The notes under the pieces are model-generated. The model was not told where the DNA came from. It was given only the letters and a program-made list of their open reading frames with translations, and searched no databases. Position numbers and translations under genes: made by a program. From Mailhella massiliensis (GTDB lineage: Bacteria > Desulfobacterota > Desulfovibrionia > Desulfovibrionales > Desulfovibrionaceae): a DNA stretch of 64,000 nucleotides. The DNA lies in assembly GCF_900155525.1 (NCBI RefSeq), contig NZ_LT706952.1, forward strand, positions 940,406-1,004,405, in the 5' to 3' direction. Shown here in pieces: positions 1 to 64,000 of this stretch. Positions within the stretch are counted from its first letter, which is position 1; every line of letters begins with the position of its first letter.

Positions 1-1
1 T

Positions 2-439
2 TCCTCTCTGCCGAAAGCCTCTCTTTTCAATTATCCGTCCATGCTGAAAAAAGCCTCTTCCCTCATTGAAGAACTGAAAAAGGCGCTTGCCGTCAAACAC
101 CTTGTCCAGACAGAGAAGGAAATTCTGCAACGGGAAGTGGATACCCTTCGCGGAAAGCTGACGTGGCTTGAAGCGGGATACACGGCCCACAGAAAACAAA
201 GCCATGAGGAAAAAGAGGAGCTGGAGAAGCAGTTGAAGAAAATGAAGAGAATTATGGCAGGCTATCAGGAATTTCTGCTTCTGCCGGAAATCCGGCCGCT
301 GCATATCGAGTTCGTGGAACGCAAGCGTGCCGAACAGCTTCAGCGGCAGCAGGAAGAGGAACGGCAGCGGCAGGAACAGGAGGCGAGGGACAGGGAGCGT
401 CGGCAGGCGATGATCGCCCGTGGCATGAGGATGAGGTAA
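2..439 (+). CDS. Coiled-coil protein, C-terminal part (gene probably begins left of window)
   Basis: The reading frame is open from base 2, so the gene may start outside the window; the first internal ATG is at 41. From there the protein is 132 residues and almost entirely charged: heptad-like Lys/Glu/Leu stretches (residues about 5-75), then a Gln/Glu/Arg-rich tail (about 95-132) typical of a long coiled coil. No enzymatic motif is visible. Such tails are common at the C-terminus of MobA/MobL-type mobilisation proteins, which would fit the following recombinase and the hairpin just downstream, but the relaxase domain would lie outside the window, so this is only a guess. Confidence 0.5.
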   Translation, partial: SSLPKASLFNYPSMLKKASSLIEELKKALAVKHLVQTEKEILQREVDTLRGKLTWLEAGYTAHRKQSHEEKEELEKQLKKMKRIMAGYQEFLLLPEIRPLHIEFVERKRAEQLQRQQEEERQRQEQEARDRERRQAMIARGMRMR

Positions 440-477
440 GGCGTCGGGGAGAAATCTTCGCACAGGCCGAAGATATA

Positions 478-509
478 GCCCACTATGCTTCACTTCGTGA
501 AGCGTGGGC
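478..509. other. Strong bulged hairpin (13-bp stem)
   Basis: GCCCAC (478-483), a 3-nt TAT bulge, GCTTCAC (487-493), loop TTC, then GTGAAGC (497-503) and GTGGGC (504-509). All 13 pairs are perfect. No T-run follows on either strand, so it is not a standard terminator. It could be an oriT-like structure or an mRNA 3' structure. Confidence 0.55.
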
Positions 510-792
510 GACCGTCCCGCTCGACCGGAAAGGCAAAATACCATCAACGAGGATTTTTTTGTCTGATATAGGTGTGCATAAAAATCGAGGCGTTGCCATG
601 CGCAAGAGGCCTGACAAGCCGCATGAAAGGTGAATTCAAACTTCGGCTAAATATCTGACTGAAGTCCGCCGTCAGGAGGAATGTCGGAAAACAGGAACAG
701 CCAGCTTCTACACCATGAGCAACGAGTTTCACTATTATTGATATTCCAGATGATGAACTGTGAATAAGAATGCACTGAGAGGAGAAATCGCC

Positions 793-1407
793 ATGGCAAA
801 AATTTATGGATATATCCGTGTATCCAGTACAGATCAAAATGAGAGTCGTCAGCGCATCGCTCTTGAGCAACAGGGCATACCGTCAGGTCATATTTTTATG
901 GACAAAATGTCGGGCAAAGATTTTCAGCGTCCACAGTATCAGGCAATGCTCAGAAAGCTCAGGTCAGGGGATTTGCTCTGTGTCGTCAGCATTGACAGAC
1001 TAGGTAGAAACTATGAGGAAATTCTGGAACAGTGGCGTGTGCTGACCAAAGAAAAGCATGTGGATATCCTCGTCCTCGATATGCCCATGCTCGACACCAG
1101 ACGTGACAAAAACCTGCTCGGTACCTTCATTGCTGATCTTGTTTTGCAGGTACTTTCCTTTGTGGCTCAGAACGAACGGGAGAATATCCGTAGCAGGCAG
1201 GCCGAAGGGATCGCCGCCGCAAAACAGCGCGGTGTACGCTTTGGCCGTGAAATCAAGCCATTGCCGGATAATTTCTTGGAAAATTGCGCTCTTTGGCGTA
1301 ATGGCCAAATCTCAGGTCTGGAAGCAGCCAGAAGATGCCGGATGCCTCAAAGTACGTTTTACCGAAAAGCCGGACGGCTTCTGGAAAATAGCGCTAATAG
1401 TGTCTAA
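793..1407 (+). CDS. Serine recombinase (resolvase/invertase family)
   Basis: A 204-residue protein that would cut and rejoin DNA through a serine-phosphate intermediate (resolution or inversion). The N-terminus has the resolvase start GYIRVSSTDQN with the nucleophilic Ser in VSS. The conserved VVSIDRLGRNYEEI segment supplies the catalytic Arg residues, and a long helix (QNERENIRSRQAEGIAAAK) leads to a C-terminal helix-turn-helix (GLEAARRCRMPQSTFYRK). The length matches small Tn3/Hin-type enzymes, not large integrases. The ATG at 793 is preferred to an in-frame GTG at 760 because GGAGA lies 7 nt upstream. It probably belongs to the island; no paired inverted recombination sites were recognised. 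Confidence 0.9.
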   Translation: MAKIYGYIRVSSTDQNESRQRIALEQQGIPSGHIFMDKMSGKDFQRPQYQAMLRKLRSGDLLCVVSIDRLGRNYEEILEQWRVLTKEKHVDILVLDMPMLDTRRDKNLLGTFIADLVLQVLSFVAQNERENIRSRQAEGIAAAKQRGVRFGREIKPLPDNFLENCALWRNGQISGLEAARRCRMPQSTFYRKAGRLLENSANSV

Positions 1408-1463
1408 CAAGGTGTACTTTGAGAGGACGAGGGGCGAAGGAGAATTTTATTATCCAGTGAGGT

Positions 1464-1492
1464 TTGACAGCGACTATTTTTTTACCTAAAGG
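1464..1492 (+). promoter_or_regulatory. Candidate sigma-70 promoter of the restriction-modification operon
   Basis: TTGACA (1464-1469), 17-nt spacer, TAAAGG (1487-1492). The -35 is perfect and the -10 weak. It lies just upstream of the inverted repeat and the first methylase gene. Confidence 0.4.
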
Positions 1493-1507
1493 AAGAAAAA
1501 TTGATTT

Positions 1508-1531
1508 CCCCAAAAAGTACAGTTTTTGGGG
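1508..1531. promoter_or_regulatory. Perfect 9-bp inverted repeat in the leader of the modification genes
   Basis: CCCCAAAAA (1508-1516), spacer GTACAG, TTTTTGGGG (1523-1531). It lies between the candidate promoter and the ATG at 1546, 14 nt before that codon. It could be a protein operator or an RNA hairpin limiting translation of the modification gene. Its presence argues that 1546, not the TTG at 1501, is the true start. Confidence 0.5.
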
Positions 1532-1545
1532 AACGGGTGGTGGCA

Positions 1546-2217
1546 ATGGCAACATCTCTCCAAGTTAAATCAAAACAGCGCGTGGCCGCGCATGGCGAAG
1601 TCTTCACCGCCGAACGGGAAGTCAAAGCCATGTGCGATCTCGTTGCTGACGAATGTTCCCGTATAGACAGTCGTTTTCTTGAGCCCGCCTGCGGCAATGG
1701 TAACTTTCTCGCTGAAGTGCTTCGACGCAAGCTGGAAGTCGTAAAAAGACGCTACGGCAAAAGCAGGCATGAGTATGAGCGCTACGCTGTTTTGGCGCTG
1801 TCCAGTCTCTATGGCGTGGACATCCTGAGCGATAATGCGGAAGAGTGCCGTATCCGGCTTCTGAATCTTTGGAATGAAGAATACTACAACACTCTTGCCG
1901 CACCCGTCGATGGAGAGTTGCTTGCGTCTGTTCGGTACATTCTAGAGCGCAATATTCTGTGCGGCGATGCGCTCACGCTGCTTCGCTCCGATGGGACTCC
2001 CATCATTTTTTCCGAGTGGTCGTTCATTTCCGGCGACCTGATAAAACGCCGAGACTTTCGTCTTGACCAGCTCATGAAAGGCGAGGCGGAAAAGCAGAAG
2101 CAGCAGAATGTGCTTTTTATGCCCGGCTGGGAATACGACGCCGAGCTCGACACGCTGATTCCATCCCCCATTCAGGAATTCGAGCCCATCGAATACTGGA
2201 GACTGTGCCATGCATGA
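1546..2217 (+). CDS. Methylase-fold subunit of a restriction-modification system, lacking the NPPY motif
   Basis: 223 residues. The AdoMet-binding motif I reads [11 protein letters not shown] and is preceded by a conserved HGEVFT start seen in N6-adenine methylases. No motif IV (N/D-P-P-Y/F) is present anywhere, so on its own it should bind AdoMet but not methylate adenine. It overlaps the following methylase gene by 8 bp, so the two are probably co-translated and may form a heteromer. A TTG at 1501 with a good AAGGAAG site is an alternative start, but homology-like sequence begins only after the ATG at 1546. Similar short proteins are usually annotated as restriction endonuclease subunit M; their role is not established. 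Confidence 0.75.
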
Positions 2218-3724
2218 TCTTCAGCATAACCCCGATGTTTTAAGCTGTCTGGCTAATCTTTCGAGTGATGAAGTCTTCACTCCTCCAGAAGTCGCCAATG
2301 CCATGCTTGATATGCTCCCGCAAGAATTGTGGCAGGACTCAAAAGCGACATTCCTTGACCCTGCCTGTAAGTCTGGCGTGTTTCTGCGCGAGATTGCCAA
2401 ACGCCTCATCGAAGGGTTGAAGGACGAAATTCCCGACTTACAGACTCGTCTCGACCATATCTTCCAAAAGCAGCTCTACGGTATCGCCATTACGGATCTT
2501 ACGGCCCTTCTTTCGAGACGCTCTCTCTACGGAAGTAAACGGGCCAATAGTAAATATTCTTTTTCGCGCTTTGATACGGCAGAAGGACTTATTCGGCTGA
2601 ACCCAACATTACATCACACATGGAAGAATGGCCGTTGTGAATTCTGCGGAGCATCGCAAAGCGAATATGATCGCAGTAGCACACTGGAATCTCATGCCTA
2701 TGAATTTATCCATACTCATAGTCCAGAGGCAATATTTAATATGAAATTTGATGTTATTATAGGTAATCCTCCGTATCAATTGAGTGATGGGGGAAATGGG
2801 GTAAGTGCTGCACCAATTTTTCAGCACTTTGTAGAGCAAGCTATAAAGTTTAAACCACGATATTTATCGATGATAATACCTGCTCGTTGGTATGCGGGTG
2901 GCAAAGGATTGAACAAGTTTCGAGAGCAGATGTTAAAAGATGCTCATATAAGAAAATTAGTGGACTTTGAATCAAGTAAAAACTGTTTTGATGCTGTTAA
3001 TATCGCAGGAGGAATATGTTATTTTTTGTGGGATAGAGATTATAATGGGCAGTGTGAAATCACAAATTGGAATAATGAAGTATCCATTGTCATGGAACGA
3101 CGACTTAACGAATTTCCTATTTTGATTCGTTCTAATTTGGCTGTTTCGATTATTCATAAAGTTTTAAATGTTACTCCTGATGTTTATAGCAATCATGCTT
3201 ATCCAAGAAATCCATTTGGATTTGCTACAAATTATCGTGGACGAAGCGAACAAATGCCTGGAGACATTGAATTGTTGACAAGTGTTGGTTTTTGCTATGT
3301 ATCTCGTAAAGATGTTACAAAAAATTTTGATATTATAGATAGATATAAAGTTCTTATTGGCCGCCTTGTTCCAAATAATGGAGAATTGGATGTGAATCCA
3401 AAAGATGGTTATAAAGTTATTACAGATACGAGAATTATTGGTCCTGGTCAAATAAATACAGAAACCTATTTAGATATTGGTGTGTTCGATACAGAGCAGG
3501 AAGCTGTTAACTTTGATAAATATCTCAAATCTAAGTTGCCGAGATTTTTGCTTAGACAGGCTATTTCTTCTCTGAATGTGACCAGAGAGTGTTTTCGTTT
3601 TGTTCCCTATCTTGATTTCAAAGAAGAATGGACAGATCAAAAGTTATACAAGAAGTATGGGTTAACAGAAGAAGAAATCGCATTCATTGAATCTATGATC
3701 AAACCTATGGATCTAGAGGCGTAG
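2210..3724 (+). CDS. Eco57I-type N6-adenine DNA methyltransferase with specificity region
   Basis: 504 residues. Motif I is the unusual [11 protein letters not shown] (Lys where Gly is normal) and motif IV is IGNPPYQ. Between them is a Cys pair (CEFCGAS, near residues 144-147) that could be part of a small zinc site. The part after NPPY is the likely target-recognition domain. The nucleotide composition changes inside the gene: codons before about 2700 are GC-balanced, those from about 2740 to 3640 are strongly AT-rich, and the downstream gene returns to normal. This suggests the recognition region was exchanged by recombination. It lies 3 nt upstream of the helicase gene, in one operon. Expected role: methylate the host's recognition sites. 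Confidence 0.85.
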
Positions 3725-3727
3725 TAC

Positions 3728-6220
3728 ATGGCGCAATATTTTCCCCCTCGCCCTCACCTTACGCCTTGGATTTATGCCTACAGTAATCCTGCTCCGGCCT
3801 ACAAAGGGTTGCTCAAAGTCGGATATACAACTCGCTTTTCTGTAGAAGAGCGAATCAAGGAGCAGTTCAATGTCGAGCAGCCTGAAGGTTTGAAGCCCTA
3901 TCGCATCGAATTTAAAGAGTCCGCAATGCGGAGCGATGGCTCGGCGTTTACGGACAAGGATGTTCATCGTCTTCTTGAAAAATCTGGATTTATTCGCGTA
4001 GGGGGAGAGTGGTTTCGGTGTCGTGTGGAAGACATCAAATCCGCTGTGCTGTCTGTCCGGCATCGTATGGGGAGTATGACCGGCAGAACGCTGGATTTCG
4101 GTATGCGTCCAGAACAGCAGGCCGCCGTGGATAAGACCGCCGCCTACTTTCAAAGCGTATCCGCAGAGGGGAGAACTCCCAAATTTCTCTGGAACTGCAA
4201 GATGCGTTTCGGTAAAACCTTTGCCGCGTATCAGCTTGCCAAAAAAATGGGCATGAAGCGTGTCCTCGTACTGACGTTCAAGCCGGCAGTTCTCAGTGCA
4301 TGGGAGGAGGACCTTGCGACGCACCTCGACTTCGAGGGCTGGCAGTTTATTGCCCGCAATACTGAGCTTACTTTTGAAAAAGCCGATAAAGCTCAACCTA
4401 TTGTTTGCTTTGGCTCCTTTCAGGATTTTCTTGGGGTCAACCGGACCACTGGAGGCATCAAGCCGCGCAATGAATGGGTGCATACTTCCAACTGGGATCT
4501 GGTCATCTTTGACGAATATCACTTCGGCGCATGGCGTGAAAACGCCAAGAAGCTTTTTGAGCAGGAGGATGACGACTCCTACGACAGCTTTGACGTGGAA
4601 CATTACGACCGGGGCAATGCCTGCGACGAACAGGATTTGCCCATTACAACGAAATATTATCTTTTTTTGTCCGGTACTCCGTTCCGAGCGCTGAATTCCG
4701 GTGAGTTTATCGAAGAGCAGGTATTCAACTGGACATATTCCGATGAGCAGAAGGCCAAAGCCAGCTGGCAGGGCGACAAAAATCCGTATGCTTCCTTGCC
4801 CGGCATGGTTATGATGACATACCAGCTCCCCGAAAATATTCGCCGCATCGCCATGCAGGGAGAGTTCAATGAGTTTGATCTCAACGAGTTTTTTGCTGCA
4901 AAAGGCACTGGATCGGGTGCAGAGTTTGTCCATAAGGACCAAGTGCAGAAATGGCTGTCGCTTATTCGTGGAGCCTATGAGGAAACACTGGTCGGGGATT
5001 TGAAGCTCAGAAAGTCGAAACCCGTGATGCCTTTTGCAGATGTACGCCTTCTGAATGTACTTCAGCACACCTTGTGGTTTCTACCGAATGTGGCATCCTG
5101 TTATGCCATGAAAAATCTTTTGAAAAGTAAGCAGAATGTCTTTTACCATGACTACGCGGTGAACGTTTGTGCAGGGGCTGAGGCAGGGCAGGGGGCGGAA
5201 GCGTTAAAGCCAGTTTTGGCCTCCATGAAGGGAGATCCGTTCCACAGCAAGACCATTACGCTTTCCTGCGGTAAGCTGACAACCGGCGTAACGGTGAAGC
5301 CGTGGACCGGTATATTCATGCTTCGAAATTTGAGCAGTCCTGAGACCTATTTTCAGGCGGCGTTCCGCGTGCAGAGCCCGTGGGAAATATCAACGGATGG
5401 AGGACAGAAGGAAATCGTCAAGAAAGAGTGCTATGTTTTCGACTTCGCTCTTGATCGCGCCCTTCGCCAGATAGCCGATTACAGTTGCCGTCTCGATGTA
5501 CAGGGGCGTGACCCGGAAAGCAAGGTCGGTGAGTTCATCAGCTTCCTGCCGGTCATAGCTTATGACGGCATGGCCATGAAGCAGATAAGCGCACGCGAGA
5601 TTCTTGATATGGCTATGGCAGGTACATCTGCTACTTTGCTGGCCAAACGCTGGGAAAGCGCGTTGCTCGTCAATGTGGATAACGACACGTTGGCGCGCCT
5701 GATGGCAAATAAGGAGGCCATGGATGCACTCATGAAAATTGAAGGCTTCCGCAGTTTGAACGAAGATATCAAGACCATTATTGCGAAGTCTGAGGCCGTA
5801 AAAAAGACAAAGAAAAAGGGTGAGGATCTGCCGCCGGAAAAGAAGCGAGAACTGACGCAGGAAGAGAAAGAGTATAAAAGTAAGCGTAAGCAGATCCAAG
5901 AAAAACTCATTAAATTCGCCACGCGTATCCCAGTGTTCATGTATCTTACTGATTACCGTGAGCAGTGCTTGAAGGATGTCATCACCCAGCTGGAACCTGA
6001 ATTATTCCAGCGTGTGACGGGGCTGGCGGTAAAAGATTTTGATCTGCTCGTTTCCCTTGGTGTTTTCAACGATGCCCTTATGAACGATGCCGTTTACAAG
6101 TTCAAGCGGTATGAAGACGCCAGTCTCTGCTATACCGGCATAGACCTGCACGAAGGTGAAAAGCGTGGGGGTTGGGACACGGTCATCACGAGGGAGGAGT
6201 TCAAGAACGTGTTTGGGTAA
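3728..6220 (+). CDS. GIY-YIG/T5orf172-type nuclease fused to a superfamily-2 helicase (restriction subunit)
   Basis: 830 residues. Residues about 10-110 resemble the GIY-YIG family (T5orf172/MUG113 type): IYAY and KVGYTTR provide the two Tyr and an Arg, a His follows in DVHRLL, and GEWF carries the expected Glu. Then comes an SF2 helicase: atypical Walker A MRFGKT, DEAD-like DEYHFG, motif III SGTPFRAL, and motif VI QAAFRVQSPW. The Lys/Glu-rich segment near residues 680-725 is probably a coiled linker. Together with the two methylase-fold genes it forms a type II/III-like restriction system in which the helicase tracks DNA and the GIY-YIG domain cuts. The ATG at 3728 directly follows the methylase stop. 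The gene looks intact. Confidence 0.82.
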   Translation: MAQYFPPRPHLTPWIYAYSNPAPAYKGLLKVGYTTRFSVEERIKEQFNVEQPEGLKPYRIEFKESAMRSDGSAFTDKDVHRLLEKSGFIRVGGEWFRCRVEDIKSAVLSVRHRMGSMTGRTLDFGMRPEQQAAVDKTAAYFQSVSAEGRTPKFLWNCKMRFGKTFAAYQLAKKMGMKRVLVLTFKPAVLSAWEEDLATHLDFEGWQFIARNTELTFEKADKAQPIVCFGSFQDFLGVNRTTGGIKPRNEWVHTSNWDLVIFDEYHFGAWRENAKKLFEQEDDDSYDSFDVEHYDRGNACDEQDLPITTKYYLFLSGTPFRALNSGEFIEEQVFNWTYSDEQKAKASWQGDKNPYASLPGMVMMTYQLPENIRRIAMQGEFNEFDLNEFFAAKGTGSGAEFVHKDQVQKWLSLIRGAYEETLVGDLKLRKSKPVMPFADVRLLNVLQHTLWFLPNVASCYAMKNLLKSKQNVFYHDYAVNVCAGAEAGQGAEALKPVLASMKGDPFHSKTITLSCGKLTTGVTVKPWTGIFMLRNLSSPETYFQAAFRVQSPWEISTDGGQKEIVKKECYVFDFALDRALRQIADYSCRLDVQGRDPESKVGEFISFLPVIAYDGMAMKQISAREILDMAMAGTSATLLAKRWESALLVNVDNDTLARLMANKEAMDALMKIEGFRSLNEDIKTIIAKSEAVKKTKKKGEDLPPEKKRELTQEEKEYKSKRKQIQEKLIKFATRIPVFMYLTDYREQCLKDVITQLEPELFQRVTGLAVKDFDLLVSLGVFNDALMNDAVYKFKRYEDASLCYTGIDLHEGEKRGGWDTVITREEFKNVFG

Positions 6221-6281
6221 CACAGGTACTTCTCTCCTTAACAACTTGTAGCCTTCTCGCATAAAAGAGTGGGCTGTCCTA

Positions 6282-7110
6282 GGCTCAGGACTCATTATTT
6301 CCAACGACGTCAAAAAAGGATAAGTATGGATATGGAGGTTTCTATGTCCACTCTTTTTTACCTTTCTTCCGCTCAGATGGATGTCATTCGCCCTTTCTTT
6401 CCTCGTTCAAGAGGCATTCCCAGAAAGGACGATCAAAAAATTATCAGTGGAATTATCCATGTTCTCAAGTTCGGTCTCCGATGGAAGGATGCTCCAAAAG
6501 AATACGGCCCCTATAAAACTCTTTATAACCGTTTTGTCAGATGGAGTAACATGGGCGTCTTCGAAAAGATTTTTACGGCTCTTTCCGAAAGTACCCAGGA
6601 CACATCCCTTCTCATGATTGATGCTACCTGTCTGAAAGCTCACAGAACTGCCGCAAGTTTGAGAAAAAAGGGCTTCCTCTCGCTGTATCGGACGCACAAA
6701 AGGAGGATTGAACACCAAATTACATGTAGTCTGTGACTCCGACGGACGTCCGATTCGGACATTGCTGACAGCCGGAACCATCAGTGATTATGGCGGTGCG
6801 GCATATCTCTTGCCAACTTTGCCTTCAACTCGAATGCTTCTTGCTGACAGGTGCTATGATGCCGGATGGATTCGCAGTTTTTTGAAAAATCGGGGTTGCA
6901 CTCCCTGCATTCCTTCTCGGAAAAATGCCAAGAGTCAGGAATATTACGACAAAAAACAATATCGCCAGCGTCACAAGATAGAAAATATGTTTTCCCGGCT
7001 GAAGGATTGGCGTCGCATAGCCACGCGCTATGATTGCTGTGCTCACACATTCCTTTCAGCAATTCACCTTGCGGCTATCGTTATTTTTTACCTTTAATGA
7101 GTCCTGAGCC
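6282..7110 (+). mobile_element. IS5-family insertion sequence (IS427-like group), copy 1
   Basis: 829 bp with terminal inverted repeats GGCTCAGGACTCATTA at the left and its complement at the right, flanked by TA (6280-6281 and 7111-7112). This is consistent with the CTAG/TA targets of IS427-group elements. It carries a two-frame transposase. Confidence 0.85.
6344..7097 (+). pseudogene. IS5-family transposase, two frames (copy 1)
   Basis: The first frame starts at ATG 6344 (GGAGG site upstream) and carries the N-terminal DUF4096-like part and the first Asp of the DDE triad (MIDATCLKAH). The second frame, from about 6663 to 7097, carries the second Asp (ADRCYDAG) and the Glu-containing end (KIENMFSRLKDWRRIATRY). 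At the junction is A6G3 (6664-6672). Joining the two frames needs a +1/-2 shift, whereas related IS427 elements use -1 shifts on A-G runs, so this copy has probably lost a base and is inactive. Confidence 0.75.
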
Positions 7111-7116
7111 TACAAG

Positions 7117-7437
7117 ATGGCCGCCATTCTGGACAAGTTCCCGAAGCTCCGGGTTTGCGCCGCGCATCTGGGGGGCTTCCGGCAAAGGAAGTACGCGCTG
7201 GACGTGCTGGCCGACCGCAACGTCTGGATGGACACGTCCTCCTGCATGTAGGAGATCGACGACGACACCCTGCGCGCCATCCTGCGGCGGCACCCGCGCG
7301 AAAGGCTGGTCTTCGGCACGGATTACCCCATCATGGACCCGCAGGACGAGATCGACGCCCTCCAGCGCCGCACCCGCTTCACGGACAGCGAGCTTGACGA
7401 GCTGCTCATGAACGGATCGGCCATGCTTTTTGGCTGA
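7117..7437 (+). pseudogene. Amidohydrolase C-terminal fragment with a nonsense codon (copy 1)
   Basis: Encodes the end of an amidohydrolase-2 (TIM-barrel metal hydrolase) protein, including the typical LVFGTDYPIMDPQ segment. The N-terminal metal-binding part is missing because the IS right end abuts it. In-frame TAG at 7249-7251 replaces the CAG (Gln) present in copy 2, so this copy is doubly broken. Confidence 0.8.
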
Positions 7438-7561
7438 GCCCGGCCCCTGCGCTTTCGTCCACGGGCGGTTGCGCGGGAGGGGCCCGGCCCCGTGCACGGC
7501 AAGGCCCCGTTTCCTGCCGGGAACGGGGCCTTGTTCTGCGCGCCTTGCGGAGAAGGGGGGA

Positions 7562-7888
7562 TCAGTTCTGCGGGGCTGCGAGGCGGGCGCCGGTGCAGCC
7601 CACGAGGATCAGCAGCATGAAGCCGGCCTGGGGCAGGGAGATGCGGTCTTGAAAGAAGAGCATGCCGCCCACGGCCACGCCGATGGAGCCGAGGCCGGTC
7701 CACAGCGCGTAGGACAGGCCAGCGGGCAGGAAGCGCATGGCGTAAGACAGCAGGCCCATGTTGAGGAAGCTCAGGACAATGGGGATGAGGGCGGCAACAA
7801 GGGGACGGGAGGTCGTGGGAGCCCATTTGAGGCTCAGGCCCCAGATAATTTCCGTGACGACTGCGGTGCACAAGGCAAGCCAGGGCAT
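7562..7888 (-). CDS. Small multidrug resistance family transporter, SugE/Gdx-like (copy 1)
   Basis: 108 residues with four predicted membrane helices. Helix 1 carries the essential Glu followed by Trp and Lys (TEIIWGLSLKWA). The segment LPAGLSYALWTGLG is close to the signature LPVGTAYAVWTGIG of the SugE/Gdx branch, whose members export guanidinium or quaternary ammonium ions by proton antiport; the specificity here is inferred only. It is preceded by a structured leader. It differs from the second copy at a few residues (for example Cys-13 for Phe near helix 1 and Ala for Ser near residue 33). Confidence 0.85.
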   Translation of the reverse strand: MPWLALCTAVVTEIIWGLSLKWAPTTSRPLVAALIPIVLSFLNMGLLSYAMRFLPAGLSYALWTGLGSIGVAVGGMLFFQDRISLPQAGFMLLILVGCTGARLAAPQN

Positions 7889-7966
7889 GGGGATACTCCT
7901 TGCGGCTTACGTGGTGAGCGCGGGCATGCGGAAGCCTGAAGATCATGCCCGCGTTCCTCCGCAAGG
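7889..7966 (-). promoter_or_regulatory. Structured leader of the SMR gene (copy 1)
   Basis: In the transcript, CCTTGCGG (from 7966-7959) can pair with CCGCAAGG (from 7905-7898), whose 3' half contains the AAGGAG ribosome-binding site. A GC-rich hairpin lies inside. It is the same arrangement as the better-conserved second copy. Confidence 0.5.
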
Positions 7967-8016
7967 AGGGCGCATGTCGGCTTTCTACCATCCGGGGCAT
8001 CCCGTGGCAAGTCCTA

Positions 8017-8357
8017 GGGGCTGTTTCTAAAAAGTTTATTGCAGCCAAATCAGACAGGCCGCTAACATGACATTTGCCCGGAATGTCGCGGCCAATTTTT
8101 CATAGCGGGTTGCAATGCGTCGAAATGACTTGAGCTTTGCAAAAAAGCATTCGACCAGATGACGCTCCTTGTACACATGGGCATCATACTCCCGCTGATG
8201 ACGTCTGCATTTTCGGGAGGGAATAACCGCTTCCATCTTTTGTTGCCGTGCCTGCTCCAGCACTGCATCGCTGTCATAGGCACGATCTGCAAGGAGCTTG
8301 TCCGCGGACAAATCCACAAGCAATTCTCCGGCGGGTACCGTATCGTTTACGTTGCTA
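8017..8357 (-). mobile_element. Truncated end of a different IS5-family element
   Basis: It begins GGGGCTGTTTCTAAA, an IS end abutting TA at 8015-8016, and runs to 8357, where IS copy 2 begins. It contains the C-terminal transposase coding region on the minus strand (stop at 8036). The 5' part of the element is missing. Confidence 0.7.
8036..8357 (-). pseudogene. IS5-family transposase C-terminal fragment
   Basis: Shows LADRAYDSDAVLEQAR (second DDE Asp), VIPSRK and the Glu-containing HLVECFFAKLKSFRRIATRY block, ending LIWLQ. It is clearly a different subgroup from the flanking IS copies. It is truncated at its N-terminus by insertion of IS copy 2. Confidence 0.8.
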
Positions 8358-9185
8358 GGCTCAGGACTCATTATTTCCAACGACGTCAAAAAAGGATAAG
8401 TATGGATATGGAGGTTTCTATGTCCACTCTTTTTTACCTTTCTTCCGCTCAGATGGATGTCATTCGCCCTTTCTTTCCTCGTTCAAGAGGCATTCCCAGA
8501 AGGGACGATCAAAAAATTATCAGTGAATTATCCATGTTCTCAAGTTCGGTCTCCGATGGAAGGATGCTCCAAAAGAATACGGCCCCTATAAAACTCTTTA
8601 TAACCGTTTTGTCAGATGGAGTAACATGGGCGTCTTCGAAAAGATTTTTACGGCTCTTTCCGAAAGTACCCAGGACACCTCCCTTCTCATGATTGATGCT
8701 ACCTGTCTGAAAGCTCACAGAACTGCCGCAAGTTTGAGAAAAAAGGGCTTCCTCTCGCTGTATCGGACGCACAAAAGGAGGATTGAACACCAAATTACAT
8801 GTAGTCTGTGACTCCGACGGACGTCCGATTCGGACATTGCTGACAGCCGGAACCATCAGTGATTATGGCGGTGCGGCATATCTCTTGCCAACTTTGCCTT
8901 CAACTCGAATGCTTCTTGCTGACAGGTGCTATGATGCCGGATGGATTCGCAGTTTTTTGAAAAATCGGGGTTGCACTCCCTGCATTCCTTCTCGGAAAAA
9001 TGCCAAGAGTCAGGAATATTACGACAAAAAACAATATCGCCAGCGTCACAAGATAGAAAATATGTTTTCCCGGCTGAAGGATTGGCGTCGCATAGCCACG
9101 CGCTATGATTGCTGTGCTCACACATTCCTTTCAGCAATTCACCTTGCGGCTATCGTTATTTTTTACCTTTAATGAGTCCTGAGCC
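8358..9185 (+). mobile_element. IS5-family insertion sequence (IS427-like group), copy 2
   Basis: 828 bp, with the same terminal repeats as copy 1 and TA on both sides (8356-8357, 9186-9187). One G is missing near 8523 compared with copy 1. Confidence 0.85.
8420..9172 (+). pseudogene. IS5-family transposase (copy 2), frameshifted
   Basis: Near-identical to copy 1, but one G is lost in ATCAGTG(G)AATT around 8523, shifting the frame in the first third. The second frame (about 8738-9172) is identical in protein sequence to copy 1 and keeps A6G3 at 8739-8747. It cannot make a full transposase. Confidence 0.8.
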
Positions 9186-9191
9186 TACAAG

Positions 9192-9512
9192 ATGGCCGCC
9201 ATTCTGGACAAGTTCCCGAAGCTCCGGGTTTGCGCCGCGCATCTGGGGGGCTTCCGGCAATGGAAGTACGCGCTGGACGTGCTGGCCGACCGCAACGTCT
9301 GGATGGACACGTCCTCCTGCATGCAGGAGATCGACGACGACACCCTGCGCGCCATCCTGCGGCGGCACCCGCGCGAAAGGCTGGTCTTCGGCACGGATTA
9401 CCCCATCATGGACCCGCAGGACGAGATCGACGCCCTCCAGCGCCGCACCCGCTTCACGGACAGCGAGCTTGACGAGCTGCTCATGAACGGATCGGCCATG
9501 CTTTTTGGCTGA
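9192..9512 (+). pseudogene. Amidohydrolase C-terminal fragment (copy 2, no internal stop)
   Basis: 106 codons open from ATG 9192 to TGA 9512. It carries the last part of an amidohydrolase-2 barrel (HLGGFRQWKYALDVL, LVFGTDYPIMDPQDEI). A full protein is normally about 270-330 residues, so this is a 5'-truncated remnant cut by the IS, although the ATG might allow a fragment to be made. It belongs to the same superfamily as the complete gene at 59339-60169 but is not close to it in sequence. Confidence 0.75.
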
Positions 9513-9636
9513 GCCCGGCCCCTGCGCTTTCGTCCACGGGCGGTTGCGCGGGAGGGGCCCGGCCCCGTGGACGGCAAGGCCCCGTTTCCTGCCGGGAACG
9601 GGGCCTTGTTCTGCGCGCCTTGCGGAGAAGGGGGGA

Positions 9637-9963
9637 TCAGTCCTGCGGGGCTGCGAGGCGGGCGCCGATGCAGCCCACGAGGATCAGCAGCATGAAGCCG
9701 GCCTGGGGCAGGGAGATGCGGTCTTGAAAGAAGAGCATGCCGCCCACGGCCACGCCGATGGAGCCGAGGCCGGTCCACAGCGCGTAGGACAGGCCGGCGG
9801 GCAGGAAGCGCATGGCGTAAGACAGCAGGCCCATGTTGAGGAAGCTCAGGACAATGGGGATGAGGGAGGCAACAAGGGGACGGGAGGTCGTGGGAGCCCA
9901 TTTGAGGCTCAGGCCCCAGATAATTTCCGTGACGACTGCGGTGAACAAGGCAAGCCAGGGCAT
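9637..9963 (-). CDS. Small multidrug resistance family transporter, SugE/Gdx-like (copy 2)
   Basis: 108 residues, intact, four membrane helices. The helix-1 Glu/Trp/Lys pattern and LPAGLSYALWTGLG point to the SugE/Gdx branch of SMR dual-topology exporters. It is the only apparently functional passenger gene of the duplicated unit. It reads opposite to the IS transposases and has its own leader and ribosome-binding site (AAGGAG, 8-10 nt before the ATG). Confidence 0.87.
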   Translation of the reverse strand: MPWLALFTAVVTEIIWGLSLKWAPTTSRPLVASLIPIVLSFLNMGLLSYAMRFLPAGLSYALWTGLGSIGVAVGGMLFFQDRISLPQAGFMLLILVGCIGARLAAPQD

Positions 9964-10041
9964 GGGGATACTCCTTGCGGCTTACGTGGTGAGCGCGGGC
10001 ATGCGGAAGCCTGAAGATCATGCCCGCGTTCCTCCGCAAGG
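9964..10041 (-). promoter_or_regulatory. RBS-occluding structured leader upstream of the SMR gene (riboswitch-like)
   Basis: On the transcript, CCTTGCGG (complement of 10034-10041) pairs with CCGCAAGG (complement of 9973-9980); the latter runs into the ribosome-binding site AAGGAG. Inside this 8-bp helix is a perfect 9-bp hairpin formed by 10020-10028 and 9994-10002 with a 17-nt loop. The architecture resembles a translation-controlling riboswitch or attenuator. Known guanidine-riboswitch consensus motifs (ACGG/ACGA loops, ykkC core) were not recognised. Confidence 0.5.
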
Positions 10042-10091
10042 AGGGCGCATGCCGGCTTTCTACCATTCGGGGCATCCCGTGGCAAGTCCTA

Positions 10092-10918
10092 GGCTCAGGA
10101 CTCATTATTTCCAATGACGTCAAAAAAGGATAAGTATGGATATGGAGGTTTCTATGTCCACTCTTTTTTACCTTTCTTCCGCTCAGATGGATGTCATTCG
10201 CCCTTTTTTTCCTCGTTCAAGAGGCATTCCCAGAAGGGACGATCAAAAATTATCAGTGGAATTATCCATGTTCTCAAGTTCGGTCTCCGATGGAAGGATG
10301 CTCCAAAAGAATACGGCCCCTATAAAACTCTTTATAACCGTTTTGTCAGATGGAGTAACATGGGCGTCTTCGAAAAGATTTTTACGGCTCTTTCCGAAAG
10401 TACCCAGGACACCTCCCTTCTCATGATTGATGCTACCTGTCTGAAAGCTCACAGAACTGCCGCAAGTTTGAGAAAAAAAGGGCTTCCTCTCGCTGTATCG
10501 GACGCACAAAAGGAGGATTGAACACCAAATTACATGTAGTCTGCGACTTCGACGGACGTTCAATTCGGACATTGCTGACAGCCGGAAGCATCAGTGATTA
10601 TGGCGGTGCGGCATGTCTCTTGCCAACTCTGCCTTCAACCCGAATACTTCTTTCTGACAGGGGCTATGATGCCGGATGGATTCGCAGTTTTTTGAAAAAT
10701 CGAGGTTGCACTCCCTGCATTCCTTCTCGGAAAAATACAAGAGTCATGAGTATTGCAACAAGAAACAATATCTCCAGCATCACAAGATAGAACACATGTT
10801 TTCCCGGTGAATGACTGGCGTCACATAGCCATGCGCTATGATCGCTGTGCTCATACATTCCTTTCAGCAATTCACCTTGCGGCTATCGTTATTTTTTACC
10901 TTTAATGAGTCCTGAGCC
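10092..10918 (+). mobile_element. IS5-family insertion sequence (IS427-like group), copy 3, degraded
   Basis: 827 bp with the same terminal repeats and flanking TA (10090-10091 and 10919-10920). More diverged than copies 1 and 2, with several indels. Confidence 0.85.
10154..10905 (+). pseudogene. IS5-family transposase (copy 3), multiply frameshifted
   Basis: One A is lost in the run at 10245-10249 (five A instead of six), and further indels near 10735-10810 break the second frame. The junction run is A7G3 (10473-10482), which would permit the family-typical -1 shift, unlike copies 1 and 2. It is inactive as it stands. Confidence 0.8.
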
Positions 10919-10938
10919 TAGCTCTTTTTTTCTAGCTA

Positions 10939-11773
10939 GGGTCAGGACTCATTAATTAAGGTAGAAGAGAACAGTGACAGCAAGACAAATGGCTGAGAAA
11001 AAAGTATGGGCACAGCGGTCATATCGGGTTGCGATACGTCGCCAGTCCTTCAACTTGCTGAATGTATTTTCAATAAGATGGCGACCTTTATACAGCGTCT
11101 TGTCGAAAGGAAGTTCTTCATTTCTGGTTTTCCGCGGTGGTATGCAGACGGTTATCCCTTTGGCTTTTAGAGATTCCCGCAACCAACTCGCGTCATAGCC
11201 TCCATCTGCCAGAAATATGCTGTTATCGGGAAGCAAGTGCTGGAGAATGGCCGCCCCCTTGTAGTCGCTGACCTGTCCTTCCGTCAGCAAAAGCAGGACA
11301 GGACGCCCGTGCCCATCACAAACGGCATGAAGTTTGGAATTCAGGCCACCTTTTGTTCGTCCTATGAGGCGCGAAGAATCCCCTTTTTGAGCAGGCTTGC
11401 CGCCGTGCGGTGAGCCTTGAGGTGAGTGGAGTCGATCATCAGTGAGCCATCAAAAGACGTTTTGTTGGCCAACTCAGTGAAAATTTTATTGAAAACACAG
11501 AATCTGCTCCACCTGATGAATCGATTGTACAGCGTTTTGTGCGGGCCGTACTCATCAGGTGCATCCTTCCACTGAAGCCCGTGCTTGATGACGTATATGA
11601 TGCCGCTGACGACGCGTCTGTCATCGACACGCGGGGCACCGTGAGAACGGGGAAAGAACGGTTTGATACGCTCCAACTGGCTTTCGGAAAGATAAAACAG
11701 GGTACGCATGCGACACCTCCATGCCCTCTGCATACCCTGTTTTTGTTCCTTTGAAAATAACGAGTCCTGACCC
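10939..11773 (-). mobile_element. Second IS427-like IS5-family element, probably intact
   Basis: 835 bp. Left end GGGTCAGGACTCATTAA, right end ...CGAGTCCTGACCC, flanked by CTAG/TA. Related to, but distinct from, copies 1-3 and in the opposite orientation. Confidence 0.85.
10952..11709 (-). CDS. IS5-family transposase made by -1 frameshifting
   Basis: The first frame starts at ATG 11709 (GGAGGTG just upstream) and holds the N-terminal part and the first Asp (MIDSTHLKAH). The second frame holds GRTKGGLNSKLH, the second Asp (LADGGYDAS) and the Glu block HLIENTFSKLKDWRRIATRY. Joining them needs a -1 shift at AAAAAGGGG (complement of 11379-11387), the arrangement expected for programmed frameshifting in this group. 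No other disruption was seen, so this is the one element in the nest that could still move itself and, because the ends are similar, possibly its relatives. Confidence 0.75.
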
Positions 11774-11970
11774 TAGGACAACCCACTTCTATTCTTGTTG
11801 AACTCAGATAATTGTTAGGAAATGGTTAGGAATGGGGTAAGACGCGCCCTCAAGTGAGTTACTGTCTCAGCGAGAAGAGCACAGCCCGGAATACCCCTCC
11901 GGTATGTTTCCATTGGACGCACCGCAAGCGTCAGCACTTATCTTCCCCTTCTGGTTAGAAATAGGTTAGA
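11774..11970. other. Gene-free island end with repeated GGTTAG(A/G)AA motifs
   Basis: Between the IS nest and the tRNA terminator. It contains several direct copies of a GTTAGGAAA/GGTTAGAAA-like motif (about 11814-11837, 11953-11970, plus one in the tRNA terminator loop near 11990) and a small hairpin GACGC...GCGTC. Such repeats beside a tRNA 3' end look like arm-type binding sites of a lost integrase. No gene was recognised. Confidence 0.4.
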
Positions 11971-12011
11971 AAAATGAAAAGGCACTTACGGTTAGAAAAC
12001 TGTAAGTGCCT
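11971..12011 (-). terminator. Terminator of the initiator tRNA gene
   Basis: Perfect stem AGGCACTTAC (11980-11989) with GTAAGTGCCT (12002-12011), 12-nt loop, followed on the minus strand by TTTTCATTTTT. Confidence 0.85.
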
Positions 12012-12019
12012 GATTTTCT

Positions 12020-12096
<77 letters not shown>

Positions 12097-12108
12097 TCGT
12101 GTTCGCTA

Positions 12109-12137
12109 TATATAGCGTTGACGGGGAAGGCTGTCAA
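12109..12137 (-). promoter_or_regulatory. Consensus sigma-70 promoter of the initiator tRNA
   Basis: On the minus strand TTGACA (12137-12132), 17-nt spacer, TATATA (12114-12109), about a dozen bases before the tRNA 5' end. Confidence 0.85.
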
Positions 12138-12263
12138 CAACTTTTTTTTGCTTTCAGAAAAATTTTTTTCGCTTTTTCTTATCCGTAAATAACTAATGGC
12201 TGACTTCCCCTTTTTTTTATGCTAAACTTCCCCCCATCGTATCATGTATATGGGTTTAACATC

Positions 12264-12788
12264 ATGAAATTCTGGGAAATATCCGATTCGTTCTGGGAAG
12301 CCGTCAAGCCGCTCATCCCCGAAACCGTCCGCGATCCTGAAAAGGTGTACCAGCGCATTTCCGGCGGGGGCCGCAAGCCGCTTGATCAGCGAAAAGTTTT
12401 TTCGGCCATTGTCTATGTCCTGAAAACCGGCACACAGTGGAAGTCTCTTCCCAAGGAATTCTACGGCAGCCCGAGTTCCATCCATGCCTACTTCAAGAAG
12501 TGGGAAGCGCAGGGATTCTTCAGCGAACTCTGGAAGAAGGGCCTTGCGGAATTTGAAGAAATGAAGGGCATTGCGTGGGAATGGACGCTGGACACCACCA
12601 GAGTATCCAAGCCCGCAGCTCAGGGAGCCGGCAAGAGCGACGCTGCTCTGACGGACGGCCACGCCGGGCAGGATTCCCCCGAGGAATGCCGCATCTGGAG
12701 GCCCGTCATCAGCCGCAGAAGCCGCGAGCGCGCCAAGGAACTTTGCGACAAGGCCACGGCATTATTTACGGATACATTCAAATCTTGA
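12264..12788 (+). pseudogene. Truncated IS5-type transposase N-terminal domain with an unrelated tail
   Basis: Residues 1 to about 105 from ATG 12264 match the DUF4096 N-terminal domain of IS5-family transposases (WEISDSFWEAVKPLIP, VFSAIVYVLKTGTQWKSLP, SIHAYFKKWEAQGFF). After WEWTLDTTRV the sequence is no longer transposase-like and contains no DDE Asp/Glu context. The frame stays open for a further 65 codons. It is either a decayed IS or a domesticated DNA-binding fragment. It lacks the GGCTCAGG-type ends of the neighbouring IS copies. Confidence 0.6.
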
Positions 12789-12879
12789 TTTAAACTATCA
12801 GCACAGCCTATTGTTCATCACATGGCTTCAGGCCTTCCGGGCCCGCCTTTTTTTGCATATCGGCAGCAGGAGTTATGTG

Positions 12880-14199
12880 ATGAGTCGTTCCTATGTAAGC
12901 ACACGAATCCTCTGTGTGCTGTGTCTGTTGACTTCCCTTTTCCTTCTCCCCTCCCAGCGCGCGTTTGCCGAAGGCTTCGCCATCATGGAGAACAGCGCCA
13001 GAGGCATGGGCCTTGCCGGCGGTCTCATCGCACGCGGCGGCGATGCCTCCACCCTCGCCTACAACCCTGCGGCCATGACGCTCCTTGAAGGCACGCAGCT
13101 GCAGGCAAACCTTGCCGTTTCGCAGTTCTACTGGGGCGTGGACACCCGCGACAGGGCGGGCAACGACACGGGCAACTTCCACAGCGCTCATCAGACCTGG
13201 CCCATCCCCGCCTTCTACATCACCCATCAGATCAACGACAAGGTGTGGTTCGGCCTGGCCTCCTATACCCGTTTCGGCCTGGGCGTGAAGTATCCCAATG
13301 AATGGCCGGGCGGCTACAACCTGCAGAGCGTGCAGCTCATTACCAGTTCCCTCAATCCCAACGTCGCCTTCAAGCTCAACGATCATCTTTCTCTGGCTCT
13401 GGGCGTGGAAGTGATGGGCGCATCCATGCAGATGCGCAAGAACCTCTCCAGCTATGCCCCCCTTGCCGCAGGAAGTGCACTCTACGGCGACCCCGGCGAC
13501 GTGAGCATCAACGGACACGGCGTTTCCTTCGGCGGCAACGTGGCCCTGCACGCCAGGCTCAACGATCAGTGGTCCCTCGGCCTGACCTACCGCGCCCCCA
13601 TGAGCCTCAAGGTCAGCGGCAAAACCCGCTACGATAACCAGATAGGAAAAACCTACTTCGGGCAGGCCCTCGGCCTCAGCGCGATCCAGAATTCCCGCCT
13701 GCGCGGCACGCTCCACCTGCCCGATTCCATCGGCTTCGGCGTAGCCTATAAGCCGCTGGAGAACCTGAGCTTTGAAGCAGACGCCGTGTATACGCTCTGG
13801 AGCCGCTTCCGCGACTTCAACATGTATATGAAAGATCCGGTGAACGCATGGCAGAACACCGACAGACACTGGGAAAACAGCTGGACGCTCGGCATTTCCG
13901 CCGAATACAAGCCCGTGGACTGGATGGCGCTGCGCCTCGGCTTCATGTATGAAACCTCTCCCATGAACCTTGGCAACGCCGACTACATGGTGCCTTCCAA
14001 CGGCAGAAACTACTATACCGCAGGCGTGGGCTTCTTCTACAAAAACTGGACCTTCGACATCGCGTACATGTACATCCACAACCATGTGCTCGACTACACG
14101 CTTGCCGCGGCTACCAACCCCGGAAGCGGTGTGGTGGCAGGCCGTACCACGCATCCCCATGCCCACAACTTCGGCATCGGCATAGGGTATAAGTTCTAA
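12880..14199 (+). CDS. FadL/OmpP1-type outer-membrane porin
   Basis: 439 residues from ATG 12880, chosen because AGGAG lies 7 nt upstream; an upstream in-frame ATG at 12811 would spoil the signal peptide. Residues 1-30 are a Sec signal ending near AFAEG. The mature N-terminus GFAIMENSARGMGLAGG and the following ASTLAYNPAAMTLL are FadL-family hallmarks (the NPA motif). The rest alternates in beta-strand fashion and ends in an aromatic residue (GIGYKF), as needed for BAM-dependent assembly. The family carries long-chain fatty acids or other hydrophobic compounds across the outer membrane. Monocistronic, with its own terminator. Confidence 0.9.
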   Translation: MSRSYVSTRILCVLCLLTSLFLLPSQRAFAEGFAIMENSARGMGLAGGLIARGGDASTLAYNPAAMTLLEGTQLQANLAVSQFYWGVDTRDRAGNDTGNFHSAHQTWPIPAFYITHQINDKVWFGLASYTRFGLGVKYPNEWPGGYNLQSVQLITSSLNPNVAFKLNDHLSLALGVEVMGASMQMRKNLSSYAPLAAGSALYGDPGDVSINGHGVSFGGNVALHARLNDQWSLGLTYRAPMSLKVSGKTRYDNQIGKTYFGQALGLSAIQNSRLRGTLHLPDSIGFGVAYKPLENLSFEADAVYTLWSRFRDFNMYMKDPVNAWQNTDRHWENSWTLGISAEYKPVDWMALRLGFMYETSPMNLGNADYMVPSNGRNYYTAGVGFFYKNWTFDIAYMYIHNHVLDYTLAAATNPGSGVVAGRTTHPHAHNFGIGIGYKF

Positions 14200-14225
14200 G
14201 ACGAGTTTCCCTGCAAAAACAAAAG

Positions 14226-14253
14226 AAGGCCGCCCGGGCGGCCTTTCTTTTTT
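14226..14253 (+). terminator. Rho-independent terminator after the FadL-type gene
   Basis: AAGGCCGCC / GGCGGCCTT stem followed by TCTTTTTT. Confidence 0.9.
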
Positions 14254-14717
14254 AATCTGCGGCATCCTTTTCCGGCAGACAGGTACAAAAGCATGGAAGA
14301 TTCTTCTGCCGATGCAGAACAACGTGCCTCAAAACATATACGGCAAAAGTCGTACCCCCGTGCTCTCTGAGAAAGATATGCGAAGCGCCGCCCCCACCCA
14401 CAGAAAACACAGGCGCAAAAACGGGCAGCCATCCTCTTCCTGAAAAGAATTCTTCCTCAAGGAAACGCAGCAGCACCTCAGTTTTCCACACCGGCAGAAA
14501 AAACGGGAAAGAGACGTTACCGGCTCCGCGGATGCCGGCTCCACGACTTTCCCTTTTTTCCATGTCCGTCCTCTGCACAATACAGGCCGCACGCACCTGC
14601 GACGTGTCGGAGAAAAAACGCCCCCTGAAACAACGTACAACAAGGAAAACGCCCATGAAGCGGAGCGGATTGTACGCAGGGCATTCATGGGCGGACGATT
14701 GCGTCATCGCAGTGAAG
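14254..14717. other. 464-bp stretch without a recognisable gene
   Basis: Open frames here show no family features, no good start sites and no repeats that I could identify. Confidence 0.5.
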
Positions 14718-15464
14718 CTATGCCTTCCACTGATCTTCCAGAGTCTCGGCAAAGGCCTTGAGCTTTTTCGGATCATAAAAATTGACCAGCCGGAGCGGCA
14801 CGGTGGCCACGGCGCCGAATTCGCCGCCTTCCTTCAGCTCAAAGAACAGCAGGACCACATCCCAGGGAGCAAAGTAGCAGGAACCGTCGGGAGCTTCCAT
14901 GCCTTCGCGGGCCAGTGCGAAACAGAAGGCGGAAAAACGCGCCGCACCCGTGCGGTACAGACCGGAAATCATGGCGCAGCGGTTTTCGTGTTCCGCATAG
15001 GTATCGGCAAAGGAACGGTAAAGCTCTTCCATCTGCTCTTCCGTGTACGGAGGCTGAAGCTGCTGAAGAGCATCGCAGAAGGGCAGGCAGTAATCCCGGG
15101 CGCAGAACATGTCCGTCCACTTCTCATCCCAGGAAGGGGAGGAAGACTGTATGGCCTTTTCCTCCGCCATACCGATGAAGGGCCGCAGGCTGCCTTCCTT
15201 ATCAAAAAGATGTTCGGGAAAAGCCGTCATCTTGTACCCGTCGTCTTCCTCCCTCAGAAAAAGGCGTACCTTTTCTCCGGGCTTGAACAGGCCTTCCACA
15301 CCATCGGCGGCCACGGCCCGCGTCATGAGGGGATACCGGCCCCACAGGCTGCGCCGCAACGGTTCCAGCAGGGAATAAGGCCCCAGCCTGCCATAAAACG
15401 CGGCAATCTCCTCCACGGAAAATTCCTCGCCTTCCTTCACGTTTTCCCAGCCGTTGAACGCCAT
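14718..15464 (-). CDS. Conserved-looking hypothetical cytosolic protein
   Basis: 248 residues from ATG 15464; a longer in-frame extension upstream reads as non-protein-like sequence and was discarded. The product is acidic, soluble, has no membrane segment or signal peptide, and ends in VRLVNFYDPKKLKAFAETLEDQWKA. Clusters of aromatic and Cys residues (CARDYCLPFCDAL, near the middle) could bind a metal but no known motif is present. I do not recognise the family. It is flanked by gene-free stretches and not in an operon. Confidence 0.65.
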   Translation of the reverse strand: MAFNGWENVKEGEEFSVEEIAAFYGRLGPYSLLEPLRRSLWGRYPLMTRAVAADGVEGLFKPGEKVRLFLREEDDGYKMTAFPEHLFDKEGSLRPFIGMAEEKAIQSSSPSWDEKWTDMFCARDYCLPFCDALQQLQPPYTEEQMEELYRSFADTYAEHENRCAMISGLYRTGAARFSAFCFALAREGMEAPDGSCYFAPWDVVLLFFELKEGGEFGAVATVPLRLVNFYDPKKLKAFAETLEDQWKA

Positions 15465-15863
15465 GTCATCCTGCCTTGTTCGGGTTATGATTTCCGGGCA
15501 TGGTACAAAAAAGAAGAAACGGTGAAAAGTCCGCCTGCCCATACCGGAACGACAGACGTTCCCGCCTTTTCTCCGGTGAAACAGGAGAAACGTACTCCCA
15601 TCTCTTCCCGGACACGGGGGAGCATGACGATTCCGGGCCATTTCCCGAAAAAAGCGGAACATGCAGAAAAGGCTCTGCGCTTTAAAGGAAGGAACGGGGA
15701 GTTTTCTCCCCCGAGCTGTGCATCGGGCCCGGCCGTGCGCTCCCTCAGTCTGCAAGGCCGACAGGCTTTCCGAAACATGAAAAGAAAGATACCGGCGCTG
15801 CTTTTGCCGGAAGACAGGCCCCCTGTACGCGCTGAAGCGCCCCCTCCTGCGGATGCAGGGCAC
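15465..15863. other. 399-bp stretch without a recognisable gene
   Basis: Lies between the hypothetical gene and the tRNA-Leu terminator. Only low-quality open frames are present; nothing else was identified. Confidence 0.5.
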
Positions 15864-15896
15864 AAAAAAAAAGCACCTGCCGCAAAGGCCGGTGCC
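15864..15896 (-). terminator. Terminator of tRNA-Leu
   Basis: On the minus strand GGCACC...GGTGC stem followed by a run of nine T. Confidence 0.75.
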
Positions 15897-15903
15897 GAAA
15901 TTC

Positions 15904-15990
15904 TGGTGCCGGAAGAGAGACTCGAACTCTCAAGGTGTTTCCACCGGCGGATTTTGAGTCCGCTGCGTTTACCAATTCCACCATTCCGGC
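15904..15990 (-). tRNA. tRNA-Leu (CAA)
   Basis: 87 nt with encoded CCA. Long variable arm as in class II tRNAs, GGTTCGAGTCTC-type T arm, anticodon loop CTCAAAA giving CAA. Confidence 0.94.
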
Positions 15991-16419
15991 ACAGAAGCAT
16001 CTATATAGACTTCACGGCGCAAGGTCAACCTCACGCGCCCGTCCGACGCGCCCGGCGGGGAAAAAAGAAGTCCCCGCTCCGCGGCGTGTCTTGCCTTTTT
16101 GGCCTGAACAAGCTAACCTGACCATCAAAATCTGGATCTGACATGAACGACACCTGCCCGACGAACGACCATAACAACGACAGCCCCCTTTCCGCTCAGG
16201 AAGATGCCGGCTGTCAGCCTTCCGACGTTCCCCTTACCAGGTTCCGCGCGCGGGCGCGTTTCTGTTTCCAGGGTTCCGCCCCGCATGAGGCGGCCTTTCC
16301 GTTTTTCCCCGTTATTGCGCCCGATGAGCGGGCTTTCCCGCGCCGGAGCCGGTTCATCCGGCCCTTGCCTTGCGGCACGGCATATTTTCCGGCCTGAACC
16401 TTAGCCAAGGAGTATCGTC
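15991..16419. other. 429-bp region upstream of the corC-like gene
   Basis: Contains an 84-codon frame at 16143-16397 with proline/arginine-rich, non-family-like translation and a poor ribosome-binding site, which I do not call. An AAGGAG site just before 16420 belongs to the next gene. Confidence 0.45.
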
Positions 16420-17244
16420 TTGGACGGCGAATCCCACAGTACCGTGTGGTCGAAACTCAGTTCTTTCTTTTCCGGCAAAAACTCGGAAGATCATCTGGAA
16501 CAGGCTATCCGCGAAGCCCGCGAAGACGGCGAGCTGAAGGCGGAAGAAGGTTCCATGCTGCTTTCCATCCTTTCTCTGGACGAGCTGCAGGTGCAGGACA
16601 TCATGACGCCCCGCACGGACATCGACTGTCTGCCTTCCGGCACGACCATCCTTGAGGCCGCGGGCGCCATTGTGGAAACGGGCCATTCCCGTCTGCCCGT
16701 CTACAAGGAAACGCGCGACAACATCATCGGCATCGTGCACGCCAAGGACATGCTGAGTTCCCTCATGCAGGTGGAGCTGCAGAACTCCCCCGTGGACAGC
16801 ATCATGAGCCAGCCCTTCTTCGTGCCCGAAACCAAGATCGCCAGCGAGCTCCTGCAGGAATTCCGCAGCCGCAAGAATCACCTGGCCATCGTGGTGGACG
16901 AATACGGCGGCACCTCCGGCCTCGCCACCATCGAAGACCTGCTGGAAGTCATCGTGGGCGACATCGAAGACGAACACGACGCCCCCAAGGAAGAAGACAT
17001 CCGGCCTCTGGAGGGCGGCAGATACGAGCTTTCCGGCCGCGCCTATCTGGAAGAACTGGAAGAACTCGGCATACACCTGGAATCCGACGAAGTGGACACC
17101 ATCGGCGGCTACCTCAGTCTGGACGCGGGACATGTTCCGCAGAAGGATGAGGAGTTCCGCATAGGAGGCTGGCTGTTCACCATAGCCGATGCCGACGCCA
17201 AGCAGATACACACCGTGATCGCCACGCGGGAACAGGAAGAATAA
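16420..17244 (+). CDS. CorC/HlyC-type CBS-domain protein
   Basis: 274 residues starting with TTG at 16420, which has AAGGAG at a good distance. Residues about 60-180 form a CBS pair: the first CBS begins [13 protein letters not shown] and the second contains [29 protein letters not shown], the signature of the CorC/YtfL/TlyC group. The last 80 residues are the CorC_HlyC (transporter-associated) domain. There is no membrane domain, so it is the short cytosolic CorC type linked to Mg2+/Co2+ efflux or membrane homeostasis. A strong terminator follows directly. Confidence 0.87.
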
Positions 17245-17255
17245 CCGCCTGTAAG

Positions 17256-17283
17256 GCCATGGGTTCCGCCCATGGCTTTTTTT
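17256..17283 (+). terminator. Terminator after the corC-like gene
   Basis: GCCATGGG-TTCCG-CCCATGGC followed by seven T. Confidence 0.92.
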
Positions 17284-17474
17284 ATGGGCGAAGCACGGCG
17301 GAACATGTTCCGCATGATTCCGTACCCCGCGGAAAAAGCCCTTCCCCGGGAACGTACCCGCCGGGGGCAGGCACGGCAGAGCGCCCCTCCGGCGCGACAT
17401 GGGGGAGCGGCGCTTGATTATCTCGGGGCAACGTGTAATCATACGCAAGTTTAAACCCACTTTAGGAGCGGAAT

Positions 17475-20728
<3,254 letters not shown>

Positions 20729-20732
<4 letters not shown>

Positions 20733-21868
20733 AAGCTCTGCTCGCCCTCGAAGACGGCTTCACCCTTGAAGGCGAATCCTTCACCGGTCCCATCGAACTG
20801 ACCGGCGGCGAAGTCATTTTCAATACGGCCATGGCCGGATACCAGGAACTGCTCACCGATCCCTCCTATGCGGGACAGATGGTGTGCCTCACCTATCCGC
20901 TCATCGGCAACTACGGCATCAACCCCGACGACATGGAATCGGAAAAGGTGCACATGTCGGCCCTCATCGTCAAGGAATGCTGCAAGGAGCCTTCCAACTG
21001 GCGCGCCACGGAAAGCCTGCCCGACTTCCTCATGCGTCAGGGCGTTCCGGGCATCGAAGGCATCGATACCCGCGCGCTCACGCTGCACCTGCGCAAGAAC
21101 GGCGCCATGCGCGGCTGCATTTCCACCAGCATTCTCGACCCCGAGGAACTGGTGAAGAAGGCGAACGAACTGCCTTCCATGGAAGGCCAGAACCTCGTCA
21201 CCCGCGTGGCACCCTCCGCCCCCTACCGCTGGGATGAAGCTGCGGGACGCCCCGCGCCCGTGACGCTGAACGCCGACGGCTCCTACAACTGGCCCGGCGG
21301 CAAGGCGCTCAACATCGTGGTGTACGACTTCGGCATCAAGTGGAACATCCTGCGCCTTCTTTCCGCTCAGGACATGGAACTTCTGGTGGTTCCGCCCTCC
21401 TTCACCTGCGAACAGGTGAAGGCCGCAAACCCCGACGGCGTTTTCCTTTCCAACGGCCCCGGCGACCCCGCCACCCTGAAGCCCGAAATTGCGGAAATCG
21501 CCAGGATGGCGGAAATCTTCCCCATCGGCGCCATCTGCCTCGGGCATCAGCTGCTCGGTCACGCTCTCGGCGGCACCACCACCAAACTGAAGTTCGGCCA
21601 TCACGGCGTGAACCATCCGGTCAAGAACCTCCTGACCGGCCGCATCGAAATCTCTTCCCAGAACCACGGCTTCTGCGTGATTCCGCCCGAAGGCGTGGAA
21701 AAGGTGTATGTGAACCTCAACGACGGCACGCTGGAAGGCTTCCGCCATCCTGAAAAGCCCATCATGACGGTGCAGCATCACCCCGAAGCGGCCGCCGGTC
21801 CCACCGACAGCCGTACCTTCTTCACCGACTTCAAGGCCATGGTGCTGAAGGCCAAGGCCGGGAAGTAG
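20729..21868 (+). CDS. carA: Carbamoyl-phosphate synthase, small (glutaminase) subunit
   Basis: 379 residues. It hydrolyses glutamine and channels ammonia to CarB. The N-terminal CPSase small-chain domain opens [16 protein letters not shown]. The C-terminal class I glutamine amidotransferase domain has the nucleophile Cys near residue 270 ([15 protein letters not shown]) and the His/Glu pair in QHHPEAA. The ATG at 20729 overlaps the carB stop as ATGA, with AAAGGAG 9 nt upstream, so the two are translationally coupled and made in equal amounts. A terminator follows. Confidence 0.97.
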
Positions 21869-21896
21869 GTTCTCCGGCAGAAAAACCATGATGCAG

Positions 21897-21935
21897 ACGG
21901 GCGAGGCGCGACGCGCTTCGCCCGTTTTCCTTTTC
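21897..21935 (+). terminator. Terminator of carB-carA
   Basis: ACGGGCGA...TCGCCCGT stem followed by TTTCCTTTTCC. Confidence 0.8.
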
Positions 21936-22190
21936 CGCGCCGCCCGGATGAGGCATGATGCGGACACGTTGGCTTAAAAGAAAAAAAGCCTTACGCTTCG
22001 GCCTGAAACGGACTTCCCGTCAGGAATGCCGCGCAAACCGGCAAGGACGCTCCGGCCTTTCCGCCGGGAGTGTGCCTGAGCTTCGCCCTTCCCTCAGGGG
22101 CGAACCGAAAGGACGGACGCCCTCCCCGCAGGCACGGCAAAACGGCAACACCGCCCTTCTCCCAAAAGGGCGCGTCATATCGAGGATACC
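21936..22190. other. Leader region before the M24 peptidase gene
   Basis: No gene. A hairpin TTCGCCC...GGGCGAA (about 22082-22104) lies inside; its role is unknown. Confidence 0.4.
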
Positions 22191-23270
22191 ATGAACAGCG
22201 AAACCTTTGCCCTGAGAAGGGAAAACCTGCGCCGCCTCATGCATGAGGAAGGACTGGACGCACTTCTGGTCAGTCAGAGCGCCAACCGCTATTACCTTTC
22301 CGGCTTTGAGCTGCACGACTGCCAGTGCAACGAAAGTTCCGGCTGCCTCATCATCATGAAGGACGGCAAAGACTGGCTGTGCACCGATTCCCGCTATGAG
22401 GAAGCCGCCGCCAAGCTGTGGGACAGGGAACGGGTGTCCATCTACCGCACCTCTTCTTCCGAAGAACTCAACGGACTGTTCAAAAAGCTCTGCGGCGCCT
22501 CCGGCGTCATCGGCGTGGAGGAGGAACACCTTTCCCGCGCCTATGCGCGGCGGCTTGAACCCGGCCTCACGCTCAAGGGAGCGGACGGGCTGGTGGAAAA
22601 ACTCCGCGAAATCAAGGACGAGGAGGAAATCCGCCTCATCGACGCCTCGGTCAAACTCAATCACCGTATGCTGGAATGGCTTCCCTCTCTGCTTGTTCCC
22701 GGCCAGGACGAAGCTTCCGCAGCCTGGGGCATAGAAAAATTCTACCGCGAGCACGGCGCTTCGGAACTCAGCTTTCCTTCCATCGTGGCCATGAACGCCA
22801 ACGCCGCCCTGCCCCACTACGCCCCGGACACACCCGCCGTGTTCACGGAAAACTGCATGGTGCTGGTGGACGAGGGCTGCCGCCTGAACGGCTACTGCTC
22901 CGACCAGACGCGCACCTTCTGGATAGGCGACAGGCCCGAACCGCGCTTTACGGAAATGCTTGAGCGCGTGCAGGAGGCGCAGCGCCGCGCCATAGCCGCC
23001 CTCAGGCCCGGCATCACGGGCAGGGAAGTGCACAAGATTGCCGTGGACTACTTCGCCTCCTGCGGCATGGAACGGTACTTCACCCATTCGCTGGGACACG
23101 GCGTAGGGCTGGAAACCCATGAAGGCCCGCGCCTCAGCATATCCAACACCCGCCCCCTGCAGCCCGGCATGATCGTGACCATAGAACCGGGCCTGTACTT
23201 CCCCGGCTGGGGCGGCGCACGCTGGGAATACATGGCCGTCATCACCGAAGACGGCTGCCGCGTGTTCTGA
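22191..23270 (+). CDS. M24 family metallopeptidase (Xaa-Pro aminopeptidase/dipeptidase type)
   Basis: 359 residues. Residues 1-125 are a creatinase N-like domain; residues about 130-355 form the pita-bread catalytic domain. Expected dinuclear-metal ligands are visible: Asp in LVDEGC, Asp in CSDQTRTFW, His in HSLGHGVGLETHE, Glu in TIEPGLY and Glu in RWEYMAVITEDG. This pattern fits bacterial peptidases removing the residue before proline (PepP/PepQ group). Start ATG 22191 has GAGGATA upstream. Monocistronic, with a large hairpin after the stop. Confidence 0.9.
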   Translation: MNSETFALRRENLRRLMHEEGLDALLVSQSANRYYLSGFELHDCQCNESSGCLIIMKDGKDWLCTDSRYEEAAAKLWDRERVSIYRTSSSEELNGLFKKLCGASGVIGVEEEHLSRAYARRLEPGLTLKGADGLVEKLREIKDEEEIRLIDASVKLNHRMLEWLPSLLVPGQDEASAAWGIEKFYREHGASELSFPSIVAMNANAALPHYAPDTPAVFTENCMVLVDEGCRLNGYCSDQTRTFWIGDRPEPRFTEMLERVQEAQRRAIAALRPGITGREVHKIAVDYFASCGMERYFTHSLGHGVGLETHEGPRLSISNTRPLQPGMIVTIEPGLYFPGWGGARWEYMAVITEDGCRVF

Positions 23271-23287
23271 GAAGAAAACACTCAAAA

Positions 23288-23334
23288 ACGCCGGCCCCTG
23301 CCGCGCAAACGCGTGCGGCGCAGGGGGCCGGCGT
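23288..23334. terminator. Large GC-rich hairpin after the M24 peptidase gene
   Basis: AACGCCGGCCCCTGCCGC pairs with GCGGCGCAGGGGGCCGGCGTT. The T-run after it is poor, so it is either a weak terminator or an mRNA-stabilising structure. Confidence 0.6.
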
Positions 23335-23362
23335 TCTGTTACAAAACGTCACACTTCAAAAG

Positions 23363-23390
23363 TTGAAAAGCGGCGGGGAATGACTATAGT
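23363..23390 (+). promoter_or_regulatory. Sigma-70 promoter of the DUF2333 gene
   Basis: TTGAAA (23363-23368), 16-nt spacer, TATAGT (23385-23390), about 80 bp before the start codon. Confidence 0.65.
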
Positions 23391-23471
23391 TAAAAGGCAC
23401 AAGATTATCTGAGGCCGCAGCCCTGCATGGGAAGCGCGGCCCCGCCCTCAACCCCTTTTCAGGAGACACGC

Positions 23472-24386
23472 ATGATACACCCCGAAAAGCGACACTTCAT
23501 CATTGTGGCCAAAACGCTGGGCATTCAGGTGCTGCTTTTTGTCGGCATATTGTTCACGGTATGGGGTTCCCAGAAACTCTATACCCTCATAGACCCCGTG
23601 AAATTTCCGGTCTATCAGGTGAACACCGAAGAGCAGATGACGGAACAGGCCAAGGGCGCGGCCCTTCTTTCCGCCCTGACCAACCGCATGGATGCGGAAC
23701 TGAACTCCACCTTCGGCTGGACGGCCAACGACATTCTGTTCAACCGCTGGATCATGGACAACCGCGCCTACCGGCAGTTCGGCACCTATGTGGCCACGAA
23801 AATGCTCTTCGACCATTATTCCACCGTCATCGCCAAGCTGGGCAGCAACGACAGAGAAAACGACCTTCTCTACAACGCGCGACTCAATCACTTCGCCATC
23901 AGCCCCCAGCGCTGGGGTATGCTTTTCATTCCCTCGGCGGAAGGTTCCTTCAAGAAGGCACTTTCCATGACGGAGCAGTACAAGAAGGATCTTCTGGCGG
24001 GCAAGGCCGTGTACAACTGCCGTACCGACGACATCTATTCCGCCTTCAATCTCATTCTCGGCGAAACCGTGTTCGGCTACGCCCTCGGACTGCTCAACGA
24101 CAGCCAGGACCTGCCCTTCTACACGCTGGACAACCGCATCTACGAAGCTCAGGGCGTCATTCTCGTGGTACGCGACTACCTGAAGGCCATGTATGAGCTC
24201 TACCCCGAAATCGGCAACAAGAACAACGAACAGAACATGGCCGAGGCCATGCGCTACATGGACCTCATCTGCAACTACGACCCCATGTACATCACTTCGT
24301 CGTTCAACTCCGGGGAACTCATCATTTCCTACCTGCTCTTTGCCCGCAATCGCCTTACCGACATCCGCGACAGCCTGAGAATCTGA
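23472..24386 (+). CDS. DUF2333 family membrane-anchored protein
   Basis: 304 residues from ATG 23472 (AGGAG 7 nt upstream). One N-terminal membrane segment (about residues 12-33, GIQVLLFVGILFTVWG) is followed by a large periplasmic alpha-helical region. The segments WTANDILFNRWIMDNRAYRQFG and LNHFAISPQRWGMLFIPSAEG match what I know of DUF2333, a family common in Desulfovibrio and other Proteobacteria with no established function. Its own promoter and isolation from neighbours suggest a single-gene unit. Confidence 0.8.
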   Translation: MIHPEKRHFIIVAKTLGIQVLLFVGILFTVWGSQKLYTLIDPVKFPVYQVNTEEQMTEQAKGAALLSALTNRMDAELNSTFGWTANDILFNRWIMDNRAYRQFGTYVATKMLFDHYSTVIAKLGSNDRENDLLYNARLNHFAISPQRWGMLFIPSAEGSFKKALSMTEQYKKDLLAGKAVYNCRTDDIYSAFNLILGETVFGYALGLLNDSQDLPFYTLDNRIYEAQGVILVVRDYLKAMYELYPEIGNKNNEQNMAEAMRYMDLICNYDPMYITSSFNSGELIISYLLFARNRLTDIRDSLRI

Positions 24387-24631
24387 GGCATACCGCAAAT
24401 TCTCATGTAAGAACAGCCTGGCCCGGCTTTTCCGTCTCCACGGGAAACGCCGGACCTGCTTTTTCCGAACACGCAGAAAACAAGAGAGGCAACGTTCTTC
24501 CTTGCGGTCTGTTTTCCTGCGCCTCGGAGAAATCTTCGTCTCCAGGACGCTGCAAGGGCATGGCCGCAGGCGAGCCTGCGCCGCCGACCCATGGCAAAAG
24601 CGTTACCGCCTTCTTCCGCACGGAGTTCTCT

Positions 24632-25099
24632 TCAGGGCTTCGTCACGCCGCGAACCTTCCAGACCAGCACGAGTACGGCAAGAATCCCCGCCGTGACGCC
24701 GGAAAAAAGGATGGCACCTTCGCCGAACATCAGAAACGTCTGAAAAACGACGCCGAGAAAGGAAAAAAATGCCGCCGATGCGTTCAACAGCTTCGACATG
24801 CTGCCGAACGAACCGGCATCAATACATACTTCATCGTATCTTCCGTAATGCTTTAGGATGAACGGCAGAACCACGCAGAAAAACAGATAAAAGTTTTCCC
24901 TGGGAAAATCAGGAACATGAGGCTTCTCTCCGTCTTCCCCCGCGTGGGAAGAATCGCGTTCCGCCATGTGCAGCGTTGCGGATTCAAACCACAACATGCA
25001 GGAAATGCCGAAAGAAAAACAGGACAGCAACTGCGTTGTGAGTTCTCCCGGGCATTCATTCCACGCCTGCATGAAATCCGTATACATTCTGTCGAGCAT
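24632..25099 (-). CDS. Small membrane protein of unknown function
   Basis: 155 residues from ATG 25099, which has GAGGAAA just upstream. Four hydrophobic segments are apparent (about residues 22-45, 70-87, 103-127 and 131-150). The loop between the first and second is hydrophilic and His/Glu-rich. It resembles no family I know. Codon style is that of the neighbours. It is convergent with the DUF2333 gene. Confidence 0.6.
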   Translation of the reverse strand: MLDRMYTDFMQAWNECPGELTTQLLSCFSFGISCMLWFESATLHMAERDSSHAGEDGEKPHVPDFPRENFYLFFCVVLPFILKHYGRYDEVCIDAGSFGSMSKLLNASAAFFSFLGVVFQTFLMFGEGAILFSGVTAGILAVLVLVWKVRGVTKP

Positions 25100-25221
25100 G
25101 GTTTTCCTCTTTTCCGGCAGGCATGGCCCGCACCTTCCCTCTGCCTCGAGGGAGTTTTCCTTTCCGCCGTATCAGGAAAATACATTTTTCCGGTCCCCGC
25201 ATGTCCCGGCGGACACGGGCA

Positions 25222-25250
25222 TTGACCTGCCCACCCCGGAAGCATAGCAT
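25222..25250 (+). promoter_or_regulatory. Sigma-70 promoter upstream of the abgA-like gene
   Basis: TTGACC (25222-25227), 17-nt spacer, TAGCAT (25245-25250). The leader to the start codon would be about 200 nt. Confidence 0.55.
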
Positions 25251-25457
25251 TTTTTTGAAAAATGACGACGGTCCGGCACAAAAGCAAGAGGAACGCACAA
25301 CGCCGGCCCGGCATCGTTCCGTCACGCCTTCCGGGGGAAAAGCAGCCCCGGCAGGACGCACCTTCAAAGAAAAGAGAATGCCGTGCAAACGGCCTCTTCT
25401 TCTCCCCCGCTTTCTGAAAGCCCCGTTCCGTCCGCCGGAAACGGACAAAGACATGCC

Positions 25458-26753
25458 ATGATCGACTACACGCCCCACATCACACAGAAAAGGCTGACGG
25501 CCCTGCGCAGGCTGTTCCACAAACATGCCGAAACCGGCATGGCGGAATTCTGGACCACGGCGCGCATCGCGGAAGAGGCGGAAGCGCTCGGCCTCGCGCC
25601 CCTCATGGGGGAATCGGTATCGGCCCCGGAAGCGCGCATGGGCGTACCGGATGAGATCACGCTGGACAAGGCCCGGCAGCGCGCGGAAGAGGAAGGCGCA
25701 CAAAAGCGTCTTCTGGACGCCATGAACGGCGTGACGGGGCTTGTCGTGGACATACGGCCGGACCTGCCCGCCCACACCGTGCTGCGCTTCGACATCGACG
25801 CCGTGGATGTACAGGAAAGCGGCAGCGCTTCCCACCTGCCCCGCAGGGAAGGCTTTTTCTCCCTGCACGAAGGCATCTGCCATGCCTGCGGGCATGACGG
25901 ACACATCGCCCTGGGGCTGGGCCTCGCCCATGAGCTGGTACGTCTGCGCGAGTGCCTTACGCACAATGTGCGCCTGCTCTTCCAGCCCGGAGAAGAAGGC
26001 TGCCGTGGGGCGAGAGCCATGGCGGCGGCCGGGCTGCTCGACGGCGCGCGGCATATGGTGGCCGCCCATATCGGCATGTGGGCGGACTGCGACCACAGCC
26101 TCGTATGCGGGGCGCAGGGCTTTCTGGCCACCACCAAATTCGACGTGACCTTCACCGGACGCGCCGCCCATGCCGGGGCCGAACCGCACAAGGGCGCCAA
26201 CTCCCTTCTCGCCGCCGCAAGCGCCGCACTCAACATGCACGCCCTGCCCCGGCACGGAGAAGGCGATTCCCGCGTGACCGTAGGCAGGCTCGAGGCGGGA
26301 AGCGGCCGCAACACCATTCCCTCATCGGCCCGCATGGTGTGCGAAACGCGCGGAGCCAGCACCGCCGTCAATGAATACATGTTCGAGCACTGCCGCTCCA
26401 TCATCGAACACACGGCCGCCATGTACGAACAGCGCTGCGACATCCGCATCATGGGCGGCTCTGACGGAGCAGGAAGCGACGACGCTCTCACGCATCTTGT
26501 CCGTGAAATCGCCGGAGCCGTTCCCTGGTTCCGGCAGGAACTCATCCGCGACAGCGCCCCCGGCTTCGGTTCCGACGATGCCTGCGTGCACATGGCCGCC
26601 GTGCAGAAACAGGGAGGCGACGCCGTCTATCTCATGCTGGGGAGCGACCTTGCCGCAGGCCACCACGCCCCGGACTTCGATTTTCATGAAGACATGCTTC
26701 TGCCCTCGGTGGAACTTCTGACAAGACTCGTGATCGCGCTGGACAGACGCTGA
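25458..26753 (+). CDS. abgA: AbgA-like M20 amidohydrolase (p-aminobenzoyl-glutamate hydrolase subunit A type)
   Basis: 431 residues. Expected to cleave p-aminobenzoyl-glutamate or similar N-acyl amino acids with a zinc pair. It follows E. coli AbgA closely along its length: LRRLFHKHAETGMAEFW, RMGVPDEITL, the metal-binding HACGHDGHIALGLGLAHEL and FQPGEEG, then ATTKFDVTFTGRAAHAGAEP, SGRNTIPSSARM and the final His in LAAGHHAPDFDF. In E. coli AbgA works with AbgB; no abgB-like gene is nearby. ATG 25458 is preferred because homology begins there, although an upstream GTG at 25383 is in frame. Confidence 0.88.
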   Translation: MIDYTPHITQKRLTALRRLFHKHAETGMAEFWTTARIAEEAEALGLAPLMGESVSAPEARMGVPDEITLDKARQRAEEEGAQKRLLDAMNGVTGLVVDIRPDLPAHTVLRFDIDAVDVQESGSASHLPRREGFFSLHEGICHACGHDGHIALGLGLAHELVRLRECLTHNVRLLFQPGEEGCRGARAMAAAGLLDGARHMVAAHIGMWADCDHSLVCGAQGFLATTKFDVTFTGRAAHAGAEPHKGANSLLAAASAALNMHALPRHGEGDSRVTVGRLEAGSGRNTIPSSARMVCETRGASTAVNEYMFEHCRSIIEHTAAMYEQRCDIRIMGGSDGAGSDDALTHLVREIAGAVPWFRQELIRDSAPGFGSDDACVHMAAVQKQGGDAVYLMLGSDLAAGHHAPDFDFHEDMLLPSVELLTRLVIALDRR

Positions 26754-26850
26754 ACCGGAAAGCGCACGGACCGGCAAAACAGAAAAACCTTCCCTTTCTT
26801 CCCCTGCGAAGGCTCCGCCTCACCGCAACGGAGTCCCAGCTCTTCGCCTT

Positions 26851-27585
26851 TCACGGCCGGGGCGGGGAAAGGCTCTCTTCCTCGTCTGCCACCCCGGTAT
26901 GACCCTGCGGGGAGCCTTTCCCGCGAAGCCCGGCCAGCATCGCCAGCGCTTCCGGCTGCAGAATTTCCAGCCTGCGCCGGGTGAAGGCCCCCACAATGTT
27001 CCGTTCCCGCAACTGCCGTATGATTCTTGAAACGGAACTGGGGTGAAGCCCGGCCTGCACGGCCAGTTCCTTCTGTCCCTGCCCCGAGCAGAAGGTTCCC
27101 GCCCTGCCGTCCGTCATCCGCACCAGCAGGCGGCATATGCGCTCAAGGGCAAAGCCCTCCACGGCGTCGCTGGCATAGTCGGAAAAAAAGAACAGCTTGC
27201 GGCGTATGGTCGCCATAAGGTTCAGCACCAGCTCGGGATATTCCCTGTAAAATTCAGGGTCGGACAGCAGGGAATATTCGAAGCGCACGCTCTGCACCTG
27301 TTCCAGACAGCGGTAGGACACATGGTTGTTCACCTGGGAAACGGCCGGCAGCTCATTGACGAGACAGAGCGGTCCGGCCTCGAACATGGTCCATTCCCTG
27401 CCTGCCGCGTTCAGGCACTGCATGGCGATGCGCCCGCTGAGAATGAGATGAAAAAAACGGCATCCTTCCACGCGCAGGCAGTCGTGCGGAAGATACTGTT
27501 CCTTCTCGCCGAGACATACGGCGGCAAGCCATGGCGCATTCAACTGTTCCAGACTGCGTTCCGGGGCGGAAGAAGCGGCGGACAT
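26851..27585 (-). CDS. Crp/Fnr-family transcriptional regulator
   Basis: 244 residues. An N-terminal cyclic-nucleotide-binding-like beta barrel (about 25-125) is followed by a long dimer helix and a winged helix (about 165-225) with the recognition region ELAVQAGLHPSSVSRIIRQLRERNIVG. No N-terminal Cys cluster for an Fe-S centre is present, so the ligand is unknown (not classical Fnr). It starts inside the end of the upstream frameshifted paralogue (overlap 27540-27585), so the two were once translationally coupled. The pair is divergent from the flavoprotein/cytochrome operon, a plausible target. Confidence 0.85.
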   Translation of the reverse strand: MSAASSAPERSLEQLNAPWLAAVCLGEKEQYLPHDCLRVEGCRFFHLILSGRIAMQCLNAAGREWTMFEAGPLCLVNELPAVSQVNNHVSYRCLEQVQSVRFEYSLLSDPEFYREYPELVLNLMATIRRKLFFFSDYASDAVEGFALERICRLLVRMTDGRAGTFCSGQGQKELAVQAGLHPSSVSRIIRQLRERNIVGAFTRRRLEILQPEALAMLAGLRGKGSPQGHTGVADEEESLSPPRP

Positions 27586-28438
27586 GTTTTCTCCTTGGGC
27601 AGCAGCGTCGTTTCCATGCGGCTCAGGGCGCAGAGCCGGTCAATGTCGAGCAGGGGAATGCGCCCGTTTTCACGTTTGCCGACGATACCCCTCTCCCGCA
27701 GGGAAAAAGCAGGCGACACAGCGTTTCCTGCGTGACGCCGATGAGCGCCGCCATATCCTTCTGGGTCAGCGGAGGGGGCGACTGCGCCTCGAAGGAAAGC
27801 AGAAGACGGCACAGACGCGCGCCCGCAGAGCTGAAGGAAAAGGCGTGCGCCCGATACAGAAAAAGAAGATTGAGTCTGGCAAGAGAATGTACGGCGTTGA
27901 CGAACAGCTCCGGGTGACGCCGGACAAACTCGGCCTGCGGCATGTCGTCGCACCTCAGCCGGTACAGACAGACCGGCTTTTCCGCGCTGATTCTGCAGGG
28001 AAAGGCGGCTTCCCCCTGTTCAAAAAAGGCGAAATGCAGCAGGCACTGGGGCCCCATCAGCAGCATGATCCGGCCGTTGCTCCGCGCGGAGGCATCATAC
28101 AGCCTGACCATGCCCGAATGAAGGAAAAGCAGCTCGTTTCTTTCCGGTACAATATCCACGGGATTCCGCGCCGAGGCCTTCACCGCTTCCCTTTTTCCCG
28201 TCTCCATGAGCGACTTCCACGGCCTGTTCAGCCTTTCCACATAGACCGTATGCATGAAGTTCGTCCGGAAAAAAAAGGTGCCTTTCTCCTGGCCGCTCTG
28301 CTGCATGTGCGCCGCCTCCACCATAGCAACATTTCCACCCTGTCCGGTAAAAAAAGAAAATCCGGCCGTTATCGTCCACGCCATGCGGCGCAATGCATCC
28401 CTTTTCTGAAACGGTGCATCCGACGACGGTCGTTTCAC
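27540..28438 (-). pseudogene. Crp/Fnr-family regulator with a frameshift in the DNA-binding helix
   Basis: The main frame (28438 to 27623) gives a beta-barrel sensor region and the start of the winged helix (PLTQKDMAALIGVTQETLCRLL), then runs into non-homologous sequence. Directly after CTTTTTCCC (about 27694-27702) the natural continuation LRERGIVGKRENGRIPLLDIDRL lies in another frame and ends at 27540, overlapping the next gene. A one-base indel in the T5 run explains it: a true mutation, a sequencing error, or slippage. As read, the protein lacks the recognition-helix C-terminal half and wing. Confidence 0.75.
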
Positions 28439-28512
28439 GGGGATATGCCATAGTCCATGGGGAAAATAAAGGCCGGACTCAAAAAAAAATAAAAGCTGCG
28501 TAAAAATTGACT

Positions 28513-28530
28513 TCTGCTGTTTTTTGCAGA
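28513..28530. promoter_or_regulatory. Small inverted repeat upstream of the flavoprotein operon
   Basis: TCTGC (28513-28517) and GCAGA (28526-28530), 8 nt apart, next to a TTGACT (28507-28512). It could be a half-site pair for one of the divergent Crp/Fnr regulators; weak evidence. Confidence 0.3.
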
Positions 28531-28592
28531 CCGAATTCCGTGCTATGTGAAAATATCCTCAAGAATGGAACTTCCTGCAGGAGGGAAAACCT

Positions 28593-30122
28593 ATGACAAA
28601 ACGGTATCTGTCTCGTCGTGCGTTTCTGGCCGGGAGCGCGGTAAGCATGACGCTGGCGCATATGGGAAGCGTGGCCCACGCCTCTTCCGCGAAGAAGGAA
28701 CCGCAGTGGGATGAAGTGTTTGACGTCATTGTCATCGGTTCGGGCCTGGCGGGCATGTGCGCCGCACTTTCCGCCAGAAAGAACGGCTGCAAGAACGTGG
28801 TCGTCATCGAAAAGATGAGCTATCTCGGCGGCAACTCGGCCATCGCCACCGGCGACTTCGGCGCCGTGGGTTCCATGCTCACGAAAAAGCAGGGCGTCAA
28901 AGACTCTCCCGAAGCCTTTGCCGCCGACATCAGCGCGGCCTGCGGCGGGCTGAACCATCAGGACCTGACCCTCACCGTGGCCCGCAACTCCGGCAGAGCC
29001 ATCGATTTTCTCATTGAAAACGGCGCAAAGTTCAATGAAAAGACCATCCTGCTCGGCGGCCATTCCGCGCCCCGCGTGCATCAGGGCGTGGAAAGCTTCG
29101 GCACCAGCGTGATGATTCCTCTGTGGGAAAGCTTCGGAAAAAAATACGGCGGTGAAATCCGCACCCGCGTCAAGTTCGACAACTTCGTCATGAATGAAAA
29201 GGGCGAAGTCTGCGGCATCACCGTGCGCGAACGCTACGACTTCATCACCGGCTCCAAGAATGAGGACAAGGAAAATACCGGCGGCGTACCCAGGCGTTAC
29301 GGCGCGCGCTACGGCGTCATTCTGGCCACGGGCGGCTATTCCCGCGACCTGCCCTTCCGTTCCGCGGAAGCTCCGCTGCAGGGCGAGGAAATGGCCACGC
29401 GCTGCCATGTGGGCAACACGGCGGGCGCCCTGCGCGCCGCCCTTGCCATAGGCGCGCGCAGCGTGCACACCACGCTCGGCCGCTACGGGTTCTACATCGC
29501 CTCCGAAGACCTCAAGATGGGTATGGTCATCGACCCCAAGACGAGCAGACGTTTCATCAACGAAGGCATGCCTCGCACGGATCTGGCCGTGAACATGCTC
29601 CTGTACATGCAGAAGCACCGCTGCATCCCGCTCGGCATTTACGACAAGACGGCCATGGACTCCTTCTTCGACCTCAAGCGCCGCGAAAGACTGCTGTTCT
29701 CCGGCGCGCTGCGTCCCTACGATTCTCTGGAAGAGCTGGCCCAAAAGGAAGGACTCGACCTTGCCGTGCTGAAGGAAAGCCTTGACCGCTACAACAGAGA
29801 CATCGAAGCCGGTGTGGACAAGGAATTCGGCAAGAACATCGCAGATGCCAAGGCCGTGCCGCTTACCAAGCCTCCGTTCGCGGCCTGCACCATCGAACCC
29901 GACCTTTCCTATACGCAGGGCGGCGTGCTCATCAATACCAAAGGTGAAGCGCTGAGCGCGCTGGACGACGAGCCCATTCCCGGGCTCTACGTTGCGGGCG
30001 AGGCCTCGGCGGGCGTCTTCGGGGTAACGCGTCTTACCGCATGTTCGCTTCCCGACTGCGCAAGCTTCGGCATCATCACCGGCGAACAGGTGGCCGAACG
30101 CGCACGGACCATGAAGGCCTGA
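28593..30122 (+). CDS. Tat-exported FAD-binding reductase of the fumarate reductase/flavocytochrome c family
   Basis: 509 residues. A twin-arginine signal (SRRAFLAGSAVSMTLAHMG) points to folded export. The FAD domain opens DVIVIGSGLAGMCAALSA. An Arg typical of the fumarate reductase active site is in RFINEGMPRTDL, and another lies in VFGVTRLTACSLPDCASFG. The His pair that precedes TMGG in true flavocytochrome fumarate reductases is replaced by SYTQGG, so fumarate is unlikely to be the substrate. Electrons probably come from the tetraheme cytochrome encoded next. Related two-protein reductases use urocanate, cinnamates or other unsaturated acids as respiratory acceptors; the substrate here is unknown. 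Confidence 0.85.
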   Translation: MTKRYLSRRAFLAGSAVSMTLAHMGSVAHASSAKKEPQWDEVFDVIVIGSGLAGMCAALSARKNGCKNVVVIEKMSYLGGNSAIATGDFGAVGSMLTKKQGVKDSPEAFAADISAACGGLNHQDLTLTVARNSGRAIDFLIENGAKFNEKTILLGGHSAPRVHQGVESFGTSVMIPLWESFGKKYGGEIRTRVKFDNFVMNEKGEVCGITVRERYDFITGSKNEDKENTGGVPRRYGARYGVILATGGYSRDLPFRSAEAPLQGEEMATRCHVGNTAGALRAALAIGARSVHTTLGRYGFYIASEDLKMGMVIDPKTSRRFINEGMPRTDLAVNMLLYMQKHRCIPLGIYDKTAMDSFFDLKRRERLLFSGALRPYDSLEELAQKEGLDLAVLKESLDRYNRDIEAGVDKEFGKNIADAKAVPLTKPPFAACTIEPDLSYTQGGVLINTKGEALSALDDEPIPGLYVAGEASAGVFGVTRLTACSLPDCASFGIITGEQVAERARTMKA

Positions 30123-30200
30123 GACGACGCCCCTCCAAGAGGGCCGGAGACAACGATTGCGCGGAGGTGAAGCCCATCCTCCGCACCCAAGGAGTCCGTT

Positions 30201-30557
30201 ATGACGAAAAACATCGCGCTGATCCTGGCCGCATCGCTCCTGCTGGCGGCGAATGTCGCCCGGGCGGAACAGAATGTGACCCATAAGCCGCATCACGCCA
30301 GCCTTTCCTGCCAGACCTGCCACGGCGACACCGAAAACAAGGTGCCCCCCGCCAATGAGGCATGTCTGACCTGCCACGGTCCCATGTCCGAACTCATCAA
30401 GAAGACGTCGGACTACAAGCGCAATCCCCACTACTCTCCCCACTGGGGCGATACCGTGGACTGCTACACCTGCCACAAGGAACACAAGGCTTCGGAGATT
30501 TCCTGCGCCACGCAGTACTGCCATGTGAAAAACTTTGAAGGCGTACAGCTCAAGTAG
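30201..30557 (+). CDS. Small periplasmic tetraheme cytochrome c
   Basis: 118 residues with a Sec signal (cleavage near ARA-EQ). Four heme sites: CQTCH, CLTCH, CYTCH and a final expanded CATQYCH (C-x4-CH). Additional His residues (KPHHASLSC, NPHYSPHWG, KEHKASEISC) can serve as distal ligands. It resembles the cytochrome domain of flavocytochrome c fumarate reductases, encoded here as a separate protein directly after the flavoprotein. Likely role: carry electrons from the membrane quinol-cytochrome network to that flavoprotein. A terminator follows the operon. Confidence 0.92.
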   Translation: MTKNIALILAASLLLAANVARAEQNVTHKPHHASLSCQTCHGDTENKVPPANEACLTCHGPMSELIKKTSDYKRNPHYSPHWGDTVDCYTCHKEHKASEISCATQYCHVKNFEGVQLK

Positions 30558-30609
30558 CCTCCCCCCCTCTGTACGGCACGGCGCCGACTCGGCCCGTGCT
30601 CCCATTACG

Positions 30610-30643
30610 GACGCCGCCGGAAGATATCCGGCGGCGTCTTTTT
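30610..30643 (+). terminator. Terminator of the flavoprotein-cytochrome operon
   Basis: GACGCCGCCGG-AAGATAT-CCGGCGGCGTC followed by TTTTT. Confidence 0.92.
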
Positions 30644-30986
30644 CCTGTATGCGGGGCGCATGGTTCCGGCCTGCGCCGTACCGTCACGGTCTCTCCCGCA
30701 GGACCAGTCCGCCGCGCTTCGGGCCGCGCCTGCGGCAGCGGACAAGAAACAGAAAGGTTCTGTTGCGGCAGGACATGACAAACGACGGGCAGCTTCTGCG
30801 GCACGTTTCTCCGCATCATCGTATCATACGCGAATGTAAGCATATATTGACTTCATTACCAAAGCCCGCCATGCTCCTTAAAAGAATTTCCCCCCGCATC
30901 GTTCCCGAGGCATGCAGGCTGTGCCGCTGCCTCCGCGCACGGTACGGTGCCGCCATGCGGGCAAAGATTTTTCCAGGGAGAAGGCC

Positions 30987-31469
30987 ATGAAAAGATTTCT
31001 GACGTTCCTGACCGCAGCGTTCGCGGCCGTCCTTGTCTGCGCCACCATGGCGCCCGGTGCAGAGGTGAAAACGGACTACTTCACTCTCAACCTTCCTGAA
31101 GGATGGATACAGCCCCGGTCGCCGCAGGTTCCCGAAGGCGGACTGATGGTCATTGTGCAGAACCCTGCCGAACAGTCGGCGGTGAGCATTGCCGTCACCC
31201 CCGTGCCCCTGCCCGCCAAGGAACTCGCCGCCCAGACGTTCGCCAACATGAAGGCGGGCGGCTTCACCGTTTCCGAACCCCGCCCCTCGGGTGATTCCTA
31301 TGTGGGAGAATTCTCCAGGTCTCAGACCGGGGGCGTGAGTTACTTCAGCTCCAACGGCAGGCTCGGCTGCGTCGTCACCATCGTCGGTTCGGATACGGCA
31401 AAGGGCAGAGAACTGCTGAACAACAACCTCAAGCCCGTCGACGCCCGGCTTTTCCCCTCTTCCTACTGA
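30987..31469 (+). CDS. Exported protein of unknown function
   Basis: 160 residues from ATG 30987 (GGGAGAAGG upstream). Residues 1-24 form a Sec signal (cleavage near APGA-EV). The mature part is about 135 residues with alternating beta-like segments (YFTLNLPEGW, GGLMVIVQNP, VSIAVTPVPL) and one longer helix (AKELAAQTFANMKAGG). No Cys, no lipobox, no recognised domain. It stands alone; a weak CGGGA/TCCCG hairpin with T7 follows at about 31506-31538. Confidence 0.7.
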   Translation: MKRFLTFLTAAFAAVLVCATMAPGAEVKTDYFTLNLPEGWIQPRSPQVPEGGLMVIVQNPAEQSAVSIAVTPVPLPAKELAAQTFANMKAGGFTVSEPRPSGDSYVGEFSRSQTGGVSYFSSNGRLGCVVTIVGSDTAKGRELLNNNLKPVDARLFPSSY

Positions 31470-32126
31470 AAACGGCGGAAGAACCCCGCCTGCCGTAGCA
31501 AGAATCCGGGATCGCGCCATACGGTCCCGTTTTTTTCGCCTTTTCGCAGGTCGGTCCGCGAAGACAGAAACAGAAATTCCGTCGAAGTGCCGTTCGACGG
31601 ACGGAGGATGCAGGCCGCATTCCGTTTCTCCCTCCGCGTTTTTCCGCATCTTGTTCCTTTCCGGGAAGCACGCTTTCTCTCTGAAGCCCCGCTTTCGTCC
31701 TTCGACGGATGCTACAGAGCTCCGCCCGACCATGGCGGAGAAGAAAAAACGCCGTTTTCCCTCCGCAACACGGCTTTTCCTCATGAAAAGGAGGAAAAAG
31801 CGGCGGCAATACGTTTCCGTCCGTCCGTGAAGGTTTTTCACAAAGGCCCGCTTCCGCGCAGAAAATACCGTGCGGAACGCCTCTGAAAAACATATCGCCT
31901 GTTCCGCAGGACGTTTTCCTACCTGAGGCCTATGTTATTGCCTGTAATATCAACAAGCTACCTTGCATCTGCGTTTTTTTCTTCTTGCGAAAAAAAGAAC
32001 TATTGGTAAAAGTTCCGGCATTTCAGGAAAAACCGCTTGCATTGATTGTGGTTTTACCTTTATTTTATTACCGTAAAAATTGTATGCATTTTCCTGACTT
32101 TTATAACCCTTCGGGGAGGGGATGTC
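31470..32126. other. Intergenic region upstream of the lactate operon
   Basis: 657 bp without a convincing gene. The last 200 bp are AT-rich and probably hold the operon promoter. Two inverted repeats are visible: TTTTTTTC-TTCTTGC-GAAAAAAA (about 31974-31996) and TTTTAC...GTAAAA (about 32051-32081), both possible regulator sites. No clear -24/-12 element was found. Confidence 0.45.
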
Positions 32127-33512
32127 ATGATCAGTCCTAATTTAATCAAAGAACTGAGTGCTCTGCTGGGTTCCGAAAACGTGTTCACCAGCGAAGCCGA
32201 CAGGCAGTGCTACTCCTACGACAGCGCCGTGCTTCCAGCCAAGGTTCCGGCGCTGGTTCTTCGTCCCACCCAGACGGAGCAGATAGGAGAGGCCATTCGC
32301 CTCTGTTATGAGGCCGGGCTGGCCATCACCGTGCGCGGCGCGGGTTCCAACCTCTCCGGCGGTACGGTGCCGGATACGGTGGAAAGCGCCGTCATCCTGA
32401 CCAACAGCCTGCAGAAAATTCTCGAAATCAACACCGAAGACCTGTACGCCGTGGTGCAGCCCGGCGTGGTGACGGCCCAGTTCGCCGCCGCCGTGGAAGC
32501 CAAGGGCCTCTTCTATCCGCCCGATCCCGGCTCCATGTCCGTATCCACCCTGGCAGGCAACATCGCCGAGAACGCCGGCGGTCTGCGCGGCCTCAAGTAC
32601 GGCGTGACCAAGGACTACGTCATGGGTCTGGAATTCTACGACTATGAAGGCAACCTCGTGAAAACCGGCTCCCGCACGGTCAAGTGCGTGACCGGCTTCA
32701 ATCTCGCGGGCCTCATGGTCGGTTCCGAAGGCACCATGGGCGTCATCAGCAAGGCCATACTCAAGCTGGTTCCTCCGCCCCGCGCCTCCCGCGCCATCAC
32801 GGCCGAATTTGCCGACGTGCAGGATGCCGCCGACGCCGTGGCCGCCATGATCGCCGCCCATGTGGTGCCCTGCACGCTGGAACTGCTCGACCAGGCCACG
32901 CTGAAGTATGTGGAAGCCGACCAGAAGATCGGCCTTCCCGTGGACGCCGCGGCCATGCTGCTCATTGAAGTGGACGGCCACCCCGGCCAGGTGGCGGACG
33001 AAGCCGCCATCGTGGAGGAAGTGCTCAAGAAGTGCAACGCCACGGGCATCCACATTCCCAAGGACGCGGAAGAAAAGAACAAGCTGTGGGCCGCACGCCG
33101 CAACGCCCTGCCCGCGCTTGCCCGCGCCCGTCCCACCTGCGTGCTGGAAGACGCCACGGTTCCCCGCTCCAAGATTCCGGCCATGATTAAAAGCCTCAAT
33201 GAAATCGCGGCCAAGTACAAGGTGGATATGGGCACCTTCGGCCATGCGGGCGACGGCAACCTGCATCCCACCATTCTCTGCGACAAGCGCGACAAGGAAG
33301 AATTCTCCCGCGTGGAAGCCGCTGTGGACGAAATCTTCGACGTCGCCCTCAAGCTGGGCGGCACGCTCTCCGGCGAACACGGCATAGGCACCGCCAAGGC
33401 CAAGTGGATGGAAAAGGAAACCAGCAAGGGCACCATTCTCTTCTCCCAGCGTATGCGCCGCGCCATCGACCCCAAGGGCCTGTTCAACGCCTGCAAAATC
33501 ACGGGGATCTGA
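32127..33512 (+). CDS. FAD-linked D-lactate/glycolate dehydrogenase (GlcD-like)
   Basis: 461 residues from ATG 32127 (GGGAGGGG upstream). It oxidises D-lactate (or glycolate) to the keto acid with FAD. N-terminal PCMH-type FAD domain: VRGAGSNLSGGTVP, YPPDPGSMSVSTLAGNIAENAGG, and KYGVTKDYVMGLE. C-terminal FAD-oxidase domain: HAGDGNLHPTI and SGEHGIGTAKAKWM. The next gene encodes an Fe-S partner, as in the organic-acid oxidation region of Desulfovibrio vulgaris. Electrons probably go to the membrane pool or to a cytoplasmic carrier. Confidence 0.93.
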   Translation: MISPNLIKELSALLGSENVFTSEADRQCYSYDSAVLPAKVPALVLRPTQTEQIGEAIRLCYEAGLAITVRGAGSNLSGGTVPDTVESAVILTNSLQKILEINTEDLYAVVQPGVVTAQFAAAVEAKGLFYPPDPGSMSVSTLAGNIAENAGGLRGLKYGVTKDYVMGLEFYDYEGNLVKTGSRTVKCVTGFNLAGLMVGSEGTMGVISKAILKLVPPPRASRAITAEFADVQDAADAVAAMIAAHVVPCTLELLDQATLKYVEADQKIGLPVDAAAMLLIEVDGHPGQVADEAAIVEEVLKKCNATGIHIPKDAEEKNKLWAARRNALPALARARPTCVLEDATVPRSKIPAMIKSLNEIAAKYKVDMGTFGHAGDGNLHPTILCDKRDKEEFSRVEAAVDEIFDVALKLGGTLSGEHGIGTAKAKWMEKETSKGTILFSQRMRRAIDPKGLFNACKITGI

Positions 33513-33514
33513 CC

Positions 33515-34825
33515 ATGAGCGACATCTCCCGTCTTGCACAGACACTGATGAAGCTGGACGACCGGCTGGCCGACTGTATGCGCTGCGGCCTGTGCCAGGC
33601 CGTCTGCCCGGTGTTCGGCGTCACCTATAAGGAATCGGACGTGAGCCGCGGCAAGCTGGCGCTGCTCGACAACCTTGCCCACAAGCTTATCGAGGACGCC
33701 GACGCCGTAGAGGAAAAGCTGAACCGCTGCCTTCTGTGCGGCTCCTGCCAGGCCAACTGCCCTTCCGGCGTTTCCATTCTGGAAATCTTCATGGAAGCGC
33801 GGCAGGCTCTGGTGGACTACCGCGGCCTGAACCCCATAAAGAAGTTCGTCTTCCGCGAACTGCTCACGCATCCGCAGCTTTTCAGCGCCATGATGCGCAC
33901 CGCCGCGCCCTTCCAGGGGCTCGTCATGCGACAGAAGGGCGCGAAGACCTATGACATGCCGCTGTTCAAGAAGCTCATCGGTTCGCGCCACATCGCGAAG
34001 CTTCCCGCCAAGTCGCTGCACGCGAAGTACGGGGATCTGCACACCGAAGGGCAGATCGGCATCAAGGTGCTCTTCTTTGCAGGCTGCATGGCCGACAAGT
34101 ACTATACCCAGCTCGGCGAGGCGTGCCTCAAGGTGCTCAAACATCACGGCGTGGGCGTGGTCATGCCTTCGGCCCTCACCTGCTGCGGCATTCCCGCTCT
34201 CGCCTCCGGCGACCGCACCGGTTTCGTGCTGGAAACGAGGAAGAACCTCGACGTCATCGGCCGCGAATTCACCGGCGGCGGCATACAGTACATTCTCACG
34301 CCCTGCGGTTCCTGCACCGCGACGCTGAAGGAATGGTGGCCGCACTTTGCGAAGGAATTCTCGCCCGAACATCAGAAGACCATCGCTTCGGTGGCTTCCC
34401 GCGTGATGGACATCAACGCCTTCCTCATCGACGTTCTGCATGTGGACACCATGGACAAGGGGATGCGCCGCCCCGGCGAAGTCACCCGCGTGACCTTCCA
34501 TGATTCCTGCCACCTGAAGAAGAGTCTCGGCGTATGGGAACAGCCCCGCAAGCTCATCCGCCAGAACCCCAACTACGAGCTGGTGGAAATGGCGGAGGCC
34601 GACCGCTGCTGCGGCTGCGGCGGCAGCTTCACCCTGTTCCATTACGACCTGTCCAGGCAGATCGGCCTGCGCAAACGCGAAAACATCGTCCGTACCGGCG
34701 CCGCCGCCGTAGCCACGGGATGCCCTGCGTGTATGCTTCAGATTTCCGACATGCTCTCGCAGAACAAGGACGACGTCGTCGTCAAGCATCCCATCGAAAT
34801 CTACGCGGAAACGCTGCCCGACTGA
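33515..34825 (+). CDS. Fe-S subunit of the D-lactate dehydrogenase (GlcF-like, two CCG domains)
   Basis: 436 residues; ATG two bases after the previous stop. Two [4Fe-4S] motifs: CMRCGLCQAVCP and CLLCGSCQANCP, near residues 21 and 73. Two CCG-type cysteine-rich domains follow: FAGCMADKYY...CCGIP and SCHLKKS...CCGCGGSF, which coordinate non-cubane clusters in heterodisulfide-reductase-like subunits. It accepts electrons from the FAD subunit. Same operon as the lactate permease. Confidence 0.93.
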   Translation: MSDISRLAQTLMKLDDRLADCMRCGLCQAVCPVFGVTYKESDVSRGKLALLDNLAHKLIEDADAVEEKLNRCLLCGSCQANCPSGVSILEIFMEARQALVDYRGLNPIKKFVFRELLTHPQLFSAMMRTAAPFQGLVMRQKGAKTYDMPLFKKLIGSRHIAKLPAKSLHAKYGDLHTEGQIGIKVLFFAGCMADKYYTQLGEACLKVLKHHGVGVVMPSALTCCGIPALASGDRTGFVLETRKNLDVIGREFTGGGIQYILTPCGSCTATLKEWWPHFAKEFSPEHQKTIASVASRVMDINAFLIDVLHVDTMDKGMRRPGEVTRVTFHDSCHLKKSLGVWEQPRKLIRQNPNYELVEMAEADRCCGCGGSFTLFHYDLSRQIGLRKRENIVRTGAAAVATGCPACMLQISDMLSQNKDDVVVKHPIEIYAETLPD

Positions 34826-34833
34826 TATTGTGA

Positions 34834-34863
34834 GGGGAAGGCCCGCTCTGCCGGGCCTTCCCC
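34834..34863 (+). other. Intra-operon hairpin
   Basis: Perfect 12-bp stem GGGGAAGGCCCG / CGGGCCTTCCCC with a 6-nt loop and no T-run, between the GlcF-like and lutC genes. Probably an mRNA processing or stability element. Confidence 0.6.
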
Positions 34864-34907
34864 CGCTTCCCACCGCGTCATTCGCGGAACAATGCCAAGG
34901 AGTAACA

Positions 34908-35534
34908 ATGACCCAGGATCAACTTGTTGAAGTGGTGAAAGCCAAGGCTCCCTCGATTCCCGCTTCCTTCTATGAAGCGAAGGATTTCGCGGATGCCATG
35001 CAGTACGCCGTGGACGTCACCGAAAAAAAGCGCCACTGCGAAGCCCTGCTGCCCGAAGAAGGCAAGCAGTACGGCCCTGCCAGCGAAAACGGCTTCCCCA
35101 CCATGCTCGACCGCTTCATTGCGGCCCCCGGACTTTCCGATGAAGAATATGCCGTTCTGGAAGAAAAGACCGCGGGTACCGACATCACGCTGCTGCGTTC
35201 CGGTCTGCGCGACCACATGGGCGGCTTCGACACCAGCATCACCTGGGCCGAAGCCCTGGTGGCCGACACGGTGACGTGCATCGTGAACTCCAACAGCGAA
35301 GAAGTGCGCATCGGCACCATGGTGGCCGAAGTGTCCGTCATGCTGGTGCGCAAATCCACCCTGATCAACAAGCTGGAGGACGCCAACGACATCATGCTCG
35401 ACCTGCTCAACAGAGGCGGAGCATCCTATACGGCCTTCATCACCGGCCCCAGCCGTACGGCCGATATCGAACGCGTGGGCGCTCTCGGCGTGCACGGTCC
35501 CCTCGAACTTCATATCGTGCTGCTGGAGGACTAA
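34908..35534 (+). CDS. lutC: LUD-domain protein LutC-like
   Basis: 208 residues from ATG 34908 (AAGGAG upstream). The LUD domain shows ITWAEALVADTVTCIVNSNSEE, then ITGPSRTADIE and GVHGPLELHIVLLED at the end, which is the YkgG/LutC signature. It works with the next protein in L-lactate oxidation to pyruvate. In Bacillus the complex is LutABC; Desulfovibrio carries the same function with LutA and LutB fused. The N-terminal 100 residues are longer than strictly needed for LUD. Confidence 0.9.
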   Translation: MTQDQLVEVVKAKAPSIPASFYEAKDFADAMQYAVDVTEKKRHCEALLPEEGKQYGPASENGFPTMLDRFIAAPGLSDEEYAVLEEKTAGTDITLLRSGLRDHMGGFDTSITWAEALVADTVTCIVNSNSEEVRIGTMVAEVSVMLVRKSTLINKLEDANDIMLDLLNRGGASYTAFITGPSRTADIERVGALGVHGPLELHIVLLED

Positions 35535-35537
35535 AAG

Positions 35538-37688
35538 ATGGCCGACGTCAAGAACATGAAGGAATACCACGGGCAGATCCAGGAAGCGCTGGACGACAAG
35601 TTCCTCCGCGCCACGCTGGACAAGTTCGCCGTTGAATACAAGGCCAACCGCGTCCGCATCTTCGACGGCATGGACGTGGACGGTCTCGTCAGCGAAGTGG
35701 CCGACATCAAGGACAACGCCGCCCAGCACATGATGGAACTGTTCGAACAGTTCAAGGCCGAAGCGGAAAAGCGCGGCGTGCATGTGCACCTCGCCTCCAC
35801 CGGCGCCGAAGCCAACCGCATCATCGCCAAGATCGCCAAGGAAAACAACTGCAAGAACATCATCAAGTCCAAGTCCATGACGGCGGAGGAAATCCACCTC
35901 AACGGCGCGCTGGAAAAGGAAGGCTTCCGCGTGGTGGAAACCGACCTCGGCGAATGGATCATCCAGCTGCGTCATGAAGGTCCCTCCCACATGGTCATGC
36001 CCGCCATCCACCTTTCCCGCTATCAGGTGGCGGACCTGTTCACCGACGTGACCAAGGTTCAGCAGGACAGGGAAGACATCCAGAAGCTCGTGAAGGTGGC
36101 CCGCAAGGAGCTGCGCAGCGAATATGTGAACGCCGACATGGGCATTTCCGGCGCGAACTTCGCCGTGGCGGAAGCCGGTCTCATCGGTACCGTGACCAAC
36201 GAAGGCAACCTGCGCCTCGTGACCACCATGCCCAGAGTGCATGTGGTTCTCGCCGGTCTTGAAAAGCTCATTCCCACCGTGGCCGACGCGCTGAAGGTGC
36301 TGCAGGTGCTGCCGAGAAACGCCACCGCCCAGGCCATCACCTCCTACATCACCTGGATTGCGGGCGCCAACGAATGCGCCACCGATCCCGACGGACGCAA
36401 GGAAATGCACATCGTCTTCCTTGACAACGGCCGCCTCAAGATCGCCCAGGACCCCGCCTTCAAGGACATCCTGCGCTGCGTGCGCTGCGGCGCCTGCGCC
36501 AACGTCTGCCCCGTGTACCGCCTCATCGGCGGCCACAAGATGGGCTATGTGTACATCGGCGCCGTGGGTCTCGCCCTCACCTACCTCTATCACGGCGCGG
36601 ACAAGGCCCGTGCCCTGGTGCAGAACTGCATCGGCTGCGAAGCCTGCAAGAACGTGTGCTCCGCCGGCATCGACCTGCCGCGCATCACCCGTGAAATCCG
36701 CTCCCGCATCGTGAAGAGCGAAGGCAACAATGCCGCCGGTTCCGTGATGAGCATGGTCATGAAGGACCGCGACCGCTTCCACAGCCTGCTGAAGTTCATC
36801 AAGTTCTCGCAGAAGCCCCTCACGGTGAAGGGCGGCCGCTTCATCCGCCACCTTCCCGCCGTGCTCATGGGCGGCGACCAGAGCTTCAGGCAGCTTCCCG
36901 CGCTCGCGCCCAAGTCCTTCCGCCAGCTCTTTGAGAAGGTGGTGAACAATCCTGCGCAGCCGAAGTTCCGCGTGGCCATCTTCTCCGGCTGCGCCCAGGA
37001 CTTCATCTACCCCGAACAGCTCGTGGCCGCCGTGCGCGTGCTCAACAGGCACGGCGTGCATGTGGAGTTCCCGCTCAAGCAGACCTGCTGCGGCCTGCCT
37101 CTGGAAATGATGGGACAGCGCGAAACCAGCCTCCAGGTCAGCTCGCAGAACGTGAACGCCTTCGAACCCGGCAAGTACGACGCCATCCTCACCCTCTGCG
37201 CCTCCTGCGCCGGTCATCTGAAGCACGGTTATCCCGACCTGCTGAAGGACACCGAAGACAGGTATCGTGCCGGCATCTTCGCTTCGAAGATCATGGACTT
37301 CACCTCCTTCGTGTACAACAAGCTGGGCCTCAGGGCCGACGATTTCGTCAAGTCGAACGAAAAGGTCACCTACCATTCTCCCTGCCACATGCGGAACATG
37401 GGCATCACCGAAGAACCCCGCGCGCTGCTGAACATGGTGGCGGACTACACGCCTGCGGCTGAAGAAGACGTGTGCTGCGGCTTCGGCGGCACCTTCTCGG
37501 TGAAGTTCCCCGAACTTTCCGCCGAAATCGGCAGGAAGAAGCTGAAGAACAGCGAAGCCACCGGCGCCGCCACCATCGTGACGGACTGCCCCGGCTGCGT
37601 CATGCAGATCCGCGGCGTGGCCACGGCCAACGATTCCCCCATCAAGGTCGAGCACATGTCCGAACTGCTCGCCCGCAACATGAAATAA
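35538..37688 (+). CDS. Fused LutB-LutA L-lactate oxidation iron-sulfur protein
   Basis: 716 residues, starting 3 nt after lutC stops. Residues about 20-310 are a LUD domain ([24 protein letters not shown]). Residues about 310-385 hold two [4Fe-4S] motifs: [12 protein letters not shown] and [12 protein letters not shown]. The last 240 residues carry two CCG domains (FSGCAQDF...[13 protein letters not shown]...CCGFGG; DCPGC). This is the LutB-then-LutA order in a single chain, as in D. vulgaris. Together with LutC it should oxidise L-lactate; combined with the GlcD/GlcF pair the operon covers both stereoisomers. Confidence 0.92.
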
Positions 37689-37699
37689 TCTGAAACACC

Positions 37700-37736
37700 G
37701 GAGGGGAGGCGCTCCGCGGGTGCGTCTTCCCTCCGT
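37700..37736 (+). other. Hairpin before the lactate permease gene
   Basis: GGAGGGGAG...CTTCCCTCC, separated by a GC-rich loop; about 200 bp before lldP. Might lower read-through into the permease gene. Confidence 0.45.
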
Positions 37737-37941
37737 ACAAAACGCCCCCCGTAAAAAACTTTTCCGGCCCGGCCGGATAAGAACCTCTTCCGCCGCCCTG
37801 CCGGGCCACACGACCGGGCGGCAGGCCCGGGCGCACGCAACACGCGCCCATCCCCGGCGGAGCCCGGCAGACTCCGACAGGGAGGCATGTTCCTTCTTCT
37901 CCCTATGCCCGTCTACCTTCTTACAGTCAGAGGAGAGTTAT

Positions 37942-39630
37942 ATGAACATTGAACTGCTGGCACTTTTTGCCGTCGCACCGCTTCTCGTGGCGCTGATTCT
38001 CATGGCCGGCCTGCGCTGGTCGTCCATGCGTGCCATGCCGCTGGCCTGGGCCACGGGCGCGATTCTCGCCATCATCGTATGGCAGCTTCCGCTCATCCGC
38101 GTGATCGCCCTCACGCTTGAAGGCTTCATCACCGCAGCGGGCGTGCTCATCATCGTTTTCGGCGCTCTGCTCATCTACTACACGCTCACCTACAGCGGAG
38201 CCATGGAAACCATTCAGGCCGGCATGAAGAAAATCAGCCCCGACCGGCGCGTGCAGACCATCATCATCGGCTTCATGTTCGCCGCCTTCATTGAAGGCGC
38301 GGCCGGCTTCGGCACCCCCGCCGCTCTTGCCGCCCCTCTGCTGCTCGGCCTCGGCTTCCCTCCCCTCTGCGCCGCGGTCATCTGCCTTGCCTTCAACAGT
38401 ATTCCCGTTACCTTCGGCGCCGTGGGCACCCCCGTCCTTCAGGGCTTCAAGTCCATTGAATCCCTCGCCATGAGCGCCCTCAACGTCGGCGATCCCGCCG
38501 TCGTGTACAAGACCATCGGCGAATACGTCACCCTCATGCACCTGCCCATGCTCTTCATCCTGCCCATCTTCCTCCTGGGCTTCATGACGCGCTTCTACGG
38601 CAAGAACAAGTCCTGGGCTGAAGGCTTCGCCGCGTGGAAGTACTGCCTGCTCGCCTCCGTGTGCTTCGGCGTGCCCTACCTCATCCTCGCCTGGACCGTC
38701 GGTCCCGAACTGCCTTCCCTGCTCGGCGGCATCATCGGCCTCGGCGTGCTCGTGAAGCTTACCCAGAAGGGCATCTGCGTGCCCGAGGGAACCTGGGACT
38801 TTGATTCCAGCGACAAGTGGGACCCCGACTGGATCGGTGAAATCAAGCCTTCCGACGTGACGGAATACAAGGAACACATGAGCCAGGTCATGGCGTGGCT
38901 GCCCTATGTGCTCTGCGGTCTCATCCTCGTGGTGACCCGCGTGCCCGCCTTCCATCTGAAGCCCATCGTCACCGACCCCATGTTCAACATCGGCGCTTCC
39001 AACATTCTCGGTCAGGAAGGCGTGGGCGCGTACATCGCCCTCATGAACCTGCCCGGCACGGTGCCCTTCATTCTGGTTTCCATCATCACCATCTTCCTGC
39101 ACGGTATGCTGCGTGACGACGAAATCGGCACCAACAAGGTCAGCAAGGCCTGGTCCACCGCTTTTGTCAAGATGAAGGCCCCCACCATCTCCCTGCTCGC
39201 CGCCGTGGCGCTGGTGTCCATCTTCAAGGGTACGGGCGTGAGCGAAGCCACCAACCACGTTTCCATGCCCATGGCCCTCGCCCAGTGCCTGGCCGACCTC
39301 GCCGGCAGCGCGTGGCCCGCTCTGGCCTCCTATGTCGGCGGCCTCGGCGCCTTCATCACCGGTTCCAACACCGTGTCCGACATGCTTTTCGCCAACTTCC
39401 AGTGGGATATGGCCAGAACCCTCGGCTACACCGTGCCCCAGCACTTCATCATCGTGGCGGCTCAGGGCGCCGGCGGCGCCATGGGCAACATGATCTGCAT
39501 CCACAACATCGTGGCCGCCTGCGCCGTGCTCGGCCTCATCGGCAAGGAAGGCGATATCCTGCGCCGTACGGTCAGCCCGTTCATCCTCTACGGCATCTCC
39601 GTGGGCATCGTGGCCTTCATCCTCATGTAA
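37942..39630 (+). CDS. lldP: L-lactate permease (LctP family)
   Basis: 562 residues from ATG 37942 (AGGAGAG upstream). About 13 membrane helices. The family signature [26 protein letters not shown] is complete, as are GTPVLQGF and [17 protein letters not shown] near the end. It imports lactate with protons. Being the last gene of the operon, it supplies substrate for the dehydrogenases encoded before it. A strong terminator follows. Confidence 0.96.
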
Positions 39631-39650
39631 GGCTTCTTTTCCCCGCCATG

Positions 39651-39678
39651 AAGGCCGCCCTCCGGGGCGGCCTTTTTT
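39651..39678 (+). terminator. Terminator of the lactate operon
   Basis: AAGGCCGCCC-TCC-GGGGCGGCCTT followed by TTTT. Confidence 0.93.
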
Positions 39679-39883
39679 GTCCCGGATGAGACAGCTCCCG
39701 GCACAGCTTCGGAAACTGCCGGGACTCGGGACGCACCGGGACTTTCGCCGTCAGAGAAAAGTACGGGAAAAAGAACGAAAAAAAAGCGGCCTCAGCCAAA
39801 AACAAAGCCCTTCCTCATCCCTTCGGAGCACAGTCCCCATGAGCCCGGACCTTGCGCAGCCTGCAAGTCCTGCCGAAAACCGT

Positions 39884-40321
39884 TTACCTCAAAAGACGAT
39901 AGCTGATCAGGACATCGATGACCCGGGAAAAGTCCTCCATGCCGAGACAGGCTATTCCCGGGGCCTTTTTCTCCCGGCCCCCCCTCTCCATCAGGGCATG
40001 ATACGTATGGGTATAACAGGTGTACAGCTTCTTCAGCACGGCAGAATCGTTTCTGAACAGATACAGAATATCCGTTCTGCTGTCGCTGCAGATATTTTTT
40101 ATAGAATTTTCGATGGCTTTACAGAAGTAGTCGACAAACAGTTTTGCGTAATTAATTGAGGAGATCTCCGCTCTCACCGCGGATGAGAGCTCTTTTTCTC
40201 TGGGGATGATTTCATCCAGATCAATATCTTCTATAAAACTATCCATCAAGCTTTCATTACATTTTTCCAGCGTAAAATCCGACACCGACTTCCATGTCAT
40301 ATCCTTGTTTCTGAACAGCAT
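39884..40321 (-). CDS. Orphan hypothetical protein in an AT-rich patch
   Basis: 145 residues, likely cytosolic and helical, with mixed charge and no recognised motif. Codons are AT-richer than those of flanking core genes, and an AT-rich gene-free stretch follows upstream, which fits a recently acquired gene. No strong ribosome-binding site precedes ATG 40321 (only GTGAAG). No relation to the nearby Xre regulator could be shown. Confidence 0.5.
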   Translation of the reverse strand: MLFRNKDMTWKSVSDFTLEKCNESLMDSFIEDIDLDEIIPREKELSSAVRAEISSINYAKLFVDYFCKAIENSIKNICSDSRTDILYLFRNDSAVLKKLYTCYTHTYHALMERGGREKKAPGIACLGMEDFSRVIDVLISYRLLR

Positions 40322-40906
40322 AATACTTCACCATAAGAAAAATGATTTATCATAGAGTCTGTACCAGCACAAAAATATGAGTCAAAAAATATTGTGTCAA
40401 AATTTATTCCAACATTATTTTCTTACTACTATTTACGCATCATAAAAAATCGACGTATTGATATACGAATGAAAAATCATCTTATAAAAAATTATATTTT
40501 ATATAAAATAAATTCATTCAAATTATAAACTTTTTGTTTTTATATTATAACATTTATATATCGATCCATATATCATATAAAAATTTGACACATAATCATT
40601 TACGACAAATATCATACCAGTTTACATACCATATTATGAATTATTATAAATTCATGGCAACGCAGAACGGCGTTTCTGCAACATTTTATTACATTTTATA
40701 AAAATACATTTTCACAGTACATTTTCTTCATAATGCGTACTTTTTCGATATTTCTTCTACTGAAAAATCTCCTCAACTACAAAAAACACCTAAAAAATCA
40801 GCGAGCACTCGATACCAAGGGGAGGACGACGCCCCAGCGCAACCAGAATGGTACTGGCCGAAGACTTTGAGGGTCTAAAAATATCCCGCCCATAAACACC
40901 GTATAT
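40322..40906. other. 585-bp strongly AT-rich, gene-free patch
   Basis: Very AT-rich to about 40800, with small palindromes (GAATTATTATAAATTC, GCAGAACGGCGTTTCTGC near 40663-40680). The last 100 bp turn GC-rich. There a frame without a start codon, ending at 40877, reads like a protein end (SASTRYQGEDDAPAQPEWYW). It is probably transferred DNA or the remnant of a deleted gene. Confidence 0.5.
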
Positions 40907-40920
40907 ATGCGGTGTTTATG
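40891..40920. promoter_or_regulatory. Perfect 11-bp inverted repeat before the Xre gene (candidate operator)
   Basis: CATAAACACCG (40891-40901), 8-nt TATATATG centre, CGGTGTTTATG (40910-40920). It is placed 22 nt before the Xre start codon, suggesting autoregulation; the TATATA centre could act as the -10. Confidence 0.6.
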
Positions 40921-40942
40921 TTTTGCCATTGACCAGTATTAC

Positions 40943-41179
40943 ATGTCAATGTCCAGTATTGATCTTGCCTTTGCCAAAACGCTGAAGCAGTTGCGTCGTG
41001 ACAAGCGTCTGACGCAGGAAGAACTCGCCCAGCGAGCAGGACTTGACTATAAATATCTGCAAAAACTGGAAGGAAAAGCCCCCTCCTCGCCTACGCTGTC
41101 CACTTTGGAAAAGCTGGCTAAGGGATTAGACATATCGCTGACCGAACTTATATCACTTCTTGACGAATGGCGATCCTAG
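40943..41179 (+). CDS. Small Xre-family helix-turn-helix regulator
   Basis: 78 residues from ATG 40943 (a second ATG at 40949 is equally possible; neither has a good ribosome-binding site, so the mRNA may be leaderless). The protein is a single HTH_3 domain: FAKTLKQLRRDKRLTQEELAQRAGLDYKYLQKLEGK, then TLSTLEKLAKGLDISLTELI. It is the size of antitoxin or phage-type regulators, but no toxin gene is adjacent. The perfect palindrome just upstream is its probable binding site. Confidence 0.85.
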   Translation: MSMSSIDLAFAKTLKQLRRDKRLTQEELAQRAGLDYKYLQKLEGKAPSSPTLSTLEKLAKGLDISLTELISLLDEWRS

Positions 41180-41424
41180 TCCCTCCATGCCGCAGCACCG
41201 TCCGTTCCCACGGAGCGTGAACCTTCCTTATCGCTCATGGCCGATACTGTATTCTCTTCCTTGATCCGAGGAGGGCAGAAGAGAACCGCTGGTTCTTTCC
41301 TTCGGCATTGCTGCAGGACGTCCTTGTATGCATCGCATTCCGTAAGTGCGTCTTCCCTCCGGCCAGATCACTTTTCTCCCGGCGCGGATAGCGATAGAAT
41401 GGCGCATCATGCCGGGAGGCGGAT

Positions 41425-42750
41425 ATGGAACAGCATTCCCTTTTCCATCAGAAAGACACACAGCCTCTGGCCGCAAGGCTGAGGCCGCGCACGCTGGAAG
41501 AATTCTTCGGACAGCGGCATCTGCTTGCCGAGGGCAGGGTGCTGCGGAACCTCATCGAGTCCGACAGGCTTTCCTCCATGATTTTCTGGGGGCCTCCGGG
41601 CGTAGGCAAAACCACGCTTGCGCGCATCATCGCCGGACGCACGAAATCCTCGTTCATCGACTTTTCCGCCGTGACCAGCGGTATCAAAGAAATACGCGCC
41701 GTCATGCAGCAGGCGGAGAAAAACCTCCAGTACGGCAGCCGCACCATTGTCTTCGTGGATGAGATACACCGCTTCAACAAGGCCCAGCAGGATGCCTTTC
41801 TGCCCTTTGTGGAAAAAGGCAGCATCATCCTCATCGGTGCGACCACGGAAAACCCGTCCTTTGAGGTAAACGGCGCGCTGCTTTCCCGCTGCAAGGTTTT
41901 CGTTCTTCAGCCCCTTTCCCCCGAAGATATTACGGCGCTGCTTTCCCGCGCACTGACCGATCCGCGAGGCCTCGGCGAACAGCACATCGAGGTGGAAGAA
42001 GGCGTCCTTGAACAGATGGCCCATTTTTCCAACGGCGACGCCCGCTCCGCCCTCACCACGCTGGAAATGGCGGCCCTCAACGCGGAGACCGGGGAAAATC
42101 GGACCTTCATCAGCAGAAACACGCTGGAACAGTGCACGGCCCGCAAATCGCTTCTGTACGACAAAAAGGGGGAAGAGCACTACAACCTCATTTCCGCGCT
42201 GCACAAGTCCATGCGCAATTCCGACCCGGATGCGGCGGTCTACTGGCTGGCCCGTATGCTGGAAGCGGGAGAAGACCCGCTGTATGTGGCGCGCCGCATC
42301 ACGCGCTTCGCCTCCGAAGACGTGGGGCTTGCCGATCCCCACGCTCTCGGCGTGGCCATAGACGCATGGCAGGCCTGCCATTTTCTCGGTATGCCCGAAT
42401 GCAGCGTACATCTCGCGCAGGCCGTGATCTACCTTTCCGTCGCGCCCAAGTCCAACAGCGTCGACAGAGCCTACGCCTGCGCCCGCAAAGACGCCCTTTC
42501 CATGCTGGATGACCCCGTACCTCTGGCCCTCCGCAACGCTCCCACCAGACTGATGAAGGAACTCGACTACGGCAAGGGCTATCAGTTCGCCCACGATACC
42601 GAAGAGCGGCTGACGGCCATGCACTGCCTGCCCGATTCCCTGCTCGGCAGAACCTACTACCACCCTACGGAACAGGGGCTGGAGAGCCGCGTCAAAAACA
42701 GACTGGAACAGATAAGGGCATGGAAAAAAGAACATGAGGAAAAATCCTGA
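41425..42750 (+). CDS. rarA: Replication-associated recombination AAA+ ATPase RarA/MgsA
   Basis: 441 residues, full length. It acts at stalled replication forks and interacts with single-strand-binding protein. Walker A GPPGVGKTTLAR (about residue 53), Walker B IVFVDEIHRFNKAQQDAF, sensor 1 GATTENPSFEVN and Arg finger LLSRCKVF. The C-terminal MgsA-AAA tetramerisation part contains DVGLADPHAL, IYLSVAPKSNSV and GRTYYHPTEQGLE, typical of the family. Confidence 0.95.
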   Translation: MEQHSLFHQKDTQPLAARLRPRTLEEFFGQRHLLAEGRVLRNLIESDRLSSMIFWGPPGVGKTTLARIIAGRTKSSFIDFSAVTSGIKEIRAVMQQAEKNLQYGSRTIVFVDEIHRFNKAQQDAFLPFVEKGSIILIGATTENPSFEVNGALLSRCKVFVLQPLSPEDITALLSRALTDPRGLGEQHIEVEEGVLEQMAHFSNGDARSALTTLEMAALNAETGENRTFISRNTLEQCTARKSLLYDKKGEEHYNLISALHKSMRNSDPDAAVYWLARMLEAGEDPLYVARRITRFASEDVGLADPHALGVAIDAWQACHFLGMPECSVHLAQAVIYLSVAPKSNSVDRAYACARKDALSMLDDPVPLALRNAPTRLMKELDYGKGYQFAHDTEERLTAMHCLPDSLLGRTYYHPTEQGLESRVKNRLEQIRAWKKEHEEKS

Positions 42751-42836
42751 AAACCTCATGCGCGCATACCTTCTGCGGTCTTTCCCGGCAGCGGGCCTCT
42801 CCGTATCATGAGGAAAACGGGCAACAAATAACACAT

Positions 42837-42862
42837 ATAAAGTTTTACTCTTATAACTTTAT
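42837..42862. promoter_or_regulatory. Inverted repeat upstream of the MATE/DtxR-type operon
   Basis: ATAAAGTT (42837-42844) and AACTTTAT (42855-42862), 10 nt apart, immediately upstream of a -35. A plausible operator for the DtxR-family repressor encoded in the same operon. Confidence 0.5.
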
Positions 42863-42891
42863 TTGACAAATATCATATTTCACTCTACGGT
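42863..42891 (+). promoter_or_regulatory. Candidate sigma-70 promoter of the MATE operon
   Basis: TTGACA (42863-42868), 17-nt spacer, TACGGT (42886-42891). Confidence 0.5.
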
Positions 42892-42927
42892 GGAAAAACC
42901 TTATCTTCTTCCGTACAGGTCACCTGC

Positions 42928-44334
42928 ATGAGCGCTACTCCCCCCACTTCCGGCAGCTCCGCTCCGTCCCGTCCGCCTTCCGGCGCTCTGCCCTCACGCG
43001 GCGAAATCTTCCGGCTCACGCTGCCGCAGATGGGACTCATGCTCTGCCATCTGGTCATTTCCATGACCGACGTATGGGCTGCGGGCAGGCTCGGAACGGA
43101 CGTACAGGCAGCTACGGGAGTGGTAACACAGATCTTCGCGCTGCTCATGCTCATCACCTCCCTTATTGCCAGCGGCTGCATGGCCACGGTGAGTCAGTCT
43201 CTGGGAGCGGGGCTTGCCGTGCGCGCCAACCGCTACGCCGGGCTCATCATCACGCTCTCCGCATCCATGGGCACGGCGGTGGCAGGCCTCGCCCTGCTTG
43301 GCGAGCCTCTCATCTTCTCGGCCATGCGCGTTTCCGGCGAACTTCGCCCGGCGCTTTCCGTGTTTTTCACCGCCTACTGCTGCCAGCTTCCCTTTTACTA
43401 TGTGCTCATCATGGTGAATTCCATTTTCCGGGCCTATAAAAAGGTACTGCTGCCGCTGATGACGCTTTGCCTCATGGCATCCGTCAACATGCTGGGCGAT
43501 CTCGGCTTCGGTCTGGGCTTCTTCGGTCTGCCCGCATTCGGAGCGGCGGGCATAGCATGGACCACCTTTGCAAGCGCGCTGGCCGGTCTTGCCGGAAATC
43601 TCATCCTTGCGCGCCGTTACGGTATTCTGCGCCGCGCCGCCTTCGCCCCCTGGAAATGGAACAGGCGAGCCATGCCCTATCTCTTCAAGGTGGGCATGCC
43701 CGCAGCCGCGGGACACATCATCACGCAGACGGGGAGCCTCGTCACCCTCGCCATCATAGGCCTTCTGCCTGAGAGCACGAACATCCTTGCGGGCATGAGC
43801 GTGGGCAATCGCGTACACTCCCTTCTCATGTTTCCCCTGGGAGCATTCAACATGTCCATGGTCATCTTCTCCGGTTATCTTCTGGGCGGAGGAAGGCGCG
43901 AGGAGCTGCACGACTTCGGCCGCAGGATGGCCGTGACCACGGCGCTCGTCCTCATACCGCCCTCGCTGCTGCTCTGGCTTCTGCGTGCTCCCGCCGCCGG
44001 ATTTTTCTCCGGCGATGCAAACGTGCTGGAGCAGGCTTCGCTCTTTCTGTGTTTTGCCTGCCTGTCCGGTCCCTTCGTCGGCATGACGGGCGTACTCAAC
44101 GGCCTGTTTTCCGGAGCAGGCGCCACCGTTCTTTCCTGCCGTGTGGGAGCCGTCACCTGCTGGGCGGTGGGCATTCCTCTGGCGCTGACCCTCGGCATAG
44201 GGCTGAACATGGGAGCCTTCGGCGTATACGCCGCGGGCTTTGCCGGACAGATGGCAGCCTTTCTCTGGACTCTGAAACTTTTCCGCGGGAAGAAATGGCT
44301 TGAATATGGCCTGCGAAAACGGCACACTGCGTGA
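42928..44334 (+). CDS. MATE-family efflux transporter
   Basis: 468 residues, about 12 membrane helices arranged as two MatE repeats. The first begins LTLPQMGLMLCHLVISMTDVWAAGRLG and the second PYLFKVGMPAAAGHIITQTGSLVTLAIIG. MATE proteins export cationic drugs, flavins or other compounds using Na+ or H+ gradients. It is followed after 15 bp by a DtxR/MntR-type regulator, an unusual partner that suggests control by manganese or iron. The first 25 residues are Pro/Ser-rich and likely disordered. Confidence 0.9.
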   Translation: MSATPPTSGSSAPSRPPSGALPSRGEIFRLTLPQMGLMLCHLVISMTDVWAAGRLGTDVQAATGVVTQIFALLMLITSLIASGCMATVSQSLGAGLAVRANRYAGLIITLSASMGTAVAGLALLGEPLIFSAMRVSGELRPALSVFFTAYCCQLPFYYVLIMVNSIFRAYKKVLLPLMTLCLMASVNMLGDLGFGLGFFGLPAFGAAGIAWTTFASALAGLAGNLILARRYGILRRAAFAPWKWNRRAMPYLFKVGMPAAAGHIITQTGSLVTLAIIGLLPESTNILAGMSVGNRVHSLLMFPLGAFNMSMVIFSGYLLGGGRREELHDFGRRMAVTTALVLIPPSLLLWLLRAPAAGFFSGDANVLEQASLFLCFACLSGPFVGMTGVLNGLFSGAGATVLSCRVGAVTCWAVGIPLALTLGIGLNMGAFGVYAAGFAGQMAAFLWTLKLFRGKKWLEYGLRKRHTA

Positions 44335-44349
44335 AAGCCCGGAGGCATC

Positions 44350-44907
44350 ATGATGGAACATCTCCCCGAAGAACGGGATGACCGCGCGGAAAGGAAGGCC
44401 CTTTCCCCTGCGCTGGAAAACTACCTTGAAATCATCTTTCTGGAAGAGGCAAAAGAAGGCGCGGCACGCGCAAGCTCCATCGCCGACGCCGCCGGGGTAA
44501 GCCGCTCCACCGTGACGAGCACACTCAAGGTTCTCAAGTCCATGGGCTTTGTGGAATACGAGCCCTACAGCCTCATCCATCTGACGGAACAGGGACGTAC
44601 CATAGGCCGCGACATCGCCCACAGGCACATCATCTTCCGGGAATTCTTCCTTCATGTGCTTCAACTGGACGAACATCAGGCCGACGCCGTGGCATGTGAG
44701 CTGGAACATGTGGTGCCGCCCCACGTCATCCGCCGCTGGGGGCAGTTCGTGCTGTACCTGCGTACCCGGGACTTCTGGAAAAACTGGCAGCAGGACTATC
44801 AGAAGGAACGCAAGGCCCTCATAGGCACCATGGAAAAAACCTTCCAGAACATGGGTTCTCTCGACAATCAGGACGAAGTGCGGGAACTTGCCCGCAAGTA
44901 CCGCTGA
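44350..44907 (+). CDS. DtxR/MntR-family metal-dependent regulator
   Basis: 185 residues. Winged helix at about residues 20-85 (ALENYLEIIFLEEA, ASSIADAAGVSRSTVTSTLKVLKSMGFVEYEPYSLIHLTEQG), then the dimerisation and metal-binding domain with RHIIFREFFLHVLQLDEHQADAVACELEHVVP, where His/Glu/Cys ligands for Mn2+ or Fe2+ occur in the usual places. No SH3-like third domain, so MntR-like in layout. In an operon with the MATE gene; a terminator follows. Confidence 0.9.
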   Translation: MMEHLPEERDDRAERKALSPALENYLEIIFLEEAKEGAARASSIADAAGVSRSTVTSTLKVLKSMGFVEYEPYSLIHLTEQGRTIGRDIAHRHIIFREFFLHVLQLDEHQADAVACELEHVVPPHVIRRWGQFVLYLRTRDFWKNWQQDYQKERKALIGTMEKTFQNMGSLDNQDEVRELARKYR

Positions 44908-44957
44908 GCATCCCCTGCGCCTTCCTGCGCCCGCCGATGACGCTTTCTCCGTACACG

Positions 44958-44990
44958 AAAAAGGCCGCGCCCATACGCGGCCTTTTCCTT
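44958..44990. terminator. Bidirectional terminator between the DtxR-type gene and tonB
   Basis: AAGGCCGCG-CCCATA-CGCGGCCTT with A-run upstream and T-run downstream; serves the convergent operons. Confidence 0.88.
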
Positions 44991-45023
44991 TCGCTCCTTC
45001 CGAAAAAACGTAACTCCGGTACG

Positions 45024-45830
45024 TCAACGGTCCGTCAGCCGGTAATGCACGGGAATGAGCACCCTGATGCTGCCGGAAGACCCCACATCCAGCCCCAGCA
45101 GCTTTTCTCCAAGGCGTTTTGCCGCAGCATCGAGCACGGCGCGGCCCGAAGGCCCGGCCAGAGTACAGGAGGCGACGCGCCCGTCGGCTCCGACCTGCAC
45201 CATGAGCGTGCAGGTACCTTCCGCACCGCTGCGCCGCCCCTGCCTCGGATAGCGCTTATGCTTTTCCACCACCTGAAGAATGGCCGCGAGCACCTCGCTT
45301 CTGCGGTTGTTCTCAACCTTTTCCGTACCTGCCGCGGCAGGCACGGAAGCACCCGTTCCGCCGGAAACGGCGGAAGTTTTTTCCGCCTCCTTCACAGGTC
45401 GTGCGGGAAGCGCCTGCTCCGTCTTCGGTATGGGCCGGGGGACTTTTTTTGCTTTCGGCTTCGGGGCGGGTTTTACCTCGGGCTTCGGCCTGACGGGCTT
45501 TGCAATCTCCGGCTCCGGTTTCGGTTCGGGCTTCTTCACCGCCTGAGGTTCCGGCTGCTTTTCCACCACGGGTTCGGGCTCTTCGGGAATGAGAAAATCC
45601 GACTCCTGCGCCAGAATCTTCTTCATTTCCGGCTGTTCCGCCTTCGACGGCGGTGCGCTTCTAAAATGCGCCTGTACCATGAACACCCTGCGGGCCTCGA
45701 CGGCAGGCAGCGTGAGCGTACGCTCTGCAAGAAGAAGAAAAGCCGCCCCCATCAGCAGACTCATCATGCCGAACATGCCGAAAGCCGCCATGTTTCTGCT
45801 CCGGCGCCGTTCCTCCGTGCCGTAAAGCAT
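45024..45830 (-). CDS. tonB: TonB energy-transducing protein
   Basis: 268 residues from ATG 45830; a TTG at 45884 overlapping exbD is an alternative. N-terminal membrane segment (about residues 14-34), then a long Pro/Lys/Glu-rich spacer (about 70-125, repeated KPEPKPEPE-like stretches) that spans the periplasm. The C-terminal TonB domain (about 175-268) contains VVEKHKRYPRQGRRSGAEG and a VRVLIPVHYRL-like end. It passes proton-motive energy from ExbBD to the heme receptor encoded upstream. Last gene of the heme operon. Confidence 0.92.
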   Translation of the reverse strand: MLYGTEERRRSRNMAAFGMFGMMSLLMGAAFLLLAERTLTLPAVEARRVFMVQAHFRSAPPSKAEQPEMKKILAQESDFLIPEEPEPVVEKQPEPQAVKKPEPKPEPEIAKPVRPKPEVKPAPKPKAKKVPRPIPKTEQALPARPVKEAEKTSAVSGGTGASVPAAAGTEKVENNRRSEVLAAILQVVEKHKRYPRQGRRSGAEGTCTLMVQVGADGRVASCTLAGPSGRAVLDAAAKRLGEKLLGLDVGSSGSIRVLIPVHYRLTDR

Positions 45831-45849
45831 ACGGATGGGGCAGGTCAGG

Positions 45850-46242
45850 CTACCTGTCTGCGCCCGGCTGAGTGCTGATGACAAAGCGGCCCCCCTTTCT
45901 GACTTTGGCTATATCCACCACTTCCACGAAGGCTTCAAAAGGAGCCTTCTGGTCCACATACAGGTTGAGCAGCGCTTCCGGCCTTTCCGCAAGAATGGCA
46001 TCCACTTCCGACTTGTCTATCCTTCTTCCTTCATAATGGAGACTCCCGTCGGCCTTGATGGAAATGACCTGTTCGCGCTTTTCCGCAGAGGCTTCCGACT
46101 CGCTGGATGCGGGAAGAATAATGTCGAGCACAGGCCTGCTGAAGGTCGTCGTCATGATGAAGAAGATGAGCAGCATGAAAATGGTGTCGATGAGCGGAGT
46201 AAGGTCTATGCTCGGTTCCTCTTCCAGACCGAAATTAAACAT
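45850..46242 (-). CDS. exbD: ExbD/TolR-type proton channel subunit
   Basis: 130 residues. One membrane helix near residues 12-32 with the essential Asp in SIDLTPLIDTIFMLLIFFIM, and a periplasmic domain ending KVRKGGRFVIST. With ExbB it converts proton flow into TonB movement. It overlaps the exbB end by 8 bp. Confidence 0.93.
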   Translation of the reverse strand: MFNFGLEEEPSIDLTPLIDTIFMLLIFFIMTTTFSRPVLDIILPASSESEASAEKREQVISIKADGSLHYEGRRIDKSEVDAILAERPEALLNLYVDQKAPFEAFVEVVDIAKVRKGGRFVISTQPGADR

Positions 46243-46864
46243 CGTCGTCTTCTCCCTGCCTGCCGCCGCTCTTTCTTCTCTGGCAGAATTCCAGAGCGCG
46301 GTAACTGTATTCCACCACTTCTATATGGAAGCCCTTGAAGCGCAGCATGAGAAAATAGTAGACCATGAGCGCGGGTATGGCCACGCAAAGCCCCATGATG
46401 GTGGTGATGAGCGCCTCCCATATACCGTTTGCCAGCATGGCCGTATCGGGAGCGGCGTTCTCCCCTATGGTCTGAAACACCGTCACCATGCCGAGAATGG
46501 TGCCGAGCAGCCCCAGAAGGGGCGAAAGAACGGAAATGAGCCGGAGATAGCAGATTTCCCGCGTGAGCTGTTCGAAATTGCGGTGGAACAGATAGGCTAT
46601 CTCGGCGCGGATATCCTCCGAATGGCTCGAATGCGTCTGCACTATGTCGCGCACGATGCAGATGAGAGGGTTATCCCCCTGATAGTCCATGCACTCACCG
46701 GCGGCATCCTCCCTCTCCAGCTCAGGGAAGGTCCTGCGGAAATCCCGCCAGACAAGAAAAAGAAACACATAGCTCTTCAGCGCAAGGTACACCCCCGCGC
46801 AGGCGACCAGCGCCAGCACCACGCCCGCCGGTCCTATGGTCGCGTATATTTCCGACCAGTTCAT
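46235..46864 (-). CDS. exbB: ExbB/TolQ-type proton channel subunit
   Basis: 209 residues from ATG 46864, chosen because GGAGGGAG is 6 nt upstream (the in-frame ATG at 46870 is too close). Three membrane helices: about 10-33, the second in LRLISVLSPLLGLLGTILGMV, the third in ITTIMGLCVAIPALMVYYF, which is the MotA/TolQ/ExbB signature region. Partner of ExbD; starts the energiser part of the heme operon. Confidence 0.92.
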   Translation of the reverse strand: MNWSEIYATIGPAGVVLALVACAGVYLALKSYVFLFLVWRDFRRTFPELEREDAAGECMDYQGDNPLICIVRDIVQTHSSHSEDIRAEIAYLFHRNFEQLTREICYLRLISVLSPLLGLLGTILGMVTVFQTIGENAAPDTAMLANGIWEALITTIMGLCVAIPALMVYYFLMLRFKGFHIEVVEYSYRALEFCQRRKSGGRQGEDDDV

Positions 46865-46975
46865 CAACATCTCCCTCCATGCTCAGCGCCCGCCCTGCCT
46901 TCAGGGGGAACATGGGTAAAAGGCCATGAAAACGAAACCCGCTCCCGCGCCGGAACGACTCCCGGCGCGGAACCG

Positions 46976-47491
46976 TTACTTCAGCGAATCCAGAATATTG
47001 CGGAAAAATTCCTGCGCGCGGCGGCAGTCCCCGTCATCGGGGTGCCTGGCCGCCTCCTCGATGCGGGCCTTGCGCTCCGGCGTCATGGGATGCACGTTGC
47101 CCGCCATTCTCGCCATGACTTCCAGCACCTTGGGATCGATTCTGCCCTGGCAGAGCCAGGAACCGCATACGCTGTTGCCCCGGGCAGGCTCAAGGGCCAG
47201 CGCCTCGCCCTTTTTCATGCATTCTTTCGCATGGTCGGAATCGGGCCACGCCCCCAGCGTGCCGAAAAAGGCCAGACGCGCGTTCCGTATTCCTTCCAGC
47301 CAGGCGCGGGATCTGCCGTCGGGCATGCCCTTGTCCACCCAGTAGCCCAGAGCCACCAGATCATACCCTTCCACCGAGGAGGGGGCCTCTTCCACGGGGA
47401 ACATGTCGCATTCGGGCAGAACGGAGGATACGGCCTGCGCCACTTTCTTCGTATTGCCGGTAAGGGAGGAGTACACAACAAGTGTTTTCAT
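46976..47491 (-). CDS. Flavodoxin-like protein (BilS-type) in the heme operon
   Basis: 171 residues from ATG 47491 (AGGAGATG upstream). The flavodoxin P-loop YSSLTGNTKKVAQA for FMN phosphate is at the N-terminus; VALGYWVDKGMPD and FFGTLGAWPDS follow as the FMN-contacting loops. The extra C-terminal 70 residues with two Cys (SVCGSWLCQGRID) are found in the BilS-like subgroup. BilS-type flavodoxins are known beside the gut bilirubin reductase BilR, but no BilR-like gene is in this window. A role as electron donor to the HutW radical-SAM enzyme is a plausible alternative. Confidence 0.8.
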   Translation of the reverse strand: MKTLVVYSSLTGNTKKVAQAVSSVLPECDMFPVEEAPSSVEGYDLVALGYWVDKGMPDGRSRAWLEGIRNARLAFFGTLGAWPDSDHAKECMKKGEALALEPARGNSVCGSWLCQGRIDPKVLEVMARMAGNVHPMTPERKARIEEAARHPDDGDCRRAQEFFRNILDSLK

Positions 47492-47559
47492 GCATCATCT
47501 CCTGGAATAAAAAAATGGTGATTAATGAGCCGTCATCATAAAGGCGGAACTCTGCCGCT

Positions 47560-48075
47560 TCAGGCGGCAAGGTCTTTTCTGAGCTTCAGGAAGGATTCCT
47601 TCACCGAGGCAATGACGACGTGATTCTCGCGCCCGGCATAGATGGAGAAGACCACCCTGCCTTCCGCATTGAAGAACTGCACGGAATGACTTTCCAGCCC
47701 CATGAAGGGCATGGAAAGGAAGGCGATATCCGTTATGGCGTCGGCCTTGATATGACCGCCGAGAGCCTCATCTCCCATGAGGTTGTAATAGCCGTGTCCC
47801 GGCCTGCCCGCGGGAATACGGCACTTTACTTCCAGGACGTGACCTTCGTGCTGTACGATGAAGGTGGCCTTCTCCCATGTGCCGAGGGCCTCCCACACCC
47901 GCGTGAAGTTTTCCCCGCCGGTGAAGGCGCACATCTCTCCGGGCAGAGCCCGGGCCACCTCCTTTTCCGAAACATGGAATTCCCGGGCAAGAGAAGACAG
48001 CATCCAGGGCTTCTTCTGCATGAGGGCGGCACTCACCGCCTGAGAAAGAGAAACGTCATTGCAGGAACCGTTCAT
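47560..48075 (-). CDS. hutX: Heme carrier/utilisation protein HutX-like
   Basis: 171 residues. The HutX/ChuX family binds heme in the cytosol as a dimer and passes it to degrading enzymes. Recognisable are VSEKEVARALP, the ALGTWEKATFIVQHEGHVLEVK core, GHGYYNLMGDEALGGHIKADAI and LESHSVQFFNAEGRVVFSIYAGR, typical of the family. It overlaps the ATPase gene by 20 bp, so it is translationally coupled to the importer. It probably receives heme from the ECF transporter and delivers it to HutW. Confidence 0.9.
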   Translation of the reverse strand: MNGSCNDVSLSQAVSAALMQKKPWMLSSLAREFHVSEKEVARALPGEMCAFTGGENFTRVWEALGTWEKATFIVQHEGHVLEVKCRIPAGRPGHGYYNLMGDEALGGHIKADAITDIAFLSMPFMGLESHSVQFFNAEGRVVFSIYAGRENHVVIASVKESFLKLRKDLAA

Positions 48076-49552
48076 GGGGCATCTCCTTTTTTTCGCTCTC
48101 CCCGACGCCCTTTGCCAGGGGCAGACGCAGTGCTCGCGTACAGGAAAGCTTCATAAGTTCAAGATCATGGGTAATCACCAGCACGCAGGCTCCCCTTTCG
48201 GCAAGAAGCTCCAGCGCCCGGGCTATGCGCAGCATGTTGCCGCCGTCCAGCCCGCTGGTGGGTTCGTCCAGAATGAGGACATCCGGTTTCTTGGCAAAAG
48301 CGCAGGCAATGACGAGGCGCTGCTTCTCTCCGCCGGACAGCGACTGCGGGTGTCTTCCCGCAAGGGGGGAAAGGCCGAACATGTCCAGAAGCCTCTCCAC
48401 GGAAAAAGCCTCTTCCCCGCAGAGCCCTTTGGCATCACTCAGACGGCGGGCCAGCTCCAGACAGACTTCCAGTTCCTGCGTCACGGTTTTCATGTGCAGC
48501 TGATGATCGGCGTTCTGCAGCACGATGCCCACGCGGCCGAGAAGCGCCTCCGGGGCAATACCGGCGCCGTCGATGAAAAACCTCCCCTCCCTCGCCCGGT
48601 TCAGCCCGGTGAGCAGGCGGGCCAGCGTGGTCTTGCCCGCGCCGTTCTCCCCGATGAGGGCCGTCACGCCGGGCCGAAGAGAAAAGGAGACTTGATGAAA
48701 CAGATCCGCCTGCCCCTTGTAGGCGAAAGAGAGTTCTTCCACACGAAGGCCGCGTTCGCCGCTTCCGTTCTCCCCTTTGTGCGTGGGCCTGTTCTCCGGC
48801 AGAAGGCGACGCACGTCCTCCACATGGCAGTCGCGCAGGCCGCAGGCTGCACGCAGCCCCTCGTCTTCCAGAAGAGCATAATTCCCCATGGCGCATATCT
48901 CGCCCTTCTTCATGACGAGCACGCGGTCGGCCACGCCTTCCAGCCAGTACAGCCGGTGATCCACCACCAGGATGGCCATGCCGCTTTCCTTCAGGGCTCG
49001 CAGACGGCAGGCCAATTCCACAGTGGCTTCCGGGTCGAGGTTGGCCGTAGGCTCGTCGAGCACCAGAGCGCGCGGCTCCTGCGAAAGAATGGAGGCAAGC
49101 CCCACCTTCTGCTTCTGCCCCTCGGAAAGCTCATGAATGGAATGATGAAGTACGGGGGAAAGCCCGAAGGAATCCGCAGCGCGGCGTACCTTCTCCCGCG
49201 TTTCCTCCGCGGCTAGGCCCCTCCATTCATGCACGAAGGCAAGCTCGTCCTCCACCCCCAGGGCGAAGAACTGCTGCTCCGGGTCCTGAAACAGCGTGCC
49301 CACCATGCGGGAAATATCCTTGAGCGGCATGGCGGAGGTATCCCTGCCGTCGATGAGCACGCGCCCCTTCAATGTTCCCCGGAAGTAGCCGGGGCAGAGA
49401 CCGTCGGCAAGGCGCATGAGCGTGGTCTTGCCGCAGCCGCTCTCGCCGGAAACCAGCACCAGCTCGCCGGGTCGCACATGCAGATTGATGTCCTTCACGG
49501 CGCAGGCATCGGAAAAGGGGTAGGTATAGGTGACGTTTTCAAAGCGTATCAT
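48056..49552 (-). CDS. ECF transporter ATPase with two fused ABC domains
   Basis: 498 residues from ATG 49552 (GGGAGA upstream; a further in-frame ATG 5 codons earlier is less likely). Two complete ABC domains: the first with Walker A GESGCGKTT, signature LSEGQKQKVG and LVLDEPTAN; the second (from about residue 270) with GENGAGKTT, LSGGEKQRL and LILDEPTSG. Together they form the EcfA-EcfA' pair of an energy-coupling-factor importer in one chain. Neighbouring EcfT and S-component genes complete the transporter, and the TonB, HutW and HutX context suggests heme as cargo. Confidence 0.92.
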   Translation of the reverse strand: MIRFENVTYTYPFSDACAVKDINLHVRPGELVLVSGESGCGKTTLMRLADGLCPGYFRGTLKGRVLIDGRDTSAMPLKDISRMVGTLFQDPEQQFFALGVEDELAFVHEWRGLAAEETREKVRRAADSFGLSPVLHHSIHELSEGQKQKVGLASILSQEPRALVLDEPTANLDPEATVELACRLRALKESGMAILVVDHRLYWLEGVADRVLVMKKGEICAMGNYALLEDEGLRAACGLRDCHVEDVRRLLPENRPTHKGENGSGERGLRVEELSFAYKGQADLFHQVSFSLRPGVTALIGENGAGKTTLARLLTGLNRAREGRFFIDGAGIAPEALLGRVGIVLQNADHQLHMKTVTQELEVCLELARRLSDAKGLCGEEAFSVERLLDMFGLSPLAGRHPQSLSGGEKQRLVIACAFAKKPDVLILDEPTSGLDGGNMLRIARALELLAERGACVLVITHDLELMKLSCTRALRLPLAKGVGESEKKEMPHERFLQ

Positions 49553-49576
49553 GTGTTCTCCCGGCACAGGCCTTCA

Positions 49577-50362
49577 TCAGCGCATGCCCATGCTTTCGCC
49601 GCCCCATACGGCATGGCAGTACAGGGCGAGCGCCGCAGCGGCCACGGCCAGTACCACAAGCACGGTATCGCGCCGCGTCCATGCTCCCGCCCGGAAAGGC
49701 ACGAAGCGCCCGCCCGCCTCCAGTCCCTTGAGTTCCGCCGCAATGCCCAGTTCCTCCGATGTTCTCAGCGAACGGAACAGAAGCGGAGCAAACAGAAGGC
49801 GCAGCATCATGAACGGATGGCGGCACATTTCCCCGAAACCGAGATTGTAGCCGCGAATCTTCAATGTTTCTGCCACCTGGCGGATGTCGTTCATGAAGGT
49901 GGGAATGAAGCGTATCATCACCGCGCCGGGAATATAGATGCAGAAAGGCAGACGCAGACTTTTCAGCGCCGTAAGCAGTTCCTGTATGCGGCAGGTGAGC
50001 GCAAGGGGCAGCACTACGTTCAGCATGACGGCTCCGCGCAGAAACGGCACGGCAAGCCCCCTGAAGGAAAAGGGCATGGCCGGCATGAGAGAGGATATGC
50101 CGAAGGTGAAGAGCGTTGCGATGCCCGCCATGACGCCCAGCACCGCGTATGCGATAAACAGCGCGCGAAGGCGGCGCAGGGAAAGCGCATAGAGAAAGGA
50201 AACCGTAAATAGCACCATCTGCCCCTCAAAGGAGGATACGGCGATGGTGACCGCCGAACTGAGCAGGGTGACGAACATGCGGGAACGCACGTCGAACGCA
50301 GATCTTTCCACCGCTTTCCCGCCTTTGCCTTCCCAGGGCCTACTGATGAATGATGCCTGCAT
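49577..50362 (-). CDS. ECF transporter transmembrane coupling protein EcfT
   Basis: 261 residues. Membrane helices at about 25-45, 48-62, 68-90, 100-125 and 235-252, and the coupling region FIPTFMNDIRQVAETLKIRGYN typical of EcfT, with RSLRTSEELGIAAELKGLEAG as the second coupling helix. It transmits ATP hydrolysis to the S component. It overlaps the S-component gene by 23 bp. Confidence 0.92.
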   Translation of the reverse strand: MQASFISRPWEGKGGKAVERSAFDVRSRMFVTLLSSAVTIAVSSFEGQMVLFTVSFLYALSLRRLRALFIAYAVLGVMAGIATLFTFGISSLMPAMPFSFRGLAVPFLRGAVMLNVVLPLALTCRIQELLTALKSLRLPFCIYIPGAVMIRFIPTFMNDIRQVAETLKIRGYNLGFGEMCRHPFMMLRLLFAPLLFRSLRTSEELGIAAELKGLEAGGRFVPFRAGAWTRRDTVLVVLAVAAAALALYCHAVWGGESMGMR

Positions 50363-50882
50363 GGCGCAGCTCCCTTACCGCCCGTACACCGGAAAAAAGT
50401 CCCCCCACGGAGCCCAGGTAGCCTATGGCCACAAAAGGCACCGCCATGACCATCATGGCCGGGTTTTCACGCAGGAACAGCCACGACACGCCGAGGGAAA
50501 GCACCTTGCTCACGATGTCGAACACCGCCGCGCCGATGACCGCGTTTCTGGCCCCGCCCGCCGTACGGCCCGGCCACATGGCCGCTTCCGCCGCAAGTGC
50601 GGCAACGAGCATGGGCGGCAGGAGCGTGACGCTCGCGCCGAGCAGCAGCATGCTCACGATGATGTTGATGACGGTGAAGAGCAAAAGCGTGCCCGGTCTG
50701 TGAACCTTGCACAGCATGACCACCAGAAGCGTGGTGAAAACAAGGTTCTTGCCCATGAGACTTATGGGGTTCATGCCCCCGCCTGCGAGCGCCACCAGAA
50801 GCGTGGCGACCTTGGAAGCCGCGGCGAACACGCCGATGACCACCAGTTCCCGGGCGCTCCAGCAGGAAAGAAATCGCGTCAT
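50340..50882 (-). CDS. ECF transporter S component, MptD/Trep_Strep-like
   Basis: 180 residues, five to six membrane helices. The beginning SARELVVIGVFAAASKVATLLVALAGG and the mid-region GASVTLLPPMLVAALAAEAAMWPGR fit the MptD/Trep_Strep group, whose substrates are mostly unknown. It determines what the transporter carries. Its position between a TonB receptor and the cytosolic heme genes suggests heme or a related tetrapyrrole. Confidence 0.82.
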   Translation of the reverse strand: MTRFLSCWSARELVVIGVFAAASKVATLLVALAGGGMNPISLMGKNLVFTTLLVVMLCKVHRPGTLLLFTVINIIVSMLLLGASVTLLPPMLVAALAAEAAMWPGRTAGGARNAVIGAAVFDIVSKVLSLGVSWLFLRENPAMMVMAVPFVAIGYLGSVGGLFSGVRAVRELRHAGIIHQ

Positions 50883-50966
50883 GGTTCTTCCTTCTCGTCA
50901 GGAAAACATCCCGCCGTGCCGGGCACGGCGGGAACACGGCCGGGACAGCCCCGGCCGTACCTTTTC

Positions 50967-53183
50967 TCAGAACTTGTAGCTCAGCTTCACGTTGGCGTGG
51001 AGGCCGGGCTCAAGAATGGCCGTATTATACTGATAGCGCTTGTCGAAAATGTTCAGCACTTCCGTAAGCACGGAGAAGCGCTTTTCCTTGCCGAAATCGA
51101 AGCCCAGCGCGATGTTGGCCGTGGTGAAGCCGCCGAGATCGTAGTCGCTTGCGCCGGAGGCGGAACGGTACACGGTTTCGGACTGGCTGCGGCCGTACAC
51201 GTCGGCACGGAAATCCACGGTTTCGGTAAGAGCTCTGGCATAGCGCACGCCGTAACGGCTCACCCATTCGGGCGTGGCGGTATCATAGGTCTTCCAGCCG
51301 TTGCCGTCGTCGTACTGACGGCGCATCCAGGTAAGCGTGGCATAGGGGGTGAAATCGCCCCAGGCCGTGGCGAAACGGTAGCTTGCCGACAGTTCGGAAC
51401 CGAAAGTTCTGGCGTCGGCCACATTGGTGTAGGTGTAGACGCTGCTGCTGCCGGGTACGAGCACGGAGGCGATGTAATCGTCGGCAAGGGAGTAGAAGAA
51501 GGCCAGATCGAAATTCAGATCGCCGTGATTGTAGCGCGCGCCCACTTCAAAGTTGTTGGAGGTTTCGGGATCGAGGTTCGGGTTGCCGTAAATGGTGCCG
51601 CCGCCCATGGCCGTGCCTATGTACTTTTCCGTAAGGTTCGGCACGCGGAAGCCCTGCGCCCAGCTTGCGCGAAGAGCAAGGTCTTCTATCCCCGTCCACA
51701 CGAGGCCCACGTTGAACACGGGACGGGATTCGGAACTGTCGCCGAGGGCGGCGCCGCCGGAACGCTCGCCGTTGTAGTGCGACATGGCCATTTCCACCAC
51801 CTTGTCGCCCATCATCATGCCCATGCCCGCATAGCCGGTCCTGTATTCATCGCCGCGGGTCAGTTCCGTGCGCACATGGATCCAGCGCACGCCGTAGGTA
51901 AGGGCCAGATTTCCGGGAAGCTGGCTTTCCATGGAGGCGAACAGCGACTGATTGAGCTGGCTGCCGTCGTAGAACTTGGTGGTGCCGTATCTGCCTATCA
52001 TCCCCATGGTGGGGCTGCCGAAGGGCAGGAACATATCCATGTCGGTACGGCCTTCGGAATCGAGCCTGTCGTAGTTCAGCTCATAGCCTGCAACAAGGTA
52101 GTTATCCGCGCCGAGCTGCCAGTCGGTCTGGAGGGAAACGCCCCTGCTGCGGATGATGTTGTGGGCGTAGTTGTCCATGATGACGTGCCCCTCGCCCTTC
52201 ATGGTGACGGGCATGCCGTTGTAGGAGTACGACTCTCCGGTATGTACGGCCTGGCCCACATAGTTCTGCATGTCCTTTTCGTTCTTCTGATAATAGGCGT
52301 CGAAGCGAACACGGGCGAGATACTCGCTTATGTCCCGGCCTTCCGCGAACATGTAGTACTTGGTGCGCGCCCACTTGGGCACCTTGACGAAGAAGCGGTT
52401 CCCGTCCGTATTGTTGCTCATGGCCGTGGAGTTGAAGGAACCCTTATAATAGTCCAGGCCCGCGCCCATGGTGAAGTGTTCGGAAAAGTCGTAGCTCAGG
52501 AAGGCCGAGGCGTCGGTCTGACGGAAATTCGTATTGTCGAGCTCCCCTTCGGGCGTATGGATGTCTCCCTGATCGGAATGGGAGCCGGAAAGGCTGTACT
52601 TGAGACCGTCGAGATTGCCGCGCACGGCCATGCCTTCGGAAAAACCCCGGGACGCACCGCTGTAGCCCGTCCAGATCTCGCCTTCCACGGGCTTCTCTCC
52701 ACCCTTTTTCGTGATGATGTTCACCACGCCGCCGATGGCGTCGGAACCGTAAAGCACGGAAGCCGGGCCCTTGATGACTTCGATGCGTTCGATACGCGAG
52801 GCGTCGATGAGCATGGGCGAACCGGACATGGACTTGTGCTCGGAAATCTTCTGCCCGTCGATGAGCACCAGCGTACGGAAGGCGTCCTCACCGCGGATGG
52901 ATATGCGCTTGAGGCCCTGGGAACCGTCGTTCTGTATCTGTACGCCGGGCACGTCCTCCAGAAGTTCGCCCACGGTACGAGCGCCGGAACGCCGCACATC
53001 CTCGGCCGTCATCACGGTCACGCTCATGGGAACCTGCTGCAGCTCCTTTTCCACTCTGGTGGCGGTGACGTACACGTCCCCCGCCTTCACGGCGTCTTCC
53101 GCATGGGCATACGGAACCCCGGACAGCGCGCAGGCCAGAACAGCGAAAGACGCGGCCCACGTCGTCGATTTCATTTTCATCAT
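50967..53183 (-). CDS. TonB-dependent outer-membrane receptor, probably heme
   Basis: 738 residues. Signal peptide 1-28 (ends AHA-ED). The TonB box region is near VYVTATRVEKEL, and the plug domain (about 45-155) has VPMSVTVMTAEDVRRSGARTVGELLEDVPGVQ and IERIEVIKGPASVLYGSDAIGGVVNI. The barrel follows and ends in Phe (ANVKLSYKF). GFRVPNLTEKY and NPNLDPETSNNFEVG correspond to the FRAP/NPNL region of heme receptors, with FRVPN in place of FRAP. It is placed directly after hutW in the operon. Confidence 0.92.
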   Translation of the reverse strand: MMKMKSTTWAASFAVLACALSGVPYAHAEDAVKAGDVYVTATRVEKELQQVPMSVTVMTAEDVRRSGARTVGELLEDVPGVQIQNDGSQGLKRISIRGEDAFRTLVLIDGQKISEHKSMSGSPMLIDASRIERIEVIKGPASVLYGSDAIGGVVNIITKKGGEKPVEGEIWTGYSGASRGFSEGMAVRGNLDGLKYSLSGSHSDQGDIHTPEGELDNTNFRQTDASAFLSYDFSEHFTMGAGLDYYKGSFNSTAMSNNTDGNRFFVKVPKWARTKYYMFAEGRDISEYLARVRFDAYYQKNEKDMQNYVGQAVHTGESYSYNGMPVTMKGEGHVIMDNYAHNIIRSRGVSLQTDWQLGADNYLVAGYELNYDRLDSEGRTDMDMFLPFGSPTMGMIGRYGTTKFYDGSQLNQSLFASMESQLPGNLALTYGVRWIHVRTELTRGDEYRTGYAGMGMMMGDKVVEMAMSHYNGERSGGAALGDSSESRPVFNVGLVWTGIEDLALRASWAQGFRVPNLTEKYIGTAMGGGTIYGNPNLDPETSNNFEVGARYNHGDLNFDLAFFYSLADDYIASVLVPGSSSVYTYTNVADARTFGSELSASYRFATAWGDFTPYATLTWMRRQYDDGNGWKTYDTATPEWVSRYGVRYARALTETVDFRADVYGRSQSETVYRSASGASDYDLGGFTTANIALGFDFGKEKRFSVLTEVLNIFDKRYQYNTAILEPGLHANVKLSYKF

Positions 53184-53200
53184 CCAATCCCTCTCGTTGG

Positions 53201-53217
53201 CGTTTCCCCTCGGGAAA
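53201..53217. other. Intercistronic hairpin between hutW and the receptor gene
   Basis: GTTTCCC-CTC-GGGAAAC; 7-bp stem, 3-nt loop, no T-run. Could affect relative expression of the receptor. Confidence 0.4.
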
Positions 53218-53297
53218 CGGACGTATATGCAAGGCGCGCCCCTTGTCGCACCTTGTGCGGCGACCCTTCCCTGCCCTCCCGGAAGGGCCGCCGTTCA

Positions 53298-54728
53298 TTA
53301 CTTATGCTCATCCAGCGTATGCTTCAGAAAATCCTGCAGAAGCTGGGAAAGATTCACCTGCCAGAACTGGCCCGCAAGCGTGAGCACCATCGCGCCTTCG
53401 CGCATTTCCACAAGCCCGGCGCGCGTCCACTGTTCCAGCAGAGGCGCAAGCGAGGCGACCACCTCTACCTGAAAACGCCGTTCCAGCCCGGCCAGATCCA
53501 CCCAGCCCTGTTCCATGGCCGCGGCCACGGCGCGGAAAAAGTAAAAATGAGGATCGGGCCGCGTAAGCATCATGACGGGCTTGCGGCCCGCGTTCACCAT
53601 GTCCTGCCAGGTCTGATAGCTGCTCTGATTGAGGTAGAACCAGCCTGCGAGATTGCCGCCCGCACCGGGGCCGAAGGCAAGGCAGTTCGCGCTGCCCTTC
53701 ACCTTGAGATTGTACAGATTGCGTTCGCGGCTGGTGCGCGCCCAGTGCGTCAGAGAAAGGCGGCGGTAAAAGCGCCTCTCAAGCTCCTTCACCGCGGCGG
53801 CGAACATGGCCGACTGCATGGGAACATCGGCGGAGGCGGGAAGCCGCCCCTCACTGATGGCTCTGCCGAGGGGCGTCTGCCCGTAGACGTTGAGCTGGTA
53901 GCAGTCCATGCCGTCCAGCTCCGCGGAACAGGCGACGGCGATGTCGTCCATCCACACGTCCATGCTCTGCATGGGAAAACCGAAAATGAGATCCACAATC
54001 ACGGCGGCCTGATTGTAGCTCTTCAGAAGTTCCAGCCGGCGCAGCACCTCTTCCTGCGAGGCAAGGCGACCCATGGTGCGGCGTATCTTCGTGCTGAAAC
54101 TCTGTACGCCCAGGGAAAAACGGTTGGCGCCTCCCGCAAAGCAGGCTTCCATCTTTTCCGGGCCGAAGTTGTGCAGCCGCCCCTCCACCGTCATCTCGCA
54201 GTCGTTGGCAAGCGGCAGATGCGTGCGCACGGCCTTCAGCAGACGTTCCAGGTCTTCCGCCTCCAGCGCAGTGGGCGTGCCTCCGCCGAAATACACGGCA
54301 TGGACGGGCCCCTCGTTCTGGGCGCGTCTTTTTTCCCACAGGCGGAGTTCTCTGATGAGTGTATCCGTATAGCGGGCGCTTTCTTCCCGGCTGTAGCCCT
54401 GATTATAGAAACCGCAGTACAGGCAGTGCGTTTCGCAGAAGGGCACATGAATATAGGCCACGCTGTCTCCCCTGCGGGGGACGTCCAGAAGCTTCTCAAG
54501 GCTCCCCTCAACATCGGAAGGAGCCACCATGTTCCCTCCCACTCCGGGGTGAACCGCAATCTTCCCGTCGAAGGCACGGGAAAGCGGATCCACCCCTTCC
54601 CTTGCGAAATACTTTGTCAGGCTCCAGGCCTCCCCCTCTTTCCCGGAAGCGGTAAAGGCCATGCCGTTCATGCGCATATCTTCGGAATCTATCCGCTCTT
54701 CCCGAATCTGTTCTCTGGCGGCGTTCAT
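53298..54728 (-). CDS. hutW: Radical-SAM heme-utilisation protein HutW/ChuW type
   Basis: 476 residues from ATG 54728 (AGAGGA upstream; an ATG at 54761 lacks one). The radical-SAM cluster motif is CETHCLYC (Cys-x3-Cys-x2-Cys), followed by GGGTPTALEAEDL and a HemN-like barrel. ChuW-type enzymes open the heme ring anaerobically to a linear tetrapyrrole (anaerobilin), freeing iron without oxygen. First gene of the Fur-headed heme operon, which fits an obligate anaerobe. Confidence 0.92.
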   Translation of the reverse strand: MNAAREQIREERIDSEDMRMNGMAFTASGKEGEAWSLTKYFAREGVDPLSRAFDGKIAVHPGVGGNMVAPSDVEGSLEKLLDVPRRGDSVAYIHVPFCETHCLYCGFYNQGYSREESARYTDTLIRELRLWEKRRAQNEGPVHAVYFGGGTPTALEAEDLERLLKAVRTHLPLANDCEMTVEGRLHNFGPEKMEACFAGGANRFSLGVQSFSTKIRRTMGRLASQEEVLRRLELLKSYNQAAVIVDLIFGFPMQSMDVWMDDIAVACSAELDGMDCYQLNVYGQTPLGRAISEGRLPASADVPMQSAMFAAAVKELERRFYRRLSLTHWARTSRERNLYNLKVKGSANCLAFGPGAGGNLAGWFYLNQSSYQTWQDMVNAGRKPVMMLTRPDPHFYFFRAVAAAMEQGWVDLAGLERRFQVEVVASLAPLLEQWTRAGLVEMREGAMVLTLAGQFWQVNLSQLLQDFLKHTLDEHK

Positions 54729-54797
54729 GTGTTCCTCTTTGAGTTTTCGCGAGGCGTACAAAAGTTATACGGCTCAAACTTTTTTTCGAGTAATATG

Positions 54798-54816
54798 GAA
54801 ATTGAAATTCATTGTC
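54798..54816. promoter_or_regulatory. Fur box upstream of the heme operon
   Basis: GAAATTGAAATTCATTGTC matches 14 of 19 positions of the canonical GATAATGATAATCATTATC, 70 bp before the hutW start codon. Confidence 0.75.
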
Positions 54817-55030
54817 AACTTAAAAATACCTTTTCAGGTCGATCACTGTGCATATTCCGCCGCAGGCGGCATCCGGGCAGGGCGAGGGAAGAAAGAGTCG
54901 CCGGAAAAAATCCCCGAAACCGGTGAACTTCCGCTTCCGTCGAAAACGCCGTCCACGGCGAAATATGCCGGAAAACGGATGCAACAATCCGCAGACTCTC
55001 CGCTCCGCGGCACAGTCATGTATCATTCAT

Positions 55031-55055
55031 ATACATGTATCGTTAATACATGTAT
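55031..55055. promoter_or_regulatory. Upstream activating site: two ATACATGT repeats (HbpS-like gene)
   Basis: ATACATGTAT and ATACATGTAT (55031-55040 and 55046-55055), 15-bp period, about 70-90 bp upstream of the -24/-12 promoter. The same motif occurs before the next sigma-54 promoter, so it is a likely enhancer site for the regulator encoded at 55971. Confidence 0.65.
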
Positions 55056-55119
55056 AAAAAATATACAGTTCCGACTTTTTCACAGCCTTCTTCCCGTTTT
55101 TATGATAGTATATTTTTCA

Positions 55120-55135
55120 TGGCACGGCTTTTGCA
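55120..55135 (+). promoter_or_regulatory. Sigma-54 promoter of the HbpS/GlcG-like gene
   Basis: TGGCACG-GCTT-TTGCA, a perfect match to TGGCACG-N4-TTGCW. Confidence 0.92.
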
Positions 55136-55239
55136 TGTGTTTTTTATCACATTTCTTTTCCCCCTACAGCGCAGGCATTCCCGCAGCCGCCAAGGCTGCT
55201 TTCCTGCCGCGACCTCTGTACTGCGACAAGGAGTTTTCC

Positions 55240-55635
55240 ATGATACGACAGTCTTCCATTCTTTCCGCGTTTCAGCAGCTTTCGCATCTGGCGGGGCCGG
55301 GCGCTCCCGTATGCGCCTGCGTAGCCGACGAACACGGCTTCATCCTCGGCTATACGCAGATGGACGGTTCCTCCTCCCGTTCCTTCACCATGGCACGGGC
55401 CAAGGCCTATACCGCCGCCCGCATGGGCCAGAGCACGGCGGACTTTCATGAACGGCTGGTGCGCGAAAAGCTCTCCCTTGCCGACTTCGGCGACGGACTC
55501 ATGACTTCCGTACAGGGCGGCGTGCCGCTGCGCGATGAAAACGGAAAAATCCTGGGCGGCGTCGCCGTATCGGGACGACGCCCGGAAGAGGACGAATCCC
55601 TCGCCCGGCATCTTGCGGCAATGCTCATTTCCTGA
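55240..55635 (+). CDS. HbpS/GlcG family (DUF336) protein
   Basis: 131 residues from ATG 55240 (AAGGAG upstream). A single GlcG/HbpS domain: VCACVADEHGFILGYTQMDGSSSRSFTMARAKAYTAARMGQ, then GGVPLRDENGKILGGVAVSGR. Some members bind heme or cobalamin; others accompany glycolate, propanediol or glycyl-radical pathways without a known role. It has no signal peptide. Although close to the heme operon, its perfect sigma-54 promoter and ATACATGT sites tie it to the catabolic regulon to its right. Confidence 0.88.
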   Translation: MIRQSSILSAFQQLSHLAGPGAPVCACVADEHGFILGYTQMDGSSSRSFTMARAKAYTAARMGQSTADFHERLVREKLSLADFGDGLMTSVQGGVPLRDENGKILGGVAVSGRRPEEDESLARHLAAMLIS

Positions 55636-55970
55636 GGAACCTTTGCGCGGAGCATTCCGCCCACTCGGAAGCTTTGCATGAAAAAAAGTTCAACCCACAG
55701 GCATAACAAGCTATTTCATTGAAATCCGTTCCGTTTTGCATCACACATGTCCAGGTGAGATTCCACCCCGGATGTCTGCATCATTTCTGCAGGAAACGGC
55801 GTCCGCCGGGAACGATGACCGCGGAAAACTTCCGGCGTCAACGGCATCTGCAAGAACGGGAACGGCGTGTGCGCCGTTCCCCGCTTCATCCGTGCCGAAC
55901 CGGGCGCTGTCTTCAAGAGCGTGTATAACCCCTGTATTCATCCGCTCTCATTCGTCTTACGGAGGAACAT
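55636..55970. other. Intergenic region before the sigma-54 regulator gene
   Basis: 335 bp without a convincing gene. It contains a perfect hairpin GGGAACGGCG-TGTG-CGCCGTTCCC (55858-55881) with no T-run, about 90 bp before the regulator gene; possibly an mRNA leader element. Confidence 0.5.
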
Positions 55971-57929
55971 ATGTCCGGCGAAAACCCTACCTGCAACAAC
56001 CTGCTGGCACTTCGGGAAGCCTTTAAAAAATACGAACCCATCGACCGCTCCCAGGTGAGACCCTTCATTCTCGCTTCCTGGGAACGCTGCCGCGCCTGTT
56101 CCGACAGGCGCAGAATAGAAAAACCCGTTTCTCCCGAGTTTCTGGCCGATGCCCTGAAGCGGAACCACGAACTTCTGGAAAGCTCGGTTCCCATCATGGA
56201 AAAACTCTTCTCCTCCATCAGCGCAGCCCACAGCGTCATCGGGCTGGCCGACAGCTCGGGACTCATCCTGCACATCGTCGGCCATGAAGAGGACATCAAC
56301 GCCCTCTCCGTATTCCAGAAAGGGCTTTTTGCCACGGAAGAACACTCCGGCACCAACGGCATAGGCACGGGGCTCGTGGAACAGCGAGCCATTGAAATCA
56401 TAGGCGCGGAGCACTACTACGGCAACGCCACGGAATGGAGCTGCTGCAGCTCTCCCATCTACAACGAAAACACGCTGGTGGGGATACTCAACATTTCCAT
56501 CAACGTGGAAAACCATCATCTGCACACCATAGGCATGGTGGAGGCCGCGGCCTATGCCGTTTCGGAACAGCTCAGACTCCGTCTCCTTCTGAAGGAGCAG
56601 AACGCCATGCTGGAGTTTCTGGATGAAGGCGTGCTCATTCTGGACGGAGAAGGACGCATCCGGGCCATGAACAACAGGGCCAGGGCCATGCTCGGAACAG
56701 GAACGTCCACCGGCAGCGGTTACCCCGTGGGCGCGCACCTTGGCGAAATCATCCTCTCCGGCGAAGGACTCGACGGTATGCTCGCCGCACGAAGACGCAT
56801 CAACGACAGGGAAACCACACTCAAGCTGGCGCACGGAGCTTTTCAGTACGCCGTTTCCTGCGCTCCCATCGAAGACGGAGGCTCCATCATCACCCTGCGC
56901 AGCATCAAACGTATGCGCGAATACGCCACGCGCATGATGAGTTCCGGCGCGGCCTATTCCTTTGAAAACATCGTGGGCGATTCCACCGCCATACGCGAAG
57001 TGATACGCCTTGCGCGACGGGCCTCTCAAAGCGACATCACCACACTCGTACTGGGGGAATCGGGTACGGGCAAGGAACTCTTCGCCCAGTCCATTCACAA
57101 CGCCAGCGCCCGAAGCGGAGGTCCCTTCGTGGTGGTGAACTGCGGTGCCATTCCCAGAACGCTGCTGGAAAGCGAGCTTTTCGGCTATGAGGACGGCGCC
57201 TTCACCGGAGCCAGAAAGCAGGGCAAACCCGGCAAGTTCGAACTGGCCGACGGCGGCACCGTGTTTCTCGACGAGATAGGCGAACTTCCTCTGGATGCTC
57301 AGGCAAGCCTGCTGCGCCTTCTGCAGGAAAACGAGGTCGTCCGCGTAGGCGGCACCACGGCAAAACACATCGACATCCGCGTGCTGGCCGCCACCAACCG
57401 CGATCTTGAGGAGGCCGTGCGTCAGAAAACCTTCCGCAACGATCTGTACTACCGCCTCAACGTGCTCACCATCACCATTCCGCCGCTGCGCGACCGCAAA
57501 ACGGATATACGCCTGCTTTCCGCCTTCTTCCTCGACAAGTTCTCCCGCGCTCTGGGCAGGCCCGGCGCAGGCTTCACCGAAGAAGCGCTGGAAGCCCTGT
57601 CCCTCTACTCATGGCCGGGCAACGTCCGCGAACTGGAAAACGTGATAGAACGTACCATCAACATTTCCGCCTCGCCGCTCATTCAGGTTTCCGACCTTCC
57701 GGCCCATATTCTCCAGAGCCGTTCTCTGGAAGCTCCGGTATCCTATTCCCAGCCCGCATCCCGGAACAATCTGCTGAAGGCGCAGGAAATGGAAACCATC
57801 ATGGAAATGCTCCGGCAGACGCGGGGCAACATGCGTCTTGCCGCCCAGGAACTGGGCATAGCCCGCTGCGTTCTGTACCGCAAAGTCAAGCAGATGGGCA
57901 TGACGCCCGACATGTGGCGGAACAAATAG
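55971..57929 (+). CDS. Sigma-54-dependent enhancer-binding regulator (AcoR-like: GAF, PAS, AAA+, Fis)
   Basis: 652 residues. The N-terminal half holds a GAF-like sensor (about 55-200, IGLADSSGLILHIVG...EHSGTNGIGTGL) and a PAS-like segment (about 205-300, LDEGVLILDGEGRIRAMNNRARAML). The AAA+ domain (about 325-560) has Walker A GESGTGKE, the sigma-54-contacting GAFTGA in FGYEDGAFTGARK, and Walker B VFLDEIGELP. The C-terminal Fis helix-turn-helix reads NMRLAAQELGIARCVLYRKVKQMG. No response-regulator receiver domain, so it senses a ligand directly. It should activate the promoters at 55120 and 58072, which share upstream repeats. Confidence 0.93.
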   Translation: MSGENPTCNNLLALREAFKKYEPIDRSQVRPFILASWERCRACSDRRRIEKPVSPEFLADALKRNHELLESSVPIMEKLFSSISAAHSVIGLADSSGLILHIVGHEEDINALSVFQKGLFATEEHSGTNGIGTGLVEQRAIEIIGAEHYYGNATEWSCCSSPIYNENTLVGILNISINVENHHLHTIGMVEAAAYAVSEQLRLRLLLKEQNAMLEFLDEGVLILDGEGRIRAMNNRARAMLGTGTSTGSGYPVGAHLGEIILSGEGLDGMLAARRRINDRETTLKLAHGAFQYAVSCAPIEDGGSIITLRSIKRMREYATRMMSSGAAYSFENIVGDSTAIREVIRLARRASQSDITTLVLGESGTGKELFAQSIHNASARSGGPFVVVNCGAIPRTLLESELFGYEDGAFTGARKQGKPGKFELADGGTVFLDEIGELPLDAQASLLRLLQENEVVRVGGTTAKHIDIRVLAATNRDLEEAVRQKTFRNDLYYRLNVLTITIPPLRDRKTDIRLLSAFFLDKFSRALGRPGAGFTEEALEALSLYSWPGNVRELENVIERTINISASPLIQVSDLPAHILQSRSLEAPVSYSQPASRNNLLKAQEMETIMEMLRQTRGNMRLAAQELGIARCVLYRKVKQMGMTPDMWRNK

Positions 57930-57948
57930 CCCTTTTTCCGCCCCTCAT

Positions 57949-57994
57949 GTCTCTTGGAGATACATGTTATCTGATACATGTCTCTCCAAGAGAC
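57949..57994. promoter_or_regulatory. Long palindrome containing two ATACATGT repeats (activator site of the catabolic operon)
   Basis: Perfect 12-bp outer arms GTCTCTTGGAGA (57949-57960) and TCTCCAAGAGAC (57983-57994). Inside, ATACATGT (57960-57967) and ATACATGT (57974-57981) with a 14-bp period. It lies 80-120 bp upstream of the -24 element and directly after the regulator gene. Confidence 0.65.
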
Positions 57995-58071
57995 GAAGAG
58001 ACACTCCCCCCGGCATGCGATACATATTTCTAACCTGCCGGATTATCATGCTTTCGTAAACTTTTTCACTT

Positions 58072-58087
58072 TGGCACGCTTCTTGCT
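58072..58087 (+). promoter_or_regulatory. Sigma-54 promoter of the catabolic operon
   Basis: TGGCACG-CTTC-TTGCT, a perfect consensus match, 37 bp before the AOR-like start codon. Confidence 0.93.
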
Positions 58088-58123
58088 TTTAAGGAGACAA
58101 CTCTCAAAGACAGGAAGCAGTCC

Positions 58124-59308
58124 ATGTATCGTTACGCCCGCATCAACATGTCCACCGGCAACGTCCGGGTTTTCGACCTCCCCAGGGAACGATGGATGCT
58201 CGGCGGCCGTGGGCTGATAAGCCAGGTTCTCTATACGGAGATGAACCCGGGCGCCGATCCGCTCAGCCCCGGCAACGTGCTGGTGCTCGCCTCGGGCATG
58301 TTCGCAGGCTGCCCCCTTTCCTGCTTCGATGAAGTTTTCCTCGGCGCGAAAAGCGCTTCCACCGGGCAGATGCAGATACTCCGCTTCATGAGCCGCGCCT
58401 CGCGGATCATGGCTTCCATGAACATGCGCCTCGCCATCATCGAGGGCCGCCCCTCCACGGAAAAACAGTACGTTCTCGTCATGGACAGGGGACGCGTCGA
58501 ACTGCAGCCCGTAAGCGAACTGCTTCCCGGATCTTATGAAGAGCTCGGCAGCTATGCCCTCAACGAGGGCCTGCACCGGCATTTCGGCGGCAACGCCTGC
58601 ATCATGTCGTGGGGACATGCCGCCGCCGTGGGGAGCCCCGAAGCTTCCCTGCTCGTTTCCGGTTCTTCCGACAATATATTGAAGAATATCCCCGGCCTGG
58701 GCCTGAGCGCCGTCATGGCCGCCAAAGGATTGCGGGCCATCGTTCTGCGCGGCGGAGCGCCTCTTCTTCCGCAGAAAACGGCAGGCGGCCGGGCGGACAG
58801 CATCTGCCGCGACACGGCATGCCTGCTCCGCTGTGCAAGAGTCCACAACGATCTGGAACATACTCCCTACGGTCAGGTCAGCCTCTGCCGGGCCTGCATG
58901 GAAAGCACCCCGCCGCCCTGTCTGGAAAGAGTATGCACCGATCTCGGCCTTTTCCCGGACGGTCTTTCCCCGGAATTCGGCGAACTCTCCCTTGCCGATG
59001 AAGATGCGCTGCGCCGCCGCCTCATGGAACGCTGTCGTGAGAGAACGGATGCTGCAGATGCTGTCTTCCCCGGAGAGGACGCCGCCTTCGAGCAGGCCGG
59101 AGCCGCCTTCGACAGCATGGGTCTGTGCCGAAACGCCCTGCCTCCTGAAGAACAGGAACGGACGCTGACGCTCATGGCGGATCTCGCCCGCGCCGTCTAC
59201 GGGGGCGAGTGGAGCAGAGACTCGCTTCTGCGCATGGGCGCGGAAACCATCAGCAGGGAAAGGGCGTTCAACGACTGGGCCGGCCTTCAGCCTGCGGAAA
59301 ACGAATAA
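58124..59308 (+). CDS. Truncated aldehyde:ferredoxin oxidoreductase-like protein
   Basis: 394 residues; true AORs are about 600. The N-terminal tungstopterin-domain pattern is clear (WMLGGRGLISQVLYTEMNPGADPLSPGNVLVLASGMFAG) and so is the later NIPGLGLSAVMAAKGLRAIVLRGG. The ANSGG-type segment that contacts the cofactor is replaced by EVFLGAKSASTGQM, and the cluster-type Cys are spaced C-x4-C-x3-C (CRDTACLLRC) with more Cys after. The C-terminal AOR domain is mostly missing. It may be an inactive or repurposed relative. First gene of the sigma-54 operon, 30 bp before the amidohydrolase gene. Confidence 0.8.
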   Translation: MYRYARINMSTGNVRVFDLPRERWMLGGRGLISQVLYTEMNPGADPLSPGNVLVLASGMFAGCPLSCFDEVFLGAKSASTGQMQILRFMSRASRIMASMNMRLAIIEGRPSTEKQYVLVMDRGRVELQPVSELLPGSYEELGSYALNEGLHRHFGGNACIMSWGHAAAVGSPEASLLVSGSSDNILKNIPGLGLSAVMAAKGLRAIVLRGGAPLLPQKTAGGRADSICRDTACLLRCARVHNDLEHTPYGQVSLCRACMESTPPPCLERVCTDLGLFPDGLSPEFGELSLADEDALRRRLMERCRERTDAADAVFPGEDAAFEQAGAAFDSMGLCRNALPPEEQERTLTLMADLARAVYGGEWSRDSLLRMGAETISRERAFNDWAGLQPAENE

Positions 59309-59338
59309 CCCGCCCTTCACGGACGGCAAGGAGCCTTT

Positions 59339-60169
59339 ATGAGCATCATCGACATGCGTTTCCGCCCGGCTACGCGCGAAACGCTTCAGGGCATTCTCAC
59401 CAATCCTCTCTATCAGGCCTTCAGTGCGGCCACGAACTTTGCCGCCCGCCCTGCCAGAACACTGGATGAGGAAGTGGCCATGCTGCGCGATCTCGACGTG
59501 GTGCACGCCGTGGTCACCGGGCGCGACATCGCCTCCAGCGTGAATACCGCCTCCACCAATCCCGGTATGCTGGAAAGCATCCAGAAGTATCCCGACTTCT
59601 TCACCGGCTTCTACGGCATCGATCCGCTGCTGCGCATGGATGCGCTGCGCGCCTTCCGTCGTGCGGTGAAGGAATACGGCGTGAAGGGCGCCTCCATCGA
59701 TCCGGCCATGTCCGGCGTGGCCGTCAACAGCGCCCTCTACTACCCCTTCTACGCCGCCTGCTGCGAAGAAAACATTCCCGTGGCCATCACCACGGGCTGC
59801 TCCTGCGGTATGCCCCACGTGGTGCTGGAGCATCACGCCCCCTGGCTCATCGACCGCGTGGCCTCCGATTTTCCCGAACTGACCATCATCGTCAGTCACG
59901 GAGCCTATCCCTGGATCATGGAAATGGTGGGCGTGGCCACGCGCCATCAGAACGTCTATCTCGACTTCTCCGCCTGCACCATGCTCTTCAACGTGGAGCA
60001 GTACGTCCATGCGGCGAACCGCCAGCTCATGAACAAGGTGCTGTTTGCAAGCGCCCACCCCTTCGACCACATCGCCGATACGCTGAAGCTCTACGACTCC
60101 CTGCCCTTCACGCAGGAGGCGAGAGAATGCGTCATGTACAAAAACGCGGCGAAGATTCTCGGACTCTGA
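59339..60169 (+). CDS. Amidohydrolase-2 family metal-dependent hydrolase/decarboxylase
   Basis: 276 residues from ATG 59339 (AAGGAG upstream). TIM-barrel pattern: the expected N-terminal metal-binding HxH is replaced by IIDMRFRP. YPFYAACCEENIPVAITTGCSC is followed by IIVSHGAYPWIMEMVGVA and LDFSACTM. The final Asp is in FASAHPFDHIADTLKLYDSLPF. The family includes hydrolases and non-oxidative decarboxylases. The loss of the first two His may change the metal or activity. Substrate unknown; probably acts on a product of the glycyl radical enzyme or on the imported compound. Confidence 0.82.
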   Translation: MSIIDMRFRPATRETLQGILTNPLYQAFSAATNFAARPARTLDEEVAMLRDLDVVHAVVTGRDIASSVNTASTNPGMLESIQKYPDFFTGFYGIDPLLRMDALRAFRRAVKEYGVKGASIDPAMSGVAVNSALYYPFYAACCEENIPVAITTGCSCGMPHVVLEHHAPWLIDRVASDFPELTIIVSHGAYPWIMEMVGVATRHQNVYLDFSACTMLFNVEQYVHAANRQLMNKVLFASAHPFDHIADTLKLYDSLPFTQEARECVMYKNAAKILGL

Positions 60170-60314
60170 TCCGCTAACCCCGCCCGGCATTCACCGGGCG
60201 TGAGAACTACGCATCCAGAACCGGCCGCAGCGCCGGAAGCACACGTCATGGGGTCATGCCGTGCGTCATGTTCGGATGAGACCCGTCCCGCAAAACATTC
60301 TAACGGAGGAATCT

Positions 60315-61328
60315 ATGAACAAGTTCCTGAAAGGTTGCCTGGTCTTCGGCCTCATCGCCGCTTTCGGCGCCGCCATGCCCCAGCAGAGCGAAGCCAAGGA
60401 GAAAAAGATCCTTATCCGCATCTCCCACACCGGTTCGGAAGGCAACGAATTCACCATGGGCTATGAGAAGTTCAAGGAACTTCTGGAAAAGAAGACCAAC
60501 GGCCGCGTGGTGGTGAGAATCTACCCCAACGCCGTGCTCGGTTCCGACCGTGTTGCCGGCGAAGCCGTGCAGCAGGGCAACCTGGAAGTGGCCTCCATCG
60601 CCACCAACATTCTCTCCAGCTTCCACAAGAGCGCCCTGGCCTTCGACATGCCCTACATGTGCGATCCTGAAAAGATGATTCCCTACATGCAGGCCCTCGC
60701 CTACGGCGATCTGAACAAGTATCTGGTGGAACAGCTCGCCACCGTGGATCTGTATCCCTTCATGTTCAACGCCACGGCCATGCGCTCCTGGGCCTTCACC
60801 TCGAAAGACGTGAAGAGCGTGGAAGACCTCAAGGGGGTGAAAATCCGCTCCACTCCCTCCCCCATCGACATCGCCAACTGCAAGGCCGTGGGCATGAACC
60901 CCACCGCTCTGGCCTTCGACGCCGTGTATCAGGCCCTTCAGCAGGGCACCGTGGAAGGCGAACTGCTTTCCTTCCTCTCCATGAAGAGCTTCGGCCGCGC
61001 CGAAATCCTCAAGTACATGTATGTGACCCAGCACAACTTCCCCATCCACATCGGCTGCATGAGCAAGAAGTTCTACGACTCCCTGCCCGCCGACATCCAG
61101 CAGGCCGTCATGGAATCCGCCAAGGAAGCCCAGGAATGGGAATGGACGCTGCTCGACCAGCTGGAAAAGGAAGGCCTCGAATACTGCAACCAGAACGGCG
61201 TGAAGGTGAACTTCCTCGACGACGCCCAGAAGGCCGCCCTCAAGGAAAAGTTCAAGGTCGTGTGGGATGAGTTCGGCCCGCAGCTCGATCCCAAGATGGT
61301 GCAGCTGCTCCAGGACGCCCAGAAGTAA
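60315..61328 (+). CDS. dctP: TRAP transporter substrate-binding protein (DctP type)
   Basis: 337 residues from ATG 60315 (ACGGAGG upstream). Signal peptide about residues 1-27. The DctP fold is evident (HTGSEGNEFTMGYEKFKELLEKKTNGRVVVRIYPNAVLGSDRVAGEAVQQGNLE), with the carboxylate-binding Arg in LKGVKIRSTPSP and the closing DAVYQALQQGTVEGEL. Such proteins bind carboxylates or sulfonates and hand them to DctQM. Context with a C-S-lyase-like enzyme suggests an organosulfonate. A terminator-like hairpin follows, probably giving more DctP than membrane subunits. Confidence 0.92.
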   Translation: MNKFLKGCLVFGLIAAFGAAMPQQSEAKEKKILIRISHTGSEGNEFTMGYEKFKELLEKKTNGRVVVRIYPNAVLGSDRVAGEAVQQGNLEVASIATNILSSFHKSALAFDMPYMCDPEKMIPYMQALAYGDLNKYLVEQLATVDLYPFMFNATAMRSWAFTSKDVKSVEDLKGVKIRSTPSPIDIANCKAVGMNPTALAFDAVYQALQQGTVEGELLSFLSMKSFGRAEILKYMYVTQHNFPIHIGCMSKKFYDSLPADIQQAVMESAKEAQEWEWTLLDQLEKEGLEYCNQNGVKVNFLDDAQKAALKEKFKVVWDEFGPQLDPKMVQLLQDAQK

Positions 61329-61334
61329 TTCCCC

Positions 61335-61371
61335 GGCCCGGAGCGTGAACACTCCGGGCCTCTTTTCCTCG
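61335..61371 (+). terminator. Partial terminator between dctP and dctQM
   Basis: GGCCCGGAG (61335-61343) and CTCCGGGCC (61352-61360), followed by TCTTTTCCTC; likely attenuates transcription into the membrane component gene. Confidence 0.75.
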
Positions 61372-61499
61372 TACGGCAATTCAGAAAGCCAGACTCTACT
61401 CCCCAGGTTCGGGGCTTTGCTGAAATGGGTACGCGCCGCAGAGTGGACGCGGCCCGGCCGCAATAAACAAACATAACGCAATGCTCCGGGAGGAGTTTC

Positions 61500-63371
61500 A
61501 TGGTCGACAACAAGCTTGCACCAAACCAGGGCGGCATCCTGCACTGGCTTGACGAAAACTTTGAAAAACCTTTTCTGGTCATCGCCCTTCTGATGTCCAT
61601 AGCCCTCATCACCTATCAGGTACTGTTCCGCCACATCGCCACGAACATACTGGGCATTGCCGGTTCCACGGCGGAAGTGGAAGAACTTGCCGTGTGGTGC
61701 TTCATCTGGCTTTCCTACCTTTCCGTGCCGCTGCTCATCAAGGCTCGCGCCAATATCAACATCTCGCTGTTCTTCGATGCCATGCCCAAGCGCATCCAGA
61801 ACATGCTCTGGGTGCTGGATGAAGGACTGTTCCTCGTCTTCACCTGCGTTCTGGCCTACCTCTGCTACAACCTTTCCATGCTTCAGCTGGATAAGCCGCA
61901 GTTCTCCCCGGCCATGGGCGTTTCCTATTTCTACCCCTATGTTGTTCTGCCCATCAGCTTCGCGCTCATGAGCATACGCCTTATCCAGAATCTCATCCGG
62001 CAGATCCGTAAAACGGGCCTTCTCGATTCCGCCATCGCCATTGCCGCCGGTCTGCTGCTCGCCACGCCCATCATTTTCCAGTGGGAACTGGAAATCGTCA
62101 CCGTGCTCGGCTGCACCATGTTCGTCTGCCTCATGCTCGGCGTGCCCATCGCCGTCACCCTCGGCTTCTCCGCCATGGCCGCCCTGTACAATTCGGAATT
62201 TCTGCACATTTCCACGCAGGCATCCACATGCTTCTCCGCGCTTGATTCCTTCACCATCATGTCCATCTTCTTCTTTGTGGCCGCCGGCGTGTTCATGGGC
62301 ATGGGCGGCCTTTCCAAGCAGCTCATCAACCTGGCCGACATTCTTGTAGGCAAGGCCGTGGGCGGCATGGCCCTTGCCACCGTACTCACATGTATGTTCT
62401 TCGCCGCCATCTGCGGTTCCGGCCCGGCCACCGTGGCCGCCATCGGAGCCATCACCATTCCGGCCATGGTGGAACGCGGCTACGACAAGCGCTTCGCCGC
62501 CGCTCTCGTGGCCTGCGCAGGCTCCATCGGCGTCATGATTCCGCCGAGCAACCCCATGGTGGTGTACGGCGTCATCGCCAAGGCCTCCATCGGCAAGCTC
62601 TTTTTAAGCGGCATCATTCCCGGCATTCTCGTGGGCGCCGTGCTCATGGGCTGGAGCTACTACCTCAGCAAAAAAAATAACTGGAGAGGCAATCCCGAAA
62701 AGCTCACGAAAAAGCAGATCCTCCAAGCCATATGGGAAGCCAAATGGGCGCTCATGGTGCCCGTCATCATCCTCGGCGGCATCTACGGCGGAATCATGAC
62801 TCCCACCGAAGCCGCGGCCATCAGCGCAAGTTACGGCCTTCTCGTCGGCATCTTCGTGTACAAGGGCATCAACCGTCACAACTTCTTCAGCGTCTGCATC
62901 GAATGCTGCACCACCAGCGCCGTCATCATCTTCCTCATCGCCATGGCCAGCAGCTTCGGCTACCTGCTCGCCCTTGAACAGGTGCCGGAAAGCATCGCCA
63001 AGGCCATTCTCTCCGTCACCAACGACAAGTATCTTGTACTGCTGCTCATCAACCTCTTCCTGCTGGTCGTGGGCGCGCTCATGGAACCTGCCGCAGCCAC
63101 CATCATCCTCACCCCCATCCTCGCCCCCATCGCGACGAAGCTCGGCGTGGATCTTATCCACTTCGGCCTTATCATGACCGTGAACCTCGCCATCGGCTTT
63201 GTCACGCCCCCTGTGGGCTCCAACCTCTTCGTGGCCAGCGCTACCAGCGGGCTGAAGGTGGAGGCCATCGCCAAGGCGGCCATTCCCATGATCATTCTCA
63301 TGATTGCGGTGCTCTTCGTTCTTACCTATGTTCCTTCCATCTCCCTGTTCCTCCCGAACCGCATGATGTAA
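61500..63371 (+). CDS. dctQM: TRAP transporter membrane subunits DctQ-DctM fused
   Basis: 623 residues from ATG 61500 (GGAGGAG upstream). Residues 1 to about 165 are the four-helix DctQ part (YQVLFRHIATNILGIAG...AVWCFIWLSYLSVPLLIKARANINISLFF). A linker helix joins it to the DctM part, with about twelve helices: LLATPIIFQWELEIVTVLGCTMFVCLMLGVPIAVTLG, the FFAAICGSGPATVAAIGAITIPAMVERGYDKRFAAALVACAGSIGVMIPPSNPMV core, and FVTPPVGSNLFVASA near the end. Imports the DctP ligand with Na+. Confidence 0.94.
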   Translation: MVDNKLAPNQGGILHWLDENFEKPFLVIALLMSIALITYQVLFRHIATNILGIAGSTAEVEELAVWCFIWLSYLSVPLLIKARANINISLFFDAMPKRIQNMLWVLDEGLFLVFTCVLAYLCYNLSMLQLDKPQFSPAMGVSYFYPYVVLPISFALMSIRLIQNLIRQIRKTGLLDSAIAIAAGLLLATPIIFQWELEIVTVLGCTMFVCLMLGVPIAVTLGFSAMAALYNSEFLHISTQASTCFSALDSFTIMSIFFFVAAGVFMGMGGLSKQLINLADILVGKAVGGMALATVLTCMFFAAICGSGPATVAAIGAITIPAMVERGYDKRFAAALVACAGSIGVMIPPSNPMVVYGVIAKASIGKLFLSGIIPGILVGAVLMGWSYYLSKKNNWRGNPEKLTKKQILQAIWEAKWALMVPVIILGGIYGGIMTPTEAAAISASYGLLVGIFVYKGINRHNFFSVCIECCTTSAVIIFLIAMASSFGYLLALEQVPESIAKAILSVTNDKYLVLLLINLFLLVVGALMEPAAATIILTPILAPIATKLGVDLIHFGLIMTVNLAIGFVTPPVGSNLFVASATSGLKVEAIAKAAIPMIILMIAVLFVLTYVPSISLFLPNRMM

Positions 63372-63387
63372 CTCTCTCTCCGGCATG

Positions 63388-63428
63388 ATGCGCGGGGCAT
63401 CCCCTGCGTCCCGCGCATCTTCTTCCCA
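63388..63428 (+). terminator. Terminator-like hairpin between dctQM and the glycyl radical enzyme gene
   Basis: GATGCGCGGG (63388-63397) and CCCGCGCATC (63411-63420), followed by TTCTTCCC; partial terminator. Confidence 0.65.
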
Positions 63429-63465
63429 ACAGCGGAGGCTCTCCGCTTCTTCACAGGAGTTTTCC

Positions 63466-64000
63466 ATGAGCTGTTGCTGCGCTCTTTCCACTCAGGAAAA
63501 AATTCTTCAGGACAAGGCCGCGGGCAAGGACAATCCCAACCGCGCAAAGCATCAGAGACTTTTCGACATTCTGGAAACCTTCGACGGCATGGCTCCCATC
63601 ATCGACGCGGACCGCGCCCTGCTCTTCACCCAGTCCATGAAGGAAACCGAAGGTCAGCCCCTGAATCTGCGCTGGGCCAAGGCCCTCATGAACATCGCCA
63701 GAAACATTCCCGTACATATCGACGACCGCCAGCTTCTGGCCGGACGCTGCGGCACCACGGGCCGCTACGGCATTCTGTACCCGGAACTGGACGGCGATTT
63801 CATGGCCGACGCCCTCGATGCCCTGGCCGAAGCGAAAACCGCCGCTCCCATCAGCGTTTCCCCCGAAGTGGCGGCCATAGTCCGCAACGAGATCACCCCT
63901 TACTGGAAGGGAAAAACCTTCCATGAAGATCTCAACCGTTCCCTGCCGCCGGAAGTGCACCGCCTCGCCTACAACGACGAGCTCGGCATCAAGACCCGTT
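63466..64000 (+). CDS. Glycyl radical enzyme, isethionate sulfite-lyase-like, N-terminal part (cut by window end)
   Basis: The first 178 residues from ATG 63466 (AGGAG upstream). The start MSCCCALSTQEKILQDKAAGKDNPN, the LRWAKALMNIARNIPVHIDD segment, GRYGILYPELDGDF and ITPYWKGKTFHEDL resemble the sulfonate C-S lyases IslA/HpsG and related PFL-like enzymes. The active-site Cys and the C-terminal glycyl-radical Gly lie beyond the window, as would the activating enzyme gene. Expected role: cleave the imported sulfonate by a radical mechanism, releasing sulfite for respiration. A choline- or diol-lyase relative cannot be ruled out from this part alone. Confidence 0.78.
   Translation, partial: MSCCCALSTQEKILQDKAAGKDNPNRAKHQRLFDILETFDGMAPIIDADRALLFTQSMKETEGQPLNLRWAKALMNIARNIPVHIDDRQLLAGRCGTTGRYGILYPELDGDFMADALDALAEAKTAAPISVSPEVAAIVRNEITPYWKGKTFHEDLNRSLPPEVHRLAYNDELGIKTR

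Follow-up and report, generated by a model that had tools for sequence, protein, structure and literature searches.

Locus and operon

The window, the 64,000-nucleotide stretch of Mailhella massiliensis DNA analysed here, ends within an operon predicted to degrade sulfonates, the first gene of which (sAOR) encodes a shortened homologue of the AOR family of tungsten oxidoreductases. The features of this operon, by position in the window, are as follows:

55971–57929, + strand: REG, a sigma-54-dependent activator with GAF/PAS, AAA+ and Fis-type HTH domains (domain matches)
57949–57994, no strand: inverted repeat made up of two GATACATG units, following the activator gene and ahead of the sigma-54 promoter (intergenic sequences compared by eye)
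58071–58087, + strand: sigma-54 −24/−12 promoter, TTGGCACG-CTTC-TTGCT (motif match, 0 mismatches)
58124–59308, + strand: sAOR, a 394-residue shortened AOR homologue and putative pseudo-AOR (open reading frame, Pfam, orthologues, AlphaFold2 model)
59339–60169, + strand: AMI, the second operon gene, for a protein of the Amidohydro_2 family (domain match)
60315–61328, + strand: DctP, a TRAP solute-binding protein (domain match; sister operons)
61500–63371, + strand: DctQM, a fused TRAP permease (domain match; sister operons)
63466–64000, + strand: GRE, an IslA/HpsG-clade glycyl radical enzyme (NCBIfam NF048011), running past the window (L003:7872-10364)

An initial annotation of this DNA, made from the sequence alone, had placed sAOR at the head of an operon behind a near-perfect sigma-54 promoter, and this was borne out: chance would yield a mean of 0.25 such matches per window even with one mismatch allowed, and the site (TGGCACG-N4-TTGCT) lies 5' of all six sAOR copies that we recovered, in a weaker variant, TGGCATAACTTTTGCA, in G005. 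An ATACATG motif within a palindromic element is likewise found upstream of all six copies, and the inverted repeat at 57949–57994 is the probable binding site (UAS) of the activator, which is 76–94% identical in four sister operons.

The GRE is followed by its activase and then by an Fe-alcohol dehydrogenase. The order regulator, sAOR, amidohydrolase, DctP, DctQM, GRE and activase recurs in four sister genomes, with the Fe-alcohol dehydrogenase also present in three of the four operons, and G005 carries the same operon genes spread over several contigs. The GRE matches NCBIfam NF048011 (HpsG) with 1329 bits (cut-off 1000) and keeps R189, Q193, W374, C468, E470, R678 and G805 of IslA; the pocket position F682, F in IslA, is V in the GRE and I in the 6lon sequence. 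Scores were near-equal against 5ymr (presumably an IslA; 1153 bits), 7kq3 (IslA; 1129 bits) and 6lon (which we take to be HpsG; 1073 bits), leaving isethionate, DHPS and other compounds as candidate substrates. Mailhella species have been reported as likely to respire isethionate, and 75% of 48 genomes had homologues of hpsGH/islAB (PMC13219744).

The host genome encodes at least five more IslA/HpsG-clade GREs (L179, L180, L181, L182, L183; C16, C21, C28, C18), 55–59% identical to the GRE of the window operon and keeping the equivalents of R189, Q193, R678, C468, E470 and G805. The F682 position is F, V or I among them, and this differing pocket position suggests that the host set may comprise sulfite-lyases for different sulfonates. 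In the stretches examined, no AOR-like gene was found beside these additional enzymes. Amidohydro_2 proteins repeatedly accompany the host GREs (59339–60169 in the window, L179:4239-5078, L180:9138-9977 and L181:9926-10825), and a predicted amidohydrolase is also listed for a Bilophila isethionate cluster (PMC8667426). A related operon in another Mailhella genome, G001 (L103, C3; GRE 73%, DctQM 75%), carries neither sAOR nor the amidohydrolase between regulator and DctP. Because that operon has no room for sAOR, the gene is not required for this class of GRE; because both genes are missing from it, sAOR is a lineage-specific addition. Further along this region of G001 (L103) comes another set of TRAP transporter, activator and activase genes.

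A shortened AOR homologue confined to one operon

Pfam matches support the proposed homology to AOR, with AFOR_N covered whole (residues 3–210, 2.7e-30; 106 bits versus a cut-off of 29.8) and AFOR_C in part (model positions 262–331 only, residues 321–391). About 200 C-terminal residues had been described as missing. In fact sAOR is about 190 residues short, and relative to full-length AORs the loss is spread over three places: about 70 residues ahead of the Cys motif, about 70–90 from there to DxxGLC, and a further 40 or so at the C terminus. The C-terminal piece of sAOR, DSMGLC...ERAFN, aligns with AOR residues 489–538.

The gene is intact in five species at 394–396 residues, with orthologues of 395–396 residues (61–80% identity) in four other Mailhella genomes; a fifth other genome holds N- and C-terminal fragments, both cut by contig ends. 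The initial annotation had proposed looking next to glycyl radical enzymes for homologues of equal length, and every copy found does belong to the one glycyl-radical operon. In other genera of the family, 269 genomes gave no match at E≤1e-30; at E≤1e-25, 297 class-wide genomes yielded, outside the genus, only two full-length AORs, matched over the N-terminal half, and plasmid relatives were distant AORs only, again matched over the N-terminal half. Among the matches listed in a 198-genome scan, AFOR_N frames of fewer than 450 residues lay near contig starts. A sequencing frameshift hiding a normal AOR, or a split gene with its C-terminal half encoded elsewhere, would make the short form an artefact, to which we assign practically no probability: the same length and synteny recur across independent assemblies, no orphan AFOR_C was found in the host genome and the next gene begins 30 nt after the sAOR stop.

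Cofactor, catalytic and cluster residues

Residues of sAOR were compared with AOR positions in PfAOR numbering, via an alignment to 1aor, using a column table of 65 full-length AORs versus the sAORs. Cofactor contacts were taken from the AORAa structure (PMC10413684), with catalytic residues also from PMC13328260. The following segments, all on the + strand, were distinguished:

58124–58753: AOR domain 1 (residues 1–210), beta-rich fold retained (Pfam AFOR_N, column table)
58331–58333: E70, at AOR R76, a pterin phosphate contact (columns; PMC10413684)
58382–58393: residues 87–90 (RFMS), at AOR N93-x-G95-G96, Mg/pterin contacts (columns; PMC10413684)
58682–58702: residues 187–193 (KNIPGLG), at AOR R182-A-A-G-R186-G-G (column table)
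58805–58834: C228-x4-C233-x3-C237, corresponding to the [4Fe-4S] motif C288-x2-C291-x3-C295 of AOR with a different first spacing (alignment)
58886–58897: C255-R-x-C258, a new pair invariant in six sAORs (alignment; model confidence below 50)
58934–58936: C271, at the AOR C337 position, the next residue being the AOR D338 site (alignment)
59111–59128: D330-SMGL-C335, at AOR D489-xxGL-C494, which combines the pterin motif with the fourth ligand of the cluster (present in all copies)

Much of the tungsten-bis-pterin contact set has been replaced (R76, N93, G95 and D338), with R182 read as K in all six sAORs and D489 and C494 kept. At R76, R in 64 of 65 AORs, the sAORs have E, S or K; at N93, N in 61 of 65, they have R or S; G95 and G96, glycine in every AOR of the table, are M and S; R186 is lost (G/S), and the pterin contact D338 is T or A. 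All sAORs lack the segments bearing the catalytic residues E313, Y427 and H448, as well as the one with K450 (E313 and H448 are each present in 64 of the 65 full-length AORs). Retained in the sAORs are GGRG27-30, E39, N51, K76, G164, G193, K201, D330, G333, C335, E379, F382 and N383. These columns bear out the reported change in the ANSGG segment and loss of cofactor contacts. With the catalytic and most tungsten-cofactor residues gone, sAOR is, as had been supposed, unlikely to be an aldehyde oxidase, and it is very probably a pseudo-AOR that does without the bis-pterin tungsten cofactor.

The cysteines give a different picture. Their spacing is indeed altered (C-x4-C-x3-C in sAOR versus C-x2/3-C-x3-C in AOR), but cluster features, which had been described as lacking, are not wholly gone: each of the four cluster cysteines has a counterpart (C228, C233, C237 and C335) in the five full-length copies. 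C233, C237 and C335 are in register with AOR C291, C295 and C494; C228 is displaced outwards by one or two residues from the position expected for C288, and MAFFT placed it outside the C288 column. The most divergent copy (G005, L010) has K at C233. The new pair C255-x2-C258 and C271 are invariant in six sAORs. The pair, whose column 255 is Gly in 64 of 65 AORs, could fit the new cofactor-binding scaffold suggested earlier, but it lies in a low-confidence loop of the model. Across residues 211–386, mean pairwise identity was 0.80 near the cluster cysteines versus 0.58 elsewhere, and 0.76 for the non-Cys residues of the same segments (Mann-Whitney p 0.009); in domain 1 it was 0.77. Cysteine columns were invariant in 6 of 9 cases versus 58 of 206 columns in the six-row region (p 0.016; p 0.09 on five rows), which points to a modest excess of invariant cysteines. 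On these alignments, the balance tips slightly towards a retained [4Fe-4S] cluster.

Predicted fold and origin

AlphaFold2 modelled sAOR poorly from the six sAORs alone (pLDDT 39) and well once the 65 AORs were added (pLDDT 80.4, pTM 0.85), with low-confidence stretches at residues 216–220, 251–263, 309–317 and 390–394. The model matched AORs in Foldseek with E down to 3.4e-19 and in VIA-align with Z 33–34 over 362–364 residues (1aor: Z 33.3 over 364). As AORs were in the folding alignment, these matches indicate compatibility with the AOR fold and are no independent proof of it. Superantigen-like and ubiquitin-like domain matches (Z <4, residues 112–211) were disregarded as a common arrangement.

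A 70-row tree groups the five full-length sAORs in a single clade (100/100), with a stem 2.48 changes per column long; the closest branch is that of the full-length AORs from G001 and G114. Since the program warned of long branches and of unlike composition, the single origin of sAOR is the one firm result; kinship with the G001 and G114 proteins is tentative, the joining branch being very long. Another full-length AOR, in G115 (L145:8478-10537), is apparently split into two overlapping frames by a frameshift or assembly error.

Selection and alternative explanations

sAOR evolves under purifying selection, with dN/dS of 0.17–0.26 in five species pairs, weaker than that on most of its neighbours (0.03–0.05 for the GRE and mostly 0.05–0.16 for the others; in the G010–G012 pair, a start-codon extension inflates the amidohydrolase value, and the Fe-alcohol dehydrogenase value comes from a fragment). 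By amino acid identity, no other operon gene changes as fast in most pairs (61–64% where the GRE is at 95–96%). Together with the conservation of operon and promoter in six Mailhella genomes, these values indicate that the gene is kept on purpose, where the earlier view had spoken of deliberate expression. The same data allow a less purposeful history, in which a decayed AOR copy persists because it is translated from the first position of the operon, while itself contributing little. The long stem of the sAOR clade would fit such a remnant, as would the operon's highest dN/dS in the G000–G014, G000–G010, G000–G017 and G010–G017 pairs, but the ratios remain well below 1, and five species keep the gene intact at near-constant length with invariant cysteines and local peaks of conservation, which together make decay improbable. 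A chaperone had been suggested earlier; a role as chaperone or subunit of a full-length AOR would draw on the shared fold and on the full-length AOR that the host genome does encode (C13). We consider it very improbable, since G017 (97% complete) has sAOR and no full-length AOR was found there; in addition, no AOR gene lies near any sAOR copy.

Two further explanations concern what, if anything, the protein binds. sAOR could still be a metallo-pterin enzyme that holds one pterin through D330xxGLC335 and K187 and catalyses a different reaction at a reduced site. The conservation of D489xxGLC494 in all copies, the conservative K at R182 in all six and the presence of the cofactor-synthesis gene MoaC in all genomes searched, G017 included, are compatible with this, but the replacement of R76, N93, G95, G96 and D338 and the deletion of E313, Y427, H448 and K450 leave it quite unlikely. 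Alternatively, sAOR may be a sensor or protein-binding scaffold with no cluster, in which the surface of domain 1 binds a partner or ligand (activator, amidohydrolase or GRE) and the conserved cysteines have a structural role or form a redox disulfide or a Zn site (C255xxC258, C271). Conservation in domain 1 is close to that of the cluster segments, M89, S90, I189 and P190 substitute conserved AOR residues yet are conserved among the sAORs, and the new CxxC is invariant in six. However, three of the four cluster ligand positions are in register, with the fourth off by one, and conservation in the second half of the protein peaks at the cluster segments; we regard the clusterless explanation as unlikely, although it deserves some weight.

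Proposed role

We give about even chances to sAOR being a pseudo-AOR kept by selection in a sulfonate operon, probably as a [4Fe-4S] accessory protein. The bis-pterin tungsten cofactor and aldehyde chemistry would have been lost once, in the ancestor of a Mailhella subgroup, with selection then retaining sAOR as the first product of the sigma-54-controlled operon. The kept parts (domain 1, C228/C233/C237, D330-xxGL-C335 and the helices after it) would include those that hold the cluster beside the former pterin site, and sAOR would most likely bind one [4Fe-4S] cluster. The operon setting suggests that it could serve low-potential or redox-sensitive chemistry, for example by supplying electrons to, or sensing redox state for, the radical-SAM activase and GRE, or by holding partners together; a role for the activase specifically is doubtful. 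Loss of the tungsten-cofactor and catalytic residues, retention of the fold and most cysteines, and a constant place as first operon gene give sAOR the look of an enzyme turned to use as a helper.

Tungsten oxidoreductases are described as varying very little in their cofactor-coordinating residues (PMC13328260), and no truncated or pseudo-AOR was described in the literature searched (open-access main texts). Tentatively, sAOR could represent the first AOR/WOR pseudoenzyme branch, with tungsten catalysis given up for electron transfer or redox sensing through iron-sulfur (possibly through a second metal, at C255xxC258) in the exclusive service of the GRE system. A protein that has dropped the cofactor site while selection maintains its fold and most cluster cysteines would offer a natural experiment on the capabilities of a tungsten-free AOR scaffold. 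Its strict tie to one glycyl radical operon points to a new accessory part in sulfonate respiration, which is a source of hydrogen sulfide in gut Desulfovibrionaceae such as Mailhella (PMC13219744).

Comparison with known systems

The operon shares its GRE, activase, TRAP transporter and alcohol dehydrogenase with the IslA/HpsG clusters of Bilophila and Desulfovibrio (isethionate and DHPS sulfite-lyases), for which no AOR-like gene was described in the literature searched. The full-length AORs of G001 (L097:13630-15492) and G114 (67%) match sAOR in both halves, and the G001 gene adjoins a divergent sigma-54 activator and an Fe-alcohol dehydrogenase that shares 61% identity with the one in the window operon; unlike the sAORs, both proteins keep their cofactor and cluster residues, and neither gene directly adjoins a glycyl radical enzyme. 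Compared with the AOR/WOR large subunit in general (AFOR_N plus AFOR_C; PDB 1aor, 8c0z, 9g7j, 9mqx), sAOR is shorter, has lost the cofactor contacts and catalytic residues and has gained a C-x4-C-x3-C spacing and a new CxxC, whereas the two have in common a whole domain 1, the DxxGLC...FN C-terminal piece, the predicted fold and counterparts of the cluster cysteines.
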